A stretch of 61,831 bases of DNA, taken from NCBI GenBank assembly GCA_026394075.1, contig JAPKYX010000285.1, positions 1-61,831 of the forward strand. The letters are read 5' to 3'. Made by a program: the position numbers and the translations under genes. The DNA comes from Acidobacteriota bacterium (lineage in GTDB: Bacteria; Acidobacteriota; Terriglobia; Bryobacterales; Bryobacteraceae). Shown in pieces: positions 1 through 61,831 of the stretch. The notes under the pieces were generated by a model. The model made no database searches. It worked only from the letters and a program-made list of their open reading frames with translations, and had not been told where the DNA came from. Position 1 is the first letter of the stretch. Each line of letters opens with the position of its first letter.

Positions 1-2628
1 ACCTCCCGCTCCGGCACCAATCAGTACCATGCGACCGGTTACTGGTATCACCAGAATGGCGCCTTTGACGCGCGCGACTTCTTCGCCGCGCGCACGCCGT
101 TCAAGGTGTCCAATGACTACGGCGGCACCTTTGGCGGCCCGATTATCAAGAACAAGACGTTCGTCTTCGGCGCATTTGAGAGCTTGAAATTCCGCGCGCA
201 GAGCGTCATCAACCAGATCGTGCCCACCGCCAACTTCCGCGCGGGCAACTTGTCGGCGGTGAGCGCCGCTTTGCGCGATCCTTTGGGCAACAACGTTCCC
301 TTCGCCGGCAACATCATTCCGACGGCGCGTATCTCGCGCCAGTCACGCGGGCTGCTGGAGGCGCTCTACCCGGCCGCCACCCGGAGTGGAGATAACGTTG
401 GGGCACCCAACTACCAACTGCAACAGGGCCGCGCCAACAACAACGACCAATTCGATATCCGCGTCGACCACAACTTCTCGGAAAAGCACCGCGTCTTCTT
501 CCGGTACTCATCAAAGTCGATTGACCGCAACACGCCCAACTCGTTCTTCGATACGCTGGGCACCAACACCGCCAGCCTGGACCCGAAGAACATCATCGGT
601 GCCTGGAACTGGGTCATCAAGCCGAACCTGCTGAACGAGTTTCGCTTTGGGTATGCCAACCAGACCTCGCTTTCGACCTTCGGCAAGAACGGAACCTTTG
701 ACGGCCCGGGCTTGATGAAGTCGATCGGCATGGAAGGTATCCGCTCCGATCCACCCGCCGGTTCGCAGGTGCCTGACATCAGCATCAACGGCTTCAATGG
801 CCCGGGCACGGGCCGCGAAGCGAAGACCTTGAGCAACAACTATCAGTTCGCCAACAACCTGACCTGGATCCGGGGTGCGCACACCATGAAGTTCGGTGCC
901 GACATCCGCCGGCTGCGGACCACGGACATCACTTCGTTCTTCACGGGTGACGACATGGGTAGCTACAGCTTTAACGGCCAGTATTCGGGCTACGGCTTCT
1001 CGGACTTCCTATTGGGCATCCCCAACCAGACGCAGTTGGCCAACACCGGCAAGGACGTCGATGGCGTCACCTACCACATGGGCTTCTATCTGCAGGACGA
1101 CTGGAAGGTGTCGCCCAAGCTGACGCTGAACTACGGCGTCCGCTACGAGATCCACCCGATGTTCTACGACAACGCCTTGACGACTTCACAGTTTGACCGG
1201 GCGGCCCCTGGACCCGGCGGACGCGTGATCATCGCCAACGAAGCGGCGCGCAAGTTCACTTCGCCCGCCTTTATCGCCTCCATCGGTAACACACCCATCA
1301 TCACCGCCAAGGAAGCTGGGCTGCCCGAAACGTTGCGGTATACCGACTTCAACAACTTCGCGCCACGCTTCGGCTTTGCCTATCGCCCCTCCGGCAACAA
1401 GACCGTGATACGTGGCGGCTACGGCATCTACACGGCAACGATTCTTGGCTCGGTCTTCTACACCATCACCGGCATCCACGTTTCCGACGCCCGTACCTTC
1501 CCCAACCAGTTGGTGAACGGCGTCCCGGGCTTGCAGTTCCCGCGCCCGTTCGGGAGCGGTTTGGGTACGCTGTCGGTACCGGACTTCCGCCGGGCGACGC
1601 AGTTTGATGGCGCTGACCCGTACACGCAGCAGTGGAACCTGACCTTTGAGCGCGAGCTGCCCGGCCAGATCGGCTTCCGCGCCACCTACTCGGGTTCGCA
1701 GACCATCAAGATGTTTTCGAGCCCCGACTTGAACCAGGTCCGCGTCAACAACGTGGGCTTCGCCACCGCGCGTCTTTCGCGGCCCTTCCCCGTGTGGAAC
1801 ATCATCTACACGCGTGACCCCAACACGAAGGCCTGGTATCAGGGCGTGACGCTGGAAGCCATGAAGCGCTACAAGAGCGGCTTGTTCTTCCAGACGTCCT
1901 ACGTCTGGGCCAAAGGCCTGACGAACTCGGTTGGCTCCAACGGCAATGGTTTTGCGTCCGAGAACGGCTCCGTGCCGACGGATCGCTTCAATCTGGGCCT
2001 GGATTACGGCAACACGCCGGGTATCCGCCGTCAGCGGTGGTTGACCACGTTTGCCTATGATCTGCCGTTTGGCAAGTGGGCCGGTAACAGCAAGGTGGCT
2101 CAGTTGCTGGTGGGTGGCTGGCAGACCTCCGGCATCCTGCTGGTGCAGAGCGGCCAGTACTTGACGCCCGTCACGGGCAACGTCACTGATCCCAGCGGCA
2201 CCCAGTTGGTGCAGCGCGCCAACAATCGGCCGGATTACGCTGGCACCTCCTACGGCAACCTGGAGGGCGATGCCCGGACCATCGATGCCTGGTTTGACCG
2301 GAGCGCTTTCCGGATTCCGGGCCGCGATGCCAACGGCGTCAACCTGCCCAACAACGGCACCATCGGCCGCTTTGGCTATGTTGGCCCGGGTAGCCTGATC
2401 GGTCCCGGCACGGCGACGTTCTCTTTCAAGATGCAGAAGCGCTTCAACATCACCGAGAAGCTGTTCCTGCAACTGGAAGGCTCCGCCGCAAACTTGACCA
2501 ATACGCCCAACTTTGACATCCCGGCGTTGAACGTCAGCGCCGCTAACTTTGGCCGCATCACTGCGACCCAGGGTCAGGAGAACGGCGGGTCGCGGAACCT
2601 GCAGGTGGGAATTCGGGTGGGCTTCTAG
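1..2628 (+). CDS. TonB-dependent receptor, Oar-like (5' end outside window)
   Basis: The frame is open from the first base, so the N-terminus (signal peptide, carboxypeptidase-regulatory-like domain, start of plug) lies outside the window. About 875 residues are visible. The visible part begins in the plug (RSGTNQYHA, then NARDFF-like DARDFF and FGGTFGGPIIKNKTF), a block typical of Oar-type receptors abundant in Acidobacteriota. The rest is an outer-membrane beta-barrel with many alternating aromatic strands, ending in Phe (GIRVGF), the usual barrel-terminal signature. The family takes up large substrates such as oligosaccharides or peptides, or mediates adhesion, powered by TonB; the substrate cannot be read from sequence. 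It is convergent with the flagellar arm that ends at 2658. Confidence 0.93.
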   Translation, partial: TSRSGTNQYHATGYWYHQNGAFDARDFFAARTPFKVSNDYGGTFGGPIIKNKTFVFGAFESLKFRAQSVINQIVPTANFRAGNLSAVSAALRDPLGNNVPFAGNIIPTARISRQSRGLLEALYPAATRSGDNVGAPNYQLQQGRANNNDQFDIRVDHNFSEKHRVFFRYSSKSIDRNTPNSFFDTLGTNTASLDPKNIIGAWNWVIKPNLLNEFRFGYANQTSLSTFGKNGTFDGPGLMKSIGMEGIRSDPPAGSQVPDISINGFNGPGTGREAKTLSNNYQFANNLTWIRGAHTMKFGADIRRLRTTDITSFFTGDDMGSYSFNGQYSGYGFSDFLLGIPNQTQLANTGKDVDGVTYHMGFYLQDDWKVSPKLTLNYGVRYEIHPMFYDNALTTSQFDRAAPGPGGRVIIANEAARKFTSPAFIASIGNTPIITAKEAGLPETLRYTDFNNFAPRFGFAYRPSGNKTVIRGGYGIYTATILGSVFYTITGIHVSDARTFPNQLVNGVPGLQFPRPFGSGLGTLSVPDFRRATQFDGADPYTQQWNLTFERELPGQIGFRATYSGSQTIKMFSSPDLNQVRVNNVGFATARLSRPFPVWNIIYTRDPNTKAWYQGVTLEAMKRYKSGLFFQTSYVWAKGLTNSVGSNGNGFASENGSVPTDRFNLGLDYGNTPGIRRQRWLTTFAYDLPFGKWAGNSKVAQLLVGGWQTSGILLVQSGQYLTPVTGNVTDPSGTQLVQRANNRPDYAGTSYGNLEGDARTIDAWFDRSAFRIPGRDANGVNLPNNGTIGRFGYVGPGSLIGPGTATFSFKMQKRFNITEKLFLQLEGSAANLTNTPNFDIPALNVSAANFGRITATQGQENGGSRNLQVGIRVGF

Positions 2629-2657
2629 CCGCGGGCTCGGCCGCCCGTGAGCGGGTG

Positions 2658-2981
2658 CTAAGCGCGTGCGGACCGGATCCGGTCCAGCTTCAACGTAAGC
2701 TCCACCTCTGCCTGTGGCACACCAGTTGCGGCGGCAATGGTGGGGCTGGCTTCTCCCTGCCGATCCATCCGGAGAATCTGCGCCCGCGCATCCTGGTTGA
2801 CGGCGCGCACTGGCTTGGCCGGAGCCGCCGGTGCCGCCTGAGCCGCCAGCCCGGGGGCGGGAGCGATTCGGCGCTTCAGCAACGCGATCTCCCGGCTGAG
2901 GTGGAGATATCCCCACAACGCGGCCCCGGCGACGGCGGCCAGCGACGCATAGAGAGCAAGAGCGATATAGAGGTTGATCAT
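2658..2981 (-). CDS. small membrane-anchored protein at end of flagellar operon
   Basis: 107 residues. An N-terminal hydrophobic segment (about 3-25) is followed by a short charged stretch, an Ala/Pro-rich linker and a C-terminal helix-turn-helix-like module (about 68-103, ILRMDRQGE...IAAATG...EVELTL). That pattern resembles the C-terminal part of DUF2802/DUF6115 proteins, which sit near flagellar genes in many bacteria. Its start overlaps the stop of the upstream fliN/fliY gene by one base, so the two are translationally coupled. The function is unknown; a flagellar or chemotaxis accessory role is inferred only from position. Confidence 0.75.
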   Translation of the reverse strand: MINLYIALALYASLAAVAGAALWGYLHLSREIALLKRRIAPAPGLAAQAAPAAPAKPVRAVNQDARAQILRMDRQGEASPTIAAATGVPQAEVELTLKLDRIRSARA

Positions 2982-3841
2982 CAGTTGAGTGTCCGTAGCC
3001 GCTCCGCGCGGCTAATGATTTCCTGGATGCGGATGCCGTAGTTACCCTCCACGACGACCACTTCGCCGCGGGCGATCACGCAGTTGTTGACAATGATTTC
3101 CACCGGCTCGGCGACGGTCCGGTTGAGCTCGACAATCGAGCCGGAAGTTAGCTTCAGTACGTCCTTGAGTGGAACCTGGGCCCGGCCAAACGAGACACTG
3201 ACCGGCAGCTCCACATCGAGCAGCAGGTCCAGCGTGGTGGAGGGCCCAGCTGCGGAGATGTCCGAGGAATCGGCCCGGACCGCGCTTGATCCACCGCCGG
3301 CCGCGGCTGCCGCCCGGGCTTCGCGAGGCTTCTCGGCCTCGTTCGCGATGGCGATGACTTGGTCCACCAAGGCGCTGGAAACGCCAAACTCGAACGGTGA
3401 ACCGTCCTGCAATTGGTAACGTTGGAAGTCGAAGGTATCGGTGGCTTCCAGCGCGCGGCCGGACTCCATGCTGATCTCTACCTTCGCCCGCTGGCCCAGG
3501 TCCCACAGCACTGACGTCAGGGCCTGGCTCTGGATCTCCAGGAAGGTGCCGCGGATGCTGTCGTCGTCACCGTCTTCAATGCCGACGGCTTCCAGCGCTT
3601 TCTGCCCGATCGCCCGCCAGGTTTCGACCGGAAACACGGTTGCCAGGCCCGCTTCCGGACCCAGTGACACGGGGGTCAACCACGCGACCGCTGAGGCATC
3701 CCGTTCCAGCGCTTCGCTGGATTCCACGGCCGTGATGGTCGGCCGTTCGCCGGTCATCGAGTCGATGACGTCGGCCAGCTTCTCCTCAAAGCGATTGCGG
3801 AGCCAGCTGATTAGTTCGTTATGGGAGGCTAGCTCGGACAC
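2981..3841 (-). CDS. fliN: flagellar motor switch protein FliN/FliY type (long form)
   Basis: 286 residues. The C-terminal 80 or so residues form a SPOA (FliN/FliM C-terminal) domain: LDVELPVSVSFGR, then TSGSIVELNR, then VNNCVIARGEVVVVEGNYGIRI. The N-terminal 190 residues are a FliY-like region rather than a short FliN leader, and the two parts are joined by an Ala/Ser-rich linker (about 185-205). It should form part of the cytoplasmic C-ring, which binds CheY-P and sets rotation direction. A second, short FliN is encoded at 11110-11358, so this locus has two SPOA switch proteins. It lies 5 bp downstream of fliA in the same operon. Confidence 0.87.
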   Translation of the reverse strand: MSELASHNELISWLRNRFEEKLADVIDSMTGERPTITAVESSEALERDASAVAWLTPVSLGPEAGLATVFPVETWRAIGQKALEAVGIEDGDDDSIRGTFLEIQSQALTSVLWDLGQRAKVEISMESGRALEATDTFDFQRYQLQDGSPFEFGVSSALVDQVIAIANEAEKPREARAAAAAGGGSSAVRADSSDISAAGPSTTLDLLLDVELPVSVSFGRAQVPLKDVLKLTSGSIVELNRTVAEPVEIIVNNCVIARGEVVVVEGNYGIRIQEIISRAERLRTLN

Positions 3842-3846
3842 GGTGT

Positions 3847-4629
3847 CTAGCGTTGGCGGCCAGTAGTGGCCGGGCTGCCTTTCATCATTGGCCAGCGCTT
3901 CTCGATGTAAGCGCGGAGGCGGAGGATCGCCTGGGACTTCAACTGGGAGATGCGCGATTCGTGGAGATTGACGATGCGGGCAATCTCGCGCAGCGTCAAC
4001 TCCTCGTGATAGTAAAGGCTGAGCGTGGTCCGCTCGATCGCCGGCATCTTCTCAATGGCCTCGGCCAGCAGCCGTTCCAGCTCTGAACGCTCCAGCAACC
4101 GGTTGGGCCAGTTCTCCTCCTTGTCGGAGATGAACTTCAACAGATCGCGGCCCTCTTCTTCCGGTGCACTGCTTTCCAGGCTGCCGATGTTGACGCTGCG
4201 GGAATCGAGCAGCCATTCACGGTACTCGGCGATCTCGATTTTCAGCTCAGCGGCGATCTCGTCTTCGGTGGGTTGCCGCTTAAAGCGCTGTTCCAGCAGG
4301 CCAATGGCGGCCTCAATCTGCTTGGCGCGCTTGCGTTGCTGGCGCGGGGCCCAATCCAGCCCGCGGAGGCTATCGAGAATCGCGCCGCGGATCTTGTACT
4401 CAGCGTAGGTCTTCAGCTTCACGTTGTGGCCCGGGTCAAAACGGTCAATGGCCGAAATCAATCCGATGACGCCGGTGGAGACCAGGTCTTCGAGACTGAC
4501 GCTTTCCGGCAAACGTTCATGGATGCGGCGCGCAATCAGCCTCACCTGGGGCATGTGTTCCAGAATTAGCCGCTCGCGTTCACCGCTCTCGGTCCCCGTC
4601 GCCGTTGCTGTGCCATACCGTTTACTCAT
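3847..4629 (-). CDS. fliA: RNA polymerase sigma factor for flagellar operon (sigma-28)
   Basis: 260 residues, the normal FliA length. Region 2 (VSLEDLVSTGVIGLISAIDRFDP and KLKTYAEYKIRGAILDSLRG) and region 4 (TLREIARIVNLHESRISQLKSQAI) are intact. The ATG at 4629 is chosen because the conserved sequence begins soon after it, an AGGA lies 6-9 bases upstream, and flhF ends only 2 bases before. The frame remains open further upstream but would overlap flhF. The protein directs transcription of late flagellar genes; no anti-sigma factor gene (flgM) is seen in this window. Confidence 0.95.
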   Translation of the reverse strand: MSKRYGTATATGTESGERERLILEHMPQVRLIARRIHERLPESVSLEDLVSTGVIGLISAIDRFDPGHNVKLKTYAEYKIRGAILDSLRGLDWAPRQQRKRAKQIEAAIGLLEQRFKRQPTEDEIAAELKIEIAEYREWLLDSRSVNIGSLESSAPEEEGRDLLKFISDKEENWPNRLLERSELERLLAEAIEKMPAIERTTLSLYYHEELTLREIARIVNLHESRISQLKSQAILRLRAYIEKRWPMMKGSPATTGRQR

Positions 4630-4631
4630 GT

Positions 4632-5645
4632 CTATCCTGCTGCTGCCGCCGCCGCCCGTGTCTTGCCTGCCAGCCCCATCAGCCCGTCCACGATGCGCCG
4701 TACCGAGGCGTCTTCGACGTCCTCGGGGATCGATTGCCCGGTGGTCAGCCAAGCTACTGGCCAACCCGTCTCTCCGGCCGTACTGTACACGCCACCCCAG
4801 ACACCGGTTTCATCCAGGTGGGTGAATGCCAGCCGTTGGGGCTTGAACATCCGGTAGTGCCCCACCATAAGCCTTAGATCGGCAGTGCGGGCGGTTGCCG
4901 TTAAGGTTAAAACCGGGGTCAGCGAAGAAATTTTCGCCAGCGCCGCCTGCCAAACCCTGGCCGGCCCTAGTTCGGAAGGTCCAAACCCTGGCATATCAAT
5001 CAGTACCAGCCGACCGGCCGCCTGATGGGCCTCGACCACCGCCGCCAGGCTCTCGGGCTGTCCGGCGTAATCGAATGTCAGACCGGCGATTGAGCACAGG
5101 GTCCGGAGCTGCTCGGCCGCCGCAATCCGTTGCGAATCCGCACACACCACCGCCACCGCCTGGTCCGCTGACTCGCGGATCGCCACCTTCATCAGCAACG
5201 TCGTCTTGCCGCTACCCGCAGGACCTACAAATGCAACCGGACTGTCGAGCGACGAATTGACGTTTAGCCGCCGCGATAAGGCGCGGGCCAGCTGTTGCTC
5301 GGTCACCGTATCCTCGTCCAGGCTGGACTCGATGGCCTGGATCAGGCTGGCGGAGATGTCTTGCCGCGCCAGGAAGCCTCCCAAGCTATCCGCCTCGTCG
5401 GTGGCGGGATCGGGCAGTGCGGGAAGCGGAGGGGGCGGCGCGGGCCGCTCTGCCCGGGCAGCGGGTGGTGCCGGCGGCGGGACCACGGGCGTTTCAATGC
5501 CGAACACCACCTCGTAGGCGCCCAGATGCAGTGCCTCTTCGGGCGAAGGGCGCGCGTTCAGCAACAGCGCGTCGTCGCCCAGCTCCTGGCGGGCCTTGGA
5601 GACGGCGGCTTCAACCGTTGCCGAAAAGTATGATTTGATGCGCAT
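4632..5645 (-). CDS. flhF: flagellar biosynthesis GTPase FlhF
   Basis: 337 residues. An N-terminal basic/helical B domain (1-50) is followed by a Pro-rich linker (about 52-82) and an SRP-type NG GTPase. The P-loop GPAGSGKTTL lies at 141-150; further NG motifs are CADSQRIAAAEQL and LIDMPGF, and the guanine-specificity motif is FTHLDETG. FlhF recruits early basal-body parts to the pole in polarly flagellated bacteria. Usually flhG (fleN/minD-like ATPase) follows directly; here fliA follows at 2 bp and no flhG is present in the window. It lies between flhA and fliA in one operon. Confidence 0.95.
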   Translation of the reverse strand: MRIKSYFSATVEAAVSKARQELGDDALLLNARPSPEEALHLGAYEVVFGIETPVVPPPAPPAARAERPAPPPPLPALPDPATDEADSLGGFLARQDISASLIQAIESSLDEDTVTEQQLARALSRRLNVNSSLDSPVAFVGPAGSGKTTLLMKVAIRESADQAVAVVCADSQRIAAAEQLRTLCSIAGLTFDYAGQPESLAAVVEAHQAAGRLVLIDMPGFGPSELGPARVWQAALAKISSLTPVLTLTATARTADLRLMVGHYRMFKPQRLAFTHLDETGVWGGVYSTAGETGWPVAWLTTGQSIPEDVEDASVRRIVDGLMGLAGKTRAAAAAAG

Positions 5646-5685
5646 CAGACTGCTCCTTGGCGGGGATCCGGGCTACTCCCGAGGC

Positions 5686-7761
5686 TCAACCCACCGTTCC
5701 ATTCGAGATCAGCCGCACCCCGGGCGGCAGTTCATTGGGCGACAAAACCACCAGGCCGGGCAGGCTCGGTTCAGCAATCAGACGGATGAAGGGGCGGGCT
5801 TGCATTCCGGTTACCAGCACAGTTGAAGCATCGGCTGGTCCGGAGACGGAGGTTAGGCGGTCCACCAGATCCCGAATCCGTTGCGGGGGCAGATTGAGGT
5901 GCGAGGAATGCTCGCCGTGCTCCACCGCGGCTTCAAAGGCCTGTTCGACGCTAGGCTCCAGAAACCAGGCCCGGAGATCCTGCCCGCTCAGATACGGTCG
6001 CACCACCGCGCGCCGGATGGCCTGCCGGACGTACTCAGTCAGCAGGATCGGGTTGTGCGAGATCTGCGCCGCCTCGCCCATCGCCTCCAGGATCGAGACC
6101 GCATCCCGGATCGTCACCCGTTCACGCAGCAGGTTCTGCATCACTTTCTGCACCGTCGCCAGGCTCAGCAGCTTGGGTACCAGATCCTCGACCACGCGGG
6201 GGTTGTCTTCGGCCACCCGGTCGAGCAGCTTCTTGGCATCCTGGCGCCCGAACAATTCGTGGGCGTGCCGCCGGACCAGCTCCGCAAAATGGGTGGCCAG
6301 GACGCTTACCGGGTCCACCACGGTATAGCCGGCCTCGCGCGCGGCATCGGCCGAGGTGGCGGGAATCCAGAGGGCATCCAGGCCAAACGCCGGCTCTTTG
6401 GCCGGCATGCCGTCAATCGTGGTGGCCCGCTGCCCCCCAGGGGCCAGCGCCAGTTCGCAACCGGCTGGCAACTCGTAGCGGGCAATCTCGACGCCCTTCA
6501 GCAGGACGGAATACTCCCGCGCCCGCAGGCCCAGGTTATCGGTGACCCGCACGGCGGGCAGCACAAAGCCCAGATCCGAGGCCAGCTGTTTGCGGATTCC
6601 CGCGATGCGCCGCAGCAGGGGTGAGTTGGCTCCACCCTCCACCAACTTCACCAGTCCCAAGCCCACTTCCACCGACAGCGGCTCCACCTTCAGCATCGAT
6701 TCCGGTGTGTCCTTGGCCGCTTGCGTGGTCGACGCCGCTGCGGGGGTCTGGGCCTCCACCTCGGCGGCCTTGCGGGTGAGATTCCGGGCCATGTAGGCGA
6801 GGCCGCCACTCAAGGCCAGAAATGGAATCTTCGGCAGGCCGGGCACCATCGCAATGGCCACTAGCACCACTGCGGCCAGATAGATCGGCTCCGCTGCGCC
6901 AAACACCTGCTTGCGGAATTCACCCGCCAACTGTGTGTCCGCACCGGCACGGGTGACGATCAGGCCGCCCGAAATGGAGATCATCAACGCCGGGATCACC
7001 GTCACCAGGCCATCGCCGATGGTCAGCACCGTGTAGGTTTTCAGCGCCTTGTTGATGTCCATGCCATGCTGCAGGACGCCAATCAAGAAGCCGGCGATGA
7101 TGTTGATGGCCGTAATCAGAATTCCCGCCACCGCGTCCCGCTGGGTGAAGCGCGAAGCGCCATCCATGGCGCCGTAGAACTCAGCCTCCGCCGCCAATGC
7201 CCGGCGCCGGATGCGGGCTTCGCTTTCGTCGATCAGGCCAGCGTTCAAGTCGGCATCGATCGCCATCTGTTTGCCGGGCAAGGCGTCCAAGGTGAAGCGC
7301 GCCGTCACTTCCGAGATGCGCACCGCGCCATGGTTGATGACCACATACTGGATGGCGATCAGCACCAGGAAGATCACCAGTCCGATGATGAAGTTGCCGC
7401 CCACGACGAAGTTGCCGAACGCATCGATGACGTGTCCCGCCGCCGCCGTGCCTTTCATGCCGTCCAGCAGGATCAGGCGTGACGAGGAGATGTTCAGTGC
7501 CAGCCGGAACAGGGTCAACAACAGCAAGGTAGTGGGGAAGACGCTGAACTCCACCGGCTTGGTGATGTACAGCGCCACCAGCAGCACCACCACCGAAATG
7601 GCGATGTTGGCCGAGATCAGCAAATCGATCAACACCGACGGCAGCGGCACGATCATCGCCATCACGATGCCGAGCACCGTGAGCGGAACCGCCAAGTCCC
7701 CCCAGGAGATCTCCTTGGCGGCGAGCGGCAGTTTGCCGGTTGTCGTGGCTGGCGCGGCCAT
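5686..7761 (-). CDS. flhA: flagellar type III export gate protein FlhA
   Basis: 691 residues, full length. The N-terminal half holds about eight transmembrane helices (about 25-320), with the FHIPEP-family signature in the cytoplasmic loop (DALPGKQMAIDADLNAG, then EARIRRR). The C-terminal half (about 345-691) is the cytoplasmic docking domain for export substrates and chaperones. It forms the nonameric ring of the export gate under the basal body. It lies 50 bp downstream of flhB on the same strand. Confidence 0.97.
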   Translation of the reverse strand: MAAPATTTGKLPLAAKEISWGDLAVPLTVLGIVMAMIVPLPSVLIDLLISANIAISVVVLLVALYITKPVEFSVFPTTLLLLTLFRLALNISSSRLILLDGMKGTAAAGHVIDAFGNFVVGGNFIIGLVIFLVLIAIQYVVINHGAVRISEVTARFTLDALPGKQMAIDADLNAGLIDESEARIRRRALAAEAEFYGAMDGASRFTQRDAVAGILITAINIIAGFLIGVLQHGMDINKALKTYTVLTIGDGLVTVIPALMISISGGLIVTRAGADTQLAGEFRKQVFGAAEPIYLAAVVLVAIAMVPGLPKIPFLALSGGLAYMARNLTRKAAEVEAQTPAAASTTQAAKDTPESMLKVEPLSVEVGLGLVKLVEGGANSPLLRRIAGIRKQLASDLGFVLPAVRVTDNLGLRAREYSVLLKGVEIARYELPAGCELALAPGGQRATTIDGMPAKEPAFGLDALWIPATSADAAREAGYTVVDPVSVLATHFAELVRRHAHELFGRQDAKKLLDRVAEDNPRVVEDLVPKLLSLATVQKVMQNLLRERVTIRDAVSILEAMGEAAQISHNPILLTEYVRQAIRRAVVRPYLSGQDLRAWFLEPSVEQAFEAAVEHGEHSSHLNLPPQRIRDLVDRLTSVSGPADASTVLVTGMQARPFIRLIAEPSLPGLVVLSPNELPPGVRLISNGTVG

Positions 7762-7811
7762 CTAGCGGACCCTCCCCTTACTCAACTTCGGCCCTACGTT
7801 GCCCCGTCCCA

Positions 7812-8888
7812 TCAGCGTGACCTCCGCGGCCCGCGCTGGGCCTGCGACAAACGGAAGATGTAGGCCAGGATTTCGGCCACGGCGCGGTACAGAGTGGCCG
7901 GAATTTCCTTCCCCACGTCGACACTCTTGTACAGTGACCGGGCCAGAGGCGGATTCTCTACGATGGGTACCTCGTTGGCGATGGCAATTTCGCGTATGCG
8001 GCGGGCTAAGTAGTTTTTGCCTTTGGCCACCACCAGGGGCGCGGCCATGGCCTGCATGTCGAACCGGATGGCCACCGCGTAGTGCGTCGGGTTGACAATC
8101 ACGGCCGTGGCCTTCGGCACTTCCTGCATCATCCGGCGCCGGGCGGCGTCGCGCTGCAGGCGGCGGATCCGCTGCTTCATCTGCGGACTGCCTTCCGACT
8201 CCTTGATTTCGTCGCGGATCTCCTGCTTGGACATCCGCATTTCCTTGTCGAACTTCATCTTTTGCCGGATGAAGTCCGCCGCCCCTAGCAGCGCGAAGAC
8301 CAGGATGGCCTTCTTCAGCAAGTCGCGGATGGTGACGGCGATCTCGACCAGCGCGGTCGGCAACTGCTCCAGCGGCAGCCGGACCAGCGACGGAATCCAG
8401 CCACTCATCTGCACCCAAACCACCGCGCCAAAGATCGTCAGCATGGCCAGCGCCTGCATCAGCTGCCCCATGTTTTGCGAGGGCATCTCTTTGATCTTGG
8501 AGATGGGGTTCAACCGGCTGAAATCCGGAGCCAGTTTTGAGCCCGCAAATCCAAACCCGGTCATGGCCATCTGCATGCCTAGCCCCGCCGCCGCGACGCC
8601 CGCGCCCGCCACCAGCAACGGCAGGAAGTTGAGAGTGATGATCATCTCCCACAACCGCAGCGCGCCCCGCCAGGTTAGGTCGGACGCAAAGGCCTGTTGC
8701 AGCAGGAAGCGCCACAGGTTCTGCATGTCGGCCAGCCAAGCCGGCAGATAGTCGATGATCAGCCAGATGGAGACCGTAAACGTGGTGGCGGACAACGCCT
8801 CGCGGCTGACCGCAAACCGGCCTTCCTTGCGCGCCTTCTCCAGCTTTTGGGGAGTTGGTTTTTCGGTGCGTTGGGAGGCGTCGGACAT
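7812..8888 (-). CDS. flhB: flagellar type III export protein FlhB
   Basis: 358 residues: four transmembrane segments in the first 210 residues, then a charged linker and the cytoplasmic domain with the autocleavage motif NPTHYAVAI. Cleavage between N and P switches export from rod/hook to filament substrates together with the hook-length protein FliK. A second long frame overlaps on the same strand but lacks family signatures. The gene sits between fliR and flhA. Confidence 0.96.
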   Translation of the reverse strand: MSDASQRTEKPTPQKLEKARKEGRFAVSREALSATTFTVSIWLIIDYLPAWLADMQNLWRFLLQQAFASDLTWRGALRLWEMIITLNFLPLLVAGAGVAAAGLGMQMAMTGFGFAGSKLAPDFSRLNPISKIKEMPSQNMGQLMQALAMLTIFGAVVWVQMSGWIPSLVRLPLEQLPTALVEIAVTIRDLLKKAILVFALLGAADFIRQKMKFDKEMRMSKQEIRDEIKESEGSPQMKQRIRRLQRDAARRRMMQEVPKATAVIVNPTHYAVAIRFDMQAMAAPLVVAKGKNYLARRIREIAIANEVPIVENPPLARSLYKSVDVGKEIPATLYRAVAEILAYIFRLSQAQRGPRRSR

Positions 8889-8948
8889 GGATTTCTGGAA
8901 GCGTCAGCAGTTGTTCCTGGTGGGGGAGCCAGGGGGACCCGGTGGCGA

Positions 8949-9776
8949 TCATCGCGCCACCCGGGGCGGTGGATGGACAAACTGCTGCAGCGTCTCGATT
9001 GCTTGCTGCGCCTGCTTCTCAAACACCAGTGCCATCGCCGGCGCGCAGATGGCGACGATCACCAGCGACAACAGCATCTTGGCCGGAAAGGCCACGGTCA
9101 ACAACTGGAGCTGCGCATTCAGCCGCCCCATCAGCGCCAGCGACAGATCCAGAATCAGCAGCAACGCCACCACGGGCAATGACAGTCTCACGCCCGTCAC
9201 AAATACGCCGCTGAACAGCTTCAGAATCGATTCCGCCGGTGCCCGAAGATCGGTTTGGGTGATCGTGCCCGGAGGCATGGTTTGCAGGCTCGCCGCGAGG
9301 GCGCTGATGATGTGCCGGTCCAGGCCCAAGGCGAAGAACAGCAGCCCCGCAAACAACTGGCCGATCACGGGAAACACGCCCGAATCGGCCTGTGAGTTCG
9401 GGTCGATGGAGGTGGCGTAGCTGTAGCCAGCCTGGGTGGCGATCAGTTGCATGGCGAAGGTCAGACACTCCTGCGCCAGCGCCACCAGCAACCCCATCGT
9501 CAGGCCCATCGCTGCCTCGGCCAGAACCCAGATGGCCAGCCGCCAGGGGTCATTGGTGGCTTCCAGCCGGGGCCAGAACGTATAGAGCGCAATCGTCAGC
9601 GAGAGCGAGAACACCACTTTGCCCAAGTCCACCAGGCTGCGTCCGCCCGGCAGCGAGGCAAACGAGAAGAGCCCGGCCACCCGCGCCAGCACCAGCGCAA
9701 AGCCTTGCACCACAGGCAAACCAATGCCGACGCTGCGGGACAGCACGTCGCTGGCAACGGCGGCGTCAGCGGGCAT
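8949..9776 (-). CDS. fliR: flagellar biosynthesis protein FliR
   Basis: 275 residues with about six hydrophobic helices and FliR family features (ARVAGLFSFASLPG near the N-terminus, then GLLVALAQECLTFAMQLIATQAGYSYATSIDPNS). It forms the core of the export gate with FliP and FliQ in the inner membrane. Its start overlaps the end of fliQ by 11 bases, indicating coupled translation. The N-terminal 15 residues are not conserved in the family, so a slightly later start is possible. Confidence 0.95.
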   Translation of the reverse strand: MPADAAVASDVLSRSVGIGLPVVQGFALVLARVAGLFSFASLPGGRSLVDLGKVVFSLSLTIALYTFWPRLEATNDPWRLAIWVLAEAAMGLTMGLLVALAQECLTFAMQLIATQAGYSYATSIDPNSQADSGVFPVIGQLFAGLLFFALGLDRHIISALAASLQTMPPGTITQTDLRAPAESILKLFSGVFVTGVRLSLPVVALLLILDLSLALMGRLNAQLQLLTVAFPAKMLLSLVIVAICAPAMALVFEKQAQQAIETLQQFVHPPPRVAR

Positions 9777-10035
9777 ACGGCGTAAAGTCCCCCAACAGCT
9801 TGGTCGTGTAGGTCATCAGCACGCGCAGGATCATGGGCAGGAAGAACAACATCGCGCCCAGAAATGCGGCCAGCCGCGGCACGGTGCCAAAGCCGGGGTC
9901 CTGAATGGAGGTGACAATCTGGAGCAAGCTGATCACGATGCCCGCGACAAAGCCCACGGCCAGCAAAGGCAGGCTCAGCCAGAAGGTGGTCATCAAGGCC
10001 TGGCGGATCAGCTCCGCACTACTTTCCGGGGTCAT
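9766..10035 (-). CDS. fliQ: flagellar biosynthesis protein FliQ
   Basis: 89 residues, the usual FliQ length, with two transmembrane helices (about 15-38 and 52-75) separated by the conserved QIVTSIQDPGFGTVPRL loop. It is a structural subunit of the export gate. The order fliP-fliQ-fliR-flhB-flhA is the canonical one. Confidence 0.95.
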   Translation of the reverse strand: MTPESSAELIRQALMTTFWLSLPLLAVGFVAGIVISLLQIVTSIQDPGFGTVPRLAAFLGAMLFFLPMILRVLMTYTTKLLGDFTPYAR

Positions 10036-10066
10036 GGCTTGCTCCTGGTCTCATTCAAATTCGTCA

Positions 10067-10732
10067 TCACGCAAAACTCCTCACCAGCGATCCGATCACC
10101 AGGTTCCAGCCATCCACCAGCACAAACAGCAGGATCTTGAAGGGTGCCGACAGCATCGCGGGCGGCAGTTGCACCATGCCGATCGACAACGTCACTGAAG
10201 CCGCCACCAGATCGATAATCAGAAACGGCAAGAACAGGACGGCACCAATCTGGAAGCCGGTTTTCAACTCGGAAAGGACGTAAGCCGGTACCAGCACCCG
10301 CAGATCGACGTCCTCGGCGCGGGCTGGGGCCACGGAGTGGGAGGCCTCCAGCATCACCTGGATGTCTTTTTCACGGGCGAACTTCAGTAGGAACTTTTTC
10401 ACCGGCACCAGGCCCGTCTCTAGCGCCTTCTCCGCTGATAGCGTGCCCTTCTCGTAGGGCTTCCAGGCATTGTCGTAGATGTCGCCGGTGATGGGCTGCA
10501 TGATCAGCAGCGTCAGAAACAAGCCCAGGCCCAGCAGCACCTGATTGGAGGGCGCGGTCTGAGTGCCCAGTGCCTGCCGCAGAAAGTGCAGCACGATGGT
10601 GATCCGCAAGAACGGCGTCACCGACACGACAACCGCCGGCAACAGCGTCAGCAGCGTCAGCAGAATGACGATCTGCATCGGCATGCTTAGGTTCTGCCCG
10701 TTGCTCTGGATGCCCAGCAGGCTGGGAGTCAC
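10067..10732 (-). CDS. fliP: flagellar biosynthesis protein FliP
   Basis: 221 residues. The family block TLLPAVVVSVTPFLRITIVL and the helix after QAPSNQVLLGLGLFLTLLIM are clear, as are the C-terminal helices (TGFQIGAVLFLPFLIIDLVAASV and MLSAPFKILLFVLVDGW). Four transmembrane segments; the N-terminal leader is short and not a convincing signal peptide. It forms the pentameric core of the export gate. Its start overlaps the fliO stop by 4 bases. Confidence 0.96.
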   Translation of the reverse strand: MTPSLLGIQSNGQNLSMPMQIVILLTLLTLLPAVVVSVTPFLRITIVLHFLRQALGTQTAPSNQVLLGLGLFLTLLIMQPITGDIYDNAWKPYEKGTLSAEKALETGLVPVKKFLLKFAREKDIQVMLEASHSVAPARAEDVDLRVLVPAYVLSELKTGFQIGAVLFLPFLIIDLVAASVTLSIGMVQLPPAMLSAPFKILLFVLVDGWNLVIGSLVRSFA

Positions 10733-11037
10733 GAGGCCACCTCCATTTGCGCCGCCTGGGTGCCAGCAACGACAGGTGGAGTGGATTCTGCGGAGAGGGC
10801 TGTCGGGTCGGCCAGCGTGGTGCAGCCGCCGGGATAGGTGGCCACCAGCAAGGGGCGCCCTTGCCAGTTCACCAAGTGGAGCTGATGCTGTGCGGTCAGC
10901 GGCAGGCGAGCCTCGATGCTCAGGAGTGCGGAGGCTTTGCGGGCCGGCAGCAAGGTGCGGCGCGCCAGCAGCCGGACGGTGACGAAGAGTGCTGCCAGCA
11001 CCCCCAACACCGCCATCATCTGATAAGCCAAGTCCAT
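10729..11037 (-). CDS. fliO: flagellar biosynthesis protein FliO-like
   Basis: 102 residues with one N-terminal transmembrane segment (about 4-25), then a small cytoplasmic domain with the weakly conserved pattern IEARLPLTAQHQLHLVNWQGRPLLV, as in FliO. FliO helps assemble the FliP ring. Assignment rests on this pattern and on the position directly before fliP with a 4-base overlap; FliO proteins are poorly conserved overall. Confidence 0.82.
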   Translation of the reverse strand: MDLAYQMMAVLGVLAALFVTVRLLARRTLLPARKASALLSIEARLPLTAQHQLHLVNWQGRPLLVATYPGGCTTLADPTALSAESTPPVVAGTQAAQMEVAS

Positions 11038-11109
11038 AGTCGATTCCAGGTGTCCGCCGGTACTTCTCCGTCGGAACCGCCCGGCCGCCAGAACTTGCAG
11101 CTCTGGCGG

Positions 11110-11358
11110 TTACTCCTCTTGATTGAAATCCGTGATGCGCACGCCCATCGTGTCCTCGATAATCACAATCTCGCCAAACGCCATCAGCGTCCCTCCCACC
11201 AGGATGTCGATGTTCTCGCCGGCCGAACGGCCGAGCTTCACCACCGACCCCGTTTCAAGGTCCAAAATCTGGCGGATGGTCAGGATGCGCCGGTCAAGTT
11301 CGACCGAAACGTCTATCGGGACCTCAGCATAGTGTGCGATCTGTTCAAGCGAAGTCAT
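11110..11358 (-). CDS. fliN: flagellar motor switch protein FliN (short form)
   Basis: 82 residues, essentially a bare SPOA domain: VPIDVSVELDRR, then LDLETGSVVKLGRSAGENIDILVGG, then GEIVIIEDTMGVRITDF. The family's N-terminal leader is only about 10 residues here. It should pack in the C-ring as a dimer or as a FliM-FliN heteromer. It sits between flgE and fliO. With the 286-residue protein at 2981-3841 the organism has two FliN-type proteins; which is the major C-ring subunit cannot be told. Confidence 0.9.
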   Translation of the reverse strand: MTSLEQIAHYAEVPIDVSVELDRRILTIRQILDLETGSVVKLGRSAGENIDILVGGTLMAFGEIVIIEDTMGVRITDFNQEE

Positions 11359-11401
11359 CGGAGGGATGGAGCGAAAACCTTAGAGCGGAGCCTCAGGCGG
11401 C

Positions 11402-12637
11402 CTAACGCTTCAGGTTGATCGTCTCCTGGCTGATCTCATCGACGGTCGTGATGACGCGGCTGTTGGCCTGATAACCGCGCTGGTAAACGATCAGGTTGGT
11501 GAACTCTTTGGCGATGTCCACCGTGGATGATTCCACCGCGCCACCCAGGATGGTTCCACGGCCGCCGGACCCGGCCACGCCGATAGCCGGCAGTGCGCTG
11601 CGGGAGCTGAGTGTGAAAGTGTTGTCACCCGCGGCAATCAAGGACTCCGGGTTGCGGATGGACGCCATCGCCACGCGGCCCACCGTCACCTGCTGGCCAT
11701 TGGAGTATTGCGCCAGAATCGCCCCGCCATCGGCCAGGCCGACGCGGATCAACTGGGAAGCCGGTGCGCCGTTCTGCGAGTTGGCAGACACCGCCGAAGG
11801 CTGAGAATACTGCGTCAGCCGCGGCGAGAGCCCGTTGTACATCTGCCAGTCCAGGTTCATGTCCGCCGCGCCGCTTCTGAGACCCGTGATGGTCAATCGC
11901 GGAGGGGCCACGGTAGCATCGGGCGTGGCCAACACTCCGCTAGGCGTGAAGCTGATCGAACCGGTCACCGGCGTCACCGGCGCCGCGACATCGGCATCGG
12001 GAATCGTAATGGCGTAGTCCCATTGATTGGCGGTGGCGGACTTGGTGAAGGCCACCGTCACCACGTGGTTGACGCCCAAGGAATCAAACACTTCCAGCGA
12101 GGTGGAGAAGCGTTCGCCGATTGCCGAGGAAGCATTGAGGTTGGTTTCGAAATTGAACGCCGTTGAAGCAGTAGGCGCACGCAGTGAGCCGACTGGAACG
12201 ACGATGTTCCCCACGGGACGGTTGGTGTCGATGGTGTCTCCCACCGCCGACCAGCCTTGAACGCGGTTGCCTTTGGCCGTCAGCAGATTGCCGGACTTGT
12301 CCACCAGCAAATTGCCACCCCGGGTGTACTTGACGGCATCATTGTCATCCTTCAGCACCAGGAAGCCGTCACCCTGGATGGCGGCGTCCAAGGGGCCGTT
12401 GGACGCCTGAATGGCGCCCTGGGAGAACTGCCGTAGCGTCACCGGACGGCCAACGCCGAAACCGACCTGCGTTTCGCCCAGGCCTGCGCCCAAGGACTGG
12501 GTTACCAGATCGGCAAAGGAAACGGCGCTGCCCTTAAAGCCGGGCGTGTTGAGGTTGGCCAAATTGTTGCCGACGACGTCGACGGCGGTGGTATGTGCCC
12601 CAAGGGCGGAAAGAGCGGTTGAAAATGAAGTAAACAA
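11402..12637 (-). CDS. flgE: flagellar hook protein FlgE
   Basis: 411 residues. The N-terminal rod/hook signature (STALSALGAHTTAVDVVGNNLANLNTPGFKG) and C-terminal FlgE signature (VDIAKEFTNLIVYQRGYQANSRVITTVDE) bracket a variable surface domain (about 150-300). It polymerises outside the cell into the hook after export. A GGAGA lies upstream of the ATG. It follows flgD and fliK in the operon, the standard hook gene order. Confidence 0.96.
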   Translation of the reverse strand: MFTSFSTALSALGAHTTAVDVVGNNLANLNTPGFKGSAVSFADLVTQSLGAGLGETQVGFGVGRPVTLRQFSQGAIQASNGPLDAAIQGDGFLVLKDDNDAVKYTRGGNLLVDKSGNLLTAKGNRVQGWSAVGDTIDTNRPVGNIVVPVGSLRAPTASTAFNFETNLNASSAIGERFSTSLEVFDSLGVNHVVTVAFTKSATANQWDYAITIPDADVAAPVTPVTGSISFTPSGVLATPDATVAPPRLTITGLRSGAADMNLDWQMYNGLSPRLTQYSQPSAVSANSQNGAPASQLIRVGLADGGAILAQYSNGQQVTVGRVAMASIRNPESLIAAGDNTFTLSSRSALPAIGVAGSGGRGTILGGAVESSTVDIAKEFTNLIVYQRGYQANSRVITTVDEISQETINLKR

Positions 12638-12695
12638 AAGTTGGTCTCCTTAAAATGGTGCGGCCTTAGTGGCGGTTGCTTGGGGGCGGGCTGCG

Positions 12696-13028
12696 CTAAG
12701 GCAGAGTCTTCACGGGCAATCGCGCGGGCCCGTTGGTGGGCGGGGCGGCCGGCTCGGTCAGCGAGCTCTGGATACCCTTTAGGTCCTGCCGCATCCCCAG
12801 CAGTTGCTCAACGCCGGTCATCTGCGAAAGCTGCGCCACAAACTGCGTGCCGTCGCTGGGGTTGAGCGGATTCTGGTTCTTGATCTGGGCCACCAGCAGT
12901 TGGAGAAACATCTCCTTCTGCGCCGTCGGGTCGGTGTTGAGATCTTTCTTGGTCGTTAAGTTCGTTGCTGTTGATGGAGCATTCAGGTCGTACCAGTTTT
13001 TGGGAGCCGCCGCAGTGGTAGTGGACAT
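12696..13028 (-). CDS. flgD: flagellar hook-capping protein FlgD (short form)
   Basis: 110 residues. The conserved FlgD N-terminal segment is clear: QKEMFLQLLVAQIKNQNPLNP, then TQFVAQLSQMTGVEQL. The protein ends soon after, without the Ig-like/Tudor hybrid region (FlgD_ig) of longer homologues such as the roughly 230-residue enterobacterial form. The ATG at 13028 fits the conserved start; the longer open frame upstream overlaps fliK. FlgD scaffolds hook polymerisation and leaves the mature structure. Confidence 0.9.
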   Translation of the reverse strand: MSTTTAAAPKNWYDLNAPSTATNLTTKKDLNTDPTAQKEMFLQLLVAQIKNQNPLNPSDGTQFVAQLSQMTGVEQLLGMRQDLKGIQSSLTEPAAPPTNGPARLPVKTLP

Positions 13029-13068
13029 ATCGTGAGCCTCGCTTTCGCCTCTTGTCTGGATGAAATTT

Positions 13069-15189
13069 CTACTGGTTCGTCCGGAGCGCCGTTGCCGGGG
13101 TGGCCGTGCTGCCGAACATCTCTTCGAACTCATTGCGCCAACGGGGTTGTTGCCCGTCGCGATTCTGCCGGGCATCCCGGCCGTTTGATTGCTGGCCACT
13201 CTGGCCTTGTGGATTCTCGCCGGGCTGCCGCTGGCTGGGTTCGTCATCACCGGTGCCGGAGTTGTTTGCGGTCGCACTCTGCCCGGCACCGCGCACGGCA
13301 TCAGAAGGCAAGAAGCTCTCCGTCCGGAAACCGGCCTGCTCCAGGCGGTTGCTCAAGTCCTTCACTGAACCTTGCAGGTCGCTCACCATGGAAGGATCGG
13401 CGGACCGGACGTCAAAGTGTACATCCGCGCCGCGCTGTTCAAGATAGAGTTCGACGGCCCGCCCTGGTGCCGGGGCCGCAGAGGTGCCCGCCACAGGCGG
13501 CGGGTCCACCCGCAGGGCCAGACGTTGTGGTCCGACGGGGCGGGGGAGGTTCTTCACCTGCTCCGCCCGGGTGCCCCCGGCATCGGCCACGGCTTCTGTG
13601 GCGGTGATGGTGCGCGTGGCGGAACTACCGCGGGCCGCCGCGGCTGCCTCCACCCGCGAGGAGGTTGGCGTGGTGACGGCGGGCGTGGCGGAGGCTTTCT
13701 CCGCCGCCGGTGCCGGCTGTCCGCTGGGGCTGGATGGTTCCTGCCCAGATGGCTTGTCCCCACCGCTGTGCCGCTCCCGCTGGGGCTCTCGGTCACCCGC
13801 CGCGGTGCTGGCGGTTGGTGCCGCGGGTCCGTGCGCTGGCTGGGGTCCGGTGGGACTATCCGCATTGGCCTTCGGGAGCGTCGGGTCGCCCCCCGTTTCC
13901 AGGTCTGTACGCGCCGCCACGCCCAGAGCCGCCGCTTGAGCTTCCGCCGCTTGAGGTGCCGCTACTTGAGGAGCGGCCAGCGGGCTGCCCCCCTCCGTCC
14001 CGGACTCCGCTACCTTCAGCTGCATCGTGAAGGCGATGGGATTCTTGGTTGACGGTGCCGTCAGCTCGGCCGCCTCAGGCAGGTCCACCCCCTCGGCATG
14101 AGGGCCGCTGGCCCGGTCCGACAGCCGCCGCTCCACTGCGGGTTGATGATCAGGCGTGTGACTGGTGGCCGTTGGTGCGGCCTCCGGAGTCACGGCCACT
14201 GGGATCGCAGCCATTGCGGTTGGTGCCGTGGGCGTGGTGGCGGCCAGCTTGTCCTGCTCCGCCGTCAGTTGCGGCAAAGCGTCTGCTGCGGTGCGCGGCT
14301 GCTCTTCATCGGTTGCTTCATCGGTGGCGACGAACTGGATCGGGCCAGACGAACTGCTTCCGAGTTTGGGCGCGGATTCACCTTGGGGCGCCACGGAGCG
14401 GAGGGTCGGCAGAAGGGATGTCAGCGCTTCATTCACTGTGCTGCCGGCTTCGGGCTCGGCCTCGCTGGCACCATCCATGAGCGGTGCCTCCTCGGAGGCC
14501 AGGCGAGTCCCTTCCATGTCTCCCCAGTAGAGCTCCGGTGCCACCGGCTCGGGCGGCGCGCTGGAGACCGCTGCCGCCACCAGGGCAATCCCCGCCGGTT
14601 CCTCGCTGTTGGTCTCGGTCGTGTCTGAATCGGCCGTGGTTGGATCGGCCGGTGCTGCCACTGCCTCGGTTGAGGCCTGCCGATGCTTCGCCGGGCTTTC
14701 CGCCGACTGCGCGGAGGCCAGTTGACGCGCTGCGGGTGCCGTCTTCACGTCGTCAGGCCGATCCTGCTCGGACCGGGAGACTTCGGATCGCACCGTCTGC
14801 GCCTTGGTGGCTGGACCTCGGGCGGGCTCAGGCCGGTCGGCTTCGGTCCGCTCGGGAGTGGCCTTGGCCAGCCGGGCATCGGGAGCCGGGGTGGAACTGG
14901 CCTTGGCCGGAAGGAAGTCCCGGGAAGTGCGGGAGACTGGCGTGCGCGATTCGCGAGCGTTCAATGCCCGCTCCGGGCGCACCGTGGAGGTCTCAACCGT
15001 GAGGGCCGATTGAAATGCGGTGGCAAAGCCCTGGGCGGCGCCGAAAGTGGAGGCCTCAAGAGTTCGGCCGAGTCCCTTGCCGCCAGCGGCGGCCGCAGGG
15101 GAGGCGTCTACGGCGCCTGGAACGGAGTTGGCGATGGATGTGGCGACGGTCACGGCCCGTGCTGATGCATGCCGCGGGCCAAACCTCAA
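13069..15189 (-). CDS. fliK: hook-length control protein FliK-like
   Basis: Up to 706 residues, dominated by a low-complexity Ala/Pro/Ser/Thr/Glu-rich region. The last 150 residues carry the Flg_hook domain (LALRVDPPPVA, ELYLEQRGADVHFDVRSADPSMVSDLQGSVKDL, LEQAGFRTESF), then a Gln/Gly-rich tail. It acts as the secreted ruler that ends hook growth and flips FlhB specificity. The start is uncertain: a TTG at 15189 and a GTG at 15153 are both in frame and neither has a clear ribosome site. It is the first gene of the minus-strand arm. Confidence 0.86.
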   Translation of the reverse strand: MRFGPRHASARAVTVATSIANSVPGAVDASPAAAAGGKGLGRTLEASTFGAAQGFATAFQSALTVETSTVRPERALNARESRTPVSRTSRDFLPAKASSTPAPDARLAKATPERTEADRPEPARGPATKAQTVRSEVSRSEQDRPDDVKTAPAARQLASAQSAESPAKHRQASTEAVAAPADPTTADSDTTETNSEEPAGIALVAAAVSSAPPEPVAPELYWGDMEGTRLASEEAPLMDGASEAEPEAGSTVNEALTSLLPTLRSVAPQGESAPKLGSSSSGPIQFVATDEATDEEQPRTAADALPQLTAEQDKLAATTPTAPTAMAAIPVAVTPEAAPTATSHTPDHQPAVERRLSDRASGPHAEGVDLPEAAELTAPSTKNPIAFTMQLKVAESGTEGGSPLAAPQVAAPQAAEAQAAALGVAARTDLETGGDPTLPKANADSPTGPQPAHGPAAPTASTAAGDREPQRERHSGGDKPSGQEPSSPSGQPAPAAEKASATPAVTTPTSSRVEAAAAARGSSATRTITATEAVADAGGTRAEQVKNLPRPVGPQRLALRVDPPPVAGTSAAPAPGRAVELYLEQRGADVHFDVRSADPSMVSDLQGSVKDLSNRLEQAGFRTESFLPSDAVRGAGQSATANNSGTGDDEPSQRQPGENPQGQSGQQSNGRDARQNRDGQQPRWRNEFEEMFGSTATPATALRTNQ

Positions 15190-15215
15190 ACCGCTGATTC
15201 GACGGGCTATCGAGA

Positions 15216-15231
15216 TGGCACAGAGGTGGCA
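15216..15231 (+). promoter_or_regulatory. candidate sigma-54 (RpoN) promoter for flgFGAHIJ
   Basis: TGGCAC-N5-TGGCA on the plus strand matches the sigma-54 consensus TGGCAC-N5-TTGCA with one mismatch. The invariant GG and GC pairs are exactly 12 bases apart. It lies in the divergent region between fliK and flgF, 115 bases before the flgF ATG; transcription would start near 15243. Sigma-54 control of rod/ring genes is common in flagellar hierarchies, but this assignment is by motif only. Confidence 0.5.
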
Positions 15232-15345
15232 GGATCGTGCCGATCGGCAAAACTATGGCGCTTCGTCATCCTCTCTTGAATCACATATCGCCCGCGAAAT
15301 CAGGAGTTTTAGCTTCGGCCCAAAAAATGCAAACAGAGTCGGCAC

Positions 15346-16071
15346 ATGGATCAATTCACCGTTTTGGTGGCCAGTGGTTTGCGTTCCCGCATGGAGTCGC
15401 TGGACATGTTGTCGCACAACATCGCCAACAGTTCCACCGCCGGCTTCAAGGCCGATCGCGAAATGTACCGGCAATACTTTTCTGAAGAAGCGCTGGGGGA
15501 AGCGGTGGTGTCGCCGGTGGTCGAAGGAAAGTGGACCGACTTCAGCCAAGGTGCGCTCACGCCCAGCAGCAGCCAGTTCGATTTCGGCTTAAGCGGCAAA
15601 GGGTACTTTGTCGCCAAGGGGCCCAGCGGGCCGCTCTACACCCGCAACGGGAACTTCCGTGTTTCAAACACCGGCACACTGACGACGGCCGAAGGCTATG
15701 AGGTGGAGATCAAGACGGCCGACGGCCAGCCGCCGAAGCTGAATCCGCGCCTCGATCTGCAGGTGGCGCTCGATGGCACTATTCGCCAGGGCGGTGCCAA
15801 TGTGGGCCGCTTGTCGGTGGTGGACTTCGCGCCGCAGACCGGTTTTGAGAAGCGGGCCGGCAACTACTTCAGCTTTTCCGCGCCTCGGCCGATAGAAGCT
15901 CGGGGCGTCGAGGTCCGTCAAGGCATGGTCGAGGCATCCAACGTCAACGCGCCCGAGATGGCGGTGCGGCTGGTGAACGTGATGCGCCAGTTTGAAATGC
16001 TGAACCGCGCGCTCTCGATCAATGGCGAGATGTCGAAAAAAGCCGTCGATGACATCGCCCGCGTCAGCTAA
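15346..16071 (+). CDS. flgF: flagellar basal-body rod protein FlgF
   Basis: 241 residues. The N-terminal rod signature (VLVASGLRSRMESLDMLSHNIANSSTAGFKADR) and C-terminal block (VNVMRQFEMLNRALSINGEMSKKAVDDIARV) are present, with the flagellar hook/basal-body middle domain (QFDFGLSGKGYFVAKG...YTRNGNFRVS). It forms part of the proximal rod in the periplasm. It is the first gene of the plus-strand arm; flgG follows after an 83-base gap holding a small inverted repeat around 16106-16121. Confidence 0.93.
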   Translation: MDQFTVLVASGLRSRMESLDMLSHNIANSSTAGFKADREMYRQYFSEEALGEAVVSPVVEGKWTDFSQGALTPSSSQFDFGLSGKGYFVAKGPSGPLYTRNGNFRVSNTGTLTTAEGYEVEIKTADGQPPKLNPRLDLQVALDGTIRQGGANVGRLSVVDFAPQTGFEKRAGNYFSFSAPRPIEARGVEVRQGMVEASNVNAPEMAVRLVNVMRQFEMLNRALSINGEMSKKAVDDIARVS

Positions 16072-16154
16072 CAGTCAGCGCATCTAGAGTTTCAGCGCCC
16101 ACCAGGCCCTACGGCCTGCCAGTGGCGGCAAGTCCGACAAGAGGAGTTAAGCAT

Positions 16155-16946
16155 TTGATCCGAGCACTTTTTAGCGCGGCCAGCGGCATGCAGGCCCAGC
16201 AGATGAACGTCGATAACATTGCCCACAACCTGGCCAACTCCAATACGGTCGGCTTCAAGCAGCGGCGGACACAGTTTCAAGATCTGCTGTACCAAAACTT
16301 TATTCAACCGGGCGCGGCCGCCGGCTCACAAACCGTGATCCCCAGCGGCCTCCAGTTGGGCCTGGGAACGCGGCCGGTCTCCAACGCCATCGTCTTCTCG
16401 CAAGGCGACTTTACCCAGACCGATAGCCCGCTGGACATGGTGATCCAAGGCAAGGGCTTCTTCCAAGTCCGCCGGCCGACCGGTGAGACCGCCTATACGC
16501 GGTCCGGCAGCTTCAAGATGGATCGCGATGGCAACATCGTCACCGCTGAAGGCGACCCGATGGAGCCGCAGATCACGATTCCGGCGGAGGCGCAGAAGAT
16601 CACGATTGCCGCCGATGGCGTCGTGAGTTACAACCTGCCCGGGCAAGCCGCCTCGCAGACCGCCGGGCAGATCCAGCTAGCCAACTTCAACAATCCGGCC
16701 GGCCTGAATGCCATCGGCCACAACCTCTACATGCCGACCGACGCTTCGGGCGACCCGACCATTGGTCTGCCGGGCGGGCAGGAAGGCCTGGGGGCATTGC
16801 TGCAAGGCTACACGGAAGGCTCAAACGTGTCGGTGGTGGAAGAGTTCATCAACATGATCGTCAGCCAGCGCGCCTATGAGGCCAACTCCAAGGTGGTCCG
16901 CGCGGCGGACGAAATGTATCAGCAAGTAAATAACATCGGGCGATGA
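16155..16946 (+). CDS. flgG: flagellar distal rod protein FlgG
   Basis: 263 residues from a TTG start at 16155, preceded by GAGGAG at 16141-16146. That gives the family's typical N-terminus (LIRALFSAASGMQAQQMNVDNIAHNLANSNT) and length. The longer in-frame ATG at 16122 would add 11 unconserved residues. The C-terminus (EEFINMIVSQRAYEANSKVVRAADEMYQQVNNI) is canonical. It forms the distal rod and ends with a 4-base overlap (ATGA) with flgA. Confidence 0.96.
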   Translation: MIRALFSAASGMQAQQMNVDNIAHNLANSNTVGFKQRRTQFQDLLYQNFIQPGAAAGSQTVIPSGLQLGLGTRPVSNAIVFSQGDFTQTDSPLDMVIQGKGFFQVRRPTGETAYTRSGSFKMDRDGNIVTAEGDPMEPQITIPAEAQKITIAADGVVSYNLPGQAASQTAGQIQLANFNNPAGLNAIGHNLYMPTDASGDPTIGLPGGQEGLGALLQGYTEGSNVSVVEEFINMIVSQRAYEANSKVVRAADEMYQQVNNIGR

Positions 16947-17803
16947 CGGCACTAGTGACCGCTCTACTTTCGGCATCGGGATGTCTGCCTGTGGCGGACG
17001 ACCAGATCCGAGCCTCGCATCTGGCGGCTCGCGTACCGGCTCTGACGGACTTGCCCGCCACGGCGGTGTTCGGCTTTGCGCCCCGGTTCGGCGTGCGGCG
17101 CACCATCCTGGGCGTCGAGCTGGCCGCCTTCGCGCAACGGCAGGGCTTATCCATTGCGGTGCCGGGCGATGTGTGCGTCGTGCGGCCGTGGGCGCTGTTG
17201 GACGCGGGTGCGGTGCGGGCGGCAATGGAGCGGGCGCTACCCGAGGCGGCGCTGCGTTTGCTCGACTACCTCAAGCAGCCCGTACCGCTAGGCAATGTCG
17301 AGTTTCCGCGCTTGGGGTTGGGCATCAATGGTCTGTGGCGCGGCTATGTCAAAGGTGGCGATGGGCGCCGCTATCCCGTGTGGGCCAAGGTGGACGTCCA
17401 CATTGACCGTCAAACGGCAGTGGCCGGACGCGATCTCACCCCAGGCGAAATCTTGAAGCCGGAAGACATCCGGCTCGAGCGTGTGCCGCAACATCCTTCC
17501 GCCACGGCGACACCCGAGAGCCTGGACGACCTGGTGGGCATGACCGTCCGGCGTCCGGTGCGGACCGGGACACCGTTGGTGACGGCCTTGCTGGTCAAGC
17601 CGCGGGAAGTCGCAGCGGGCGACAAGGTGAGCGTCACCGTCGAAGCCGGCCAGGCCAAGCTGAGCCTGGAAGCCCAAGCGGAAACCGGGGGACGACGGGG
17701 GGACCGGATCGTGCTGAAGAATCTCACTTCGGGTAAACGTTTTCGCGGAGTGGTCGCGGGTCCAGGCCAAGTGAAAGTGGAGGGCGATGATGGAACGAAC
17801 TAA
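16943..17803 (+). CDS. flgA: flagellar P-ring assembly chaperone FlgA
   Basis: 286 residues. The second half carries the SAF domain and ChapFlgA fold (VWAKVDVHIDRQTAVAGRDLTPGEILKPEDIRLERV, LDDLVGMTVRRPVRTGTPL, GDKVSVTVEAGQAKLSLEA, RIVLKNLTSGKRFRGVV). The first half is a poorly conserved N-terminal region with only a weak exported leader. FlgA acts in the periplasm to promote FlgI polymerisation into the P-ring. It overlaps flgG by 4 bases and flgH by 17 bases. Confidence 0.9.
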   Translation: MTALVTALLSASGCLPVADDQIRASHLAARVPALTDLPATAVFGFAPRFGVRRTILGVELAAFAQRQGLSIAVPGDVCVVRPWALLDAGAVRAAMERALPEAALRLLDYLKQPVPLGNVEFPRLGLGINGLWRGYVKGGDGRRYPVWAKVDVHIDRQTAVAGRDLTPGEILKPEDIRLERVPQHPSATATPESLDDLVGMTVRRPVRTGTPLVTALLVKPREVAAGDKVSVTVEAGQAKLSLEAQAETGGRRGDRIVLKNLTSGKRFRGVVAGPGQVKVEGDDGTN

Positions 17804-18506
17804 CCGTTGGCTGATGTTGTCGGTGGCGCTCTGGGTGATCCTGGTGGCCGGGGAGGTAGCTCCGGTCTATGCGCGCGCCAAGAAGGTCCCGAAGCCCACA
17901 CCGCTGGAAGATTACGTTCGCTCGGCGCGCGATGCCGCGGCGATCAACTTCCAGCCTTCGCCCGGCTCCCTCTATACCGTGACGGGCAGGTTTGGCGACA
18001 TCGGGCGAGACTTGCGGGCCTCGCAGATTGGTGACCTGGTGACGGTGGTGGTCAGCGACACGGCGTCGGCGGTCTCCAGCGGCGTCTCCAATAGCTCGCG
18101 CAAGTCGGCCGCGAAAGCGTCCATTCCCGCTGTCGCCGGGCCGCGCGCCAATGTTCCGGCGCTGACGTCGGCGCTGGAGTTGTCCACCTCGGCCACGATG
18201 CAGGGCCAGGGATCCACCAGCCGGACCAATACGCTGTCGACGACCCTCACCGCCCGCGTCGTGGATGTCATGCCCAACGGGTTTCTGGTGATTGAAGGCA
18301 TCAAGGATGTCCAGGCAAACTCGGAGCGCCAACGCGTGCGCTTGCGCGGCGTGGTCCGCTGGAACGACCTGTCCGCCACCAACCGCATCACCTCGGACCG
18401 GGTGGGGCAGATGGAGATCTCGATCGAAGGCAAAGGCGTCGTCGGCGATGCGATCCGGCGGCCGAACATTCTCTACCGCATCATGATGGGCATTCTTCCG
18501 TTCTAA
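17787..18506 (+). CDS. flgH: flagellar L-ring protein FlgH (no lipobox)
   Basis: 239 residues. FlgH features are clear: SLYTVTGRFGDIGRDLRASQIGDLVTVVVSD, then LTARVVDVMPNGFLVIEGIKDVQANSERQRVRLRGVVRWNDLSATN, then KGVVGDAIRRPNILYRIM. The L-ring sits in the outer membrane around the rod. The N-terminus is a signal peptide (about 1-29, ending VYARA), and the protein contains no cysteine. It therefore lacks the lipoprotein anchor found in proteobacterial FlgH. ATG at 17787 or 17790 are both possible. Confidence 0.93.
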   Translation: MMERTNRWLMLSVALWVILVAGEVAPVYARAKKVPKPTPLEDYVRSARDAAAINFQPSPGSLYTVTGRFGDIGRDLRASQIGDLVTVVVSDTASAVSSGVSNSSRKSAAKASIPAVAGPRANVPALTSALELSTSATMQGQGSTSRTNTLSTTLTARVVDVMPNGFLVIEGIKDVQANSERQRVRLRGVVRWNDLSATNRITSDRVGQMEISIEGKGVVGDAIRRPNILYRIMMGILPF

Positions 18507-18524
18507 GGTTTCCTTTTCAAAACA

Positions 18525-19619
18525 ATGATCACTCCCCTGATACTTCTGTCTCTAGCCGTCTCCTCCAACGCGCAACCCGTCACCCGGTTGAAGGAGCTGG
18601 TGACCATTGAAGGCGTCCGCGAAAACCAGCTGCTGGGCTACGGCCTAGTGGTGGGCCTGAACGGCACTGGTGACAAGCGCCAGACCTTCTTCTCCGCACA
18701 AACGTTGGCCAACATGCTGGACCGGATGGGCGTTCAGGTTTCGCCCACGGCGATGCTGGTCCGCAACATGGCGGCCGTGCTGGTGACGGCCAATCTGCCG
18801 GCCTTTGCGCAGCCGGGCACCCGCATTGATATTCATGTGGCGGCCCTGGGCGATGCGGCCAACCTGCAGGGCGGGCAACTGATCTTGACGCCGTTGAAAG
18901 CCGCCAATGGTGATGTGTACGCGGTGGCCCAAGGGCCGGTGGTGACCGGCGGCTTTGTGGCGGGCCGTGGCGCGGCCAATGCGCAGACCGTGAACCACCC
19001 AACGGCCGGACGAATCCCCGATGGAGCGATCGTCGAAAAAGCCGCCCCTTCGGTGACACCGGGGCCGGTGATCCGGGTCCAACTGAGGCAGCCCGATTTC
19101 TCGACTGCGGCCCGCGTCGCCGACGCGATCAACCGGCGGTTCTCTGATCAGGGTGGCGTGGCGAAGGCGGAGAACTCCGGGTTGGTGGCCATCACCACGC
19201 CGGCCGAGTGGCGGCCCCGGACTGCCGAGTTTATGGCCGAGCTGGAAGGGCTGACCGTCATGGCAGACCGGCCGGCCAAGATCATCCTCAATGAGCGGAC
19301 GGGCACGATCATCATGGGTAAGCAGGTCCGTATTTCGCCGGTGGCGATCATGCACGGCAGCCTGAGCGTCGAGGTGCAGACCAACTATGATGTCTCGCAG
19401 CCCGCACCACTGTCGCAGGGCCAAACCGTCGTCGCGCCCAACGTCAACGTCGCCGTCAAAGAAGAGAAGACCCGCAACCTGGTCTTGAAGAACGGTGCCA
19501 CGGCGGAAGAACTGGTCCGGGCCTTGCAATCGATTGGCTCGACACCCCGCGATGTGATTGCCATCTTCCAGAACCTCCGTGCCGCCGGGGCGATCGAAGC
19601 AATTCTGGAAGTGATCTAG
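18525..19619 (+). CDS. flgI: flagellar P-ring protein FlgI
   Basis: 364 residues with a signal peptide (about 1-17) and family blocks LKELVTIEGVRENQLLGYGLVVGLNGTGD, VTANLPAFAQPGTRIDIHVAALGDA, RPAKIILNERTGTIIMGKQVRISPVAI and VVAPNVNVAVKE. It assembles into the P-ring around the rod in the peptidoglycan layer with help from FlgA. It is 18 bp downstream of flgH and 12 bp upstream of flgJ. Confidence 0.97.
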   Translation: MITPLILLSLAVSSNAQPVTRLKELVTIEGVRENQLLGYGLVVGLNGTGDKRQTFFSAQTLANMLDRMGVQVSPTAMLVRNMAAVLVTANLPAFAQPGTRIDIHVAALGDAANLQGGQLILTPLKAANGDVYAVAQGPVVTGGFVAGRGAANAQTVNHPTAGRIPDGAIVEKAAPSVTPGPVIRVQLRQPDFSTAARVADAINRRFSDQGGVAKAENSGLVAITTPAEWRPRTAEFMAELEGLTVMADRPAKIILNERTGTIIMGKQVRISPVAIMHGSLSVEVQTNYDVSQPAPLSQGQTVVAPNVNVAVKEEKTRNLVLKNGATAEELVRALQSIGSTPRDVIAIFQNLRAAGAIEAILEVI

Positions 19620-19631
19620 AGGCAACCCCAG

Positions 19632-20054
19632 ATGTCACCCGCCCTCCCAATCCTGACTCCGGCGGCCAATCCCGCAGCTGAACCCAGCACCGCACCTTCG
19701 GCGCGCAACTCCCCGGAGAACATCCAGAAGGCCGCTTCTCAGTTTGAAGCTCTGATGATCGGCCAGATGCTGCAAGCGATGCGGGCCGATGGCAAGACGG
19801 GCTGGATGGGTGGGGGCGATGATGCCTCCGGTTCCACGATGATCGAATTCGCCGAACAGGAGTTCGCCAAAGTCATGGCGGCCAGCGGCGGTTTTGGCTT
19901 GGCGAAGATGGTCACCGACAGTTTGCGGAAGTCCAGCCCGGCCGCCACGGTTGAGCCTCCCGCCGGTGCTGTGTCCCCGGCCGATGCTGTGTCCCCCGCC
20001 GGTGCGGCCGCCAACCCGGCCGACCTTACGGTGCCGGTGCCGTCTCGCCCGTAA
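19632..20054 (+). CDS. flgJ: FlgJ-like rod-binding protein without muramidase domain
   Basis: 140 residues. Residues about 30-105 match the N-terminal rod-binding domain of FlgJ (AASQFEALMIGQMLQAMRA...TMIEFAEQEFAKVMAASGGFGLAKMV). There is no glucosaminidase domain, as in many non-enterobacterial FlgJ proteins, so a separate lytic enzyme must open the peptidoglycan. The C-terminal 35 residues are a Pro/Ala tail with near-repeats of PAGAVSPADAV. The last 29 bases overlap the convergent DNase II-like gene. Confidence 0.88.
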   Translation: MSPALPILTPAANPAAEPSTAPSARNSPENIQKAASQFEALMIGQMLQAMRADGKTGWMGGGDDASGSTMIEFAEQEFAKVMAASGGFGLAKMVTDSLRKSSPAATVEPPAGAVSPADAVSPAGAAANPADLTVPVPSRP

Positions 20055-21276
20055 TCAACGCGCCGACACTGGCCGCCAACTTCTTGTTGCTGAGGACGAA
20101 GAACAGACCGCCACGGCCATTCTGGCTGCTGTCGCATTCCGAAGGCCCGCCTGAAAGTGCGCCCTGTTGGTTGAGATCGGCGAAGATGGCCAGCGGCTTC
20201 TTGCCTCGGGAAACGCCGATCTTGGCATGATTGCCCTGTGGTGAGGGCGACCCCTTCAAGCCGATCCGCTTGTTATCCCAAGTGCCGCTGGTGGCAATCT
20301 CCACCGGGCCCGGCGTGCCGAGCGTAGGCGACCAGCAACCGATGGGCGTCGTTGCGGTGGTGGTGGGAATCAACGGTTGCAGCCACCAAGTGGCGGCCCG
20401 CAGCGGGGCACCCCCGAGCAAAGCCGAGGTCATCTGCCAAGGCGGCACATGTAGACCCGACGGCTTCGAGATCACCGTCACTCCGCCGGGCAGTTTGTCG
20501 ATGGTGGGCGTTGTGCTCTTCGCGGCCGAACCCAGTTGGCCGACCAGGGTCTGGATCTCGGCCGGTCCGCCATTGCGCACCAGCTCCGGCTTGGTCGCGT
20601 TGGTCACCACGTTGGCGTTGATCAAGGCCTTTAGCATGATGGCCAGGGCGTCTTTCTTCAGCCGCAGGGCGAAGAAGTGCTGGCTGACCAGAACGTTGTT
20701 GTTCTCGATACAGCCCAGCGTGTTGCCGTCGCCCTGGCGCGGGTGGGCCACACTGCCCGATCCCGGCCACGAGGGCGTCGTTACCTGCATCACGACACCG
20801 TTGCCGCTTTCATCCCAAGCCAGGATTCCCTTCGAATGCCCGGCCGAGCCAGACCGGTTGGCAATCGGGCGGCCATGAAACTGATCATTCCAGACGACGT
20901 AGAAATACTGGCCGTTGTAGATCTGGTCAAACGTCGCGCCCACCGGGTCCTCGGTGGTGTTTCCCACACAGCCTCCGCCTTCACGAAGCACGGGGCTCTT
21001 GTTGCTGGCAAAGACAAACTGCTGGCTGAACTTGTCGGCCTCCTGGACGGCTCCCCCGAACCGGCACACCCGAGCCGCCGTTCCCGCGCAACCGGGTGCC
21101 GTACCCGTGTTGAACTTGAAGACAAACCACCAGTTCACGGCCCGTCCTTTGGCAACCAGTGGAGCTGGTGCGGCCCCCCAGGCCGTCATGGATAGAGTGA
21201 TGGCGATCAATGCGGCCGTCAACGATCCTGAGTGCCTGGCCGTTTCCCCTCTGACCACCCGGTGCGCGTTTCTCAT
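20026..21276 (-). CDS. secreted DNase II family protein
   Basis: 416 residues with an N-terminal export signal (about 15-36). The order of motifs matches deoxyribonuclease II: VNWWFVFK (47-54, cf. the family's VDWFVVYK), YVVWNDQ (126-132), the first HxK site in GHSKG (146-150) followed by an LxxD strand, NTLGCI (185-190, cf. TLLCV), and the second HxK site NHAK (349-352, cf. DHSK) followed by ADLNQQ (366-371) and NGRGG. DNase II hydrolyses DNA at acid pH without metal ions using these paired HKD-like motifs. The family is mostly eukaryotic, with scattered bacterial members. It is convergent with flgJ, overlaps it by 29 bases, and interrupts the flagellar genes. An AAGGGG precedes the ATG. Confidence 0.85.
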   Translation of the reverse strand: MRNAHRVVRGETARHSGSLTAALIAITLSMTAWGAAPAPLVAKGRAVNWWFVFKFNTGTAPGCAGTAARVCRFGGAVQEADKFSQQFVFASNKSPVLREGGGCVGNTTEDPVGATFDQIYNGQYFYVVWNDQFHGRPIANRSGSAGHSKGILAWDESGNGVVMQVTTPSWPGSGSVAHPRQGDGNTLGCIENNNVLVSQHFFALRLKKDALAIMLKALINANVVTNATKPELVRNGGPAEIQTLVGQLGSAAKSTTPTIDKLPGGVTVISKPSGLHVPPWQMTSALLGGAPLRAATWWLQPLIPTTTATTPIGCWSPTLGTPGPVEIATSGTWDNKRIGLKGSPSPQGNHAKIGVSRGKKPLAIFADLNQQGALSGGPSECDSSQNGRGGLFFVLSNKKLAASVGALITGETAPAP

Positions 21277-21522
21277 GTTGCCCCTTACTTGCTTCCCAAG
21301 TCCCCAGTTCTCAAGTCCCCGTTCCCTGTTACGCCGGCAGCCGGGAAGGGCGATCCGGAATCAGGTCAACGAGCCACAATTATAGTTCGTAGACGTGTAA
21401 TTGAGCCGGGGCAGGGGGGCGAGGCAGTTCAGTCCGCCGGGGAGAAGGAAATTTCAACAGGGACAGAGATCCGCACTGGTCCAGCGGCACCCGCAGGTGC
21501 CATGACGTGGCGACGCCCGAGC

Positions 21523-21927
21523 CTAGGCAGCGGTGGCGGCGTCGGCGTCGACCGGGAGTTCTACCTGCTGCCAGCCCTCCAGCAGCGTTTCCAGCAAGTG
21601 GCGGGCCTCATCCAGCGGCTCCGTCCGTTGTTCCACCTGCGCTACCTGCGTGATGTGCAACAGGTAATCGTAAAGAGGAGCCAGCCGCCGGGAGATCTCC
21701 TGCCGTTCGTCCAGCGCCGTGAGCAGTTCGCCCAAGATGGCCTGCGTGCGGCTGATCTGCCGGCCTCGCGTGGCGATGTCGCCTGCACGTTGGGCCGAGG
21801 CCGCCTGACGCAGTGAATCGATCGCGGTCCGGTAGAGAAGCCGGGTCAGATCAAGGGGGTCAGAGCTGCGGACCGTCGTTTCCAGGTAGGTTTCGTGAGC
21901 GCCGTAAGCCGTCATTGCTATTTGCAA
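21523..21927 (-). CDS. fliS: flagellin export chaperone FliS
   Basis: 134 residues, all helical. The FliS pattern is visible: AYGAHETYLETTVRSSDPLDLTRLLYRTAIDSLRQA, then ISRTQAILGELLTALD, then LAPLYDYLLHITQVAQ. It binds the C-terminus of flagellin in the cytoplasm to stop premature polymerisation. It lies 57 bp downstream of flaG on the same strand; no flagellin or fliD gene is in the window. An internal Met at codon 5 is an alternative start. Confidence 0.93.
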   Translation of the reverse strand: MQIAMTAYGAHETYLETTVRSSDPLDLTRLLYRTAIDSLRQAASAQRAGDIATRGRQISRTQAILGELLTALDERQEISRRLAPLYDYLLHITQVAQVEQRTEPLDEARHLLETLLEGWQQVELPVDADAATAA

Positions 21928-21984
21928 TATCGGCTTGCCGCGCCCGCTACTTCAGTAAGAAAGTGGGAAAAGCGAACAACGGAT

Positions 21985-22260
21985 CTATTTGTTTACCTGG
22001 CGGGCCAGCTCCAGCACTTGCTCGGACGGCAACTGCGCCACCAGCTCCCGGGTCTGTTTGTTGATGATGCGAACCACGGTACGGCGGGTGTCACGATCCA
22101 CGGCGTAGGTCAGTTCGTTGTTCTGGCCCAGTGCCGAGGTTTCGTTGATCGCCCGAACTGCTTTCACCAGCTCGCGCCGCTCGGCAACCTCGCGGGCCGG
22201 TAACGGCTGGTCCACGAGGAGAACCGGTGCGGCGTCGGGACGGGTAGGATTAATATCCAT
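21985..22260 (-). CDS. flaG: FlaG family protein
   Basis: 91 residues from the ATG at 22260. The FlaG pattern is in the second half: NELTYAVDRDTRRTVVRIINKQTRELVAQLPSEQVLELA. The N-terminal part is a Pro-rich, disordered leader. FlaG proteins are encoded beside fliD/fliS and influence filament length; the mechanism is not established. The frame stays open upstream to 22362, but the family match and a Met favour 22260. The 197 bases upstream contain no gene. Confidence 0.85.
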   Translation of the reverse strand: MDINPTRPDAAPVLLVDQPLPAREVAERRELVKAVRAINETSALGQNNELTYAVDRDTRRTVVRIINKQTRELVAQLPSEQVLELARQVNK

Positions 22261-22457
22261 AAAGACGCTGCCCTTCCAATCAATGGCTCCGCCGCCTAAA
22301 GCCGGCTGGAGTCTAGTTGTTCTTGTATAAAGCGCATATCGTCGGGGGAAGCGGCTTTGCACATGAAAAATCTACTTAGCCGCATTTTCGGGTGATCGCC
22401 AGGGCCTTATCTCGGCGCAAGAGGATGGAAATTGGTGGCGCGAAGGCCCCGCCGGGA

Positions 22458-23387
22458 TCAGAGCGGCTTCCGGCCCAACGCTAAAACCGTCTCAAAGTGA
22501 GGCGTCTCCTCCTCCCGGTGCACCGTCCAGACGCCGGTCTCGCCAAACCCGGCTGCCGTGACAAATTCCAGCAGTTCCACTTCGGCAAAGCCCATCCAGC
22601 GGTCGGCATAAAGCTCTCGCGCCTCTTCAAAGGAATGCCGCTTCAGATCCAGAATGGCAATCTGACCACCGGGCCGGATGAGCCGGAAGGCCGCTTCGAC
22701 GGCGCGCCGGGGATGCAAGGCGTGGTGCAGGGATTGGGAGAAGAACGCCAGATCAACCGATTCCGCTTCAATGGGAGGGTCTTCCAGGTCACCCAGGCGG
22801 AACTCGACATTGTCCAAACCATTGCGCCGGGCGGCATCGGCGGCAAAGGCCACCATTCTCTCGGAGTTGTCTACCGCAATCACCCGTTTCGCCCTTCGCG
22901 CGAGCAACTGCGTAAACGTCCCTTCACCCGCGCCCAGATCGGCAATCACCAGCGGCGGCAACAACATCAACAGCGTTTCCGCCAACCCCTTCCAGGACCG
23001 GCCGGGTACATACTGCCGCCCAAACTTGCCCGCCAATTCGTCAAAGTACGCCCGTGTCTTGTCGCGCCGGTGGTCCAGAATCAGCTTCAGCGCCTGCAAG
23101 TCGCTGGCGGTCTCCGGGATCTCGGTCGCTGCCTGCCGCGCCAGATGCAACAGTTCTCCCCACTGCTGCGGCGTCCGTAGCTGATAGAGAATATTTTTGC
23201 CGGACCGCCGATCCTCCACCAGTTCCGCCTGCTTCAACTGCGAAAGATGGGTAGAGATCCGGCTTTGGCCCATCGATAAGATCTCCTGAAGCTCCGCGAC
23301 AGAAAGTTCCTCTTTTTCAAGCAGTAAGACGATCCGCAACCGGGACGGGTCGGTCAGCAGGCGCATGGATTTGGTGATGGAGGGCAT
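22458..23387 (-). CDS. ArsR-type regulator fused to a SAM-dependent methyltransferase
   Basis: 309 residues. Residues 1-85 form an ArsR winged helix (DPSRLRIVLLLEKEELSVAELQEILSMGQSRISTHLSQLKQAELVEDRRSGKNILYQL). Residues 140-305 form a class I methyltransferase with the SAM loop VIADLGAGEGTFTQLLA and the post-I motif VIAVDNSERM. The gene is divergent from ahcY, sharing an 82-bp intergenic region. The ArsR regulator SahR is known to sense S-adenosylhomocysteine and control methionine-cycle genes. Here the fused domain could bind SAM or SAH as the ligand site, which is inference. A true methylation substrate is not excluded. Confidence 0.88.
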   Translation of the reverse strand: MPSITKSMRLLTDPSRLRIVLLLEKEELSVAELQEILSMGQSRISTHLSQLKQAELVEDRRSGKNILYQLRTPQQWGELLHLARQAATEIPETASDLQALKLILDHRRDKTRAYFDELAGKFGRQYVPGRSWKGLAETLLMLLPPLVIADLGAGEGTFTQLLARRAKRVIAVDNSERMVAFAADAARRNGLDNVEFRLGDLEDPPIEAESVDLAFFSQSLHHALHPRRAVEAAFRLIRPGGQIAILDLKRHSFEEARELYADRWMGFAEVELLEFVTAAGFGETGVWTVHREEETPHFETVLALGRKPL

Positions 23388-23403
23388 GGTCTTGAGGATT
23401 CTG

Positions 23404-23432
23404 TTGACGGCGTTTCAGCGATTCGCTAAGAT
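23404..23432 (+). promoter_or_regulatory. sigma-70-type promoter of ahcY
   Basis: A -35 TTGACG at 23404-23409 and -10 TAAGAT at 23427-23432 are separated by exactly 17 bases. Transcription would begin near 23439, leaving a 5' leader of about 30 bases before the ATG at 23470, too short for a SAH riboswitch. On the opposite strand TTGTCA and TATGTT, 18 bases apart, could serve the divergent regulator gene; the two promoters would overlap. Confidence 0.6.
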
Positions 23433-23454
23433 ATCAACATATCCTGATCGATAG
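23431..23454. promoter_or_regulatory. candidate ArsR-family operator between ahcY and its regulator
   Basis: ATATCA at 23431-23436 faces TGATCGAT at 23445-23452 as an imperfect inverted repeat, with a second ATATC at 23440-23444 inside. It overlaps the ahcY -10 and start point, where binding would block both divergent promoters. The match to any published SahR motif was not checked. Confidence 0.4.
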
Positions 23455-23469
23455 ATGGATGACAACAAT

Positions 23470-24897
<1,428 letters not shown>

Positions 24898-24959
24898 GCG
24901 CTAACCGCGAGGCAACTGGGGGCTTGGCCCACAGGACTTTCGCCCACGCCTCAAAAGCG

Positions 24960-25022
24960 TTCGCATTCAGTCGTGAGATGCTCCACTTACGGGCGGCCTT
25001 CGGGTCGCCCGTTTTTTCTTGG
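24960..25022. repeat. 63-bp direct repeat, copy 1 (contains ahcY terminator)
   Basis: Identical at 61 of 63 positions to 26589-26651, in the same orientation; the mismatches are at 24986 and 25013. The repeat starts CGCATTCAGTCGTGAG-like and spans the terminator hairpin. The two copies bracket a 1.57-kb segment carrying one gene. The rest of the 474-base gap between ahcY and that gene (25023-25377) holds no convincing coding frame. Confidence 0.93.
24990..25017 (+). terminator. intrinsic terminator of ahcY
   Basis: A 9-bp GC-rich stem (24990-24998 with 25003-25011, one G-U pair) is closed by a TTCG tetraloop and followed by six T residues at 25012-25017. It lies 93 bases after the ahcY stop. 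Confidence 0.88.
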
Positions 25023-25377
25023 TAGTCACCTTCGACGCTGCGGCCAAGTAGAATCGTTTCAGTGCGCGAGCGTAGGTCAGATGTTGAGTTTTAGTTTCAT
25101 GTTGCGGCTGGCGATCAGCGCCACGCTGGCTTCTGGAAGCTATGGACGGATCGAACGAACGCGTATCTCATGGTTCGCTCCTTGGATGGGCGACTTAAGC
25201 TGAGCTTTCATCTCCCCCCAGCCGGGGTCCCAAAGATGGCATCCTGCGCATGACTGGAGGCACTTCTCTCAGCACCTGAGGTGCCCCGTACGCTTTTGTT
25301 AGCATGGATCGATTCGTGACGTTTGATATTCCGTTGGCGCGTCGGACCGCTATTTATTTGATAAGAGAGGGTTGAAT

Positions 25378-26469
25378 ATGCCGTTGCTCAGTCCTGGCAA
25401 TACACAGTTCGTGGATTCAGTCACGCGCGGCTGGCCGCATTGGAAAACGGGCCGTCTGGACAAACTAGTCACTGCACTTACCGCGTTTCAGACCACCCCC
25501 GCGGCCGCCGAACTAAAGTACCTCTACAAGCGCCTCTACCGGTGGATCGAAAAAAACCCCAACGAATTCCACGCCCGTAGCCGGCTTGTCGGCCAGCTCG
25601 CCTATGAAATCGAGCGGAGAGCGGTGGCGCTGGGCGCGTCTGTTATGGCCGAAGCGCGTGAGTTCCGGCGCGTGACGCTCACCTCAGCGCCCCAGCTCTG
25701 GACTCCGTTGGTTGAGCTGACTCCGCTGATCGCCGTCCACAACGCCAACTGGTCGAACATCGAAGTAACGGATCTGCCCACCGGCGTTCCGGGTGAGTAC
25801 AACTTTAGCGCGGGAAACGTATTCTCAGAGGGCGACCGGAATGTCGCGATTCAGGAGATGGGCCACGGAGCCGAAGTTCAGTTGAACAAACAGTACTGGC
25901 TTCGGCTCGGGCTAAAGGTACTTACGCCACAATCGAACGGAATCCGCTATGGCCGGTGCTTCAGTTGTGCCGCGGCTGTGATCTACTCACTCGTGAGGGA
26001 TCAAACCTTCGATGATTATACGATTGAACACATCGGCAGTACGGATTTCGACCACCATCTCATCTTGGTGGGCAGATCAAACGCCAACGGAGTGAGCGAG
26101 GCCGGCTTGGCCGACGGATGGGATCAGTGGAAGTGGACCGGCGTCATCATCGACGTCTGGCAGGCGCGGTTGAACGGGAATGCTGACTACGGTACGCTGG
26201 CTCACCAGAACCGCTACGCCGGCGGCCACCTACGCTGGTTCTGCGTCTATTCCACCGGCACCCGGGCGGTGGATCGTAACTTCACCACGCGCTTAGTGGC
26301 TCCAGTGCGCGGCGAAATCGTGCGGCTGGATATAGCCGAAGAAGCGCGGGAGGCCCTGCAGAACCAGGGACACGCGACCCGGAACCGGAAAGTAGACCGA
26401 CGTTGGATCGTCGAGGAAGAAATTGCGCCCGGAGTATGGCAGGAAGTCCGTGGCGGCGGTAACGTTTAG
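25378..26469 (+). CDS. putative papain/deamidase-like Cys-His-Asp protein
   Basis: 363 residues from the ATG at 25378, preceded by GAGAGGG. No family is recognised with certainty. The second half shows a plausible Cys-His-Asp triad: Cys194 or Cys197 in RCFSCAAAVIYSL, His226/His227 in FDHHLILVG, and Asp259 in IIDVWQAR. That order and the helix after Cys resemble papain-fold deamidases and bacterial effector or toxin domains. The N-terminal 110 residues are helical. There is no signal peptide. It stands alone between two copies of the ahcY terminator repeat, suggesting an inserted cassette. Alternatives include a transglutaminase-like housekeeping protein or an inactive relative. Confidence 0.6.
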   Translation: MPLLSPGNTQFVDSVTRGWPHWKTGRLDKLVTALTAFQTTPAAAELKYLYKRLYRWIEKNPNEFHARSRLVGQLAYEIERRAVALGASVMAEAREFRRVTLTSAPQLWTPLVELTPLIAVHNANWSNIEVTDLPTGVPGEYNFSAGNVFSEGDRNVAIQEMGHGAEVQLNKQYWLRLGLKVLTPQSNGIRYGRCFSCAAAVIYSLVRDQTFDDYTIEHIGSTDFDHHLILVGRSNANGVSEAGLADGWDQWKWTGVIIDVWQARLNGNADYGTLAHQNRYAGGHLRWFCVYSTGTRAVDRNFTTRLVAPVRGEIVRLDIAEEAREALQNQGHATRNRKVDRRWIVEEEIAPGVWQEVRGGGNV

Positions 26470-26476
26470 CAGGAAC

Positions 26477-26500
26477 TGCGAAATCACCTCGGATTTCGCA
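26477..26500. repeat. perfect 9-bp inverted repeat after the papain-like gene
   Basis: TGCGAAATC at 26477-26485 pairs with GATTTCGCA at 26492-26500 around a 6-base loop, 7 bases past the stop. There is no T-run, so it may be a weak terminator or an mRNA 3' stabiliser. The rest of 26470-26588 shows nothing else clear. Confidence 0.5.
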
Positions 26501-26588
26501 CTCTCGGTATGGTTACTGGCGGGGCGATCAAAAAGAGCGCAGAAGTGGGAATTGGTCCCCTGGTTGCTGAGGCGCCTAGGTCAAGGTT

Positions 26589-26651
26589 TTCGCATTCAGT
26601 CGTGAGATGCTCCAGTTACGGGCGGCCTTCGGGTCGCCCGTGTTTTCTTGG
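26589..26651. repeat. 63-bp direct repeat, copy 2
   Basis: Second copy of the 24960-25022 repeat, including the TTCG hairpin (26619-26640); here the T-run is broken by a G at 26642. It lies just before the 3' end of the convergent GGDEF gene, the position the original ahcY terminator would occupy if the intervening segment had been inserted. Confidence 0.93.
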
Positions 26652-26729
26652 ATGACAGCGGTGCGGCCTTTTCTTTTCTCGGACCCCATTCTTCGCGATG
26701 CAGCGCTGGGGCAATTCATTATTGCCACG

Positions 26730-27746
26730 CTACCGCGCCTTTTTCCCCTTCTGCGCGTACATCGCCTTGTCCGCCCGTTCGATCACCAGCGTGATCGCTT
26801 CGCCCTTGCTCCACCCGGCCACGCCGATGGACGCGTCCACAAAGACTTTCTGTTCTTTGCCACCGGCCTGGATGGCGTATTCGCCGAACACCCACTTCCG
26901 CACGCGTTCGAGTTGCGGCTCCGCTTGATCGGCCTTGCCATCGAGAATGGCGATGAACTCGTCGCCGCCCCAGCGGCCCACTAAGTCGGTGGACCGGAAG
27001 GCCTGCTTCAACTCCGTGGCGAACTGCTTCAGGACGGCGTCACCGGCTTGATGGCCGAAGGTGTCGTTGATCGGCTTAAAGCGGTTCAGGTCGAACAGCA
27101 CGATGGCGAACTCGCGGCCAACGGCGGCGCGGGATTCCATTTCCTGCTCGACGCGGCGGCGGTTGGCGACGCCGGTGAGTGCGTCCGAGGATGCAATGCG
27201 CTCCACTTCATCCAGCTTGGCTTGATGAACGGCGAGTTCCCGCCGCAGCTTGGCCACGGTCTCCTGGCCGTCGCGTGCCATCTGCGCCACGCAGGATTGT
27301 AGCTCGCCCGCGCTCTTCTTGAGCGACGTCTTGATCTGTCCCAGATCGTCAAGTGTGGCAAACGATTGCAGCCGCGTCGTGAAATCGCCCAGCTGTCCGA
27401 CATAATGCTCATCCCGATCCCCCACCGATTGCGCGGTGGCGGCCATGATCAGCATGATCTCTCGGAACTCTGCGGTTTGATGCTTGAAGTACTCAGCTGC
27501 GCGGCCGCTCCAGGCTTCCAGTTCCTGGCTGGCCTGCTGACCAGTTTCGTTCACCACCCGCGCTGTGGCTTCCAGTGCTAGCCGCTCCTGGAGATTCAGC
27601 AGGCTCTGCTGCAACTCCAGGCCTACCGGCGGACAGGCTTGAATGCCATTGTTCGCCATCGCCTGCAAGGTGGAGCGATAGGAGCTAATGGCCGAACGCA
27701 CCAGCTCTTCGGAATCCGATTCGAGGTACTTCTTTATGGACAACAC
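26730..27746 (-). CDS. diguanylate cyclase (GGDEF domain)
   Basis: 338 residues. The C-terminal 170 residues form a GGDEF domain with SDALTGVANRR, FDLNRFKPINDTFGHQAGD and an intact RWGGDEF active site. An RxxD inhibitory site (RSTD) lies five residues before it, so product inhibition by c-di-GMP is expected. The N-terminal 165 residues are helical with no transmembrane segment and no recognised sensor. The product c-di-GMP typically switches cells from swimming to attachment, relevant beside the flagellar locus, though no direct link is visible. Confidence 0.93.
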   Translation of the reverse strand: MLSIKKYLESDSEELVRSAISSYRSTLQAMANNGIQACPPVGLELQQSLLNLQERLALEATARVVNETGQQASQELEAWSGRAAEYFKHQTAEFREIMLIMAATAQSVGDRDEHYVGQLGDFTTRLQSFATLDDLGQIKTSLKKSAGELQSCVAQMARDGQETVAKLRRELAVHQAKLDEVERIASSDALTGVANRRRVEQEMESRAAVGREFAIVLFDLNRFKPINDTFGHQAGDAVLKQFATELKQAFRSTDLVGRWGGDEFIAILDGKADQAEPQLERVRKWVFGEYAIQAGGKEQKVFVDASIGVAGWSKGEAITLVIERADKAMYAQKGKKAR

Positions 27747-27816
27747 GGGAGGTCTTATCGGCCACGCCGCCGACGCCTTGACCCGAAAGTCCCGTCATTG
27801 GTCCGCCACCCAACTC

Positions 27817-27919
27817 CATGCGTCAGCTTGGGGCTACTCCCCTAAATGGAAAAAGCCCCAAGCTCACGCATGGGGCTACTGACAATGAAAAAGCCCCACG
27901 CTCACGCATGGGGCTTTTT
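27817..27919. repeat. triple hairpin repeat with terminator
   Basis: Three copies of one hairpin unit (AGCCCCA...CACGCATGGGGCT). An inverted copy lies at 27817-27835, and direct copies at 27850-27876 and 27888-27919. The last is flanked by A5 on the left and T5 on the right, making it an intrinsic terminator on either strand. It lies 20 bases past the stop of the dehydrogenase gene (27939, minus strand) and before the GGDEF gene. When translated, the repeat gives spurious His-Ala-His-Ala-Trp-Gly-like peptides. Confidence 0.8.
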
Positions 27920-27938
27920 CATCACTTGGACGCTTGGC

Positions 27939-29117
27939 CTAGCCCTTGAACCAGATGCGCCAGATCTTGTTGTTGCCGTCTTCCGACACCAGCATGCTGC
28001 CATCGGCCAACTGCAGCAAACCCACCGGGCGGCCCCACACTTCCTTGTCATCCGGCCCCATCATCCAGCCGGACAGGAACTCTTCCGGCGGGCCTGCGGG
28101 CTTGCCGCCCTTGAAGGGCACAAACACCACCGAGTAGCCCACGCGCTTCGCGCGGTTGGAGGAGCCCCGAAAGGCTAGGAATGCTCCATTGCGGTACTTG
28201 GCTGGGAACTTCTTGCTGGAGCTGAAGATGAAATCCATCACGGCGGCGTGGGCCGGCAGGATTACGTCCGGCACGGTCGTCTTGGCCACCAGTTCCGGCG
28301 CCTCACCCTTGCGGCGGGGTTCTTCGTTGGGCCCGATGTAGGCGTAGGGCCAGCCGTAGAAGGCACCCGGCTTGATTTCGGTGAAGAAGTCCGGCACCAG
28401 GTCGTCACCCAAGCCATCGCGCTCCTGCACGGTAGACCACAGTTTGCCGGATTCAGGATTCATGCGGATCGACACCGGATTCCGCAAACCACCCGCCATG
28501 ACGGAGTGGCCGGAGCCGTCCGGGTTATAGACGTTGACGGCCGCGCGGTCCTTCGGGTCGCCTGGATCCACATTGGAGGCCGAACCCACGGAGACATAAA
28601 GCTTCTCACCCTTCTTGTCGAACGCCAGGCCGCGGGTCCAGTGGCCCTTGCCATAGCCCTTCAGCGGCACAATCTCTTCCGCCGCGCCCACGGTCAGCGC
28701 CTTGGCGTCGAGTTTGTAGCGCTTGATTGCCTGGGCTTCGGAGACGTACAGGTAATCTTTCCACAGCGCCATGCCGAACGGCCGGTCGAGGCCCGAGATC
28801 AACTTCTTGGGTGCTGAACTCGGCGTCACCACCAGCACGGACCCTTCGGCGATGCTCTCGGTCACCAGCACCGCCCCACCAGGCAGTTCCAGCATGAAGC
28901 GCGGCTTGGTGAAGCCACTGGCGAACTCCTCGGCCACAAACCCCGCGGGCAATTTCAACTGACGATCGGCCGGTTTAGCGACTACCTTGGCCGGATTGCT
29001 GGCCGAGGGCGTGGCGTTGGGGGGCGGCAGATCCACTTTCTTCGGCTGGGCGAGTGCAATGCCTGGCAAACAGAGCGCAACCATCAAGGTGGAGTGAAGC
29101 AGAGAAGCAGATTTCAT
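27939..29117 (-). CDS. secreted PQQ-type glucose/sorbosone dehydrogenase-like protein
   Basis: 392 residues with a signal peptide (about 1-23). The rest is a six-bladed propeller of the soluble glucose/L-sorbosone dehydrogenase group (LPAGFVAEEFASGFTKPRFMLELPGG, GLDRPFGMALWKDYLYVSEAQAIKRY, HWTRGLAFDKKGEKLYVSVGS, GGLRNPVSIRMNPESGKLW, PADGSMLVSEDGNNKIWRI-like end). Such proteins oxidise sugars in the periplasm with PQQ, but many relatives are uncharacterised, so substrate and cofactor use are inferred. It ends in the triple-hairpin terminator. Confidence 0.83.
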   Translation of the reverse strand: MKSASLLHSTLMVALCLPGIALAQPKKVDLPPPNATPSASNPAKVVAKPADRQLKLPAGFVAEEFASGFTKPRFMLELPGGAVLVTESIAEGSVLVVTPSSAPKKLISGLDRPFGMALWKDYLYVSEAQAIKRYKLDAKALTVGAAEEIVPLKGYGKGHWTRGLAFDKKGEKLYVSVGSASNVDPGDPKDRAAVNVYNPDGSGHSVMAGGLRNPVSIRMNPESGKLWSTVQERDGLGDDLVPDFFTEIKPGAFYGWPYAYIGPNEEPRRKGEAPELVAKTTVPDVILPAHAAVMDFIFSSSKKFPAKYRNGAFLAFRGSSNRAKRVGYSVVFVPFKGGKPAGPPEEFLSGWMMGPDDKEVWGRPVGLLQLADGSMLVSEDGNNKIWRIWFKG

Positions 29118-29353
29118 GGCGTCGGCGATCAGTGTATCATCCGGCCATTGTGATCAGCCAGCGCCGCCCTGGGCGCGCTACCCTTGGCGTCTTACTCCAC
29201 ACAACCGCATCTCGATCGCGGAAACAACTTCCGTTTTGACGATTAATGTTGTACAGTAGCCTCACACAGGGGTAGCGGGGCTCAGGTTGGGCTCGTTGGG
29301 GTGAGGTGTCGGAAGACCCGTTTCCTGTGAATGCTTTCAGGAGGAGGGTTGTC

Positions 29354-30724
29354 ATGAGCACTGTTTACACTTCGTTGGCCGGTCTGACCGGTCGTCTCGT
29401 TTCACTCACTGCGCTGGCCTTGATTGGCGCGGGTTCGATGCTGGGTTTTTCAAGCGGCCCGCCCGCTCAACGCACGGGTGCCGCGGCTGACGGCGGCATC
29501 AACTGCACTGCCTGTCACCGGGGAGCGTTGGCCAATGCCGATCAGCGCGGGCGTATCGCCATCGATGCTGCCTCTTACCGGCCGGGCGTGCGGCAGACGG
29601 TGCGGGTGACGGTGGAGCATCCGGATGCACTCCGCTGGGGATTCCAGTTGATCGCCCGCTACGCGAGCGGCGAATCGAGGCAGGCGGGTTCGTTTACCCC
29701 GAATGCGCAAACCCGCGTCGTCTGCGGAGCAACGGCCACGCCCTTCCCCTGCAATGGCGACCGTGAGTTTGCGTCTCACACCGCTGCCGCCACCGTACTG
29801 GGGTCCAATGGCCGGATGGTGTTTGAAGTGGAATGGACTCCGCCCAGCGAAGATGTGGGCGACGTCACGTTCTACGCGGCCGGTAACGCGGCCAACAATG
29901 GCGGCGGCAACACGGGCGACATGATCTACACCACGGCCACCGTGGTCCGCAATGGTGCGGGCTGCGCACTGGAGACCCCCACGATTCGCGAAGTCTCCAA
30001 CTCGGCTTCCGGCGCTCCGAATATGGCCTTTAATGGGCTGACGTCAATCTACGGGGCCAACTTCAGCCCCACCGGTCGGGCTCGTTCCGCCACCGAAGCG
30101 GAGGTTCGCTTGCTGGCGTTCCCCAAGCAGATGGATTGTGTCACGGTTTTGGTGAACGGGCGCCCAGCTCCGATCACCTACGCCGGAAGCGGGCAGATTA
30201 ACTTCCAGGCTCCGTTTGATCAGTTGAATGCCGCCACCGTCCAAGTGGTGGCCAACCGGGGCTTGCCCAATGAGCGCGCCAGTGCGGCCTTCAGTTCCAT
30301 CATCAGCCCGCTGCAACCCGCGCTGTTTACCTTTAGCGGCACCAGGAGTGTCGCGGCTCGCGGACCCGACGGGGCTACGCCGGTGGCTCAGCCGTCGGTC
30401 GTTACCGGTGGACGTCCCGCGAAGCCCGGCGACATGATCTCGATCTTCGCCACAGGTCTTGGGATCACCAATCCGGCCTGGGATTCGGGCGATATCGCGC
30501 GCAACGCCTCGCCCCTGCAGATTCCCATCTCGGTCGAAGTGGGCGGGATCACCGTGCCCGCAACTGACATCATGTATCAGGGCGCGGCGGTGCAGGCCAT
30601 TTCGGGTCTCTATCAGGTGAACGTCAAACTGCCTATGTCTTTGGGGGCGGGTGACCAGTCACTGGTGATCCGTCAGGGCGGCTTGGCCTCGCAGGCGGGC
30701 GTCACCGTTCCGATCGTCCCCTAG
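29354..30724 (+). CDS. secreted protein with Reeler-like domain and TIGR03437 C-terminus
   Basis: 456 residues from the ATG at 29354, preceded by AGGAGGAGGG. An N-terminal hydrophobic signal (about 12-35) is followed by a single c-type heme-like motif, CTACH, and a Reeler/choice-of-anchor V type beta domain (about 60-200, GYRPGVRQTVRVTVEHPD-like, FQLIARY...QAGSFTP). The C-terminal 230 residues match TIGR03437, the Solibacter-type domain (SIYGANFSP, VLVNGRPAPITYAGSGQINFQAP, KPGDMISIFATGLG, GLYQVNVKLP). Its role is unknown; the domain is common in large exported proteins of this lineage. It is followed by a terminator at 30751. Confidence 0.85.
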   Translation: MSTVYTSLAGLTGRLVSLTALALIGAGSMLGFSSGPPAQRTGAAADGGINCTACHRGALANADQRGRIAIDAASYRPGVRQTVRVTVEHPDALRWGFQLIARYASGESRQAGSFTPNAQTRVVCGATATPFPCNGDREFASHTAAATVLGSNGRMVFEVEWTPPSEDVGDVTFYAAGNAANNGGGNTGDMIYTTATVVRNGAGCALETPTIREVSNSASGAPNMAFNGLTSIYGANFSPTGRARSATEAEVRLLAFPKQMDCVTVLVNGRPAPITYAGSGQINFQAPFDQLNAATVQVVANRGLPNERASAAFSSIISPLQPALFTFSGTRSVAARGPDGATPVAQPSVVTGGRPAKPGDMISIFATGLGITNPAWDSGDIARNASPLQIPISVEVGGITVPATDIMYQGAAVQAISGLYQVNVKLPMSLGAGDQSLVIRQGGLASQAGVTVPIVP

Positions 30725-30750
30725 TTGGTTTTGCCTCGGGTAATGCAGTT

Positions 30751-30792
30751 CACCCCCAGTCCGTCTCCCTCAAAAGGAGGCGGCTGGGGGTG
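30751..30792. terminator. bidirectional hairpin between convergent genes
   Basis: CACCCCCAG (30751-30759) pairs with CTGGGGGTG (30784-30792), with an inner CTCC/GGAG pairing and an AAAA-containing loop. It lies between the stops of the TIGR03437 gene (30724, plus) and pruA (30828, minus). Confidence 0.75.
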
Positions 30793-30827
30793 AAATTGTT
30801 TGTGGGGTGGTTTCGACCAGTCCGGCG

Positions 30828-32387
30828 TTACAGCAGCTTTTCGGCGATCGACTTCGGCTGCACGAACTGCAGCAGGTAGTCCGGACCGCCGGCCTTCGAA
30901 TCAGTACCGCTCATGTTGAAGCCACCAAATGGGTTGGCCCCCACCATGGCACCGGTGCACTTGCGGTTGATGTAGAGGTTGCCGACAAAGAACTGCTCGC
31001 GGGCCTTGCGAATCTTTTCCGGGTTGCGAGTGTAGGTTGCGCCAGTCAGCCCGTACTCGGAGTCGTTGGCCAGTTCCAGGGCGTGATCGAAGTCGCGGGC
31101 CTTGGTGACGGCCAGCACGGGTCCAAAGATCTCTTCCTGGAAGAGGCGATCGGTGGATTCGATGTCGGCAATGATGGTGGGCTGGATGAAGTAGCCCTCT
31201 CCCTCGGCCGCTTCGCCGCCCGTGATCAGGCGGCCTTCCTGCTTGCCCACTTCGATGTAGTCGAGAATCGACTTCTTCGCCCCGGCGTTGATCACCGGGC
31301 CCATGTAGTATTGCGGATCATCGGCGGGGCCCTGCGTCAGTTGCTCGGCGCGTTCCTTGATGCGTTCGATCAAGTCGTCGTAGACCATCTCATCGATAAT
31401 CAGTCGCGAACAGGCGGAGCATTTCTGGCCCTGGAAGCCGAACGCAGCGGCGACGATACCCTGGGCGGCGGCGTCCAGGTCGGCATCGCGGTCCACGATG
31501 ATGGCATCCTTGCCGCCCATCTCCGCCACGACCCGCTTGATCCACTTCTGCCCGGGCTGCGTTTTGGCGGCCAGTTCATTGATCCGCAGGCCCACTTCTT
31601 TCGATCCGGTGAACGAGATGAAGCGTGTCTTGGGGTGCGCCACCAGCAGATCGCCAATGGCGGCACCGGACCCGGGCAGCAGCGTGTAGGCGCGCTCCGG
31701 GAAGCCGGCTTCAGCCAGCACTTCCATAAACTTCGCCGCGATGGTGGGAGTGTCGCTGGACGGCTTGATCACCACCGTGTTGCCGGTAACCAGCGAAGCC
31801 ACGGCCATACCCACCAGAATCGCCAGCGGGAAATTCCACGGCGGCACAACGATGCCCACACCCAGCGGCAAGTAGACCAGCACGCCTTCTTCGCCCGGCA
31901 TCTGCACCAACGGCTCCGGGGAATCGAGCTTCGCCATCTGGCGGGCGTAGTAGGCCATAAAGTCGATCGCTTCGCAAACGTCGGCTTCCGCTTCATTCCA
32001 GTTCTTGCCCGATTCCACGACCAGCCAGGCGTTGAACTCATCCTTACGGCGGCGCAAAATCTCGACGGCCCGGTTGGTGGTGGCGATACGGTGCGAGGCG
32101 GGCGTGCGGCTCCACTCCTTGAAGTAGGCAAACGCCGTTTCCACTGCTTGGTTCGCCATGTCGACGGTCGCCTTTTGGTGGACGCCCACGATCTCTGATG
32201 GCCGTGACGGGTTCACTGAGCGGATCTTGTCATCAGTGAAAAACTCATCGCGCCCGATGCGCAGCGGATACTCGCGGCCCAAGTCCTCGCGGACCTTGGC
32301 CAGGGCAGCTTCCATCGCCTGGCGGTGGACGGGTTGCGAGAAGTCACGGAAGGACTCGTTAACAAACGGGGGCAGAGAGATACTCAT
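30828..32387 (-). CDS. pruA: L-glutamate gamma-semialdehyde dehydrogenase
   Basis: 519 residues from the ATG at 32387, with AGGAG upstream. It oxidises glutamate semialdehyde (from proline or arginine breakdown) to glutamate with NAD+. Catalytic Cys is in GQKCSACSRL, the general base Glu in VAEMGGKDA, and the NAD site in FTGSKEVG. Length and the start (ESFRDFSQPVHRQAMEAAL) fit the stand-alone RocA type rather than the bifunctional PutA. No proline dehydrogenase gene is adjacent. Confidence 0.93.
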   Translation of the reverse strand: MSISLPPFVNESFRDFSQPVHRQAMEAALAKVREDLGREYPLRIGRDEFFTDDKIRSVNPSRPSEIVGVHQKATVDMANQAVETAFAYFKEWSRTPASHRIATTNRAVEILRRRKDEFNAWLVVESGKNWNEAEADVCEAIDFMAYYARQMAKLDSPEPLVQMPGEEGVLVYLPLGVGIVVPPWNFPLAILVGMAVASLVTGNTVVIKPSSDTPTIAAKFMEVLAEAGFPERAYTLLPGSGAAIGDLLVAHPKTRFISFTGSKEVGLRINELAAKTQPGQKWIKRVVAEMGGKDAIIVDRDADLDAAAQGIVAAAFGFQGQKCSACSRLIIDEMVYDDLIERIKERAEQLTQGPADDPQYYMGPVINAGAKKSILDYIEVGKQEGRLITGGEAAEGEGYFIQPTIIADIESTDRLFQEEIFGPVLAVTKARDFDHALELANDSEYGLTGATYTRNPEKIRKAREQFFVGNLYINRKCTGAMVGANPFGGFNMSGTDSKAGGPDYLLQFVQPKSIAEKLL

Positions 32388-32497
32388 GCGGGTGCTCCTG
32401 AAAAGAGGGGAATCGGCAGATCGGTCAATCAAGATGAGCCTGCCAGGCGTAGCAGCCCGGCAGGCCCTGGTGGAAATCGAAAAACTGCGGGAGGAAA

Positions 32498-32740
32498 CTA
32501 GCCCTGGACCAGCTTCTTGCCGCGCTCAAACAGCTCGGCGGCTTCGTCGGCAAATTCGCGGCCCTTCTCGTAGAGATCACGGCCTTGATCGGCCACGCGA
32601 TCGCGGCCTTCATTCGCCTTGGTCACCAACAAACGGCGCGTCTGCTCACCTGATTGGGGGGCAAACAGAATGCCGAGAGCAGCGCCTACCGCGGCACCGG
32701 CGAGGAACCAAACAATACCTTCGTTGTTATCGCGATTCAT
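32498..32740 (-). CDS. YtxH domain-containing protein
   Basis: 80 residues: an N-terminal Gly/Ala-rich membrane helix (about 8-28, WFLAGAAVGAALGILFAPQSG) and a charged amphipathic helix. This is the YtxH/general stress type. The gene has a strong AAAGGAG site seven bases before the ATG. Such proteins are often linked to envelope stress; no specific role is established. It stands alone between pruA and comEC. Confidence 0.85.
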   Translation of the reverse strand: MNRDNNEGIVWFLAGAAVGAALGILFAPQSGEQTRRLLVTKANEGRDRVADQGRDLYEKGREFADEAAELFERGKKLVQG

Positions 32741-32779
32741 GGGGAAACTCCTTTGATACTTGTATTCGTTCTAGAAACT

Positions 32780-35233
32780 TCAGTGTAGCGCGAGCCACTG
32801 TCCGGCGAACGTCTCCCAGCGCAAACGGCGGCCATCAGAGTGGATGGTCAACCGCCCTTGCCGGTCGGTTCGCAGTGGCAGCGTGTGGGCCTCCGCCAGG
32901 GCTTCCAGCGTTTGCGTGTGGGGATGGCCGTAGCGGTTGGCATCCCCCACCGAGATCAACCCCAGCATCGGCCGGCCTTCAGCCACCAGCGCGGGTGTCG
33001 CTCGTGCCTTGCCTCCATGATGAGGTAGCTTCAACACCGTGAACTGACCCTCCGGCGGCTCGAACGCAGTGGCATCTCCGGGCAGCAGAAACCGGTGCTG
33101 GCCCATGCGGACATCCAGCACCAGTGAATGCTCATTGCGTGGCGGGCCTTCGTACTCTTCTTCCGGGCCCGGCGCTAACGCTGTTACTTCCGCTGAGCCA
33201 AAGTTCCAATGCGCCCCGGCACGGCACTGGCGGACCATCACGCCCCGCGCGCGGGCCACGGTGAGCAGTCGGTCCAGCTCGGCACTCTGACCCAGGCCGG
33301 TGATCCAGAGTTCGCGAGGATGAAAGTTCTCGATCAGCGCCTGCATCCCGCCCATGTGATCCGCGTGGGCGTGGGTCAACGCCACGATGTCGACCGAGCG
33401 GATCGACCGGGACCATAGATACGGGGCCACCACCTCTTCGCCGATATCCATCGGCTTGGTGGCGCGGCCAAACGTGGGCAGGCCGCCCGAATCGACCAGC
33501 ATGCGCGTGCCATCCGGAAACACGGCCAGCAACGCGTCCCCCTGCCCGACATCCAGCGTCGTGATCTCCAGTTCACCGGACCGGGCGTCGGCGGGGAACG
33601 GGTGGATCAGCAGCAATGCCAATGCACCAATGCTCGCCAGCGCCGCGGCTGGTGTCCAGCGCGAACTCGCGCGAAGCAGCAGGGCCAGTAGCAACAACGT
33701 CGCCACCACCAGCAGCGCCAGCCAGAAAGGTGGCGCGGGAATGCGAAAGTCCGGCTCCCACCGCAGATGCCATTGGGCAAGTAGGCTGGCCCCCTCCACC
33801 ATCAGTCGCGTCAGCCAGACCAGTGGCGCGAAGCCACTCAACGTCGCCGCAAAGCCCACCGGGATGGCGAGCTCGAGTAGCAGCACCACGCCGATGTTGG
33901 CCAGCACCGCAGTAAAGGCCCAGCGGTGGAAGTAGACGACAAACGGAATGGCCAGCGCCAACTGCACCGAGGCCGAGATGATCATCATCGCGGCGATCCA
34001 GCACCATGGCCGCAGCGCCCAACCCAGCGCTACCGTCACCGGCCGCAGCGGCCAGCGCAGAACCAGCGAAACAGTCTCGGCGATCAGGCGCAGTTCCACG
34101 CGAAGGCGGGCCACTTCCGGATCCAGGCGCGGGTCACGGGACGTGTCCGCCAAGTGCCGACCCGCAGCCCGCCACGGCCCCACCAACCGCTCCTCCACCG
34201 GCAGCGCCAGCGCACAGATGGCGGCCAGCGAGAGGAACGAAAGCTGGAAGCTGGCGTCGAACAGTTGCTGCGGGTCATAGATGACAAAGCCCCACGCGAC
34301 GCAGGCCAGGATGTTCAGCATCCGGGCGCGGCGGTAGAGGAACCGGCACAGCAGGATCAGCGTGAAGCCCGCGGCCGCCCGCAACACGGGTGCGTTGGCA
34401 CCGGCGATGATGGCGTACACCCAGCTCAACCCAGCGGTGACCATCAGCGCGGGCAACTCCGGCATGATCAGCTTCAGCAGAAACATCACCACCACGGCCA
34501 GCGCCGTCACGTGCGTCCCGGAGACCACCAGCGCATGATATGTCCCGGTGCGGCGGAAGCTGTCGGACCAGTCCCGATCCAGTTGCGCGGATTCACCGAT
34601 CAGCAGCGCGGCGATCTTGCCCCGGTCCTCGCCGAAGAGCTGGTCGATCCGGTCCAGCAACCCGCTGCGCAGGCGGTAGATCGCGGCCAGCGCCTTCGAC
34701 CCGCACTCGCCCGGCACGGTCTCCACCGTGCGGCCTGCTACGGACCAGTAGATCCGCTGCCGTTTGAGGTAGCTTTCGACATCGAACGCCCCTTCGTTCT
34801 GGTAATTGCGCGGACGCCGCACGCGGCCCTGGACTTCAGCCATCTGCCCGTACTCAAGCGCCGGCGGCACATCGCCCGGCTTCACAAACAAGCTCACGCG
34901 CGCCCGAGCGCCGGGTGCCAGCTCCAGCACAAACTGCTCGCGATCCGGATGCAACCGCGGCGGCTCCACCACACAGCCGGAGAGTGTCACCAGCTCATTC
35001 TGCTCTGCGTCGAGCTCTGGAAGCTTCGTCAAAGATCGCCATTGCCAGAAGGCTGACCCGGCAAACACCAGAGAAAGGCAGACCGCGGGCAGCCGTGTGC
35101 GGCCAGGGATGAACGCCAGTGCCGCCAGCCCGAGTGCCGCCCACACCGTCGGCCCCAGCGGCCATTGCCGTTCCAGCACCAAGCCCAGCGCGAAGCACAG
35201 AAATGGCAGCAGCAACGGCTCGCGGAGCTTCAT
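32780..35233 (-). CDS. comEC: ComEC/Rec2-type DNA uptake channel
   Basis: 817 residues from the ATG at 35233. An N-terminal DUF4131 region (two membrane helices plus a soluble beta part, about 1-190) is followed by the Competence domain with about eight helices (RTGTYHALVVSGTHVTALAVV) and a C-terminal metallo-beta-lactamase-like domain (TTLDVGQGDALLAVFPDG, LTHAHADHMGGMQALIENF, KLPHHGG). It conducts single-stranded DNA across the inner membrane during transformation. The frame is open 41 codons further upstream, but that part lacks membrane character. No comEA is adjacent. Confidence 0.94.
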   Translation of the reverse strand: MKLREPLLLPFLCFALGLVLERQWPLGPTVWAALGLAALAFIPGRTRLPAVCLSLVFAGSAFWQWRSLTKLPELDAEQNELVTLSGCVVEPPRLHPDREQFVLELAPGARARVSLFVKPGDVPPALEYGQMAEVQGRVRRPRNYQNEGAFDVESYLKRQRIYWSVAGRTVETVPGECGSKALAAIYRLRSGLLDRIDQLFGEDRGKIAALLIGESAQLDRDWSDSFRRTGTYHALVVSGTHVTALAVVVMFLLKLIMPELPALMVTAGLSWVYAIIAGANAPVLRAAAGFTLILLCRFLYRRARMLNILACVAWGFVIYDPQQLFDASFQLSFLSLAAICALALPVEERLVGPWRAAGRHLADTSRDPRLDPEVARLRVELRLIAETVSLVLRWPLRPVTVALGWALRPWCWIAAMMIISASVQLALAIPFVVYFHRWAFTAVLANIGVVLLLELAIPVGFAATLSGFAPLVWLTRLMVEGASLLAQWHLRWEPDFRIPAPPFWLALLVVATLLLLALLLRASSRWTPAAALASIGALALLLIHPFPADARSGELEITTLDVGQGDALLAVFPDGTRMLVDSGGLPTFGRATKPMDIGEEVVAPYLWSRSIRSVDIVALTHAHADHMGGMQALIENFHPRELWITGLGQSAELDRLLTVARARGVMVRQCRAGAHWNFGSAEVTALAPGPEEEYEGPPRNEHSLVLDVRMGQHRFLLPGDATAFEPPEGQFTVLKLPHHGGKARATPALVAEGRPMLGLISVGDANRYGHPHTQTLEALAEAHTLPLRTDRQGRLTIHSDGRRLRWETFAGQWLALH

Positions 35234-35332
35234 CAAAACAGTAGTGGAGTTAGGGCGGCCGGGTTCTCCCGGAAATGTTGATGGCTGGCTGCGCTTGTAA
35301 CGCCCGGCTTCTGATAGAATCGGCCCTTCTTT

Positions 35333-36601
35333 ATGCGTCCTACCCGAGTCCGCCATGTGGTGCTTTGGCTCACCGTGTTGGCTTACATGATCACCTACAT
35401 GGATCGTGTGGTCATCTCGTCAGCGGTGCCGTCGATCCAAAAAGAGTTTGGCCTCGACCTGACCACGATGGGTCTAATTCTGGGCGCGTTCCGGTGGGGC
35501 TACTCGATTTTTCAGATCCCGGGCGGCTGGCTGGGGGACCGGATTGGTCCGCGGCGGGCCTTGGCGCTGATCGTCACCTGGTGGAGCATCTTCACGTCTG
35601 CCACGGCGCTGGCCTGGAGTGGCACCACCATGGCTGCCTTCCGGTTTCTGTTCGGCATGGGTGAGGCGGGCGCGTTTCCGATTGCCACCCGGTCGCTCTC
35701 GCGCTGGATGCTGCCGGTGGAGCGTGGCTATGCCCAGGGGATCACGCATGCGGGGTCTCGGCTGGGCGCTGCCTTTACGCCGCCCATTGTGGTCTGGCTG
35801 ATCGCCAACTACGGCTGGCGGATGCCGTTCTATGCTTTTGGCACACTGGGCTTGGCCTGGGCCGCGCTGTGGTTCTTCTGGTATCGCGATACGCCGGCGG
35901 AGCACGCTTCAGTGAACCCGGCGGAATTGGCGCTGATCACAGAGTCATTAGGCACGCCGCGCAAAGGTGCTTCGGGTCCGGTGCCGTGGGGTTCCATTCT
36001 GCGATCGTCGACGGTGTGGAAGCTGGGTGCGATGTATGCCTGCTACGGCTGGGGCTTGGCGATTTATCTGGACTGGTTCCCGAAGTACTTAAGCGAGGTC
36101 CGGCATCTGGACTTGAAGACGATGGGCCTTTATGCCAGCTTGCCGCTGTTTGCGGCCACGGCGGGTGATCTGTTGGGCGGCTGGTTGAGCGATGAGCTGG
36201 GTAAGCGCGGCCGGAGTCTGAAGTTTGCGCGGCAGTCAGTGGCGATCAGCGGCTTTCTGATCGCGGCGGCGGCCATTGTGCCGGCCACGCTGGCTGAGAG
36301 CGCGGAGATGTGCGTGCTGCTCACCTGTGTTGCCGTGTTCGGCCTGGAGACGACGGTGGGCGTCAGCTGGGCGATCCCGCTGGACATTGGCCAGGACTTT
36401 GCCGGCAGCGTTTCAGCGGTGATGAATACCTGCGGTAATCTGGTGGGTGCAATCTCTACTACGGCGCTCGGATTCATTGTGAAAGCGTATGGATGGGACC
36501 GGCCTTTCCTGATTGCAGCGGCACTTTGTGTGCTGGCGGCCATCCTGTTTTCGCAAATTGATGCGTCAAAGCAAATTGCCATCCGTGAGGAGAAATCATG
36601 A
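35333..36601 (+). CDS. MFS transporter, anion:cation symporter type
   Basis: 422 residues with 12 hydrophobic segments. The ACS-type features are present: TYMDRVVISSAVPSIQKEFG, WGYSIFQIPGGWLGDRIGPR, and FGMGEAGAFPIATRSLSRWM. Known members carry organic anions such as hexuronates, glucarate or phthalate. The stop overlaps the ATG of the downstream ferredoxin gene by 4 bases, so transport is probably tied to the two Fe-S-type genes that follow. The substrate is unknown. Confidence 0.9.
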   Translation: MRPTRVRHVVLWLTVLAYMITYMDRVVISSAVPSIQKEFGLDLTTMGLILGAFRWGYSIFQIPGGWLGDRIGPRRALALIVTWWSIFTSATALAWSGTTMAAFRFLFGMGEAGAFPIATRSLSRWMLPVERGYAQGITHAGSRLGAAFTPPIVVWLIANYGWRMPFYAFGTLGLAWAALWFFWYRDTPAEHASVNPAELALITESLGTPRKGASGPVPWGSILRSSTVWKLGAMYACYGWGLAIYLDWFPKYLSEVRHLDLKTMGLYASLPLFAATAGDLLGGWLSDELGKRGRSLKFARQSVAISGFLIAAAAIVPATLAESAEMCVLLTCVAVFGLETTVGVSWAIPLDIGQDFAGSVSAVMNTCGNLVGAISTTALGFIVKAYGWDRPFLIAAALCVLAAILFSQIDASKQIAIREEKS

Positions 36602-37458
36602 AGATCAACCCCGATAAATGCGTCGCCTGCGGCAACTGCACGTATGTCTGCCCGGTGGGCGCCATCTACATCGACGAAGCCAGCGGCCGGTCGACGATCA
36701 ACAGTGATGAGTGCGTGGAATGTTACTCGTGCTTCAACGGCCTGAGCAAGGAGCACTTGAACCCCACCATCGTGCGGACCGTCCGCAGCCTGTTCAAGAT
36801 GTTCCGCCTACGCTTTGATCCCGAGCCGGACGTCTGCCCGACCGATGCGTTTGAGCCGGACCAGTTGGCGTGGCCGCGCAGCATTCGCCGCGCATTTTCT
36901 GACCCCACCGTGCCGCACGAATCCACCGGCGTCAAAGGTCGTGGCACCGAAGAGGTGAAGACGAACGACGTCACCGGGCGCTGCAATTTGGGCGAAGTGA
37001 ACTTCACCATCGAATTCGGCCGTCCAGGTGTGGGCGCGCGCTTCTGGGAGATCGAGAAGATGACCATGGCGCTGGCCGCCGCGCAGGTTCCGTTCGAGAA
37101 GAAGAACCCGGTGACGGCGCTGATGCTGCTGCCCGGCGGCGACTTGGCCACGGGCAAGCTGCCGAACGAGTTGCTGAACGAGAAGGTGCTCTCCTGCATC
37201 TGTGAGATCAAGGTACCGCTGGAACGCGCCGACGAGATCATCCAACTGGTGCGGCGCGTCGAAAAGGGGCTGGATACGGTTACCGTTCTCGGGGCGGGCA
37301 CACGCTGTGAGAACGATGGTGACGAGCGGCGGCTGCTGGAAATCCTGCAGCGCAACGGCTACAACCCGCAGCGGGCCAAAACCAACGCGGGCTTGGGCCG
37401 CATCACCAACAAAGCGGCGCTGGAAGCGATGCGTGAACCGGCCGGTACGGCGAAGTAA
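36598..37458 (+). CDS. 4Fe-4S ferredoxin fused to an unknown conserved domain
   Basis: 286 residues. Residues 1-50 carry one classic 4Fe-4S cluster motif (CVACGNCTYVCPVGA) and a second, altered set (CVECYSC without the final CP) around residues 41-47. The remaining 200 residues (GRCNLGEVNFTIEFGRPGVGARFWEIEKMTMALA, then ALMLLPGGDLATGKLP) are well structured but not a family I recognise. It is translationally coupled to the MFS gene and 12 bp before the Cys-rich gene. A cytoplasmic redox or metal-cofactor role is likely. Confidence 0.8.
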   Translation: MKINPDKCVACGNCTYVCPVGAIYIDEASGRSTINSDECVECYSCFNGLSKEHLNPTIVRTVRSLFKMFRLRFDPEPDVCPTDAFEPDQLAWPRSIRRAFSDPTVPHESTGVKGRGTEEVKTNDVTGRCNLGEVNFTIEFGRPGVGARFWEIEKMTMALAAAQVPFEKKNPVTALMLLPGGDLATGKLPNELLNEKVLSCICEIKVPLERADEIIQLVRRVEKGLDTVTVLGAGTRCENDGDERRLLEILQRNGYNPQRAKTNAGLGRITNKAALEAMREPAGTAK

Positions 37459-37470
37459 GAGGGACCAACC

Positions 37471-38148
37471 ATGACCAATACACTGCACCGTTACGGCGAC
37501 GCGGAATCGTTCAACGACGACATTATCGTCTTTGCCATGTGCGGCAAGGGCGTCAATGACGAGGGCTCTGTGCCCAAGCTCCAGAAGTTTTTGTCACTGG
37601 CCGTTCCCTTCAGCCCGGTGAACATGGGCGATGGCGCGCATGGCGGCGCGCTGCGGGCCAGCAAGAAGCTGAACCCCACTTCGCACTGGAAGCGGGACCA
37701 GGAGCCCAACTTCCAGGCCGTGGTCGAAGGCATCGACAAGCCCGGCACAGCGGCCGTTGTTTTCGATAAGCGCGAGAACGCCATCGGGTTCGTGAAGGCC
37801 GTCAAGGAAGCCGATCTGGGCCTGTGCGTCAACATCTCCACCGCCGTCGAAGGAGCGGAGGCGATTCTTGATGCGGCTGGCCTGTGCCGCCACAGCATCA
37901 ACTATTCGTGCGGCTTCCAGGGGCACACCGAAAAGCTGCCCTCCACGCAAGTGCTGCAACTGACCACCATGTGCGGCCACGGCATGATCAGCCAAACCAT
38001 GGCGCGCAAGATGATCGACTTTGTGAAGGAAGGCCGCCGCACGCCACGCGAAGCCGCCAAGTACATGTCCCGCTTCTGCGCCTGCGGCGTCTACAACCCG
38101 CAGCGGGCGGAGCGGATCATCGAAGTGGCTCGCAAGAAGATGGAGTAA
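37471..38148 (+). CDS. conserved Cys-rich protein of unknown function
   Basis: 225 residues, no signal peptide or membrane helix. At least seven cysteines are clustered in short motifs: FAMCGKG near the start, GLCRHSINYSCGFQG mid-protein, then TTMCGHGMIS and SRFCACGVYNPQRAERI near the end. The pattern suggests a metal or Fe-S site. I do not recognise the family. It is the third gene of the MFS-ferredoxin operon, so it may act on the transported compound using electrons from the ferredoxin. Confidence 0.78.
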   Translation: MTNTLHRYGDAESFNDDIIVFAMCGKGVNDEGSVPKLQKFLSLAVPFSPVNMGDGAHGGALRASKKLNPTSHWKRDQEPNFQAVVEGIDKPGTAAVVFDKRENAIGFVKAVKEADLGLCVNISTAVEGAEAILDAAGLCRHSINYSCGFQGHTEKLPSTQVLQLTTMCGHGMISQTMARKMIDFVKEGRRTPREAAKYMSRFCACGVYNPQRAERIIEVARKKME

Positions 38149-38191
38149 CTACAACCCGCCCAGCAGGTTGGGGGTGGCGTTCCGGCCGAGA

Positions 38192-38389
38192 CTATCCAGC
38201 CTTGGCCAATGGCAGCGGCTCAGCAGGCTGGACGGGCGCAACCCGCTTGGGGCTGCGGGAGACACGAGGCCAATTGCGTTCGGCAGCGGAGCGCTGCAAG
38301 TCCGCAACAATGGCATCGAGATCGTAGTTGAACTTAGCCGCGTGTTCTTCACGAAAGCGGCGGATTTCTTCGACGATGGGATCTTCCAT
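38192..38389 (-). CDS. putative antitoxin paired with PIN toxin
   Basis: 65 residues from the ATG at 38389 (EDPIVEEIRRFREEHAAKFNYDLDAIVADLQRSAAER). Such short proteins commonly follow PIN-domain genes. It starts 6 bases after the PIN gene stop. No DNA-binding motif is obvious. Partner status is inferred from the pairing only. Confidence 0.65.
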   Translation of the reverse strand: MEDPIVEEIRRFREEHAAKFNYDLDAIVADLQRSAAERNWPRVSRSPKRVAPVQPAEPLPLAKAG

Positions 38390-38394
38390 GTAAT

Positions 38395-38868
38395 TCAGTC
38401 TCCCATTAGCTGGGCGGGCGTGCAAATGGTCGGAATGCGGAAACCCTCGGCCTCAAAGAGCACTCGGAGCTTGGCCGTCACTTCGGCTGAGGCAATATGG
38501 CGGCAGTTCCAAGTGAGTAAGAAATCCATTCCTTGGTTGGCGGCGATGGCGATATGCAGTGCATCTTCCATCGCTTTCGCTGGGACGATAGCGCGATGGA
38601 CCAATGAACTGGCCAAGTCCTGCGACACCTGATCAATCGGCAAAGAGGGGATACCCTCTAGTTCAGCCAGCCGCCGGGCTGCCGCGAGTGGATCCCCCTG
38701 GGCGGCCTCGACCAGGACGATATCCGAAACATACAAATCGAACCGGTGCCGGTGGCCATTCCACCATTCGAGCGTGAGTTGCTGATTGGCCGCCACCACC
38801 AGATCGCGACTGGGGCGCGAAGTGAGGTAGCTGGCGACGCTTGTTTCGATGTAGACGCTGCCTTTCAC
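38395..38868 (-). CDS. PIN-domain toxin, VapC-like
   Basis: 157 residues. The PIN fold is indicated by YIETSVASYLT (first acidic residue Glu), VSDIVLVEAAQGD, KAMEDALHIAIAANQGMDFLLTWNCRHI (acidic and polar active-site residues) and an Mg2+-dependent RNase architecture. The first acidic residue is Glu rather than the usual Asp, as in a common subgroup. It precedes the small putative antitoxin, the reverse of the usual antitoxin-first order. Confidence 0.82.
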   Translation of the reverse strand: MKGSVYIETSVASYLTSRPSRDLVVAANQQLTLEWWNGHRHRFDLYVSDIVLVEAAQGDPLAAARRLAELEGIPSLPIDQVSQDLASSLVHRAIVPAKAMEDALHIAIAANQGMDFLLTWNCRHIASAEVTAKLRVLFEAEGFRIPTICTPAQLMGD

Positions 38869-38911
38869 AGGCTCTATTGTGACGCAGCGCGTTAGGCCTA
38901 GACGCCTTCCG

Positions 38912-40105
38912 CTATTGCCCGCGCCGGGTTTCGATTCGGGCGGGCGTGTAGCCTTCCCATTCCCACGGCGTCACGGTGTTGCCGAAAAGCTTCTCCAGTA
39001 GTGGACGGAAGGCTTGCTCGCCGTTGTCGCTGTTGGTCAGCAGGATCATGCACGCCCGGCGGCGCTCAAAGCAGATCATGTAGTTCTGCGCGCCGTCACC
39101 GTGGCCTTCCTTGAAGAAGGCGGGGCCGAACTTAGTTCGAGTCAACAGTCCCCAACCGAGACCATAGGCCAAGCCGACGGCCGCCGCTTCGGTTCCCTCC
39201 GGTTCATCAGGGCCGGTGGGGAACTGGTGCAAGGTGCGGATGGGGATCGCGGGCGACAGCATCGTCTGCCTCGTGGCGGGCTTCATCAATTTGTCCGCCA
39301 TCAGGGCCGTGGCAAAGGTGGCCAAGTCCTCTGCGCTGCTGGTCATTGAGCCCGCACCGCGAGCCGGGAAGCGCCGGGTCTGCGATCTAAACTGGCCCGT
39401 TGTGTCAAACCGGTCCGCGACGTTCGCCTCAAACTCCGCGCGGTAGATCAGGCCCGTGCGCCGCATCCCCAGCGGGTCAAACAACGCCGTCTGCATCAAC
39501 TGGTCCAGCGGCTTGCCCTGCTGCTGCTCAATCAGGAACTGGAGCAGATTGAGGCCTTCGCCGGAATACTGATACCGCGAGCCGGGCTTGAAGTGCAGGT
39601 GCATCTTCTTGTCTGGCTCGAGGAAGGCAAAGTTGAGTAGCCCGGCGGTGTGGGACAGCAGCATGCGTGGCGTGACGGCCAGCCATGCCGGATCCTTCAC
39701 CAGCTCTGACGCGATCTCGCGATAGGGCTCAAAGGTGTTCAGCGGCTGGCCCAATTGCTCCGCCACCGGCCGGTCAAGCGAAAGCTTGCCTTGTTCCACC
39801 AGCTGCATGGCGTAGGTGGCGAAGACGCCCTTGGTGATCGAAGCGGCCCAAAGCGTGGTCTCGCGATCAAAGGGCAGCTTGGGGTCCAGCCGCCGCAGTC
39901 CAAAGGCGTAGCTCCAGACCAGGCGCCCTTGGTCAACAATGGCGATCTGGGCGCCGGTGACGTGCGCATCGGTCAACGTCTTTTGGGCAAACGCTTCCGC
40001 TTCACGAGCGCTGATCTTTGATCCATCCAAGCGACGGATCGCTGGCTCGGCGGCGAGGCCGCTGGCGAAACACACCACAATGCCGAAGGCCCCGAGAGTA
40101 CTCAT
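38912..40105 (-). CDS. secreted class C beta-lactamase-like serine hydrolase
   Basis: 397 residues from the ATG at 40105, with a signal peptide (about 1-19). The SxxK nucleophile motif is SITK (in AASITKGVFATY) and the YxN-equivalent is YSG (RYQYSGEGLNLLQFL); further family features are TLHQFPTG and FKEGHGDGAQNYM. This places it in the beta-lactamase/D-aminopeptidase/esterase superfamily acting in the periplasm. Actual substrate (peptidoglycan peptide, ester or beta-lactam) is not readable. Confidence 0.85.
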   Translation of the reverse strand: MSTLGAFGIVVCFASGLAAEPAIRRLDGSKISAREAEAFAQKTLTDAHVTGAQIAIVDQGRLVWSYAFGLRRLDPKLPFDRETTLWAASITKGVFATYAMQLVEQGKLSLDRPVAEQLGQPLNTFEPYREIASELVKDPAWLAVTPRMLLSHTAGLLNFAFLEPDKKMHLHFKPGSRYQYSGEGLNLLQFLIEQQQGKPLDQLMQTALFDPLGMRRTGLIYRAEFEANVADRFDTTGQFRSQTRRFPARGAGSMTSSAEDLATFATALMADKLMKPATRQTMLSPAIPIRTLHQFPTGPDEPEGTEAAAVGLAYGLGWGLLTRTKFGPAFFKEGHGDGAQNYMICFERRRACMILLTNSDNGEQAFRPLLEKLFGNTVTPWEWEGYTPARIETRRGQ

Positions 40106-40155
40106 GCCTGTGATACGCAGCGCCTGGGCCGGCTGTTCCTTCAACCAAAAGAAAT

Positions 40156-40188
40156 CGGCCGGAGTAGGGCGAACCCTCACTCCGGCCG
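40156..40188 (-). terminator. intrinsic terminator of the redox cluster
   Basis: A 10-bp perfect stem (CGGCCGGAGT at 40156-40165 with its complement at 40179-40188) lies 20 bases past the stop of the binding-protein gene, followed on the minus strand by a T-rich stretch (ATTTCTTTTGG). Confidence 0.75.
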
Positions 40189-40208
40189 GTTTGTGTTGAC
40201 CGCTCTGC

Positions 40209-41180
40209 TTAGCCCAGATACTTCTTTAGGTCGGGGTTTAGCTGCTCTTTCACTTCGGGGCTGTCCAGATCCGGGGCCGTGATCAGGCGTGGGGCCAGAT
40301 TGTTAATCTTGATGACGGCCTCACCCCGGGCCGCCTTCACCGCCGCGATGACGCTTTCATAGCCCATCTTGAAGGGATGCTGGACAACCAGCGAATCGAT
40401 CAAGCCGGCCTTCAGGTCATCCAGCAGCGTGGGGCTCCAGTCGAAGCCCACCATCTTCACCTTGCTCTTGCGCTGCTTCAAGGCTTGCGCGGCACCGACG
40501 GCGCTGGATTCGTTCGAGGCGAACAAAGCATCAAGATCCGGGAACGCTGTCAGCATGTTCTCCGAGATGGCTAGCGACTTAGCAAAATCGGCCATGCCGA
40601 AGCGCTTGTCCATCACCTTGATGTCCGGGAAGTCTTTCTTGATCCGGTCTTCAAAGCCAGCTTCACGGGCCATGGTGGACGCGGCACCGGGCTGCACGGC
40701 CACGATGACGATCTTGCCCTTGCCGTTCAGGATCTTGCCCATCCGCTCGGCCGCCAGCTCGCCGGCCTTGTAGTTGTCGGTGGCCACCTGAGAGGAGAAC
40801 TTGTCGGTGGCGATGGGCGAATCAAAGATCACTACGGGGATCTTCTGCGCCACTGCGCGATCAACGACACTCACCATCACCTTCTCGTCGATGGGTGCCA
40901 AGCAAATGGCGTCCACCTTGCGGTTGATCATGGTGTCGATAATCTGCAACTGGCCATTGAAATCAGTCTCGGTGGCCGGGCCGTTCCAGATGATCTCGAC
41001 GCCGGTCTCCTGCGAGGCCTTCACGGCACCCGCGTGGACGGACTGCCAGAACAGGTGGGCGCGCCCCTTGGGAATTACCGCCACTTGCTTCTTGCTGGAA
41101 CGGTTGCACGCGGTGAGAGCGGCTCCGCCCGCGGCGGCCAGGAAGCGGCGGCGCCCGGTGAACGTGGTAGAAGGCGTCAT
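40209..41180 (-). CDS. sugar ABC transporter-type substrate-binding lipoprotein, orphan
   Basis: 323 residues of the RbsB/Peripla_BP_4 class (LQIIDTMINRKVDAICLAPIDEKVMVSVVDRAVAQKIPVVIFDSPI, ASNESSAVGAAQAL). The N-terminus has a twin-arginine-like RRRFLAAAGG and a lipobox LTAC, so it is an anchored periplasmic protein. No permease or ATPase gene is in the neighbourhood. It overlaps the preceding di-heme peroxidase gene by 4 bases, a pairing that suggests a sensory or sugar-linked redox role rather than transport alone. Confidence 0.86.
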   Translation of the reverse strand: MTPSTTFTGRRRFLAAAGGAALTACNRSSKKQVAVIPKGRAHLFWQSVHAGAVKASQETGVEIIWNGPATETDFNGQLQIIDTMINRKVDAICLAPIDEKVMVSVVDRAVAQKIPVVIFDSPIATDKFSSQVATDNYKAGELAAERMGKILNGKGKIVIVAVQPGAASTMAREAGFEDRIKKDFPDIKVMDKRFGMADFAKSLAISENMLTAFPDLDALFASNESSAVGAAQALKQRKSKVKMVGFDWSPTLLDDLKAGLIDSLVVQHPFKMGYESVIAAVKAARGEAVIKINNLAPRLITAPDLDSPEVKEQLNPDLKKYLG

Positions 41181-42181
41181 TGCGGGAAGCTCTTCGGCTC
41201 CGTGATCGACTGCCAGCCTTCGCCATTCAGTGACTTCATGAACTCCACCAGGTCCGTCTTGTCCTGCGCCGTCAGGTTCAGCTTCTTCATGCGCTCATCC
41301 AGGTTCTTGTTCGGCAGGCCACCCTTGTCGTAGAAGTCCACCACTTCTTCCAGCGTCTTCAGCGACCCGTCATGCATGTAGGGTGCCGTGCGGGCGATGT
41401 CGCGCAATGTAGGGGTCTTGAAGGCACCCCAGTCGGCCGCATTCTTGGTGACCGCAAACCGGCCCTCGTCGGGTGTGGGCTTGTCGGTGCCGACGCCCAG
41501 GTTGTGATAGGCGTTGGTGGTGAAGTTGATCCCTTCGTGGCACTGGTCGCACTTGGCTTTGTTCAGGTAGACATTCATGCCGCGAACGGCGGCGGCGGAG
41601 AGCTGCTTCCTGTCGCCAGCCTTGTAGCGGTCATAGGGCGAGTTGCCGGAAAGCACCGTCCGCTCAAAGGTGGCAATCGCCATCGCGACGTGGTTGATGT
41701 CGAAGTTCTCAGTTCCGAAGACCTTGGCGAACAGCTTCCGGTAGCCTTCGACGCCCTTCAGTGTCTTCACGACAGACTCATGGGTGTTGCCCATCTCGAT
41801 GGGGTTGGCCATTGGTCCGATGGACTGCTCCTCCAGCGACTTGGCCCGCCCGTCCCAGAACTGCGCCAGCGAGTAGGCGCGGTTGATCACCGTCGGCGCG
41901 CTGCGTCCGCCGCGCTGGCCCTTGATGCCGTCAGAAACTGCCTTGCCATCGGTGTAGGCAAACTTCGGACTGTGGCAAGTGGCGCAAGAGACCGTGCCGT
42001 CGGCCGAGAGGCGCTTGTCATAGTAGAGGAGCTTGCCCAACTCGGCCTTCTCGGCCGTGTAGGGATTCTCCTTCGGGAAACGAACTGGCAGCAGACCCAG
42101 CGGAATCGCCGGGCCGTCGGCCGCCAAAGCAACGAAAAGGGCCGGCGCCAGTAGCGCCAGCCCGAGCAGAACCTTTTTCAT
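41177..42181 (-). CDS. di-heme cytochrome c peroxidase / MauG family protein
   Basis: 334 residues with a signal peptide (about 1-20). Two c-type heme sites are present: SCATCH near residue 67 and KCDQCH in the middle. A typical TAPYMHDGSLKTLEEVVDFYDKGG block supplies the axial Met region. Members reduce H2O2 in the periplasm or carry out MauG-like oxidations. It sits in the four-gene minus-strand cluster after the Cys-rich exported protein. Confidence 0.93.
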   Translation of the reverse strand: MKKVLLGLALLAPALFVALAADGPAIPLGLLPVRFPKENPYTAEKAELGKLLYYDKRLSADGTVSCATCHSPKFAYTDGKAVSDGIKGQRGGRSAPTVINRAYSLAQFWDGRAKSLEEQSIGPMANPIEMGNTHESVVKTLKGVEGYRKLFAKVFGTENFDINHVAMAIATFERTVLSGNSPYDRYKAGDRKQLSAAAVRGMNVYLNKAKCDQCHEGINFTTNAYHNLGVGTDKPTPDEGRFAVTKNAADWGAFKTPTLRDIARTAPYMHDGSLKTLEEVVDFYDKGGLPNKNLDERMKKLNLTAQDKTDLVEFMKSLNGEGWQSITEPKSFPQ

Positions 42182-42212
42182 GAACCTCTCCCCGGACAAC
42201 TGAATTGTCAGC

Positions 42213-42737
42213 TTACTTCTTCACGAAACCCTGAACATACAAGGCCGAGAAACCAGCGTGCGAGGTCAGCGTGCCGGTCACTTCCATGATGTGAGCCGTG
42301 TGCTCGGCCGCCGCCTTGCGGAAGTCCGCCGTCTGGCCGTCGCGGCGTGGGTCATGCTCTTCGTCCATCAACATGTAGAGGCTGCCGTCTTCGGTCAGCA
42401 GGCCGATCGGTTGGCCATTGTTGATGCACTTCTGGCCGCAGGCGCGATGCTTTTCGCCGTGCTTGCCCACCTGCAGGTAGCAGGAGAAGTCCACGATCTC
42501 ACCCACCAGCGTCGCCACTTTGCCGGGTTGCGGCTTGCCGTCAACCGAAGCGCCCATCGTGGTGCCGGACCACGCTTCCGGCGTCTTCTCGCCCATCTTG
42601 CCCATCGGGGCGGCGTAGGTGCCCTTCTCTACCGTCATCTGCGGTTGCAGAATCGGGGTCTTCTTCTTGGCCTGGGCCATCAATACACCAGTGAGGGCCA
42701 GGGCGCTCATCGCGACCACTGCGAGTGTCTTCTTCAT
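42213..42737 (-). CDS. exported Cys-containing protein of redox cluster
   Basis: 174 residues with a signal peptide (about 1-21). The core, VGEIVDFSCYLQVG...HRACGQKCINNGQPIGLLTEDGSLYML, has three spaced cysteines and an OB-fold-like feel; similar small exported proteins are common in Acidobacteriota near heme proteins. No characterised relative is known to me. It lies between the aldo/keto reductase and the di-heme peroxidase genes. Confidence 0.78.
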   Translation of the reverse strand: MKKTLAVVAMSALALTGVLMAQAKKKTPILQPQMTVEKGTYAAPMGKMGEKTPEAWSGTTMGASVDGKPQPGKVATLVGEIVDFSCYLQVGKHGEKHRACGQKCINNGQPIGLLTEDGSLYMLMDEEHDPRRDGQTADFRKAAAEHTAHIMEVTGTLTSHAGFSALYVQGFVKK

Positions 42738-42764
42738 GGAATCAATTCTCCTTCGTCTAAATGT

Positions 42765-43658
42765 CTAGCCGCGGACGCTGGCCGCAGGGATCTTCTTCAA
42801 CAGATCTTCCATCTCCGCGCGGGATTCCGCGCCGATGGTAAAGCAATCGATTTCGTTGTGAGCCAGGTGGAACTGCAAAGCTTCATCGGCCTTGTGCCGC
42901 AGCTTGCCCGCGCCCAATACCTTCATGCCGATCAAGCCCTTGCCCTTGGCTTTCATTTGCTTCATGACAGCCAGCACGGTCTGCGGATCGGCATCCATGG
43001 CCGTGCCGACAGGGTTGAAGCGGACCAGGTCCACTTGCACCCAGTCAGAATCGCGCGCTGCCTTCAGGGCTTCCAGCGTATGACAGGAAGTGCCATGCGT
43101 GCGCACGATGCCTTTTTCGCGAGCCTCGCTGATCACCGCCATCGCGCCCTTTTTGCGCTCCGGCCAGTCCTTGTCCACCATCGTGTGCAACAGCAGAATG
43201 TCGATGTAGTCGGTGTTCAGTTCGCGGCGGAAGCGGTCGAGATCGGCGCGCATCTCCTTCTCGGTGGAGGCATGCGTCTTGGACAGAATCTGCACCTTAT
43301 CGCGCTTCACCGTCTTCAACGCTTCGCGCACATGCGGGTGGGTGCCGTACTGATCGGCTGAATCCCAGAAAGTGACTCCGTTATCGTGGGCCGCGCGGAA
43401 CAGTTCGCCCAACCCTTGCAGGCCCAGCTTGCGGGTCTGGTTGGAACTGCCACCAACGCCGTTGGTGCCACTGCCTTGGGCCAACCGGCTGAGCTCGATC
43501 TTCATCGGCCCCAGGATCACGCGATCCGTGCCCAGTTTCTTGGTGGTGGCGGCATAGGCCGAATAGGGAAAATTGTTCAGCGCAGCCATGGCCGCGGCAC
43601 CGCCGGTCAGAAAATGACGGCGCTGCATCGTGTGGCAAGGGGTGGGACGCATAGACAT
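42765..43658 (-). CDS. Tat-exported aldo/keto reductase
   Basis: 297 residues from the ATG at 43658, with GGAGG seven bases upstream. A twin-arginine signal (RRHFLTGGAAAMAAL) precedes an AKR barrel. The catalytic tetrad is visible: Asp and Tyr in FWDSADQYG, Lys in ILSKTHAS, His in ILLLHTMVDKDW. Tat export implies folding with its nicotinamide cofactor before transport, unusual for an NADPH enzyme. It heads the redox cluster that ends at 40209. Confidence 0.88.
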   Translation of the reverse strand: MSMRPTPCHTMQRRHFLTGGAAAMAALNNFPYSAYAATTKKLGTDRVILGPMKIELSRLAQGSGTNGVGGSSNQTRKLGLQGLGELFRAAHDNGVTFWDSADQYGTHPHVREALKTVKRDKVQILSKTHASTEKEMRADLDRFRRELNTDYIDILLLHTMVDKDWPERKKGAMAVISEAREKGIVRTHGTSCHTLEALKAARDSDWVQVDLVRFNPVGTAMDADPQTVLAVMKQMKAKGKGLIGMKVLGAGKLRHKADEALQFHLAHNEIDCFTIGAESRAEMEDLLKKIPAASVRG

Positions 43659-43785
43659 CGGCAAGCCTCCAGTATCCGTAAAGTTATCACAATAAGGAGG
43701 GGGATACGGGAATAAAGCAACTGACGTTGGGCGGCTGTCCAGCGTCGAGGTCCCGAAATTTCAGGCCGGGCGGACCGCCACAGCG

Positions 43786-43956
43786 CTAGCGCTGAAACTG
43801 GGGAAGGCCTGGCAATTCCGGAGCTGCCGGGCGATAGGCCGGTTTGGGCTTCGGCCGCGGGCTGCCGCCGTCCGGGGTCCCCGGCAGGACGGAGCCCAGC
43901 ATCGCGATTCCGGCCACCGCCAGGACGCCCAGAAATCGAATCAATGTAAGCCTCAT
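43786..43956 (-). CDS. small exported proline-rich peptide (hypothetical)
   Basis: 56 codons from the ATG at 43956: a basic N-terminus and hydrophobic helix (MRLTLIRFLGVLAVAGIAML), then a Pro/Lys-rich tail ending PGLPQFQR. It is the only plausible coding frame in the 494-base gap between the aldo/keto reductase and gamma-glutamyltransferase genes. There is no clear ribosome site, so it may not be expressed. The rest of the gap shows nothing recognisable. Confidence 0.4.
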   Translation of the reverse strand: MRLTLIRFLGVLAVAGIAMLGSVLPGTPDGGSPRPKPKPAYRPAAPELPGLPQFQR

Positions 43957-44152
43957 GCAATCGAATACGAACGAGGTTAAGTTTTGTTTCGTGAAAATCT
44001 CGTGAACTTTGTTTGGGTGGGGGTGAATTGCTCGTGATCACGGCAATCGATCCCGCCCCGGTTCCGAGGCCAGCGTCCTGGACCCATCTCCATTCAGCTA
44101 TAACAGTGTTGGCCCGGTCCCCGACGGATCTGAGGAGGAGACGTTCCGATCC

Positions 44153-45838
44153 ATGAGCTTTCGCCAATTGTTTTGCCTAGCTGCCCTTCCGATGACCCTC
44201 GCCAGTGCCCAGGAGCGCACCCAGGCCCGCAGCGTCGTCATGACCAGCCACGGCATTGTGGCCACTTCGCAGACGCTGGCCTCGCAAGCGGGGGCGCAAG
44301 TACTGGCTCGCGGAGGCTCAGCCGTGGATGCGGCCATTGCCGCAAACGCCATGTTGGGCTTGGTGGAGCCCATGATGGACGGCATTGGCGGCGACCTGTT
44401 CGTGATCTACTACGAGGCCAAGACGGGCAAGCTTTACGGCTACAACGGCAGCGGCCGCGCCGGACGCAATGTGTCGATTGCCGCGTTGAAGGCCAAGGGC
44501 TTGTTCAGTATGCCCACCAAGGGCATCCACACGGTGACGGTTCCTGGAGCGGTGGAAGGTTGGGATCAGCTGCACAAGAAGTTCGGCAAACTGCCCTGGC
44601 GGGACCTGCTGCAACCCGCCATTTATCACGCCAAGAATGGCTTTCCGGTGACCGAGATCATCCAGTACGACTGGGAGGCCGGCACCTCCGCGCTGCGCAG
44701 TGACGACAACGGCCGCCGTGTTTTCCTGAACGCTCAAGGCCGCGCGCCGCAGCCGGGTGAGGTCTTCAAGAATCCTGAACTCGCCAAGGCGTATGGCATT
44801 CTGGCCGACGGCGGCGCGGCCGCCTACTACAAAGGGCCGATCGCGCAGGCCATTCTGCAAACCTCGAAGCGCCTGGGTGGGCTACTGACGGCGGAAGATC
44901 TGGCCACCCATCAAGGCGAGTGGGTGGAGCCGATCTCCACCACCTACCGCGGCTGGAAAGTGTTTGAGCTGCCACCCAACGGGCAGGGCATTGGCGCATT
45001 GCAGATGCTGAACTTGTTTGAAAAATTCGATCTGCCGTCGATGGACCCGCTTTCGGCGAAGGCTCTCCACCTGAAGATCGAGGCCCAAAAGCTGGCCTAT
45101 CAGGATCTGCGCCAGTATGTGGGCGATCCCCGGTTTGTGAAGGTGCCGGTGGCGGGGATGCTCGACAAGGGCTATGCCCAGGAGCGGTCCGAGCTGATCT
45201 CGCGCGAGCGGGCCAATTGTGAAACGTCGCCCGGCATGCCTCCGGCCAAGGGCTCAGGCAATACCATCTATCTGTCGGTGGTCGACCGGGAGGGCAACAT
45301 CGCTTCCTGGATCCAGTCCATCTCGGACCTGTGGGGCTCCTACGTCGTGGTCGATGGCATGGGGTTCACGCTGCATGACCGGGGCGGCGGCTTCTTGTTT
45401 GACGAATCGCAGGCCAATTCGCTGGCACCGGGCAAGCGGCCTTTCCACACCATCATTCCGGGCTTCATGCAAAAGGGAACGCAATCGATCGGCTTCGGCA
45501 TCATGCGCGGGTTGAACCAAAGCCAGGCGCATGCCCAGTTTGTCTCTTATGTGGTGGACCATGGCGCGAACATTCAGATGGCGCTGGAAGGGGCGCGCTT
45601 CACGCGCCGGTCTTACCAGGGCTGCGAGGTGTTGATCGAGAATCGCGTGCCTGCAGCTGAGCTGGACCAGTTGCGCGCGTTGGGGCACAATATCGATTTG
45701 CGCGGTGCCTATTCCGGCCAGATGGGCGGCGGTCAAGCGGTGATGTTTGATTCGGCCACCGGCGTCAAGTTCGGCGCCTCAAGCCCGCGCAAAGATGGCG
45801 CGGCCATTCCCGAGCCAGTTCCGTATTGGCCAAAATAG
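44153..45838 (+). CDS. ggt: gamma-glutamyltransferase family protein
   Basis: 561 residues with a signal peptide (about 1-19). It matches the GGT precursor: GGSAVDAAIAANAMLGLVEPMMDGIGGDLFVIYYEAKTGKLYGYNGSGRA, GAVEGWDQLHKKFGKLPWRDLLQPAI, and the autoprocessing site at Thr371 (GNTIYLSVVDREGN). In the best-known enzymes the site reads NTTHYSVVD; here the second Thr and the His are replaced by Ile and Tyr, so processing or substrate may differ. The family transfers or hydrolyses gamma-glutamyl groups of glutathione in the periplasm. Only 8 bases separate it from the AhpD-like gene. Confidence 0.9.
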   Translation: MSFRQLFCLAALPMTLASAQERTQARSVVMTSHGIVATSQTLASQAGAQVLARGGSAVDAAIAANAMLGLVEPMMDGIGGDLFVIYYEAKTGKLYGYNGSGRAGRNVSIAALKAKGLFSMPTKGIHTVTVPGAVEGWDQLHKKFGKLPWRDLLQPAIYHAKNGFPVTEIIQYDWEAGTSALRSDDNGRRVFLNAQGRAPQPGEVFKNPELAKAYGILADGGAAAYYKGPIAQAILQTSKRLGGLLTAEDLATHQGEWVEPISTTYRGWKVFELPPNGQGIGALQMLNLFEKFDLPSMDPLSAKALHLKIEAQKLAYQDLRQYVGDPRFVKVPVAGMLDKGYAQERSELISRERANCETSPGMPPAKGSGNTIYLSVVDREGNIASWIQSISDLWGSYVVVDGMGFTLHDRGGGFLFDESQANSLAPGKRPFHTIIPGFMQKGTQSIGFGIMRGLNQSQAHAQFVSYVVDHGANIQMALEGARFTRRSYQGCEVLIENRVPAAELDQLRALGHNIDLRGAYSGQMGGGQAVMFDSATGVKFGASSPRKDGAAIPEPVPYWPK

Positions 45839-45846
45839 AGGTGCCG

Positions 45847-46377
45847 ATGTTTCTTCCCTCGATCGAAAAGCACCGTGGGCCGCAAGTCCCCGGCATCTGG
45901 AATCTGTTGCAGTTCAAGCCCGAGGCCACCAAGCACCTCAATGCCTACACCGAGGCGGTGATGCGCGGGCCGTCGCCCCTGTCGGCGGGACTCCGCGAGT
46001 TGATCGCGGCCTTTACCTCGCAAGGCAACCACTGCGTTTTTTGAACGGGCTGTCATGCCGCGGCCGCGGCGGAATTCCTGGGTCAGGAGTTCGTTGATCA
46101 AGTAATGGGTAGTCACGATGTGGCGGAGCCGGAACGGCTGCTGTTCGACTTTGTCGACCGTGTGAACCGCGTTCCCGCCTCGATTGACGCGTATGACGTC
46201 GAAGTCTTGAAGGCCGTCGGGTGGAGTGAAGAAGCCGTGTATGATGCTCTCACCGTTTGCGCTCTCTTCAACTACTACAATCGCTGGGTGGATGCCTCCG
46301 GCGTCGCCGACATGGGCGAAGATGGCTATCGGGCCGCCGGGAAGCGGATTGCGCAAAATGGATACGCGAAAGGGTAA
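45847..46377 (+). CDS. AhpD-like peroxidase-related protein with in-frame TGA (candidate selenoprotein)
   Basis: One continuous frame of 177 codons interrupted only by TGA at 46042-46044 (codon 66). Start ATG at 45847 with GAGGTG just upstream. Both halves match the peroxidase-related AhpD family: LSAGLRELIAAFTSQGNHC before the TGA, and DVEVLKAVGWSEEAVYDALTVCALFNYYNRWVDASG after it. Reading TGA as Sec gives NHCVFUTGCH, which fits the family's CxxCxxxH redox motif with Sec at the second Cys. A GGU-loop hairpin follows at 46072-46092. AhpD-like selenoproteins are known. The alternative, a nonsense mutation, would have to hit exactly the redox Cys. Likely co-transcribed with the preceding transferase gene. 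Confidence 0.8.
46072..46092 (+). promoter_or_regulatory. candidate bacterial SECIS hairpin
   Basis: Nine pairs (46072-46080 with 46084-46092; one G-T pair) close a GGT loop, within the coding frame. 36 bases separate the TGA from the loop. Known bacterial SECIS elements carry a G in the apical loop (GGU in E. coli fdhF) at a comparable but usually shorter distance. Confidence 0.55.
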
Positions 46378-46390
46378 GCAGGGTAACGAA

Positions 46391-47665
46391 ATGATGATGC
46401 GGACCGGGTTGATCTGCCTGATGATGGCGTCGGCGGCGCTGGCGGAGAAAGTGTCGAACGAGCAGTTGATCGCATTGGCCCAAAAGCGCGCCCCGGAGCT
46501 GGAATCAGCCCTGCGCGACACGCTGGGTGCCGAAGCAATCGTCAAAGGCACAGCAGTCGCCGGCTGGGGCGTTGAGTTTGTGTGGGCGGTGGAAAGCGCG
46601 ACTGATCCCTTGCTGGCCATCAATCTGACGACCCCGTTCAGGGTGAACAAACTGAACGGCAACCTGTGGGTCTATCAGGGCCAACTGCGCGCCGGGACGT
46701 CACACAAATTCCACTGGATCATCAATGGCCAGCCGTTCGGCGGCAAGAATGATCTGGCCGCCTATGGGCCGGAAAGCTACCCGCAACCAGGCGTCGTGCG
46801 CGGCAAGATGCACGGCCCCATTGAGCATGCCTCGAAGATCTACCCGGGCCTGAAGACTAACTACTGGTTCTACGTCCCCGCTCAGCTGGAAGCCGCCACG
46901 CCGGCCCCGGTGATGGTGTGGCAGGACGGCGAAAAGTATTCCGATCACGATAAGCCCGCGCGTCTGGTGCATGTGCTGGACAACCTGACCGCCCAGAAGC
47001 GCATCCCGGCGATGGTGACGGTACTGATCTCGCCCGGCAAGATCGGCGATCGCCCAATGCGGTCTGTGCAGTACGACACCGTGAACGACGACTACGCGCG
47101 GTATCTGCTGGACGAGATTCTGCCCGAAGTAGAGAAGACGCAGAAGCTGCGTAAAGACGGCTACTCGCGCGCCATCGGTGGCGAATCCTCCGGTGCCGTC
47201 TGTGCCTTCACGGCGGCTTGGTTCAAGCCGAACGAGTTCGCGCGGGTCCTGTCCCGCATCGGCACCTACACCAGCATCCAATGGAAACCCAAACTCGAGC
47301 CGAACCGCAGCAGCAGTGATCTCGATGGCGGCAACATCTACCCGTTTGCCCTTCGCAAACAGCCCAAGCGTAACATCCGGGTCTGGTTGTCAGACGGCGC
47401 CGAGGATCTCGAAAACAACCACGGCTCCTGGCCGCTGCAGAACATTCAGATGGCCAACTCACTGAAGATGACCGGCTACGACTACGCGTTCCGCTTCAGC
47501 CTGGGCACGCATTCGACGGCGCACGGCAATGCCGAACTGCCCGAAGCGCTCACCTGGCTGTGGCGCGACTACGACCCGGCCAAGACCTCGCAAGAGTTCA
47601 AAGCGGACCCGAGCGAGAAGGACAAGCCCTACTGGCGCGTGCAGAAGCTCAACCGGGAGCAGTAG
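46391..47665 (+). CDS. secreted esterase of the enterochelin esterase-like family
   Basis: 424 residues from the ATG at 46391, with a signal peptide (about 1-18). An N-terminal Ig-like domain (about 50-135, VEFVWAVESA...LWVYQGQLRAGTSHKFHWIINGQPFGG) precedes an alpha/beta hydrolase with nucleophile Ser in GGESSGAVCAF, an Asp region in WLSDGAEDLENNHGSW and a C-terminal His in STAHGNAELPEALTWLW. Relatives hydrolyse siderophore, feruloyl or carbohydrate esters; the substrate is unknown. It starts 13 bases after the AhpD-like gene. Confidence 0.86.
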   Translation: MMMRTGLICLMMASAALAEKVSNEQLIALAQKRAPELESALRDTLGAEAIVKGTAVAGWGVEFVWAVESATDPLLAINLTTPFRVNKLNGNLWVYQGQLRAGTSHKFHWIINGQPFGGKNDLAAYGPESYPQPGVVRGKMHGPIEHASKIYPGLKTNYWFYVPAQLEAATPAPVMVWQDGEKYSDHDKPARLVHVLDNLTAQKRIPAMVTVLISPGKIGDRPMRSVQYDTVNDDYARYLLDEILPEVEKTQKLRKDGYSRAIGGESSGAVCAFTAAWFKPNEFARVLSRIGTYTSIQWKPKLEPNRSSSDLDGGNIYPFALRKQPKRNIRVWLSDGAEDLENNHGSWPLQNIQMANSLKMTGYDYAFRFSLGTHSTAHGNAELPEALTWLWRDYDPAKTSQEFKADPSEKDKPYWRVQKLNREQ

Positions 47666-47702
47666 GCGAATTGCGGGCCCAAAGCGCTACCCTAAAGGGA
47701 AG

Positions 47703-49015
47703 GTGACCAAACACGACATCCTTCTGGCGCACAAGCAGCACTTGTTTCCGGCTGTCTACCACTTCTTCAAAGAACCGCTGATCCTGGACCATGCTCAGGA
47801 CCAGTATGTGTGGGACATCGACGGCAACCAGTACCTCGACTTTCTGGGCGGCATCGTCACCGTCAGCGTTGGTCACGCGAACAAAGAAGTGAACCGCCGC
47901 GTGCACGAACAGCTGGACAAGCTGGTGCACATCTCGCCTCTGTTCGCGCATGAGCCGCAGGCGGCGCTGGCCGCGCGTCTGGCGGAGATCACTCCCGGCA
48001 AGAGCGGCAACGGGCTGGGCGCGCTCACCAAGAGCTTCTTCTCAAACTCGGGCACCGAAGCCAATGAGATGGCGATCCTGACGGCGCGCTGCTACACCGG
48101 CAATACTGACATCATTGCCCTGCGGCACAGCTATCACGGCCGGTCGGCGCTCACCATGGGCATCACGGGACATGCGCCCTGGAAGCTGGGCCTGTCGCAG
48201 CCGGGCATCGTGCATGCGCACAACGCCTACTGCTACCGCTGCCCGTTTGGTCTCGAATACCCCAGCTGTGAAGTCCGCTGCGCGCAGGACATGGAGGAGC
48301 TGATCCGCACCTCCACCAGCGGCAATGTCGCCGGCTTTATCGCCGAGCCGATCCAGGGCGTGGGCGGCTACATCGTGCCCCCGAAAGAGTATTTCCCGAT
48401 CATCGAAAAGATCGTGCGCAACCACGGCGGTGTCTTCATCTCGGACGAAGTGCAGACCGCCTGGGGCCGCACCGGTGGCAAGTGGTTTGGCATTGAGCAT
48501 TGGGGCGTCGTGCCGGACATCCTTACTTCCGCCAAGGGCCTGGGCAACGGAGCACCGATCGGCCTCACCATGGCGAAGCCCGAAGTGGCCGACGGCATGA
48601 AGGGCTTGACACTGTCCACCTTTGGCGGCAACCCGATCTCCACCACCGCCGGCAAGGCCGTGATCGACTACATCGACGAGCACAACCTGCGCGTCAACGT
48701 GGCCGAAGTGGGTGCCTATCTGCGGGGCAAGTTGGACGAACTGGAGAGAAGCACACGATCATTGGCGAAGTGCGCGGCATGGGCCTGATTCAGGGCATGG
48801 AACTGGTTCGCGACCGGCGCACCAAGGAGCCCGCGGCTGCTGAGACCGTCGAGATGCTGGATGCGATGCGCCAGGAAGGCGTGTTGTGCGGCAAGGGCGG
48901 CCTTTACGGCAATGTCCTGCGAGTGACACCGCCGATGAATATCTCAAAGGCCGATGTCGATCTGTTCGCCGAACGGCTGGACCGCGCCTTTGCCAAACTT
49001 CAAGTAGCAGTATAA
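47703..49015 (+). pseudogene. class-III aminotransferase with a single frameshift
   Basis: A GTG start at 47703 opens a frame matching AGXT2-like/4-aminobutyrate-type PLP aminotransferases: VWDIDGNQYLDFLGGIVTVSVGH, SFFSNSGTEANEMAI, HSYHGRSALTMG, CYRCPFGLEYPSC, FISDEVQTAWGRTG and the PLP Lys in TSAKGLGNGAPIGL. The frame ends early at 48788, but homology continues one base back from 48749 (HTIIGEVRGMGLIQGMELV...LLRVTPPMNIS-like) to the stop at 49015. One base is missing within 48744-48751. The full protein would have about 437 residues. A sequencing error and a real null allele cannot be told apart here. Confidence 0.88.
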
Positions 49016-49017
49016 AA

Positions 49018-49290
49018 ATGGACGAACGTCAGTACTACACCGAATCCCCCACCACCAAGCCGGCGCAGCTGAACTGCACCTGGTGCCGGACCGTGGACAC
49101 TTATGAGATCCGCTGGATGGTCCGCAAAAAGAAGGACAAGTTGCCGGGCGGCGGAGATGAGCGCGACCGCGCCAAGTTCGCCAAAGCCCAAAGCTACATG
49201 GTGCTGCTCGACACGCACGCCCAGTGCAAAAACATGCGCTGCCGGAAACGTTTTGAGATCTCCGGCATCAAGACGATGGCCTTTATCTAG
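49018..49290 (+). CDS. small zinc-ribbon-like protein
   Basis: 90 residues with two cysteine pairs, CTWC (about 20-23) and CKNMRC (about 70-75), arranged like a zinc ribbon, and a basic middle (RKKKDKLPGGGDERDRAKF). There is no signal peptide. It begins three bases after the aminotransferase stop and ends six before serA, so it is probably in the same transcript. No family recognised. Confidence 0.75.
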   Translation: MDERQYYTESPTTKPAQLNCTWCRTVDTYEIRWMVRKKKDKLPGGGDERDRAKFAKAQSYMVLLDTHAQCKNMRCRKRFEISGIKTMAFI

Positions 49291-49295
49291 AACCA

Positions 49296-50534
49296 ATGCT
49301 GAGAACTTCATTTGACAAGAGCAAGATCAAGGTCTTGCTGCTAGAGGGCGTGCACCCGACGGCCGTGGATGCCTTCCGCGCCGACGGCTACACCCAGATT
49401 GAATATCACCAGAAGTCGCTTGCCGAGCCGCAACTGTTGGAAGCGGTTTCCGATGCTTATCTGATCGGAATCCGGTCCGCCACGCACCTGACCGAGCGCG
49501 TCTTCGCCGCCGCCGAAAAATTGATGGCCGTGGGTGCCTTTTGTATCGGCACCAATCAGATTGAGATCGATTCCGCTGTGAGTCGCGGCATCCCGGTCTT
49601 CAACGCGCCATTCTCGAACACGCGTAGCGTGGCGGAACTGGTGCTGGCGGAGATCATCTTCCTGATGCGCGGCATCCCTTACCGCAATGCAACGGCGCAC
49701 CGGGGCGGTTGGATCAAAACGGCCACCGGATCCTTTGAGTGCCGGGGCAAGACGCTGGGCATCATTGGCTACGGACACATCGGCACGCAGGTGGGTCTGC
49801 TGGCGGAGAGCATCGGCATGCAGGTGTTGTTCTACGACATCGATTCGCAGCTTGCGCTCGGCAACGCGCGCCAGGTGCCGACCATGGAGGCTCTGCTTTC
49901 GGCCGCCGACGTGGTGACACTGCATGTGCCGGAGACCTCGCAAACATTCAAGATGATGGGGGCTGAACAGATGGCCCGCATGAAGCCCGGCGCGCGGCTG
50001 ATCAACGCTGCCCGCGGCACGGTGGTGGACATTGAGGCATTGGCCGCAGCGCTCGAATCGAAACAGCTTTCCGGGGCCGCGATCGACGTCTTCCCGGTGG
50101 AGCCCAAGGGCGCTGGCGACGAGTTCCATTCGCCGCTCCGCGGTCTCGATAACGTCATCCTAACGCCGCACATAGGCGGGTCCACCGAGGAAGCGCAGCA
50201 GAACATCGGCGTTGAAGTGGCCGAGAAGCTGATCAAGTATTCCAACAACGGATCCACTCTCAGCGCTGTTAACTTCCCGGAAGTCTCGCTGCCGGAGCAC
50301 CCCAACAAGCACCGCCTCCTGCACGTCCACCGCAACCAGCCGGGCGTCCTGATGGCGGTCAATCAGATCTTCTCTGATGCCCACATCAACGTTGCTGGCC
50401 AATATTTGCAGACCAATCCGGTGATCGGCTACGTGGTGATCGACGTCGAATCAGGCCGCCCCGAAGAGACGCTAGAACTCCGGCGCCGCCTGGATGAAGT
50501 GCCGGGTACGATCCGGACACGCGTGCTGTACTAG
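49296..50534 (+). CDS. serA: D-3-phosphoglycerate dehydrogenase
   Basis: 412 residues, the length of the E. coli-type enzyme with a C-terminal ACT domain. It oxidises 3-phosphoglycerate as the first step of serine synthesis. The start (KIKVLLLEGVHPTAVDAFRADGY), NAD loop (GYGHIGTQVGLLAESIGMQVLFYD), the Arg-Glu-His active-site region (NAARGTVVDIEALA and LTPHIGGSTEEAQ) and the ACT end (HRNQPGVLMAVNQIFSDAHINVAGQYLQTN) are intact. Serine feedback inhibition through the ACT domain is expected from the family. Confidence 0.96.
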   Translation: MLRTSFDKSKIKVLLLEGVHPTAVDAFRADGYTQIEYHQKSLAEPQLLEAVSDAYLIGIRSATHLTERVFAAAEKLMAVGAFCIGTNQIEIDSAVSRGIPVFNAPFSNTRSVAELVLAEIIFLMRGIPYRNATAHRGGWIKTATGSFECRGKTLGIIGYGHIGTQVGLLAESIGMQVLFYDIDSQLALGNARQVPTMEALLSAADVVTLHVPETSQTFKMMGAEQMARMKPGARLINAARGTVVDIEALAAALESKQLSGAAIDVFPVEPKGAGDEFHSPLRGLDNVILTPHIGGSTEEAQQNIGVEVAEKLIKYSNNGSTLSAVNFPEVSLPEHPNKHRLLHVHRNQPGVLMAVNQIFSDAHINVAGQYLQTNPVIGYVVIDVESGRPEETLELRRRLDEVPGTIRTRVLY

Positions 50535-50542
50535 TTGGCGTC
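50531..50542. repeat. 12-bp direct repeat left of the vapBC module
   Basis: CTAGTTGGCGTC at the serA stop recurs exactly at 51281-51292 in the same orientation, just after vapC. Confidence 0.7.
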
Positions 50543-50544
50543 GC

Positions 50545-50565
50545 TGACTAGTCAGACTAGTCTGA
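50545..50565. promoter_or_regulatory. candidate autoregulatory operator of vapBC
   Basis: Two tandem copies of the 8-bp palindrome GACTAGTC, one base apart, within TGACTAGTCAGACTAGTCTGA. They lie 13 bases before the antitoxin ATG, where Phd/VapB-type antitoxins usually bind to repress their own operon. Confidence 0.65.
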
Positions 50566-50577
50566 TACGCTGAAGGC

Positions 50578-50856
50578 ATGGCCTCGCCCACCGCTCCCAA
50601 TACCTGGCAATTGCAAGACGCCAAGGCTCGCTTTAGTGAGCTGTGCAGGCGCGTCTCTTCCGATGGCCCCCAGCGTGTCACCCGGCAGGGTAAGGATGCT
50701 GTCGTGGTGATCTCGGAAGCAGAGTTTGAGCGGCTCTCCGCAGCAGGAACGAAGCCTTCGGGCACGCTGGTGGAGTTTTTCCAGAATTCGCCATGGGCCG
50801 GGGTTGAATTGGATTTGCGGCGCTCCAATGACCTGCCTCGTAAGGTCAAGCTGTGA
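50578..50856 (+). CDS. vapB: Phd/YefM-type antitoxin
   Basis: 92 residues with the Phd fold pattern: TWQLQDAKARFSELCRRVSSDGPQRVTRQGKDAVVVISEAEFERL. The N-terminus binds DNA and the C-terminal tail is expected to wrap the toxin. It overlaps the toxin gene by 4 bases (GTGA). Confidence 0.93.
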   Translation: MASPTAPNTWQLQDAKARFSELCRRVSSDGPQRVTRQGKDAVVVISEAEFERLSAAGTKPSGTLVEFFQNSPWAGVELDLRRSNDLPRKVKL

Positions 50857-51284
50857 CGCGCTATCTCTTGGACACAAACGTTCTATCCGAGCTTCCACGC
50901 CCGCAACCCGACCCCGCAGTCGTGCGCTTCATCGCCAGCATCCCCGAGCGTCAGTTGTTGATCAGCGTACTTTCCCTTGGGGAGATCCGGCGTGGTATCG
51001 AGCGCCTCCCCGTGAGCCGGCGGCGAGTTCAGTTCGAAGCTTGGTTCCAGCATGACTTGATTGAGCGCTTTAAGGACAGGCTGCTCGGCGTCGATTTAGG
51101 GATAGCCGAGGCTTGGGGCCAGCTGTCGGCTGTTCAACTGGAGCGGGGACGTACGCTTCCTGTGGTCGATGGTCTCCTAGCCGCCACCGCGCTATATCAC
51201 GGCCTATCGTTGGTAACCCGGAATGTCCGCGATTTTGATGGGCTGGGCGCGCCCGTCGTTAATCCCTGGAAGCGTTTGGTCTAG
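50853..51284 (+). CDS. vapC: PIN-domain toxin, VapC/FitB type
   Basis: 143 residues from a GTG start. The PIN active site is intact: Asp in YLLDTNVLSE, Glu in LSLGEIRRGI, and Asp in LPVVDGLLAATALYHGLSLVTRNVRDF. The enzyme cleaves RNA with Mg2+, held in check by the upstream antitoxin. The stop codon falls within the right-hand 12-bp repeat. Confidence 0.94.
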   Translation: MTRYLLDTNVLSELPRPQPDPAVVRFIASIPERQLLISVLSLGEIRRGIERLPVSRRRVQFEAWFQHDLIERFKDRLLGVDLGIAEAWGQLSAVQLERGRTLPVVDGLLAATALYHGLSLVTRNVRDFDGLGAPVVNPWKRLV

Positions 51285-51292
51285 TTGGCGTC
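51281..51292. repeat. 12-bp direct repeat right of the vapBC module
   Basis: Exact copy of 50531-50542; it carries the vapC stop on the plus strand and the LysE-family stop on the minus strand. The two copies frame a 738-bp module. Confidence 0.7.
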
Positions 51293-51907
51293 CGCCGCCG
51301 CGACGTAAGCGCCCAGGCCGATCATCACCGCACCGGTGCCTGCGCGCTGCCGCTCACGAGCGCGAACGGAAGACAGCAGCCGCCGGCCGATGGTGCCGGC
51401 AAATACGGCCACCACGATGTCCGCGGCGGTATTCAGCACCACTGAGATCACGCCCAGCACCACAAACTGCGTAAACACTGACCCGGCCCGGGCATCGACA
51501 AACTGGGGGATGAAGGACAGGAAGAAGATGGCCGTCTTGGGGTTGAGGACTTCCGTCACGATGCCCTGGACAAACGCGTTGCCGGTGGGCGCAGCCGCCT
51601 CCACGTCCTGGGCCGCCTCCTTGCGAGTCGCGATCATCCGCACGCCCAAGTAGACCAGGTAAGCCGCGCCGGCATACTTCACTACCGAGAAGGCAATGGC
51701 GGAAGTGGCCAGAATGGCCGATACACCCGCCGCCGCCGCGAAGACATGCACCAGGCCTCCCAGCAGCGTTCCGAAAGACGACAAGATACCCTCGCGCCGT
51801 CCGCCTGCTAGGCTCCGGGCCATCACGTAGAGGATGCCGGGCCCGGGTGTGATCGCCAGCAGCAATGCGGCCGTGAGGAAGAGCGTGAAGCGTGTCGGGT
51901 CAAACAT
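51281..51907 (-). CDS. LysE family amino-acid exporter
   Basis: 208 residues with about six membrane helices. The LysE/RhtB motif appears near the N-terminus (LLAITPGPGILYVMARSLAGGRREGILSSFGTLLGG), with YLVYLGVRM and NPKTAIFFLSFIPQFVD later. It exports amino acids or homoserine-like compounds across the inner membrane. It is convergent with vapC, their stops overlapping by four bases. Confidence 0.92.
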   Translation of the reverse strand: MFDPTRFTLFLTAALLLAITPGPGILYVMARSLAGGRREGILSSFGTLLGGLVHVFAAAAGVSAILATSAIAFSVVKYAGAAYLVYLGVRMIATRKEAAQDVEAAAPTGNAFVQGIVTEVLNPKTAIFFLSFIPQFVDARAGSVFTQFVVLGVISVVLNTAADIVVAVFAGTIGRRLLSSVRARERQRAGTGAVMIGLGAYVAAADAN

Positions 51908-51930
51908 TTCAAGACGGTAGCATAGTGGGG

Positions 51931-52581
51931 ATGAATCCCGCCGACATGACCGCCAAGGTCATCGCCAACCTCCCGGCCAAGACCGGCAAGACTCTGGATG
52001 AGTGGATCGCCATCTACCGCGCCGATGCTCCCCAGGCGAAGAAGGTTGAAGCCCGCCGCTGGTTCAAGACCACTCACGGCATCGGCGGCGTCACCGCTGA
52101 CATCATCATGGGCCGCGCGGAAGGCCGCCCCAGCATGCTGGAAGACGACACCCCGGATGATGCATTGCTCGAAAGCCAGTACGCCGGTTCGCGTGCGCCG
52201 CTGCGCCCCATCTACGACCAGTTGGCCGAGCTCGCTGCCTCACTGGGGGAGGACGTACGCTTCGTCGTGGGCAAGACCCAGGTCACCATCGCCCGCACCC
52301 GGCAGATCGCCATCATCTGGCCGAAGCCGGGCCGGATTGAGCTGGGCCTGGCGCTGCCGGGCGTCGCCGCAGGGGGAAGGCTGGAGCCGGTGAAGGGCGC
52401 CAATGACCGCGACCGCATCCGGGTATTCGTGCGCCTTGAATCGATCGAAGCCATTGATGCTCAAGTGGCCCAATGGTTGCGACAGGCTTATGCGGATGAC
52501 CTGAAGGGGCTGTCGGCCACGGAGTCCGCTGCACTGACCAAGAGCGCGAGGAAGAAGCAGCGGGCCGGTCCCGCGAGCTGA
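51931..52581 (+). CDS. DUF4287/DUF5655-type protein
   Basis: 216 residues from the ATG at 51931. The N-terminal part is DUF4287-like (VIANLPAKTGKTLDEWIAIYRADAP...RWFKTTHGIGGVTADIIMG). The C-terminal part is DUF5655-like (YDQLAELAASLGEDVRFVVGKTQVTIARTRQIAIIWP, ending with a mobile basic tail). Both domains are widespread, cytoplasmic and uncharacterised. An earlier in-frame start at 51892 would overlap the divergent LysE gene. Confidence 0.85.
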   Translation: MNPADMTAKVIANLPAKTGKTLDEWIAIYRADAPQAKKVEARRWFKTTHGIGGVTADIIMGRAEGRPSMLEDDTPDDALLESQYAGSRAPLRPIYDQLAELAASLGEDVRFVVGKTQVTIARTRQIAIIWPKPGRIELGLALPGVAAGGRLEPVKGANDRDRIRVFVRLESIEAIDAQVAQWLRQAYADDLKGLSATESAALTKSARKKQRAGPAS

Positions 52582-52596
52582 AAACCGCCTAGTCAG

Positions 52597-52908
52597 TTAG
52601 TTGCGTCTCCGCAGCAGCGCTGCCATAACGCGTGGACTTCGGCGACCGTGAATCACAGCGATGACCACTAGCGGCCGGTGATCCGGAACATAGGCGATCA
52701 CATACTCACGCACTACCGTAAACCTCAAAGGGCGCGACGTGAGTTGCGGCCGGCGAAAGCCCTGATTCGGGAACACCACCAACATCCTAATGGCGTCGAA
52801 GATTTCGCGAATCACCCTCTCCGCCGCTGCACGGTTGTCGGCGGCGATGTGACTGCGGATTGCTTCCAGGTCGTCGAAAGCTCCGGGGTGGAGCGCGAAG
52901 CCGCTCAT
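52597..52908 (-). CDS. parE: ParE/RelE-type toxin
   Basis: 103 residues with the ParE pattern: HPGAFDDLEAIRSHIAADNRAAAERVIREIFDAI, FPNQGFRRPQL, RFTVVREYVIAYVPDHRPLVVIAVIHGRR. ParE toxins block gyrase, RelE relatives cleave mRNA; which applies is not clear from sequence. It starts three bases after the stop of the antitoxin gene. Confidence 0.9.
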   Translation of the reverse strand: MSGFALHPGAFDDLEAIRSHIAADNRAAAERVIREIFDAIRMLVVFPNQGFRRPQLTSRPLRFTVVREYVIAYVPDHRPLVVIAVIHGRRSPRVMAALLRRRN

Positions 52909-52911
52909 CGT

Positions 52912-53154
52912 CTACCGGGCGTGTTCGATGGCGTTGTGAGTGAGCAACCGCTGAAATGCCTCTTCGCCATCCATCGGAGTGACGTGGCCACCCGCCAAGT
53001 CATCAAAACGGCAATCCAGCATTGCGCGAGTCTGGGCCAATTCATCAAAATAGCTGATGACGGCCTCCTGGATGAGTTCGCCGCTTGGTCGGCCTGTATC
53101 GCGCGACAACTGGTCGAGCTGCGACTGAAGGTCTGGTGGGAAAGAAACTTCCAT
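52912..53154 (-). CDS. ribbon-helix-helix-like antitoxin
   Basis: 80 residues: an N-terminal MEVSFPPDLQSQLDQLSRDTGRPSGELIQEAVISYFDEL resembles a CopG/ParD ribbon-helix-helix, followed by a variable toxin-binding tail. A GGAGG site precedes the ATG. It is the upstream partner of the ParE-type toxin. Confidence 0.85.
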   Translation of the reverse strand: MEVSFPPDLQSQLDQLSRDTGRPSGELIQEAVISYFDELAQTRAMLDCRFDDLAGGHVTPMDGEEAFQRLLTHNAIEHAR

Positions 53155-53190
53155 TTGCCTCCAGGATACTCCTGGCGCTCAGACGGAGTC

Positions 53191-54312
53191 TTAAGGCTTC
53201 GGCGCGGCCGGTGGTGGAGCGCCGTAGGGCCGCGGGAGCGGCTGCGTCAGGTATAGATCAATGTCCTTGGCGGCTTTCGTTTCGACGCCGGGCTTTTGCA
53301 GGAAGCCCAGGTCGCGGAACCAGTCGATGAAGCGGATCTGCCAGGTGCCGAAGGGCATGCCGCTGCGGTCAGTCAGGCCGCCGCTCATGCGGGTGCCGTC
53401 GGGCAGCGGGTCGCCGGGGTGGCGGCCATTGCCGTAAAGGTGCAGTTCGATGTTGGGCACGCCCACGGCCAGCATCGCGGAATAGTATTCGATCGCCCAG
53501 ATCGCATGGATGCGGTCGCCCGATCCGGCGCACATCACAAAAGCGGGCGGCACGTTGCGCGGTATCGCCGGAGCAGTGCGGTTGCGCGCAAAGGGCGATG
53601 GCCCGGGATAGATGATGCCCGCAAAGTCCGGCCGCGACGTGATCCCGGCCAATGGATCAGTGGCATCCGCATGCTGCTTGTCGAACTCCTCAAAGAGCAC
53701 CGCCGCTGGAGCCGCCAGTTCCGCACCGGCCGAAAAACCCATGATGCCGATCTTCTTCGGGTCCAGGTTCCATTCCTTGGCATACGCCCGAACCAGGCGC
53801 ACCGCCTGCAGGGCATCGTGAACGGCGTCCTTCTCCGCGATGTAGCCATCCTTCCGCAGCCGGTTGCGCAGCATCACGGTGTTGACGCCATAGTTGTAGA
53901 AGAACGGCACAAAGTCCGCACTCTCTGAGCCGACATTGAGAGTGTTGTGCCCGCCGCCCGCCGCCAGAATCACCACCGCGCCCGTGTTGATGCCGCGTTC
54001 CACCGGATGGAACTCAATCGAGGGGTTGTGGATGTTGACAATGCTCGCAATGCGCCCCGGCACCACCTGGCTCATGTTGTACTGCTCGGCCTCGCGGACG
54101 CGGTCGGCCTTCAAGAAGGGGGACCCCGCCGGATAGAGCGGCACCACCACGCCACCCGGCAGAATGGCCTGCGGGGCATAGGGAGCGCTCGTTGCCGTAC
54201 CGGGGGCGGGGATGCTCTGGGGCGCGGCGAGGGGTGGGAGTGGGGGGCGTTGGGCGAAACTCAGTAACGTTGTGCCAACAACTGCCAACGACCAACGAAC
54301 GATCCTAATCAT
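53191..54312 (-). CDS. secreted alpha/beta hydrolase, esterase-like
   Basis: 373 residues with a signal peptide (about 1-21). It has the hydrolase-fold oxyanion loop ILAAGGGHNTLN, the nucleophile elbow GFSAGAEL and a C-terminal His in GNGRHPGD. The layout resembles acetylxylan or other polysaccharide esterases (endo-1,4-xylanase-like annotation in databases). A Pro-rich tail ends the protein. It acts outside the cytoplasm; substrate unknown. Confidence 0.85.
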   Translation of the reverse strand: MIRIVRWSLAVVGTTLLSFAQRPPLPPLAAPQSIPAPGTATSAPYAPQAILPGGVVVPLYPAGSPFLKADRVREAEQYNMSQVVPGRIASIVNIHNPSIEFHPVERGINTGAVVILAAGGGHNTLNVGSESADFVPFFYNYGVNTVMLRNRLRKDGYIAEKDAVHDALQAVRLVRAYAKEWNLDPKKIGIMGFSAGAELAAPAAVLFEEFDKQHADATDPLAGITSRPDFAGIIYPGPSPFARNRTAPAIPRNVPPAFVMCAGSGDRIHAIWAIEYYSAMLAVGVPNIELHLYGNGRHPGDPLPDGTRMSGGLTDRSGMPFGTWQIRFIDWFRDLGFLQKPGVETKAAKDIDLYLTQPLPRPYGAPPPAAPKP

Positions 54313-54318
54313 GTTGCT

Positions 54319-56683
<2,365 letters not shown>

Positions 56684-56687
56684 GCTC

Positions 56688-57131
56688 GTGCCAACGCCAG
56701 ACGTCCGGGACCTGGAACGCTTTGTCCGCGCGCAGCAGCCCGTCTACTCTGAGGTGTTGTCGGAGCTAAGGAGCGGCCGGAAGGAGTCCCACTGGATGTG
56801 GTTCATCTTTCCCCAACTGCGGGGTCTCGGCCAAAGTACGATGGCGCACCGGTATGGGATTGCTTCTCGGTTGGAAGCCGAGGCCTATCTAGCGCACCCG
56901 ATCTTGGGGGCGCGGTTGATCGAGTGCACCGGCCTGGTCAATGCTGTCGAAGACGCACCGATCGAGGGGATCCTGGGCGACATTGACGGCCTGAAGTTCC
57001 GCTCCTCGATGACGCTGTTTGATGCGGTGTCAGCGCGAGGCAGCGTGTTCGAGGCCGCGCTCGCGAAGTACTACGCGAGCCGCAAGGACCTGGTGACACT
57101 CGAAATGCTTTCGGCGGATGCTGCGAACTGA
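56688..57131 (+). CDS. DUF1810 family protein
   Basis: 147 residues from a GTG start at 56688 just after argG; ATG starts within the argG end are also in frame. The family pattern is clear: DLERFVRAQQPVYSEVLSELRSGRKESHWMWFIFPQLRGLG, then YGIASRLEAEAYLAHPILGARLIEC, FRSSMTLFDAV. Function unknown; the family is widespread and cytoplasmic. Confidence 0.88.
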   Translation: MPTPDVRDLERFVRAQQPVYSEVLSELRSGRKESHWMWFIFPQLRGLGQSTMAHRYGIASRLEAEAYLAHPILGARLIECTGLVNAVEDAPIEGILGDIDGLKFRSSMTLFDAVSARGSVFEAALAKYYASRKDLVTLEMLSADAAN

Positions 57132-57147
57132 GGGTCACTTCACTGGG

Positions 57148-57423
57148 CTACCGACGTAATGCCACCGGTTCCGCCGCCGCCGGTGCACCTCTCAGCAGGC
57201 CTTCGGTGCTGAGGTCCTCATCGATTTCAGGCCAGTGAATGCCGTAGCCTGCGCCGCTGATCTTCCAATGGAAGCGCTGTTCCATGCTGGCGTCGAGTAG
57301 CCGCGGGAACCAGGTCAGGGGAACGATGATTGTTCGGCCATCCACGAGATCAACGGCAAGGGTGTCTTCGGTGAAGTGCACATCACGCACGCGTTCACCG
57401 GGATTAGGCTGGGAAGCGTTCAT
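57148..57423 (-). CDS. DUF2442 domain protein
   Basis: 91 residues with the DUF2442 pattern: VRDVHFTEDTLAVDLVDGRTIIVPLTWFPRLLDAS, then WKISGAGYGIHWPEIDEDLSTEGLLRG. It overlaps the upstream DUF4160 gene by 20 bases. The two form a frequent pair that has been proposed as a toxin-antitoxin-like unit. Confidence 0.9.
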   Translation of the reverse strand: MNASQPNPGERVRDVHFTEDTLAVDLVDGRTIIVPLTWFPRLLDASMEQRFHWKISGAGYGIHWPEIDEDLSTEGLLRGAPAAAEPVALRR

Positions 57424-57640
57424 GCCATTTCTCCAGGAAGAGAGTTCGATTGTCGGCCACTAGGCGATGGATGCGCCGGATTTCCGCCGGGCCGAAACCG
57501 AGATTGCGCGCTAGGGCCACTTGATTCAGCCAGAACTTGGCTGAGGCGTCGTCGCGATCCACATGGATATGCGGCGGCTCATTCGGTTCATGGCTGTGGA
57601 AATACATCCGGTACGGTCCTACCACTAGTATGGTCGGCAC
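57404..57640 (-). CDS. DUF4160 domain protein
   Basis: 78 residues: YRMYFHSHEPNEPPHIHVDRDDASAKFWLNQVALARNLGFGPAEIRRIHRLVADNRTLFLEKWHE is the DUF4160 core with a His-rich HSHEP...HIHV motif. It is the first gene of the DUF4160-DUF2442 pair. Confidence 0.9.
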   Translation of the reverse strand: MPTILVVGPYRMYFHSHEPNEPPHIHVDRDDASAKFWLNQVALARNLGFGPAEIRRIHRLVADNRTLFLEKWHERFPA

Positions 57641-57713
57641 GGAGCCAGTATCGCATCAGAAGCGGCTTCGCTGATGTTTCGAACGAGAGCCATTAGGCGG
57701 ACCTAAACAGGTC

Positions 57714-57875
57714 TTGCGCATCGCCCTCGCCAATCTGCCCTTTCCCACCTCACCTGAACATTCAGTCCAACTCGCCGAACAGGCCATCGCACAAGCGGCC
57801 ATCGATCAAGCTGAGATAGCCGTTTCCGAGCCGCCATGCGCCAGCATGCGGTTTGCTGAAATGCTGCTTGCCTAG
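57714..57875 (+). pseudogene. remnant of a carbon-nitrogen hydrolase (nitrilase) N-terminus
   Basis: A 53-codon frame beginning RIALANLPFPTSPEHSVQLAEQAIAQAA and IDQAEIAV resembles the first 40 residues of nitrilase-superfamily hydrolases, whose next block would be FPECYVPG. Here similarity ends (SEPPCASM...) and the frame stops at the end of the btuC-like gene. No ATG or ribosome site is present. It looks like a truncated leftover; no other gene lies in 57641-57871. Confidence 0.45.
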
Positions 57876-58852
57876 CGCGACCACAGCAGCCAGACAAAAA
57901 ACGGCCCTCCAAGCAGAGCCGTGGTGACGCCCACCGGGATTTCCAGCGGCGCGAAGGCACTGCGGGAGATGGTGTCGCAGAGGACGAGGAAGGCACCGCC
58001 GCCGAACAGGGAGGCGGGCATCAGCAGTCGATAGTCTGGGCCGACGATGCGGCGCAATAGATGTGGAACCAGCAAGCCGACAAAGGCGATGGGGCCGGTG
58101 ATGGCGGTGGTGGTGCCGACCAGGATCGCGCCGGCGGCGAAGCCCTGCCAGGTGATCTTTTTGAAATCGACACCGCGCCCGGCGGCCCACACTTCGCCAT
58201 AGGAGATGACGTTTAAGGTGCGGGACAGCCGCAGCATCCAGACGAAGACCGGAATCAAGACCAGCGCCAACAGTAATAGGACTGAATACTCCACCGCGTC
58301 TACGCCGCCCATCAGCCAGTGCGTGATCTGGAAGCTCCGCGTGATGCCGGCCAGGCTATGCAATAGCAGAATGATGGAGACGCAGATGCCGTTGACGGCA
58401 ATGCCGGTCAACAGCAGCGTGAAGGCAGAGAAGCGGCGTAGATGGCCCAGGGCCGCCACGAAGGCGATCACGGCACCGGCACCCCCCAGCGCCGACAGCC
58501 AGATCAAAGGGAACGACGAGCCCTCGCCGGGCAAGAAAGCGATGGCGATCACCGCACCCAGCGATGCGGCGGCGGAAACACCCAAGCTGGAGGGAGTGGC
58601 CAAGGCATCGCGCAATAACGATTGGTAAAGCGCCCCGGCGCTCGACAACGCCGCACCGGTCAGCAGGGCCAGCAGTGTGCGGGGAATGCGCAGATTCACG
58701 GCAATGCCCCAATCGGGAGCTTCCTGCCGCCACAGCTTGCCGTAATCCATGCCGGAGCCACCGACGAACGGACAGATGACCGTGGTCACCACCGCGGCCA
58801 GCACCGAGAAGAAGAGCACCCACCGCGCGCGGTGGCGGAGGTCATCGGCCAT
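57872..58852 (-). CDS. btuC: cobalamin ABC transporter permease
   Basis: 326 residues with eight to ten membrane helices of the FecCD/BtuC family (GLGVSAAASLGAVIAIA, LLLTGIAVNGICVSIILLL, LMGGVDAVEYSVLLLLALVLIPVF, IAFVGLLVPHLLRRIVGPDYRLLMPASLFGGGAFLVLCDTISR). The whole operon lies behind a cobalamin riboswitch, which supports vitamin B12 or a corrinoid as cargo rather than iron. It overlaps the ATPase gene by 11 bases. Confidence 0.92.
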   Translation of the reverse strand: MADDLRHRARWVLFFSVLAAVVTTVICPFVGGSGMDYGKLWRQEAPDWGIAVNLRIPRTLLALLTGAALSSAGALYQSLLRDALATPSSLGVSAAASLGAVIAIAFLPGEGSSFPLIWLSALGGAGAVIAFVAALGHLRRFSAFTLLLTGIAVNGICVSIILLLHSLAGITRSFQITHWLMGGVDAVEYSVLLLLALVLIPVFVWMLRLSRTLNVISYGEVWAAGRGVDFKKITWQGFAAGAILVGTTTAITGPIAFVGLLVPHLLRRIVGPDYRLLMPASLFGGGAFLVLCDTISRSAFAPLEIPVGVTTALLGGPFFVWLLWSR

Positions 58853-59612
58853 AGGTCAAAAACACCCGCCCTTCCCCATTCTGGTGCCAGTGGAACGGCA
58901 CCCGGAACACCCGTTCCAGGTCAGCTGGACGCATGGCGTCGCACGGCGGACCATCAGCCACCAGGCGGCCTTCTTGGAGCAGCCAGATGCGATCCGCATT
59001 TTGCGCCGCTAGCGCCAGGGGATGCGTCACCACCAGAATCAACTTCCCCGCGTCACGTAACGACCGGAGCAAGTCCCACAACTGCGCTTCATTCTCGGGG
59101 TCCAAGTGCGCGCTGGGTTCATCCAGCAGTAGGATTGGCGATTGCTGGCAGACGGCTGCGGCCATCAGTACGCGCTGCTTTTCGCCACCGCTCAATTTGG
59201 AGAACCGGCGGCCGCGGAACTCTTCCAGGCGAGTCCGGGCGATAGCCATTTCCATGGCCGCGTGGTCTTCATCGTTCTCATACAGGCCACGACCGTAGGG
59301 GATACGGCCGGTGAGCACCACTTCCTCCACCGTGAACGGGACGTCGCCGGGCAGAGTCTGCGGCACATGGGCCACCAGGCGGCAGAGCTCCTCGCGGGGG
59401 ATGCGATGGGCGTCCCGGCCTTGGATGCGGCAGGTGCCAGACTCGGGCCATTTCTGCCCGGCCAGCAGATCGAGCAATGTGGACTTGCCCGCGCCATTGG
59501 GTCCGGCGATCGCAATCACTTCCGGACTATTGACGATCGCGCCAATGCCACGGAGAACCTCCGGCTGGCCGGGGTAGGAGAAGCCAACGTTATCGAGTGA
59601 CAGCCAGCTCAT
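58842..59612 (-). CDS. btuD: cobalamin ABC transporter ATP-binding protein
   Basis: 256 residues with Walker A GPNGAGKSTLLDLLAG, signature LSGGEKQRV, Walker B ILLLDEPSAHLD and the switch His in VVTHPLALAA. It powers the BtuC-type permease. It overlaps the binding-protein gene by 4 bases. Confidence 0.93.
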   Translation of the reverse strand: MSWLSLDNVGFSYPGQPEVLRGIGAIVNSPEVIAIAGPNGAGKSTLLDLLAGQKWPESGTCRIQGRDAHRIPREELCRLVAHVPQTLPGDVPFTVEEVVLTGRIPYGRGLYENDEDHAAMEMAIARTRLEEFRGRRFSKLSGGEKQRVLMAAAVCQQSPILLLDEPSAHLDPENEAQLWDLLRSLRDAGKLILVVTHPLALAAQNADRIWLLQEGRLVADGPPCDAMRPADLERVFRVPFHWHQNGEGRVFLTYGR

Positions 59613-60478
59613 TTCAACATCGCCGCGAAGGCCTCCGCCGCCTCCACTACGCGAGGTCCGGGGACCACAAAGATATCGGCCGCCACCGCGAACACCTTAT
59701 TCGACGCGACGGCCTTCACCGACGGTTGGGTTGCCCACAGCTTCACCACGGATTGCCGGTGGGCTTCCGTGACTCCGGTGGTGGCGGCCATGTCTCCCAT
59801 ATCGACAATCACGTCCGGAGCCAGGCGCAGGACTGCTTCGAGCGAAATCTTCGGGTAGGTCACCGGGGAATCGAAGAGGATGTTGCGGCCACCGGCGATC
59901 CGGATCAGCTCATTCAAGTAAGAGCCTCGACCGACGGCGATCATCCCGTCCAGGCGGGCCGGCGTGCGGCCTACGACAAACATCAGTGTACGGGCGGGTT
60001 TACCTGCCGACCGCTTCTCGATCGCGCTCAGCTTGGCCCGGATGCTCTGCTCCAGCGCCACCCCGGCTTTGGCCAAGCCGGTGGCCTCACCGATCGACCG
60101 GATCGACTGCATCGTGTCGTCGAGACTAGTGTTGCGCAGGGCCAGCGTCTTGATGCCCAGGCCATTCAGCTGAGCGATGGCGGCCGGCAGGTCAGAGTGC
60201 ACCAGCACCAGATCGGGCCGCAGGCGGGCGATGGCTTCGATGTTCGGTTGCAGATAGCTGCCGATACGGGGCAGAGCATCGACGGCGGTGGGGAAGTGGC
60301 AATAGGTGGAGACGCCTACGACACGGTCACCGGCGCCAATGGCGAACAGGGTTTCCGTAAAGCTGGGGGCAGTGGAGACGATGCGCTGCGGAGCTGCGAA
60401 CGCCGGGATCGAACTGGCGATCAGCCACAGTGCGCACCAAAGTGCGGCCCGGGGGTAAAAACTACGATGCTGGCACAT
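59609..60478 (-). CDS. btuF: cobalamin-binding periplasmic protein
   Basis: 289 residues from the ATG at 60478, with a signal peptide (about 1-29, ending AFA). The BtuF/TroA-like fold is indicated by RIVSTAPSFTETLFAIGAGDRVVGVSTYCHFP, IGSYLQPNIEAIARLRPDLVLVH and GRGSYLNELIRIAGG. It delivers cobalamin to the permease in the periplasm. A TTG at 60505 is an alternative start; AGGAAGG lies between the two. It is the first gene after the riboswitch. Confidence 0.91.
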   Translation of the reverse strand: MCQHRSFYPRAALWCALWLIASSIPAFAAPQRIVSTAPSFTETLFAIGAGDRVVGVSTYCHFPTAVDALPRIGSYLQPNIEAIARLRPDLVLVHSDLPAAIAQLNGLGIKTLALRNTSLDDTMQSIRSIGEATGLAKAGVALEQSIRAKLSAIEKRSAGKPARTLMFVVGRTPARLDGMIAVGRGSYLNELIRIAGGRNILFDSPVTYPKISLEAVLRLAPDVIVDMGDMAATTGVTEAHRQSVVKLWATQPSVKAVASNKVFAVAADIFVVPGPRVVEAAEAFAAMLK

Positions 60479-60529
60479 AGGCACCTGCCCCTTCCTCGAG
60501 AGCAAAGCGAAAATTCAGCCTTGTGGGCT

Positions 60530-60715
60530 GTTCTTCAGGCAGGTCTTCGGACTTGATGGGCGGCCTACTAGTTGCCACTTCCCGGCGCCAGTTGGGGCCA
60601 GTGTGTCAATGCAACGTTCGTTCCCATTCACCGCTGCGGGACAGTCCCGGAATCTCACCGGGTTCCCTTTTTCAACGCCCCTCAGGGAGTGGCGTACCTC
60701 AAGAAGCCTTGAGAA
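60530..60715 (-). ncRNA. cobalamin riboswitch
   Basis: On the minus strand the full set of conserved elements appears in order: an initial GCCACT near 60690, GGGAA-CCCGGTGAGATTCCGGGACTGTCCC (spanning about 60637-60666), GCAGCGGTGAATGGGAACGAA, CACTGGC, GGGAAGTGGC, and the B12 box AAGTCCGAAGACCTGCCTG (60537-60555). Adenosylcobalamin binding is expected to shut off translation or transcription of the transporter genes that start at 60478. Confidence 0.95.
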
Positions 60716-60747
60716 TAGCAGATGCGGCTGGACCGCACCCGCCGGGT

Positions 60748-61831
60748 TTAGTCGAGTGCTTCCGGCACCAACTCGATATTCTGTTCACCCGCCGCCTTCT
60801 TCTCGGCATATTTTTTCACCCACGCTTCAAAACTACGCCCGTCGGCCATGTCGCGACCGGTGAAGGAGAGGCTTTCGATCTCGGGTTGCGCCACGGTAAC
60901 CGTGCGGCTTTCGTTCTTCAGCATCAGGCGCAGTTTGGCTTGGCCGGATTGCGGGACGCCCTGGCGATCGTAGACGTAGCCTTCCATACGCGTGCCGTTT
61001 TTCAGCTCAATGGTGACGTCACCGCGGTAGTCAAACGCTTCTTCAATGCCGCCCGATAGCTCCGTACCGGCGGCCACCTTGCCCTGCAAGGTGTTGGAGT
61101 TGGACAGCGCCGTCAGGTCGATCTGCACCAGGGGCGAGACGGGCTTTTCGTTCTCGATCATCCGCAGCGCTTCTGCGTCCTTGTAGGCCGGGAACAGCAT
61201 CGACTTGACGGTGGCGATGATGCCGGGAATGGTGAACGTATAGTGCACCGCCGTGGCCTCGTAGCCCGAATGCAGCATGCAGTTGGCGCATTTCGAGTTG
61301 CCTGATTCGTAGCCGTACTTAGACCAATCCGTGGAATCGAGCAGCTCCTGATAGGTGTCCGCGTAGCCGTCCTGTTGCAGGTAGCAGGGCTTCTGCCAGC
61401 CAAAGATGCTGTAGGCGGGCATGCCCCATGGCGTGCACTCCAGGTTCCGCTGGCCCATCAGGAACTCGAGGAACAGCATCGACATGTTGAAGCGCCACTT
61501 GGGGTCGCGGTTCGACAGCAGCTTGCGGAACATCGCCTGATTGCGCTCACGCCCCGTGAAGTGCTGCTGGTCCATCATGTCGGTGAAGAACTGGCGGACG
61601 GACTTTGAATCGATACCGTCAAACAGCGTCGTGTTGGTGGTGACGCGGAAGCCTTTGGCGACGGCGGCGCGGATGGCCTCGAGCGCGATCTCGTAGCCGC
61701 CTTCCTTGCAGACGGAAAAGTCGTGGTGGTCCTTGTCGCCATCCATGTGGACCGAGAAGGTGAGGTACTTGCTCGGCTGAAACAGGTGCAGCTTTTCCTC
61801 CAGCAGCAGTGCGTTGGTGCACATGTAGACG
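60748..61831 (-). CDS. hpnH: hopanoid biosynthesis radical SAM protein HpnH (N-terminus outside window)
   Basis: About 360 residues are visible; the reading frame continues past the right edge, so the radical-SAM CxxxCxxC site is not seen. Matching blocks are MCTNALLLEEKL, LTFSVHMDGDKDHHDFSVCKEGGYEIALEAI, WGMPAYSIFGWQKPCYLQQDGYADTYQELLDSTDW and KCANCMLHSGYEATAV. HpnH adds a 5'-deoxyadenosyl group to hopene, the first step toward C35 hopanoids. The C-terminal 110 residues (FDYRGDVTIELKNGTRMEGYVYDR, SLSFTGRDMADGRSFEAWVKKYAEKKAAGE) form an extra Sm/SH3-like barrel and helix not in the catalytic core as I know it. Confidence 0.9.
   Translation of the reverse strand, partial: VYMCTNALLLEEKLHLFQPSKYLTFSVHMDGDKDHHDFSVCKEGGYEIALEAIRAAVAKGFRVTTNTTLFDGIDSKSVRQFFTDMMDQQHFTGRERNQAMFRKLLSNRDPKWRFNMSMLFLEFLMGQRNLECTPWGMPAYSIFGWQKPCYLQQDGYADTYQELLDSTDWSKYGYESGNSKCANCMLHSGYEATAVHYTFTIPGIIATVKSMLFPAYKDAEALRMIENEKPVSPLVQIDLTALSNSNTLQGKVAAGTELSGGIEEAFDYRGDVTIELKNGTRMEGYVYDRQGVPQSGQAKLRLMLKNESRTVTVAQPEIESLSFTGRDMADGRSFEAWVKKYAEKKAAGEQNIELVPEALD

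Follow-up and report, generated by a model that had tools for sequence, protein, structure and literature searches.

A gene in the window (the whole 61,831-nucleotide stretch of Bryobacteraceae DNA analysed here), seemingly broken by a stop codon, very probably encodes, uninterrupted, an antioxidant enzyme that contains selenium and belongs to a known type, and we predict with high confidence from sequence comparison that its product is a selenoprotein of the AhpD-like kind. The frame is intact apart from one TGA, the UGA column is conserved across relatives, the genome carries the selenocysteine (Sec) gene set, the region after the UGA is under selection, and the glutamate, cysteine and histidine of the active site are conserved. 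The RNA signal for Sec insertion (SECIS) lies, in nearly all other lineages, in a hairpin close to the UGA; in the window's genus it may have moved to a second hairpin further downstream.

Reading frame and predicted active site

The frame comprises 177 codons including the stop and contains, as the preliminary description had stated, a single internal TGA. Translation through this codon gives C63-V-F-U66-T-G-C-H70, such that the TGA occupies the second position of the AhpD C-x-x-C motif. In AhpD a glutamate lies 12 residues ahead of the first motif cysteine (E-x11-C), and this spacing and the residue roles are known for that enzyme; the corresponding E-x11-C-x2-C/U-x3-H pattern is present here as E51, C63, U66 and H70. 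E51, C63 and H70 are retained in all 120 homologous copies with TGA at this column, the window's copy included.

Membership of the AhpD family, claimed from the letters alone, was borne out by profile searches: the translation, with C written for U, scores 93.9 bits against NCBIfam TIGR01926 (peroxidase-related enzyme; cut-off 81.8), and Pfam CMD is matched at 41.6 bits (cut-off 23). Solved structures with the AhpD core (2pfx, 2oyo, 2prr, 6k40 and 3c1l) match the core of the protein with E-values of 2.4e-14 to 3.2e-12; in the two of these alignments that were inspected, cysteine stands at the Sec column, whereas the window gene has TGA there. NF041238 (AhpD_rel_CFYUT), an AhpD-related domain that has CxxU like the window protein, was considered and rejected as an assignment (score 42.4 bits, cut-off 175; the model is longer, at 357 positions).

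Features of the window around the predicted selenoprotein gene
Feature	Position	Strand	Remarks
Gamma-glutamyltransferase-like gene, upstream neighbour	44153..45838	+	Ends 8 bases before the ATG; named by reading its translation
AhpD-like / peroxidase-related selenoprotein gene (predicted)	45847..46377	+	176 residues, Sec at residue 66
Active-site motif C63-x-x-U66-x-x-x-H70	46033..46056	+	Together with E51 at 45997-45999
TGA, proposed Sec codon (U66)	46042..46044	+	120 of the 142 copies read have TGA here
Proximal hairpin	46056..46071	+	6 bp including a U-G pair; loop GGCC at 46062-46065, its motif altered in this genus; nearly all other lineages have their SECIS here
Distal hairpin, proposed SECIS of the window's genus	46072..46092	+	9 bp; GGU loop at 46081-46083

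In the proposed mechanism SelB and Sec-tRNA-Sec would decode the UGA as Sec, the presumed cue being a hairpin in the coding sequence just 3′ of it. The product would be a thiol-peroxidase-like enzyme of the AhpD type (TIGR01926, Pfam CMD) in which the second active-site cysteine is swapped for Sec. U66 would attack the peroxide, C63 would form a selenenylsulfide with U66, and E51 and H70 would act in a proton relay, as is known for AhpD; the substrate of the window protein, like its reductant, is presumptive.

The TGA column and the selenocysteine machinery

Homologues were drawn from genomes of the family, order and phylum. Matches were found in 129 of 200 family genomes (distant paralogues counted in), and 94 of the 200 carry a verified TGA copy; at E 1e-40, 118 of 257 genomes match in the order draw and 12 of 396 in the phylum draw, the window's genome included, and the latter contributed nine further TGA copies from other families and two Cys copies. 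The codon at the Sec/Cys column was read in 142 copies, including the window's own: 120 have TGA, 21 have Cys (18 TGC, 3 TGT) and one has Ser (TCC). TGA is thus the commonest codon, and not the plain Cys codon that the preliminary description had named as evidence against its reading, C-V-F-U-T-G-C-H; that reading is supported by this comparison together with the sel genes and the dN/dS values given below.

A tree of the copies needs six Sec/Cys changes. The tree joins the window's clade to a Cys/Ser clade through long branches, a grouping flagged as often false, and for this reason we do not take the direction of the Sec–Cys change from it. The one Ser codon belongs to L092, from a genome in four contigs (G104:C4) which has no tRNA-Sec match above the cut-off and a weak selB match (E 4.9e-58). 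L095 (G094:C37) is a distant paralogue (36% identity) with TGA at the column (CFFUHEIHG) and without a qualifying hairpin, whilst two copies from another genome (L036 and L078, G039) have Cys at the Sec column and Thr in place of the first motif Cys.

A search for the Sec genes had been proposed, their absence being taken to count against Sec; all were found in the window's genome (302 contigs, 96.9% complete). selA scores 473.6 bits (cut-off 268), selB 339.6 (cut-off 242), selD 351 (cut-off 125) and tRNA-Sec, with anticodon tca, 73.9 (cut-off 47). Both congeneric genomes have selB matches of similar strength and a tRNA-Sec match of an identical 73.9 bits. The third match above the tRNA-Sec cut-off in the window's genome (L003) is a tRNA-Ser. 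On one contig (G000:C99) lie a second tRNA-Sec (L002, 24545-24636, 64.3 bits) and a second selA (L017, 26518-27414, 356 bits), and the adjoining genes look as if they might be actinobacterial; in the congeners the next-best tRNA-Sec match reaches no more than 47.7 bits, which is also what the tRNA-Ser L003 scores, so this contig is likely a contaminant. The selD gene (L022, G000:C120) has an in-frame TGA of its own, within an AAG-U-ASKL motif. Past that TGA, at 20 bases, comes a 7-bp hairpin whose triloop is GGU; its stability is low (-5.9 kcal/mol), and downstream of it another hairpin is more stable.

Across the family draw selB exceeds its cut-off in 167 of 200 genomes. A strong selB match (best E 1e-70) is present in 84 of the 94 genomes with a TGA copy and in 82 of the 106 others (Fisher p 0.037), a definition that yields 34 weak genomes where the bit cut-off tally implies 33; the association is weak because selB occurs in most of the sampled family. 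The ten TGA-bearing genomes without a strong match are all assemblies of 270 to 1050 contigs.

Proximal and distal hairpins as candidate SECIS elements

Hairpins after the TGA were judged by limits for bacterial SECIS elements as given in the available portion of PMC13188914 (a G among the first two bases of the loop, a position within 16-37 bases, and -7.5 kcal/mol or better). A hairpin within these limits is present in 114 of the 120 TGA copies and in 2 of the 22 non-TGA copies (with a G[G/U] loop in 1 of the 22); the scan found no qualifying hairpin in six TGA copies (L095, L120, L152, L158, L159 and L162). The columns of this hairpin are fixed nearly throughout the TGA copies: six pairs enclose a loop starting 17 bases past the TGA, and a few copies have a shifted triloop at 19 bases. 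Outside the window's genus the stem is, with few exceptions, GC-rich and the loop of the G[G/U] kind. Of the 117 TGA copies from other genera, 105 can form all six of these proximal pairs; of the 22 non-TGA copies, none can. Taken singly, each pair is kept in 107-116 of the 116 distinct sequences, and three of the six positions show changes on both sides (counts of sequences, not of independent events). At the corresponding columns, pairing is seen in 8-19 of the 22 non-TGA copies.

The proximal loop in these 117 copies is mostly GGUC (66) or AGUU (38), and its third base is U or G in 116. This loop encodes residue 73, which is Val or Gly in 116 of the 117; among the 22 non-TGA copies, 14 have Ala there, five Val, two Ser and one Phe. 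The choice of residue 73 thus seems to be set by the SECIS loop. In the window's genus, represented by three sequences (L026, the window's copy; L027; L028), residue 73 is Ala and the loops are GGCC, AGCG and GGCG, respectively. The proximal stem nevertheless has -9.2 to -10.2 kcal/mol in the genus, within the loosest rule, and the probability of its inner pair is 0.35, 0.34 and 0.75 in L026, L027 and L028, compared with about 0.76 (L077), 0.32 (L031, whose best fold is the shifted triloop) and 1.0 (L113) in copies grouped outside the genus.

The hairpin to which the preliminary description had pointed, with nine pairs, a GGU loop and a distance of 36 bases from the TGA, is present as described (GAAUUCCUG-GGU-CAGGAGUUC; -9.8 kcal/mol) and lies within the published limits. 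As the SECIS of the window gene it is probably right; it is not the usual hairpin of the relatives, which sits nearer the TGA. A 9-bp GGU hairpin is found in all three sequences of the genus and in none of the 117 other TGA copies. Its seven loop-side pairs have probabilities of at least 0.85 (L026), 0.89 (L027) and 0.97 (L028) and of 0 in L077, L031 and L113; the outer two reach 0.55-0.99 in the three sequences of the genus. Folded alone, the hairpin was equalled in stability by none of 200 shuffles, whilst the 60 bases from the TGA onward, folded whole, are not unusually stable (z -1.36; 18 of 200 shuffles). Three nearby genes, with 1307 codon positions between them, have no such hairpin, and among the 1836 TGA triplets on both strands of the window only the proposed Sec codon has one. 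Random synonymous recoding of the 30 residues after the TGA (4000 trials) produced a looser SECIS-like hairpin in 62% of cases, and one with a G[G/U] loop in 48%; since such hairpins are common in this alanine-rich stretch, a hairpin on its own is weak evidence and the comparison between copies is decisive. Rfam gave no SECIS match, either in the window at the gathering score or in 46000-46200 at E up to 5.

These comparisons lead us to favour, with some reservation, a relocation of the SECIS in the window's genus: the ancestral loop, 17 bases from the UGA, would have lost its SelB motif, and the new GGU hairpin, 19 bases downstream, would have taken over and replaced it. Among the three congeners, synonymous differences fall in one of seven codons of the distal hairpin and in 57 of 156 gene-wide, too few codons to be conclusive, so that the low variation only suggests relocation; the one codon difference inside the hairpin keeps its pair (U-G to U-A), and the weak selD hairpin of the same genome shares the GGU triloop, a further point for relocation. 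A less favoured but serious account keeps the proximal hairpin as the SECIS of the selenoprotein gene and treats the 9-bp distal hairpin as an incidental feature of the coding sequence. In its favour, the proximal stem still folds in the genus, all three congeners retain its six pairs and have a G within the first two bases of the loop, and chance recoding yields a 9-bp GGU hairpin in 3.4% of trials. Against it, the third loop base, so nearly constant elsewhere, is C in all three congeners, the wobble bases of the loop differ among them, and the distal hairpin is the likelier fold in each. Congener G070 carries both hairpin types, in L027 and L077; if relocation is true, this one genome would employ the 36-base spacing in L027 alongside the 17-base spacing in L077.

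Readthrough of the UGA with a residue other than Sec (Trp or Cys, say, through a near-cognate tRNA), or the making of two separate proteins, could draw on the ATG downstream at 46105. We regard this as highly improbable given that the UGA falls at a redox residue for which Cys is the main alternative, that it is followed by a paired stem with a SECIS-like loop absent from the Cys copies, and that the genome has the Sec genes. A pseudogene or sequencing error, in which a Cys codon was mutated to a stop, would fit the two short frames left by the standard code (45826-46044 and 46105-46377) and is in effect refuted: both congeneric genomes carry the identical TGA, which makes the read error raised in the preliminary description very unlikely, the same codon recurs in most copies, and dN/dS 3′ of the TGA is 0.074, 0.099 and 0.062 in the three pairs among L026, L027 and L028, indicating that the part downstream is translated and under purifying selection.

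Genomic context and relation to known selenoproteins

The gamma-glutamyltransferase-like gene is a possible operon partner of the selenoprotein gene, and the order of the two is shared with both congeneric loci. In a search of 44 loci, most of which reach about 1.5 kb to either side, homologues of it outside the genus were found at L031 and L044 (58-60% identity). Further frames in the window that a TGA interrupts, filtered for at least 50 codons on both sides and GC3 of at least 0.68, number 18; this is not a full screen, since the filter drops the target gene itself. One of the 18 (19148, minus strand, loop GGC) has a SECIS-like hairpin, and in several a Cys lies no more than three codons from the TGA. 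With the TGA read through, five (38630, 11802, 20228 and 14050 on the plus strand and 23745 on the minus strand) gave no Pfam match at E 0.001. A Cobalamin riboswitch (Rfam, 113.5 bits) lies at 60521-60716 on the minus strand.

AhpD-like CxxU selenoproteins are a kind already catalogued, and the window gene is very probably a widespread, conserved member. In the portions of these papers available, they appear in the Sargasso Sea selenoproteome reported in 2005 (27 sequences with CXXU; PMC1088965), in a 2008 count from ocean samples as two groups of 299 and 70 sequences (PMC2398784), and in a 2026 review under TIGR01926 with CxxU (PMC13188914). Family, motif and Sec position all match the window gene (COG2128 / TIGR01926), a likeness by description in those partial sources and not by sequence; the window member differs in coming from Acidobacteria and in its apparently relocated SECIS. 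For Acidobacteria, the available parts of a 2006 survey give four selenoproteins in three families (PMC1794560), and those of a 2025 prediction paper give three known selenoprotein genes in one Acidobacteriota genome (PMC12013277). A literature search on selenoproteins in Acidobacteria and Solibacter, from which subscription journals fell largely outside and whose sources were available in part, returned nothing on the window gene in Bryobacteraceae.

The SECIS of E. coli fdhF is, according to the accessible part of PMC8659212, a small stem-loop within the coding sequence with G23 and U24 in its loop, and the commonest loops of the relatives, GGUC and AGUU, are comparable. What sets the proposed hairpin of the window's genus apart is the distance of its loop from the UGA, 36 bases, close to the 37 given as the limit (PMC13188914, in the portion available). 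A possible genus-specific relocation is the sole unusual point of the gene; a search in very general terms for relocated bacterial SECIS elements gave no SECIS title among the papers listed, and we make no claim that relocation is unpublished.

Annotations are likely to list this conserved, probable selenoenzyme as fragments or as a pseudogene. The 120 TGA copies and 22 other copies offer a natural experiment on the constraint that an RNA signal within a coding sequence places on the protein, and the same set also tests how far from the UGA SelB can reach.
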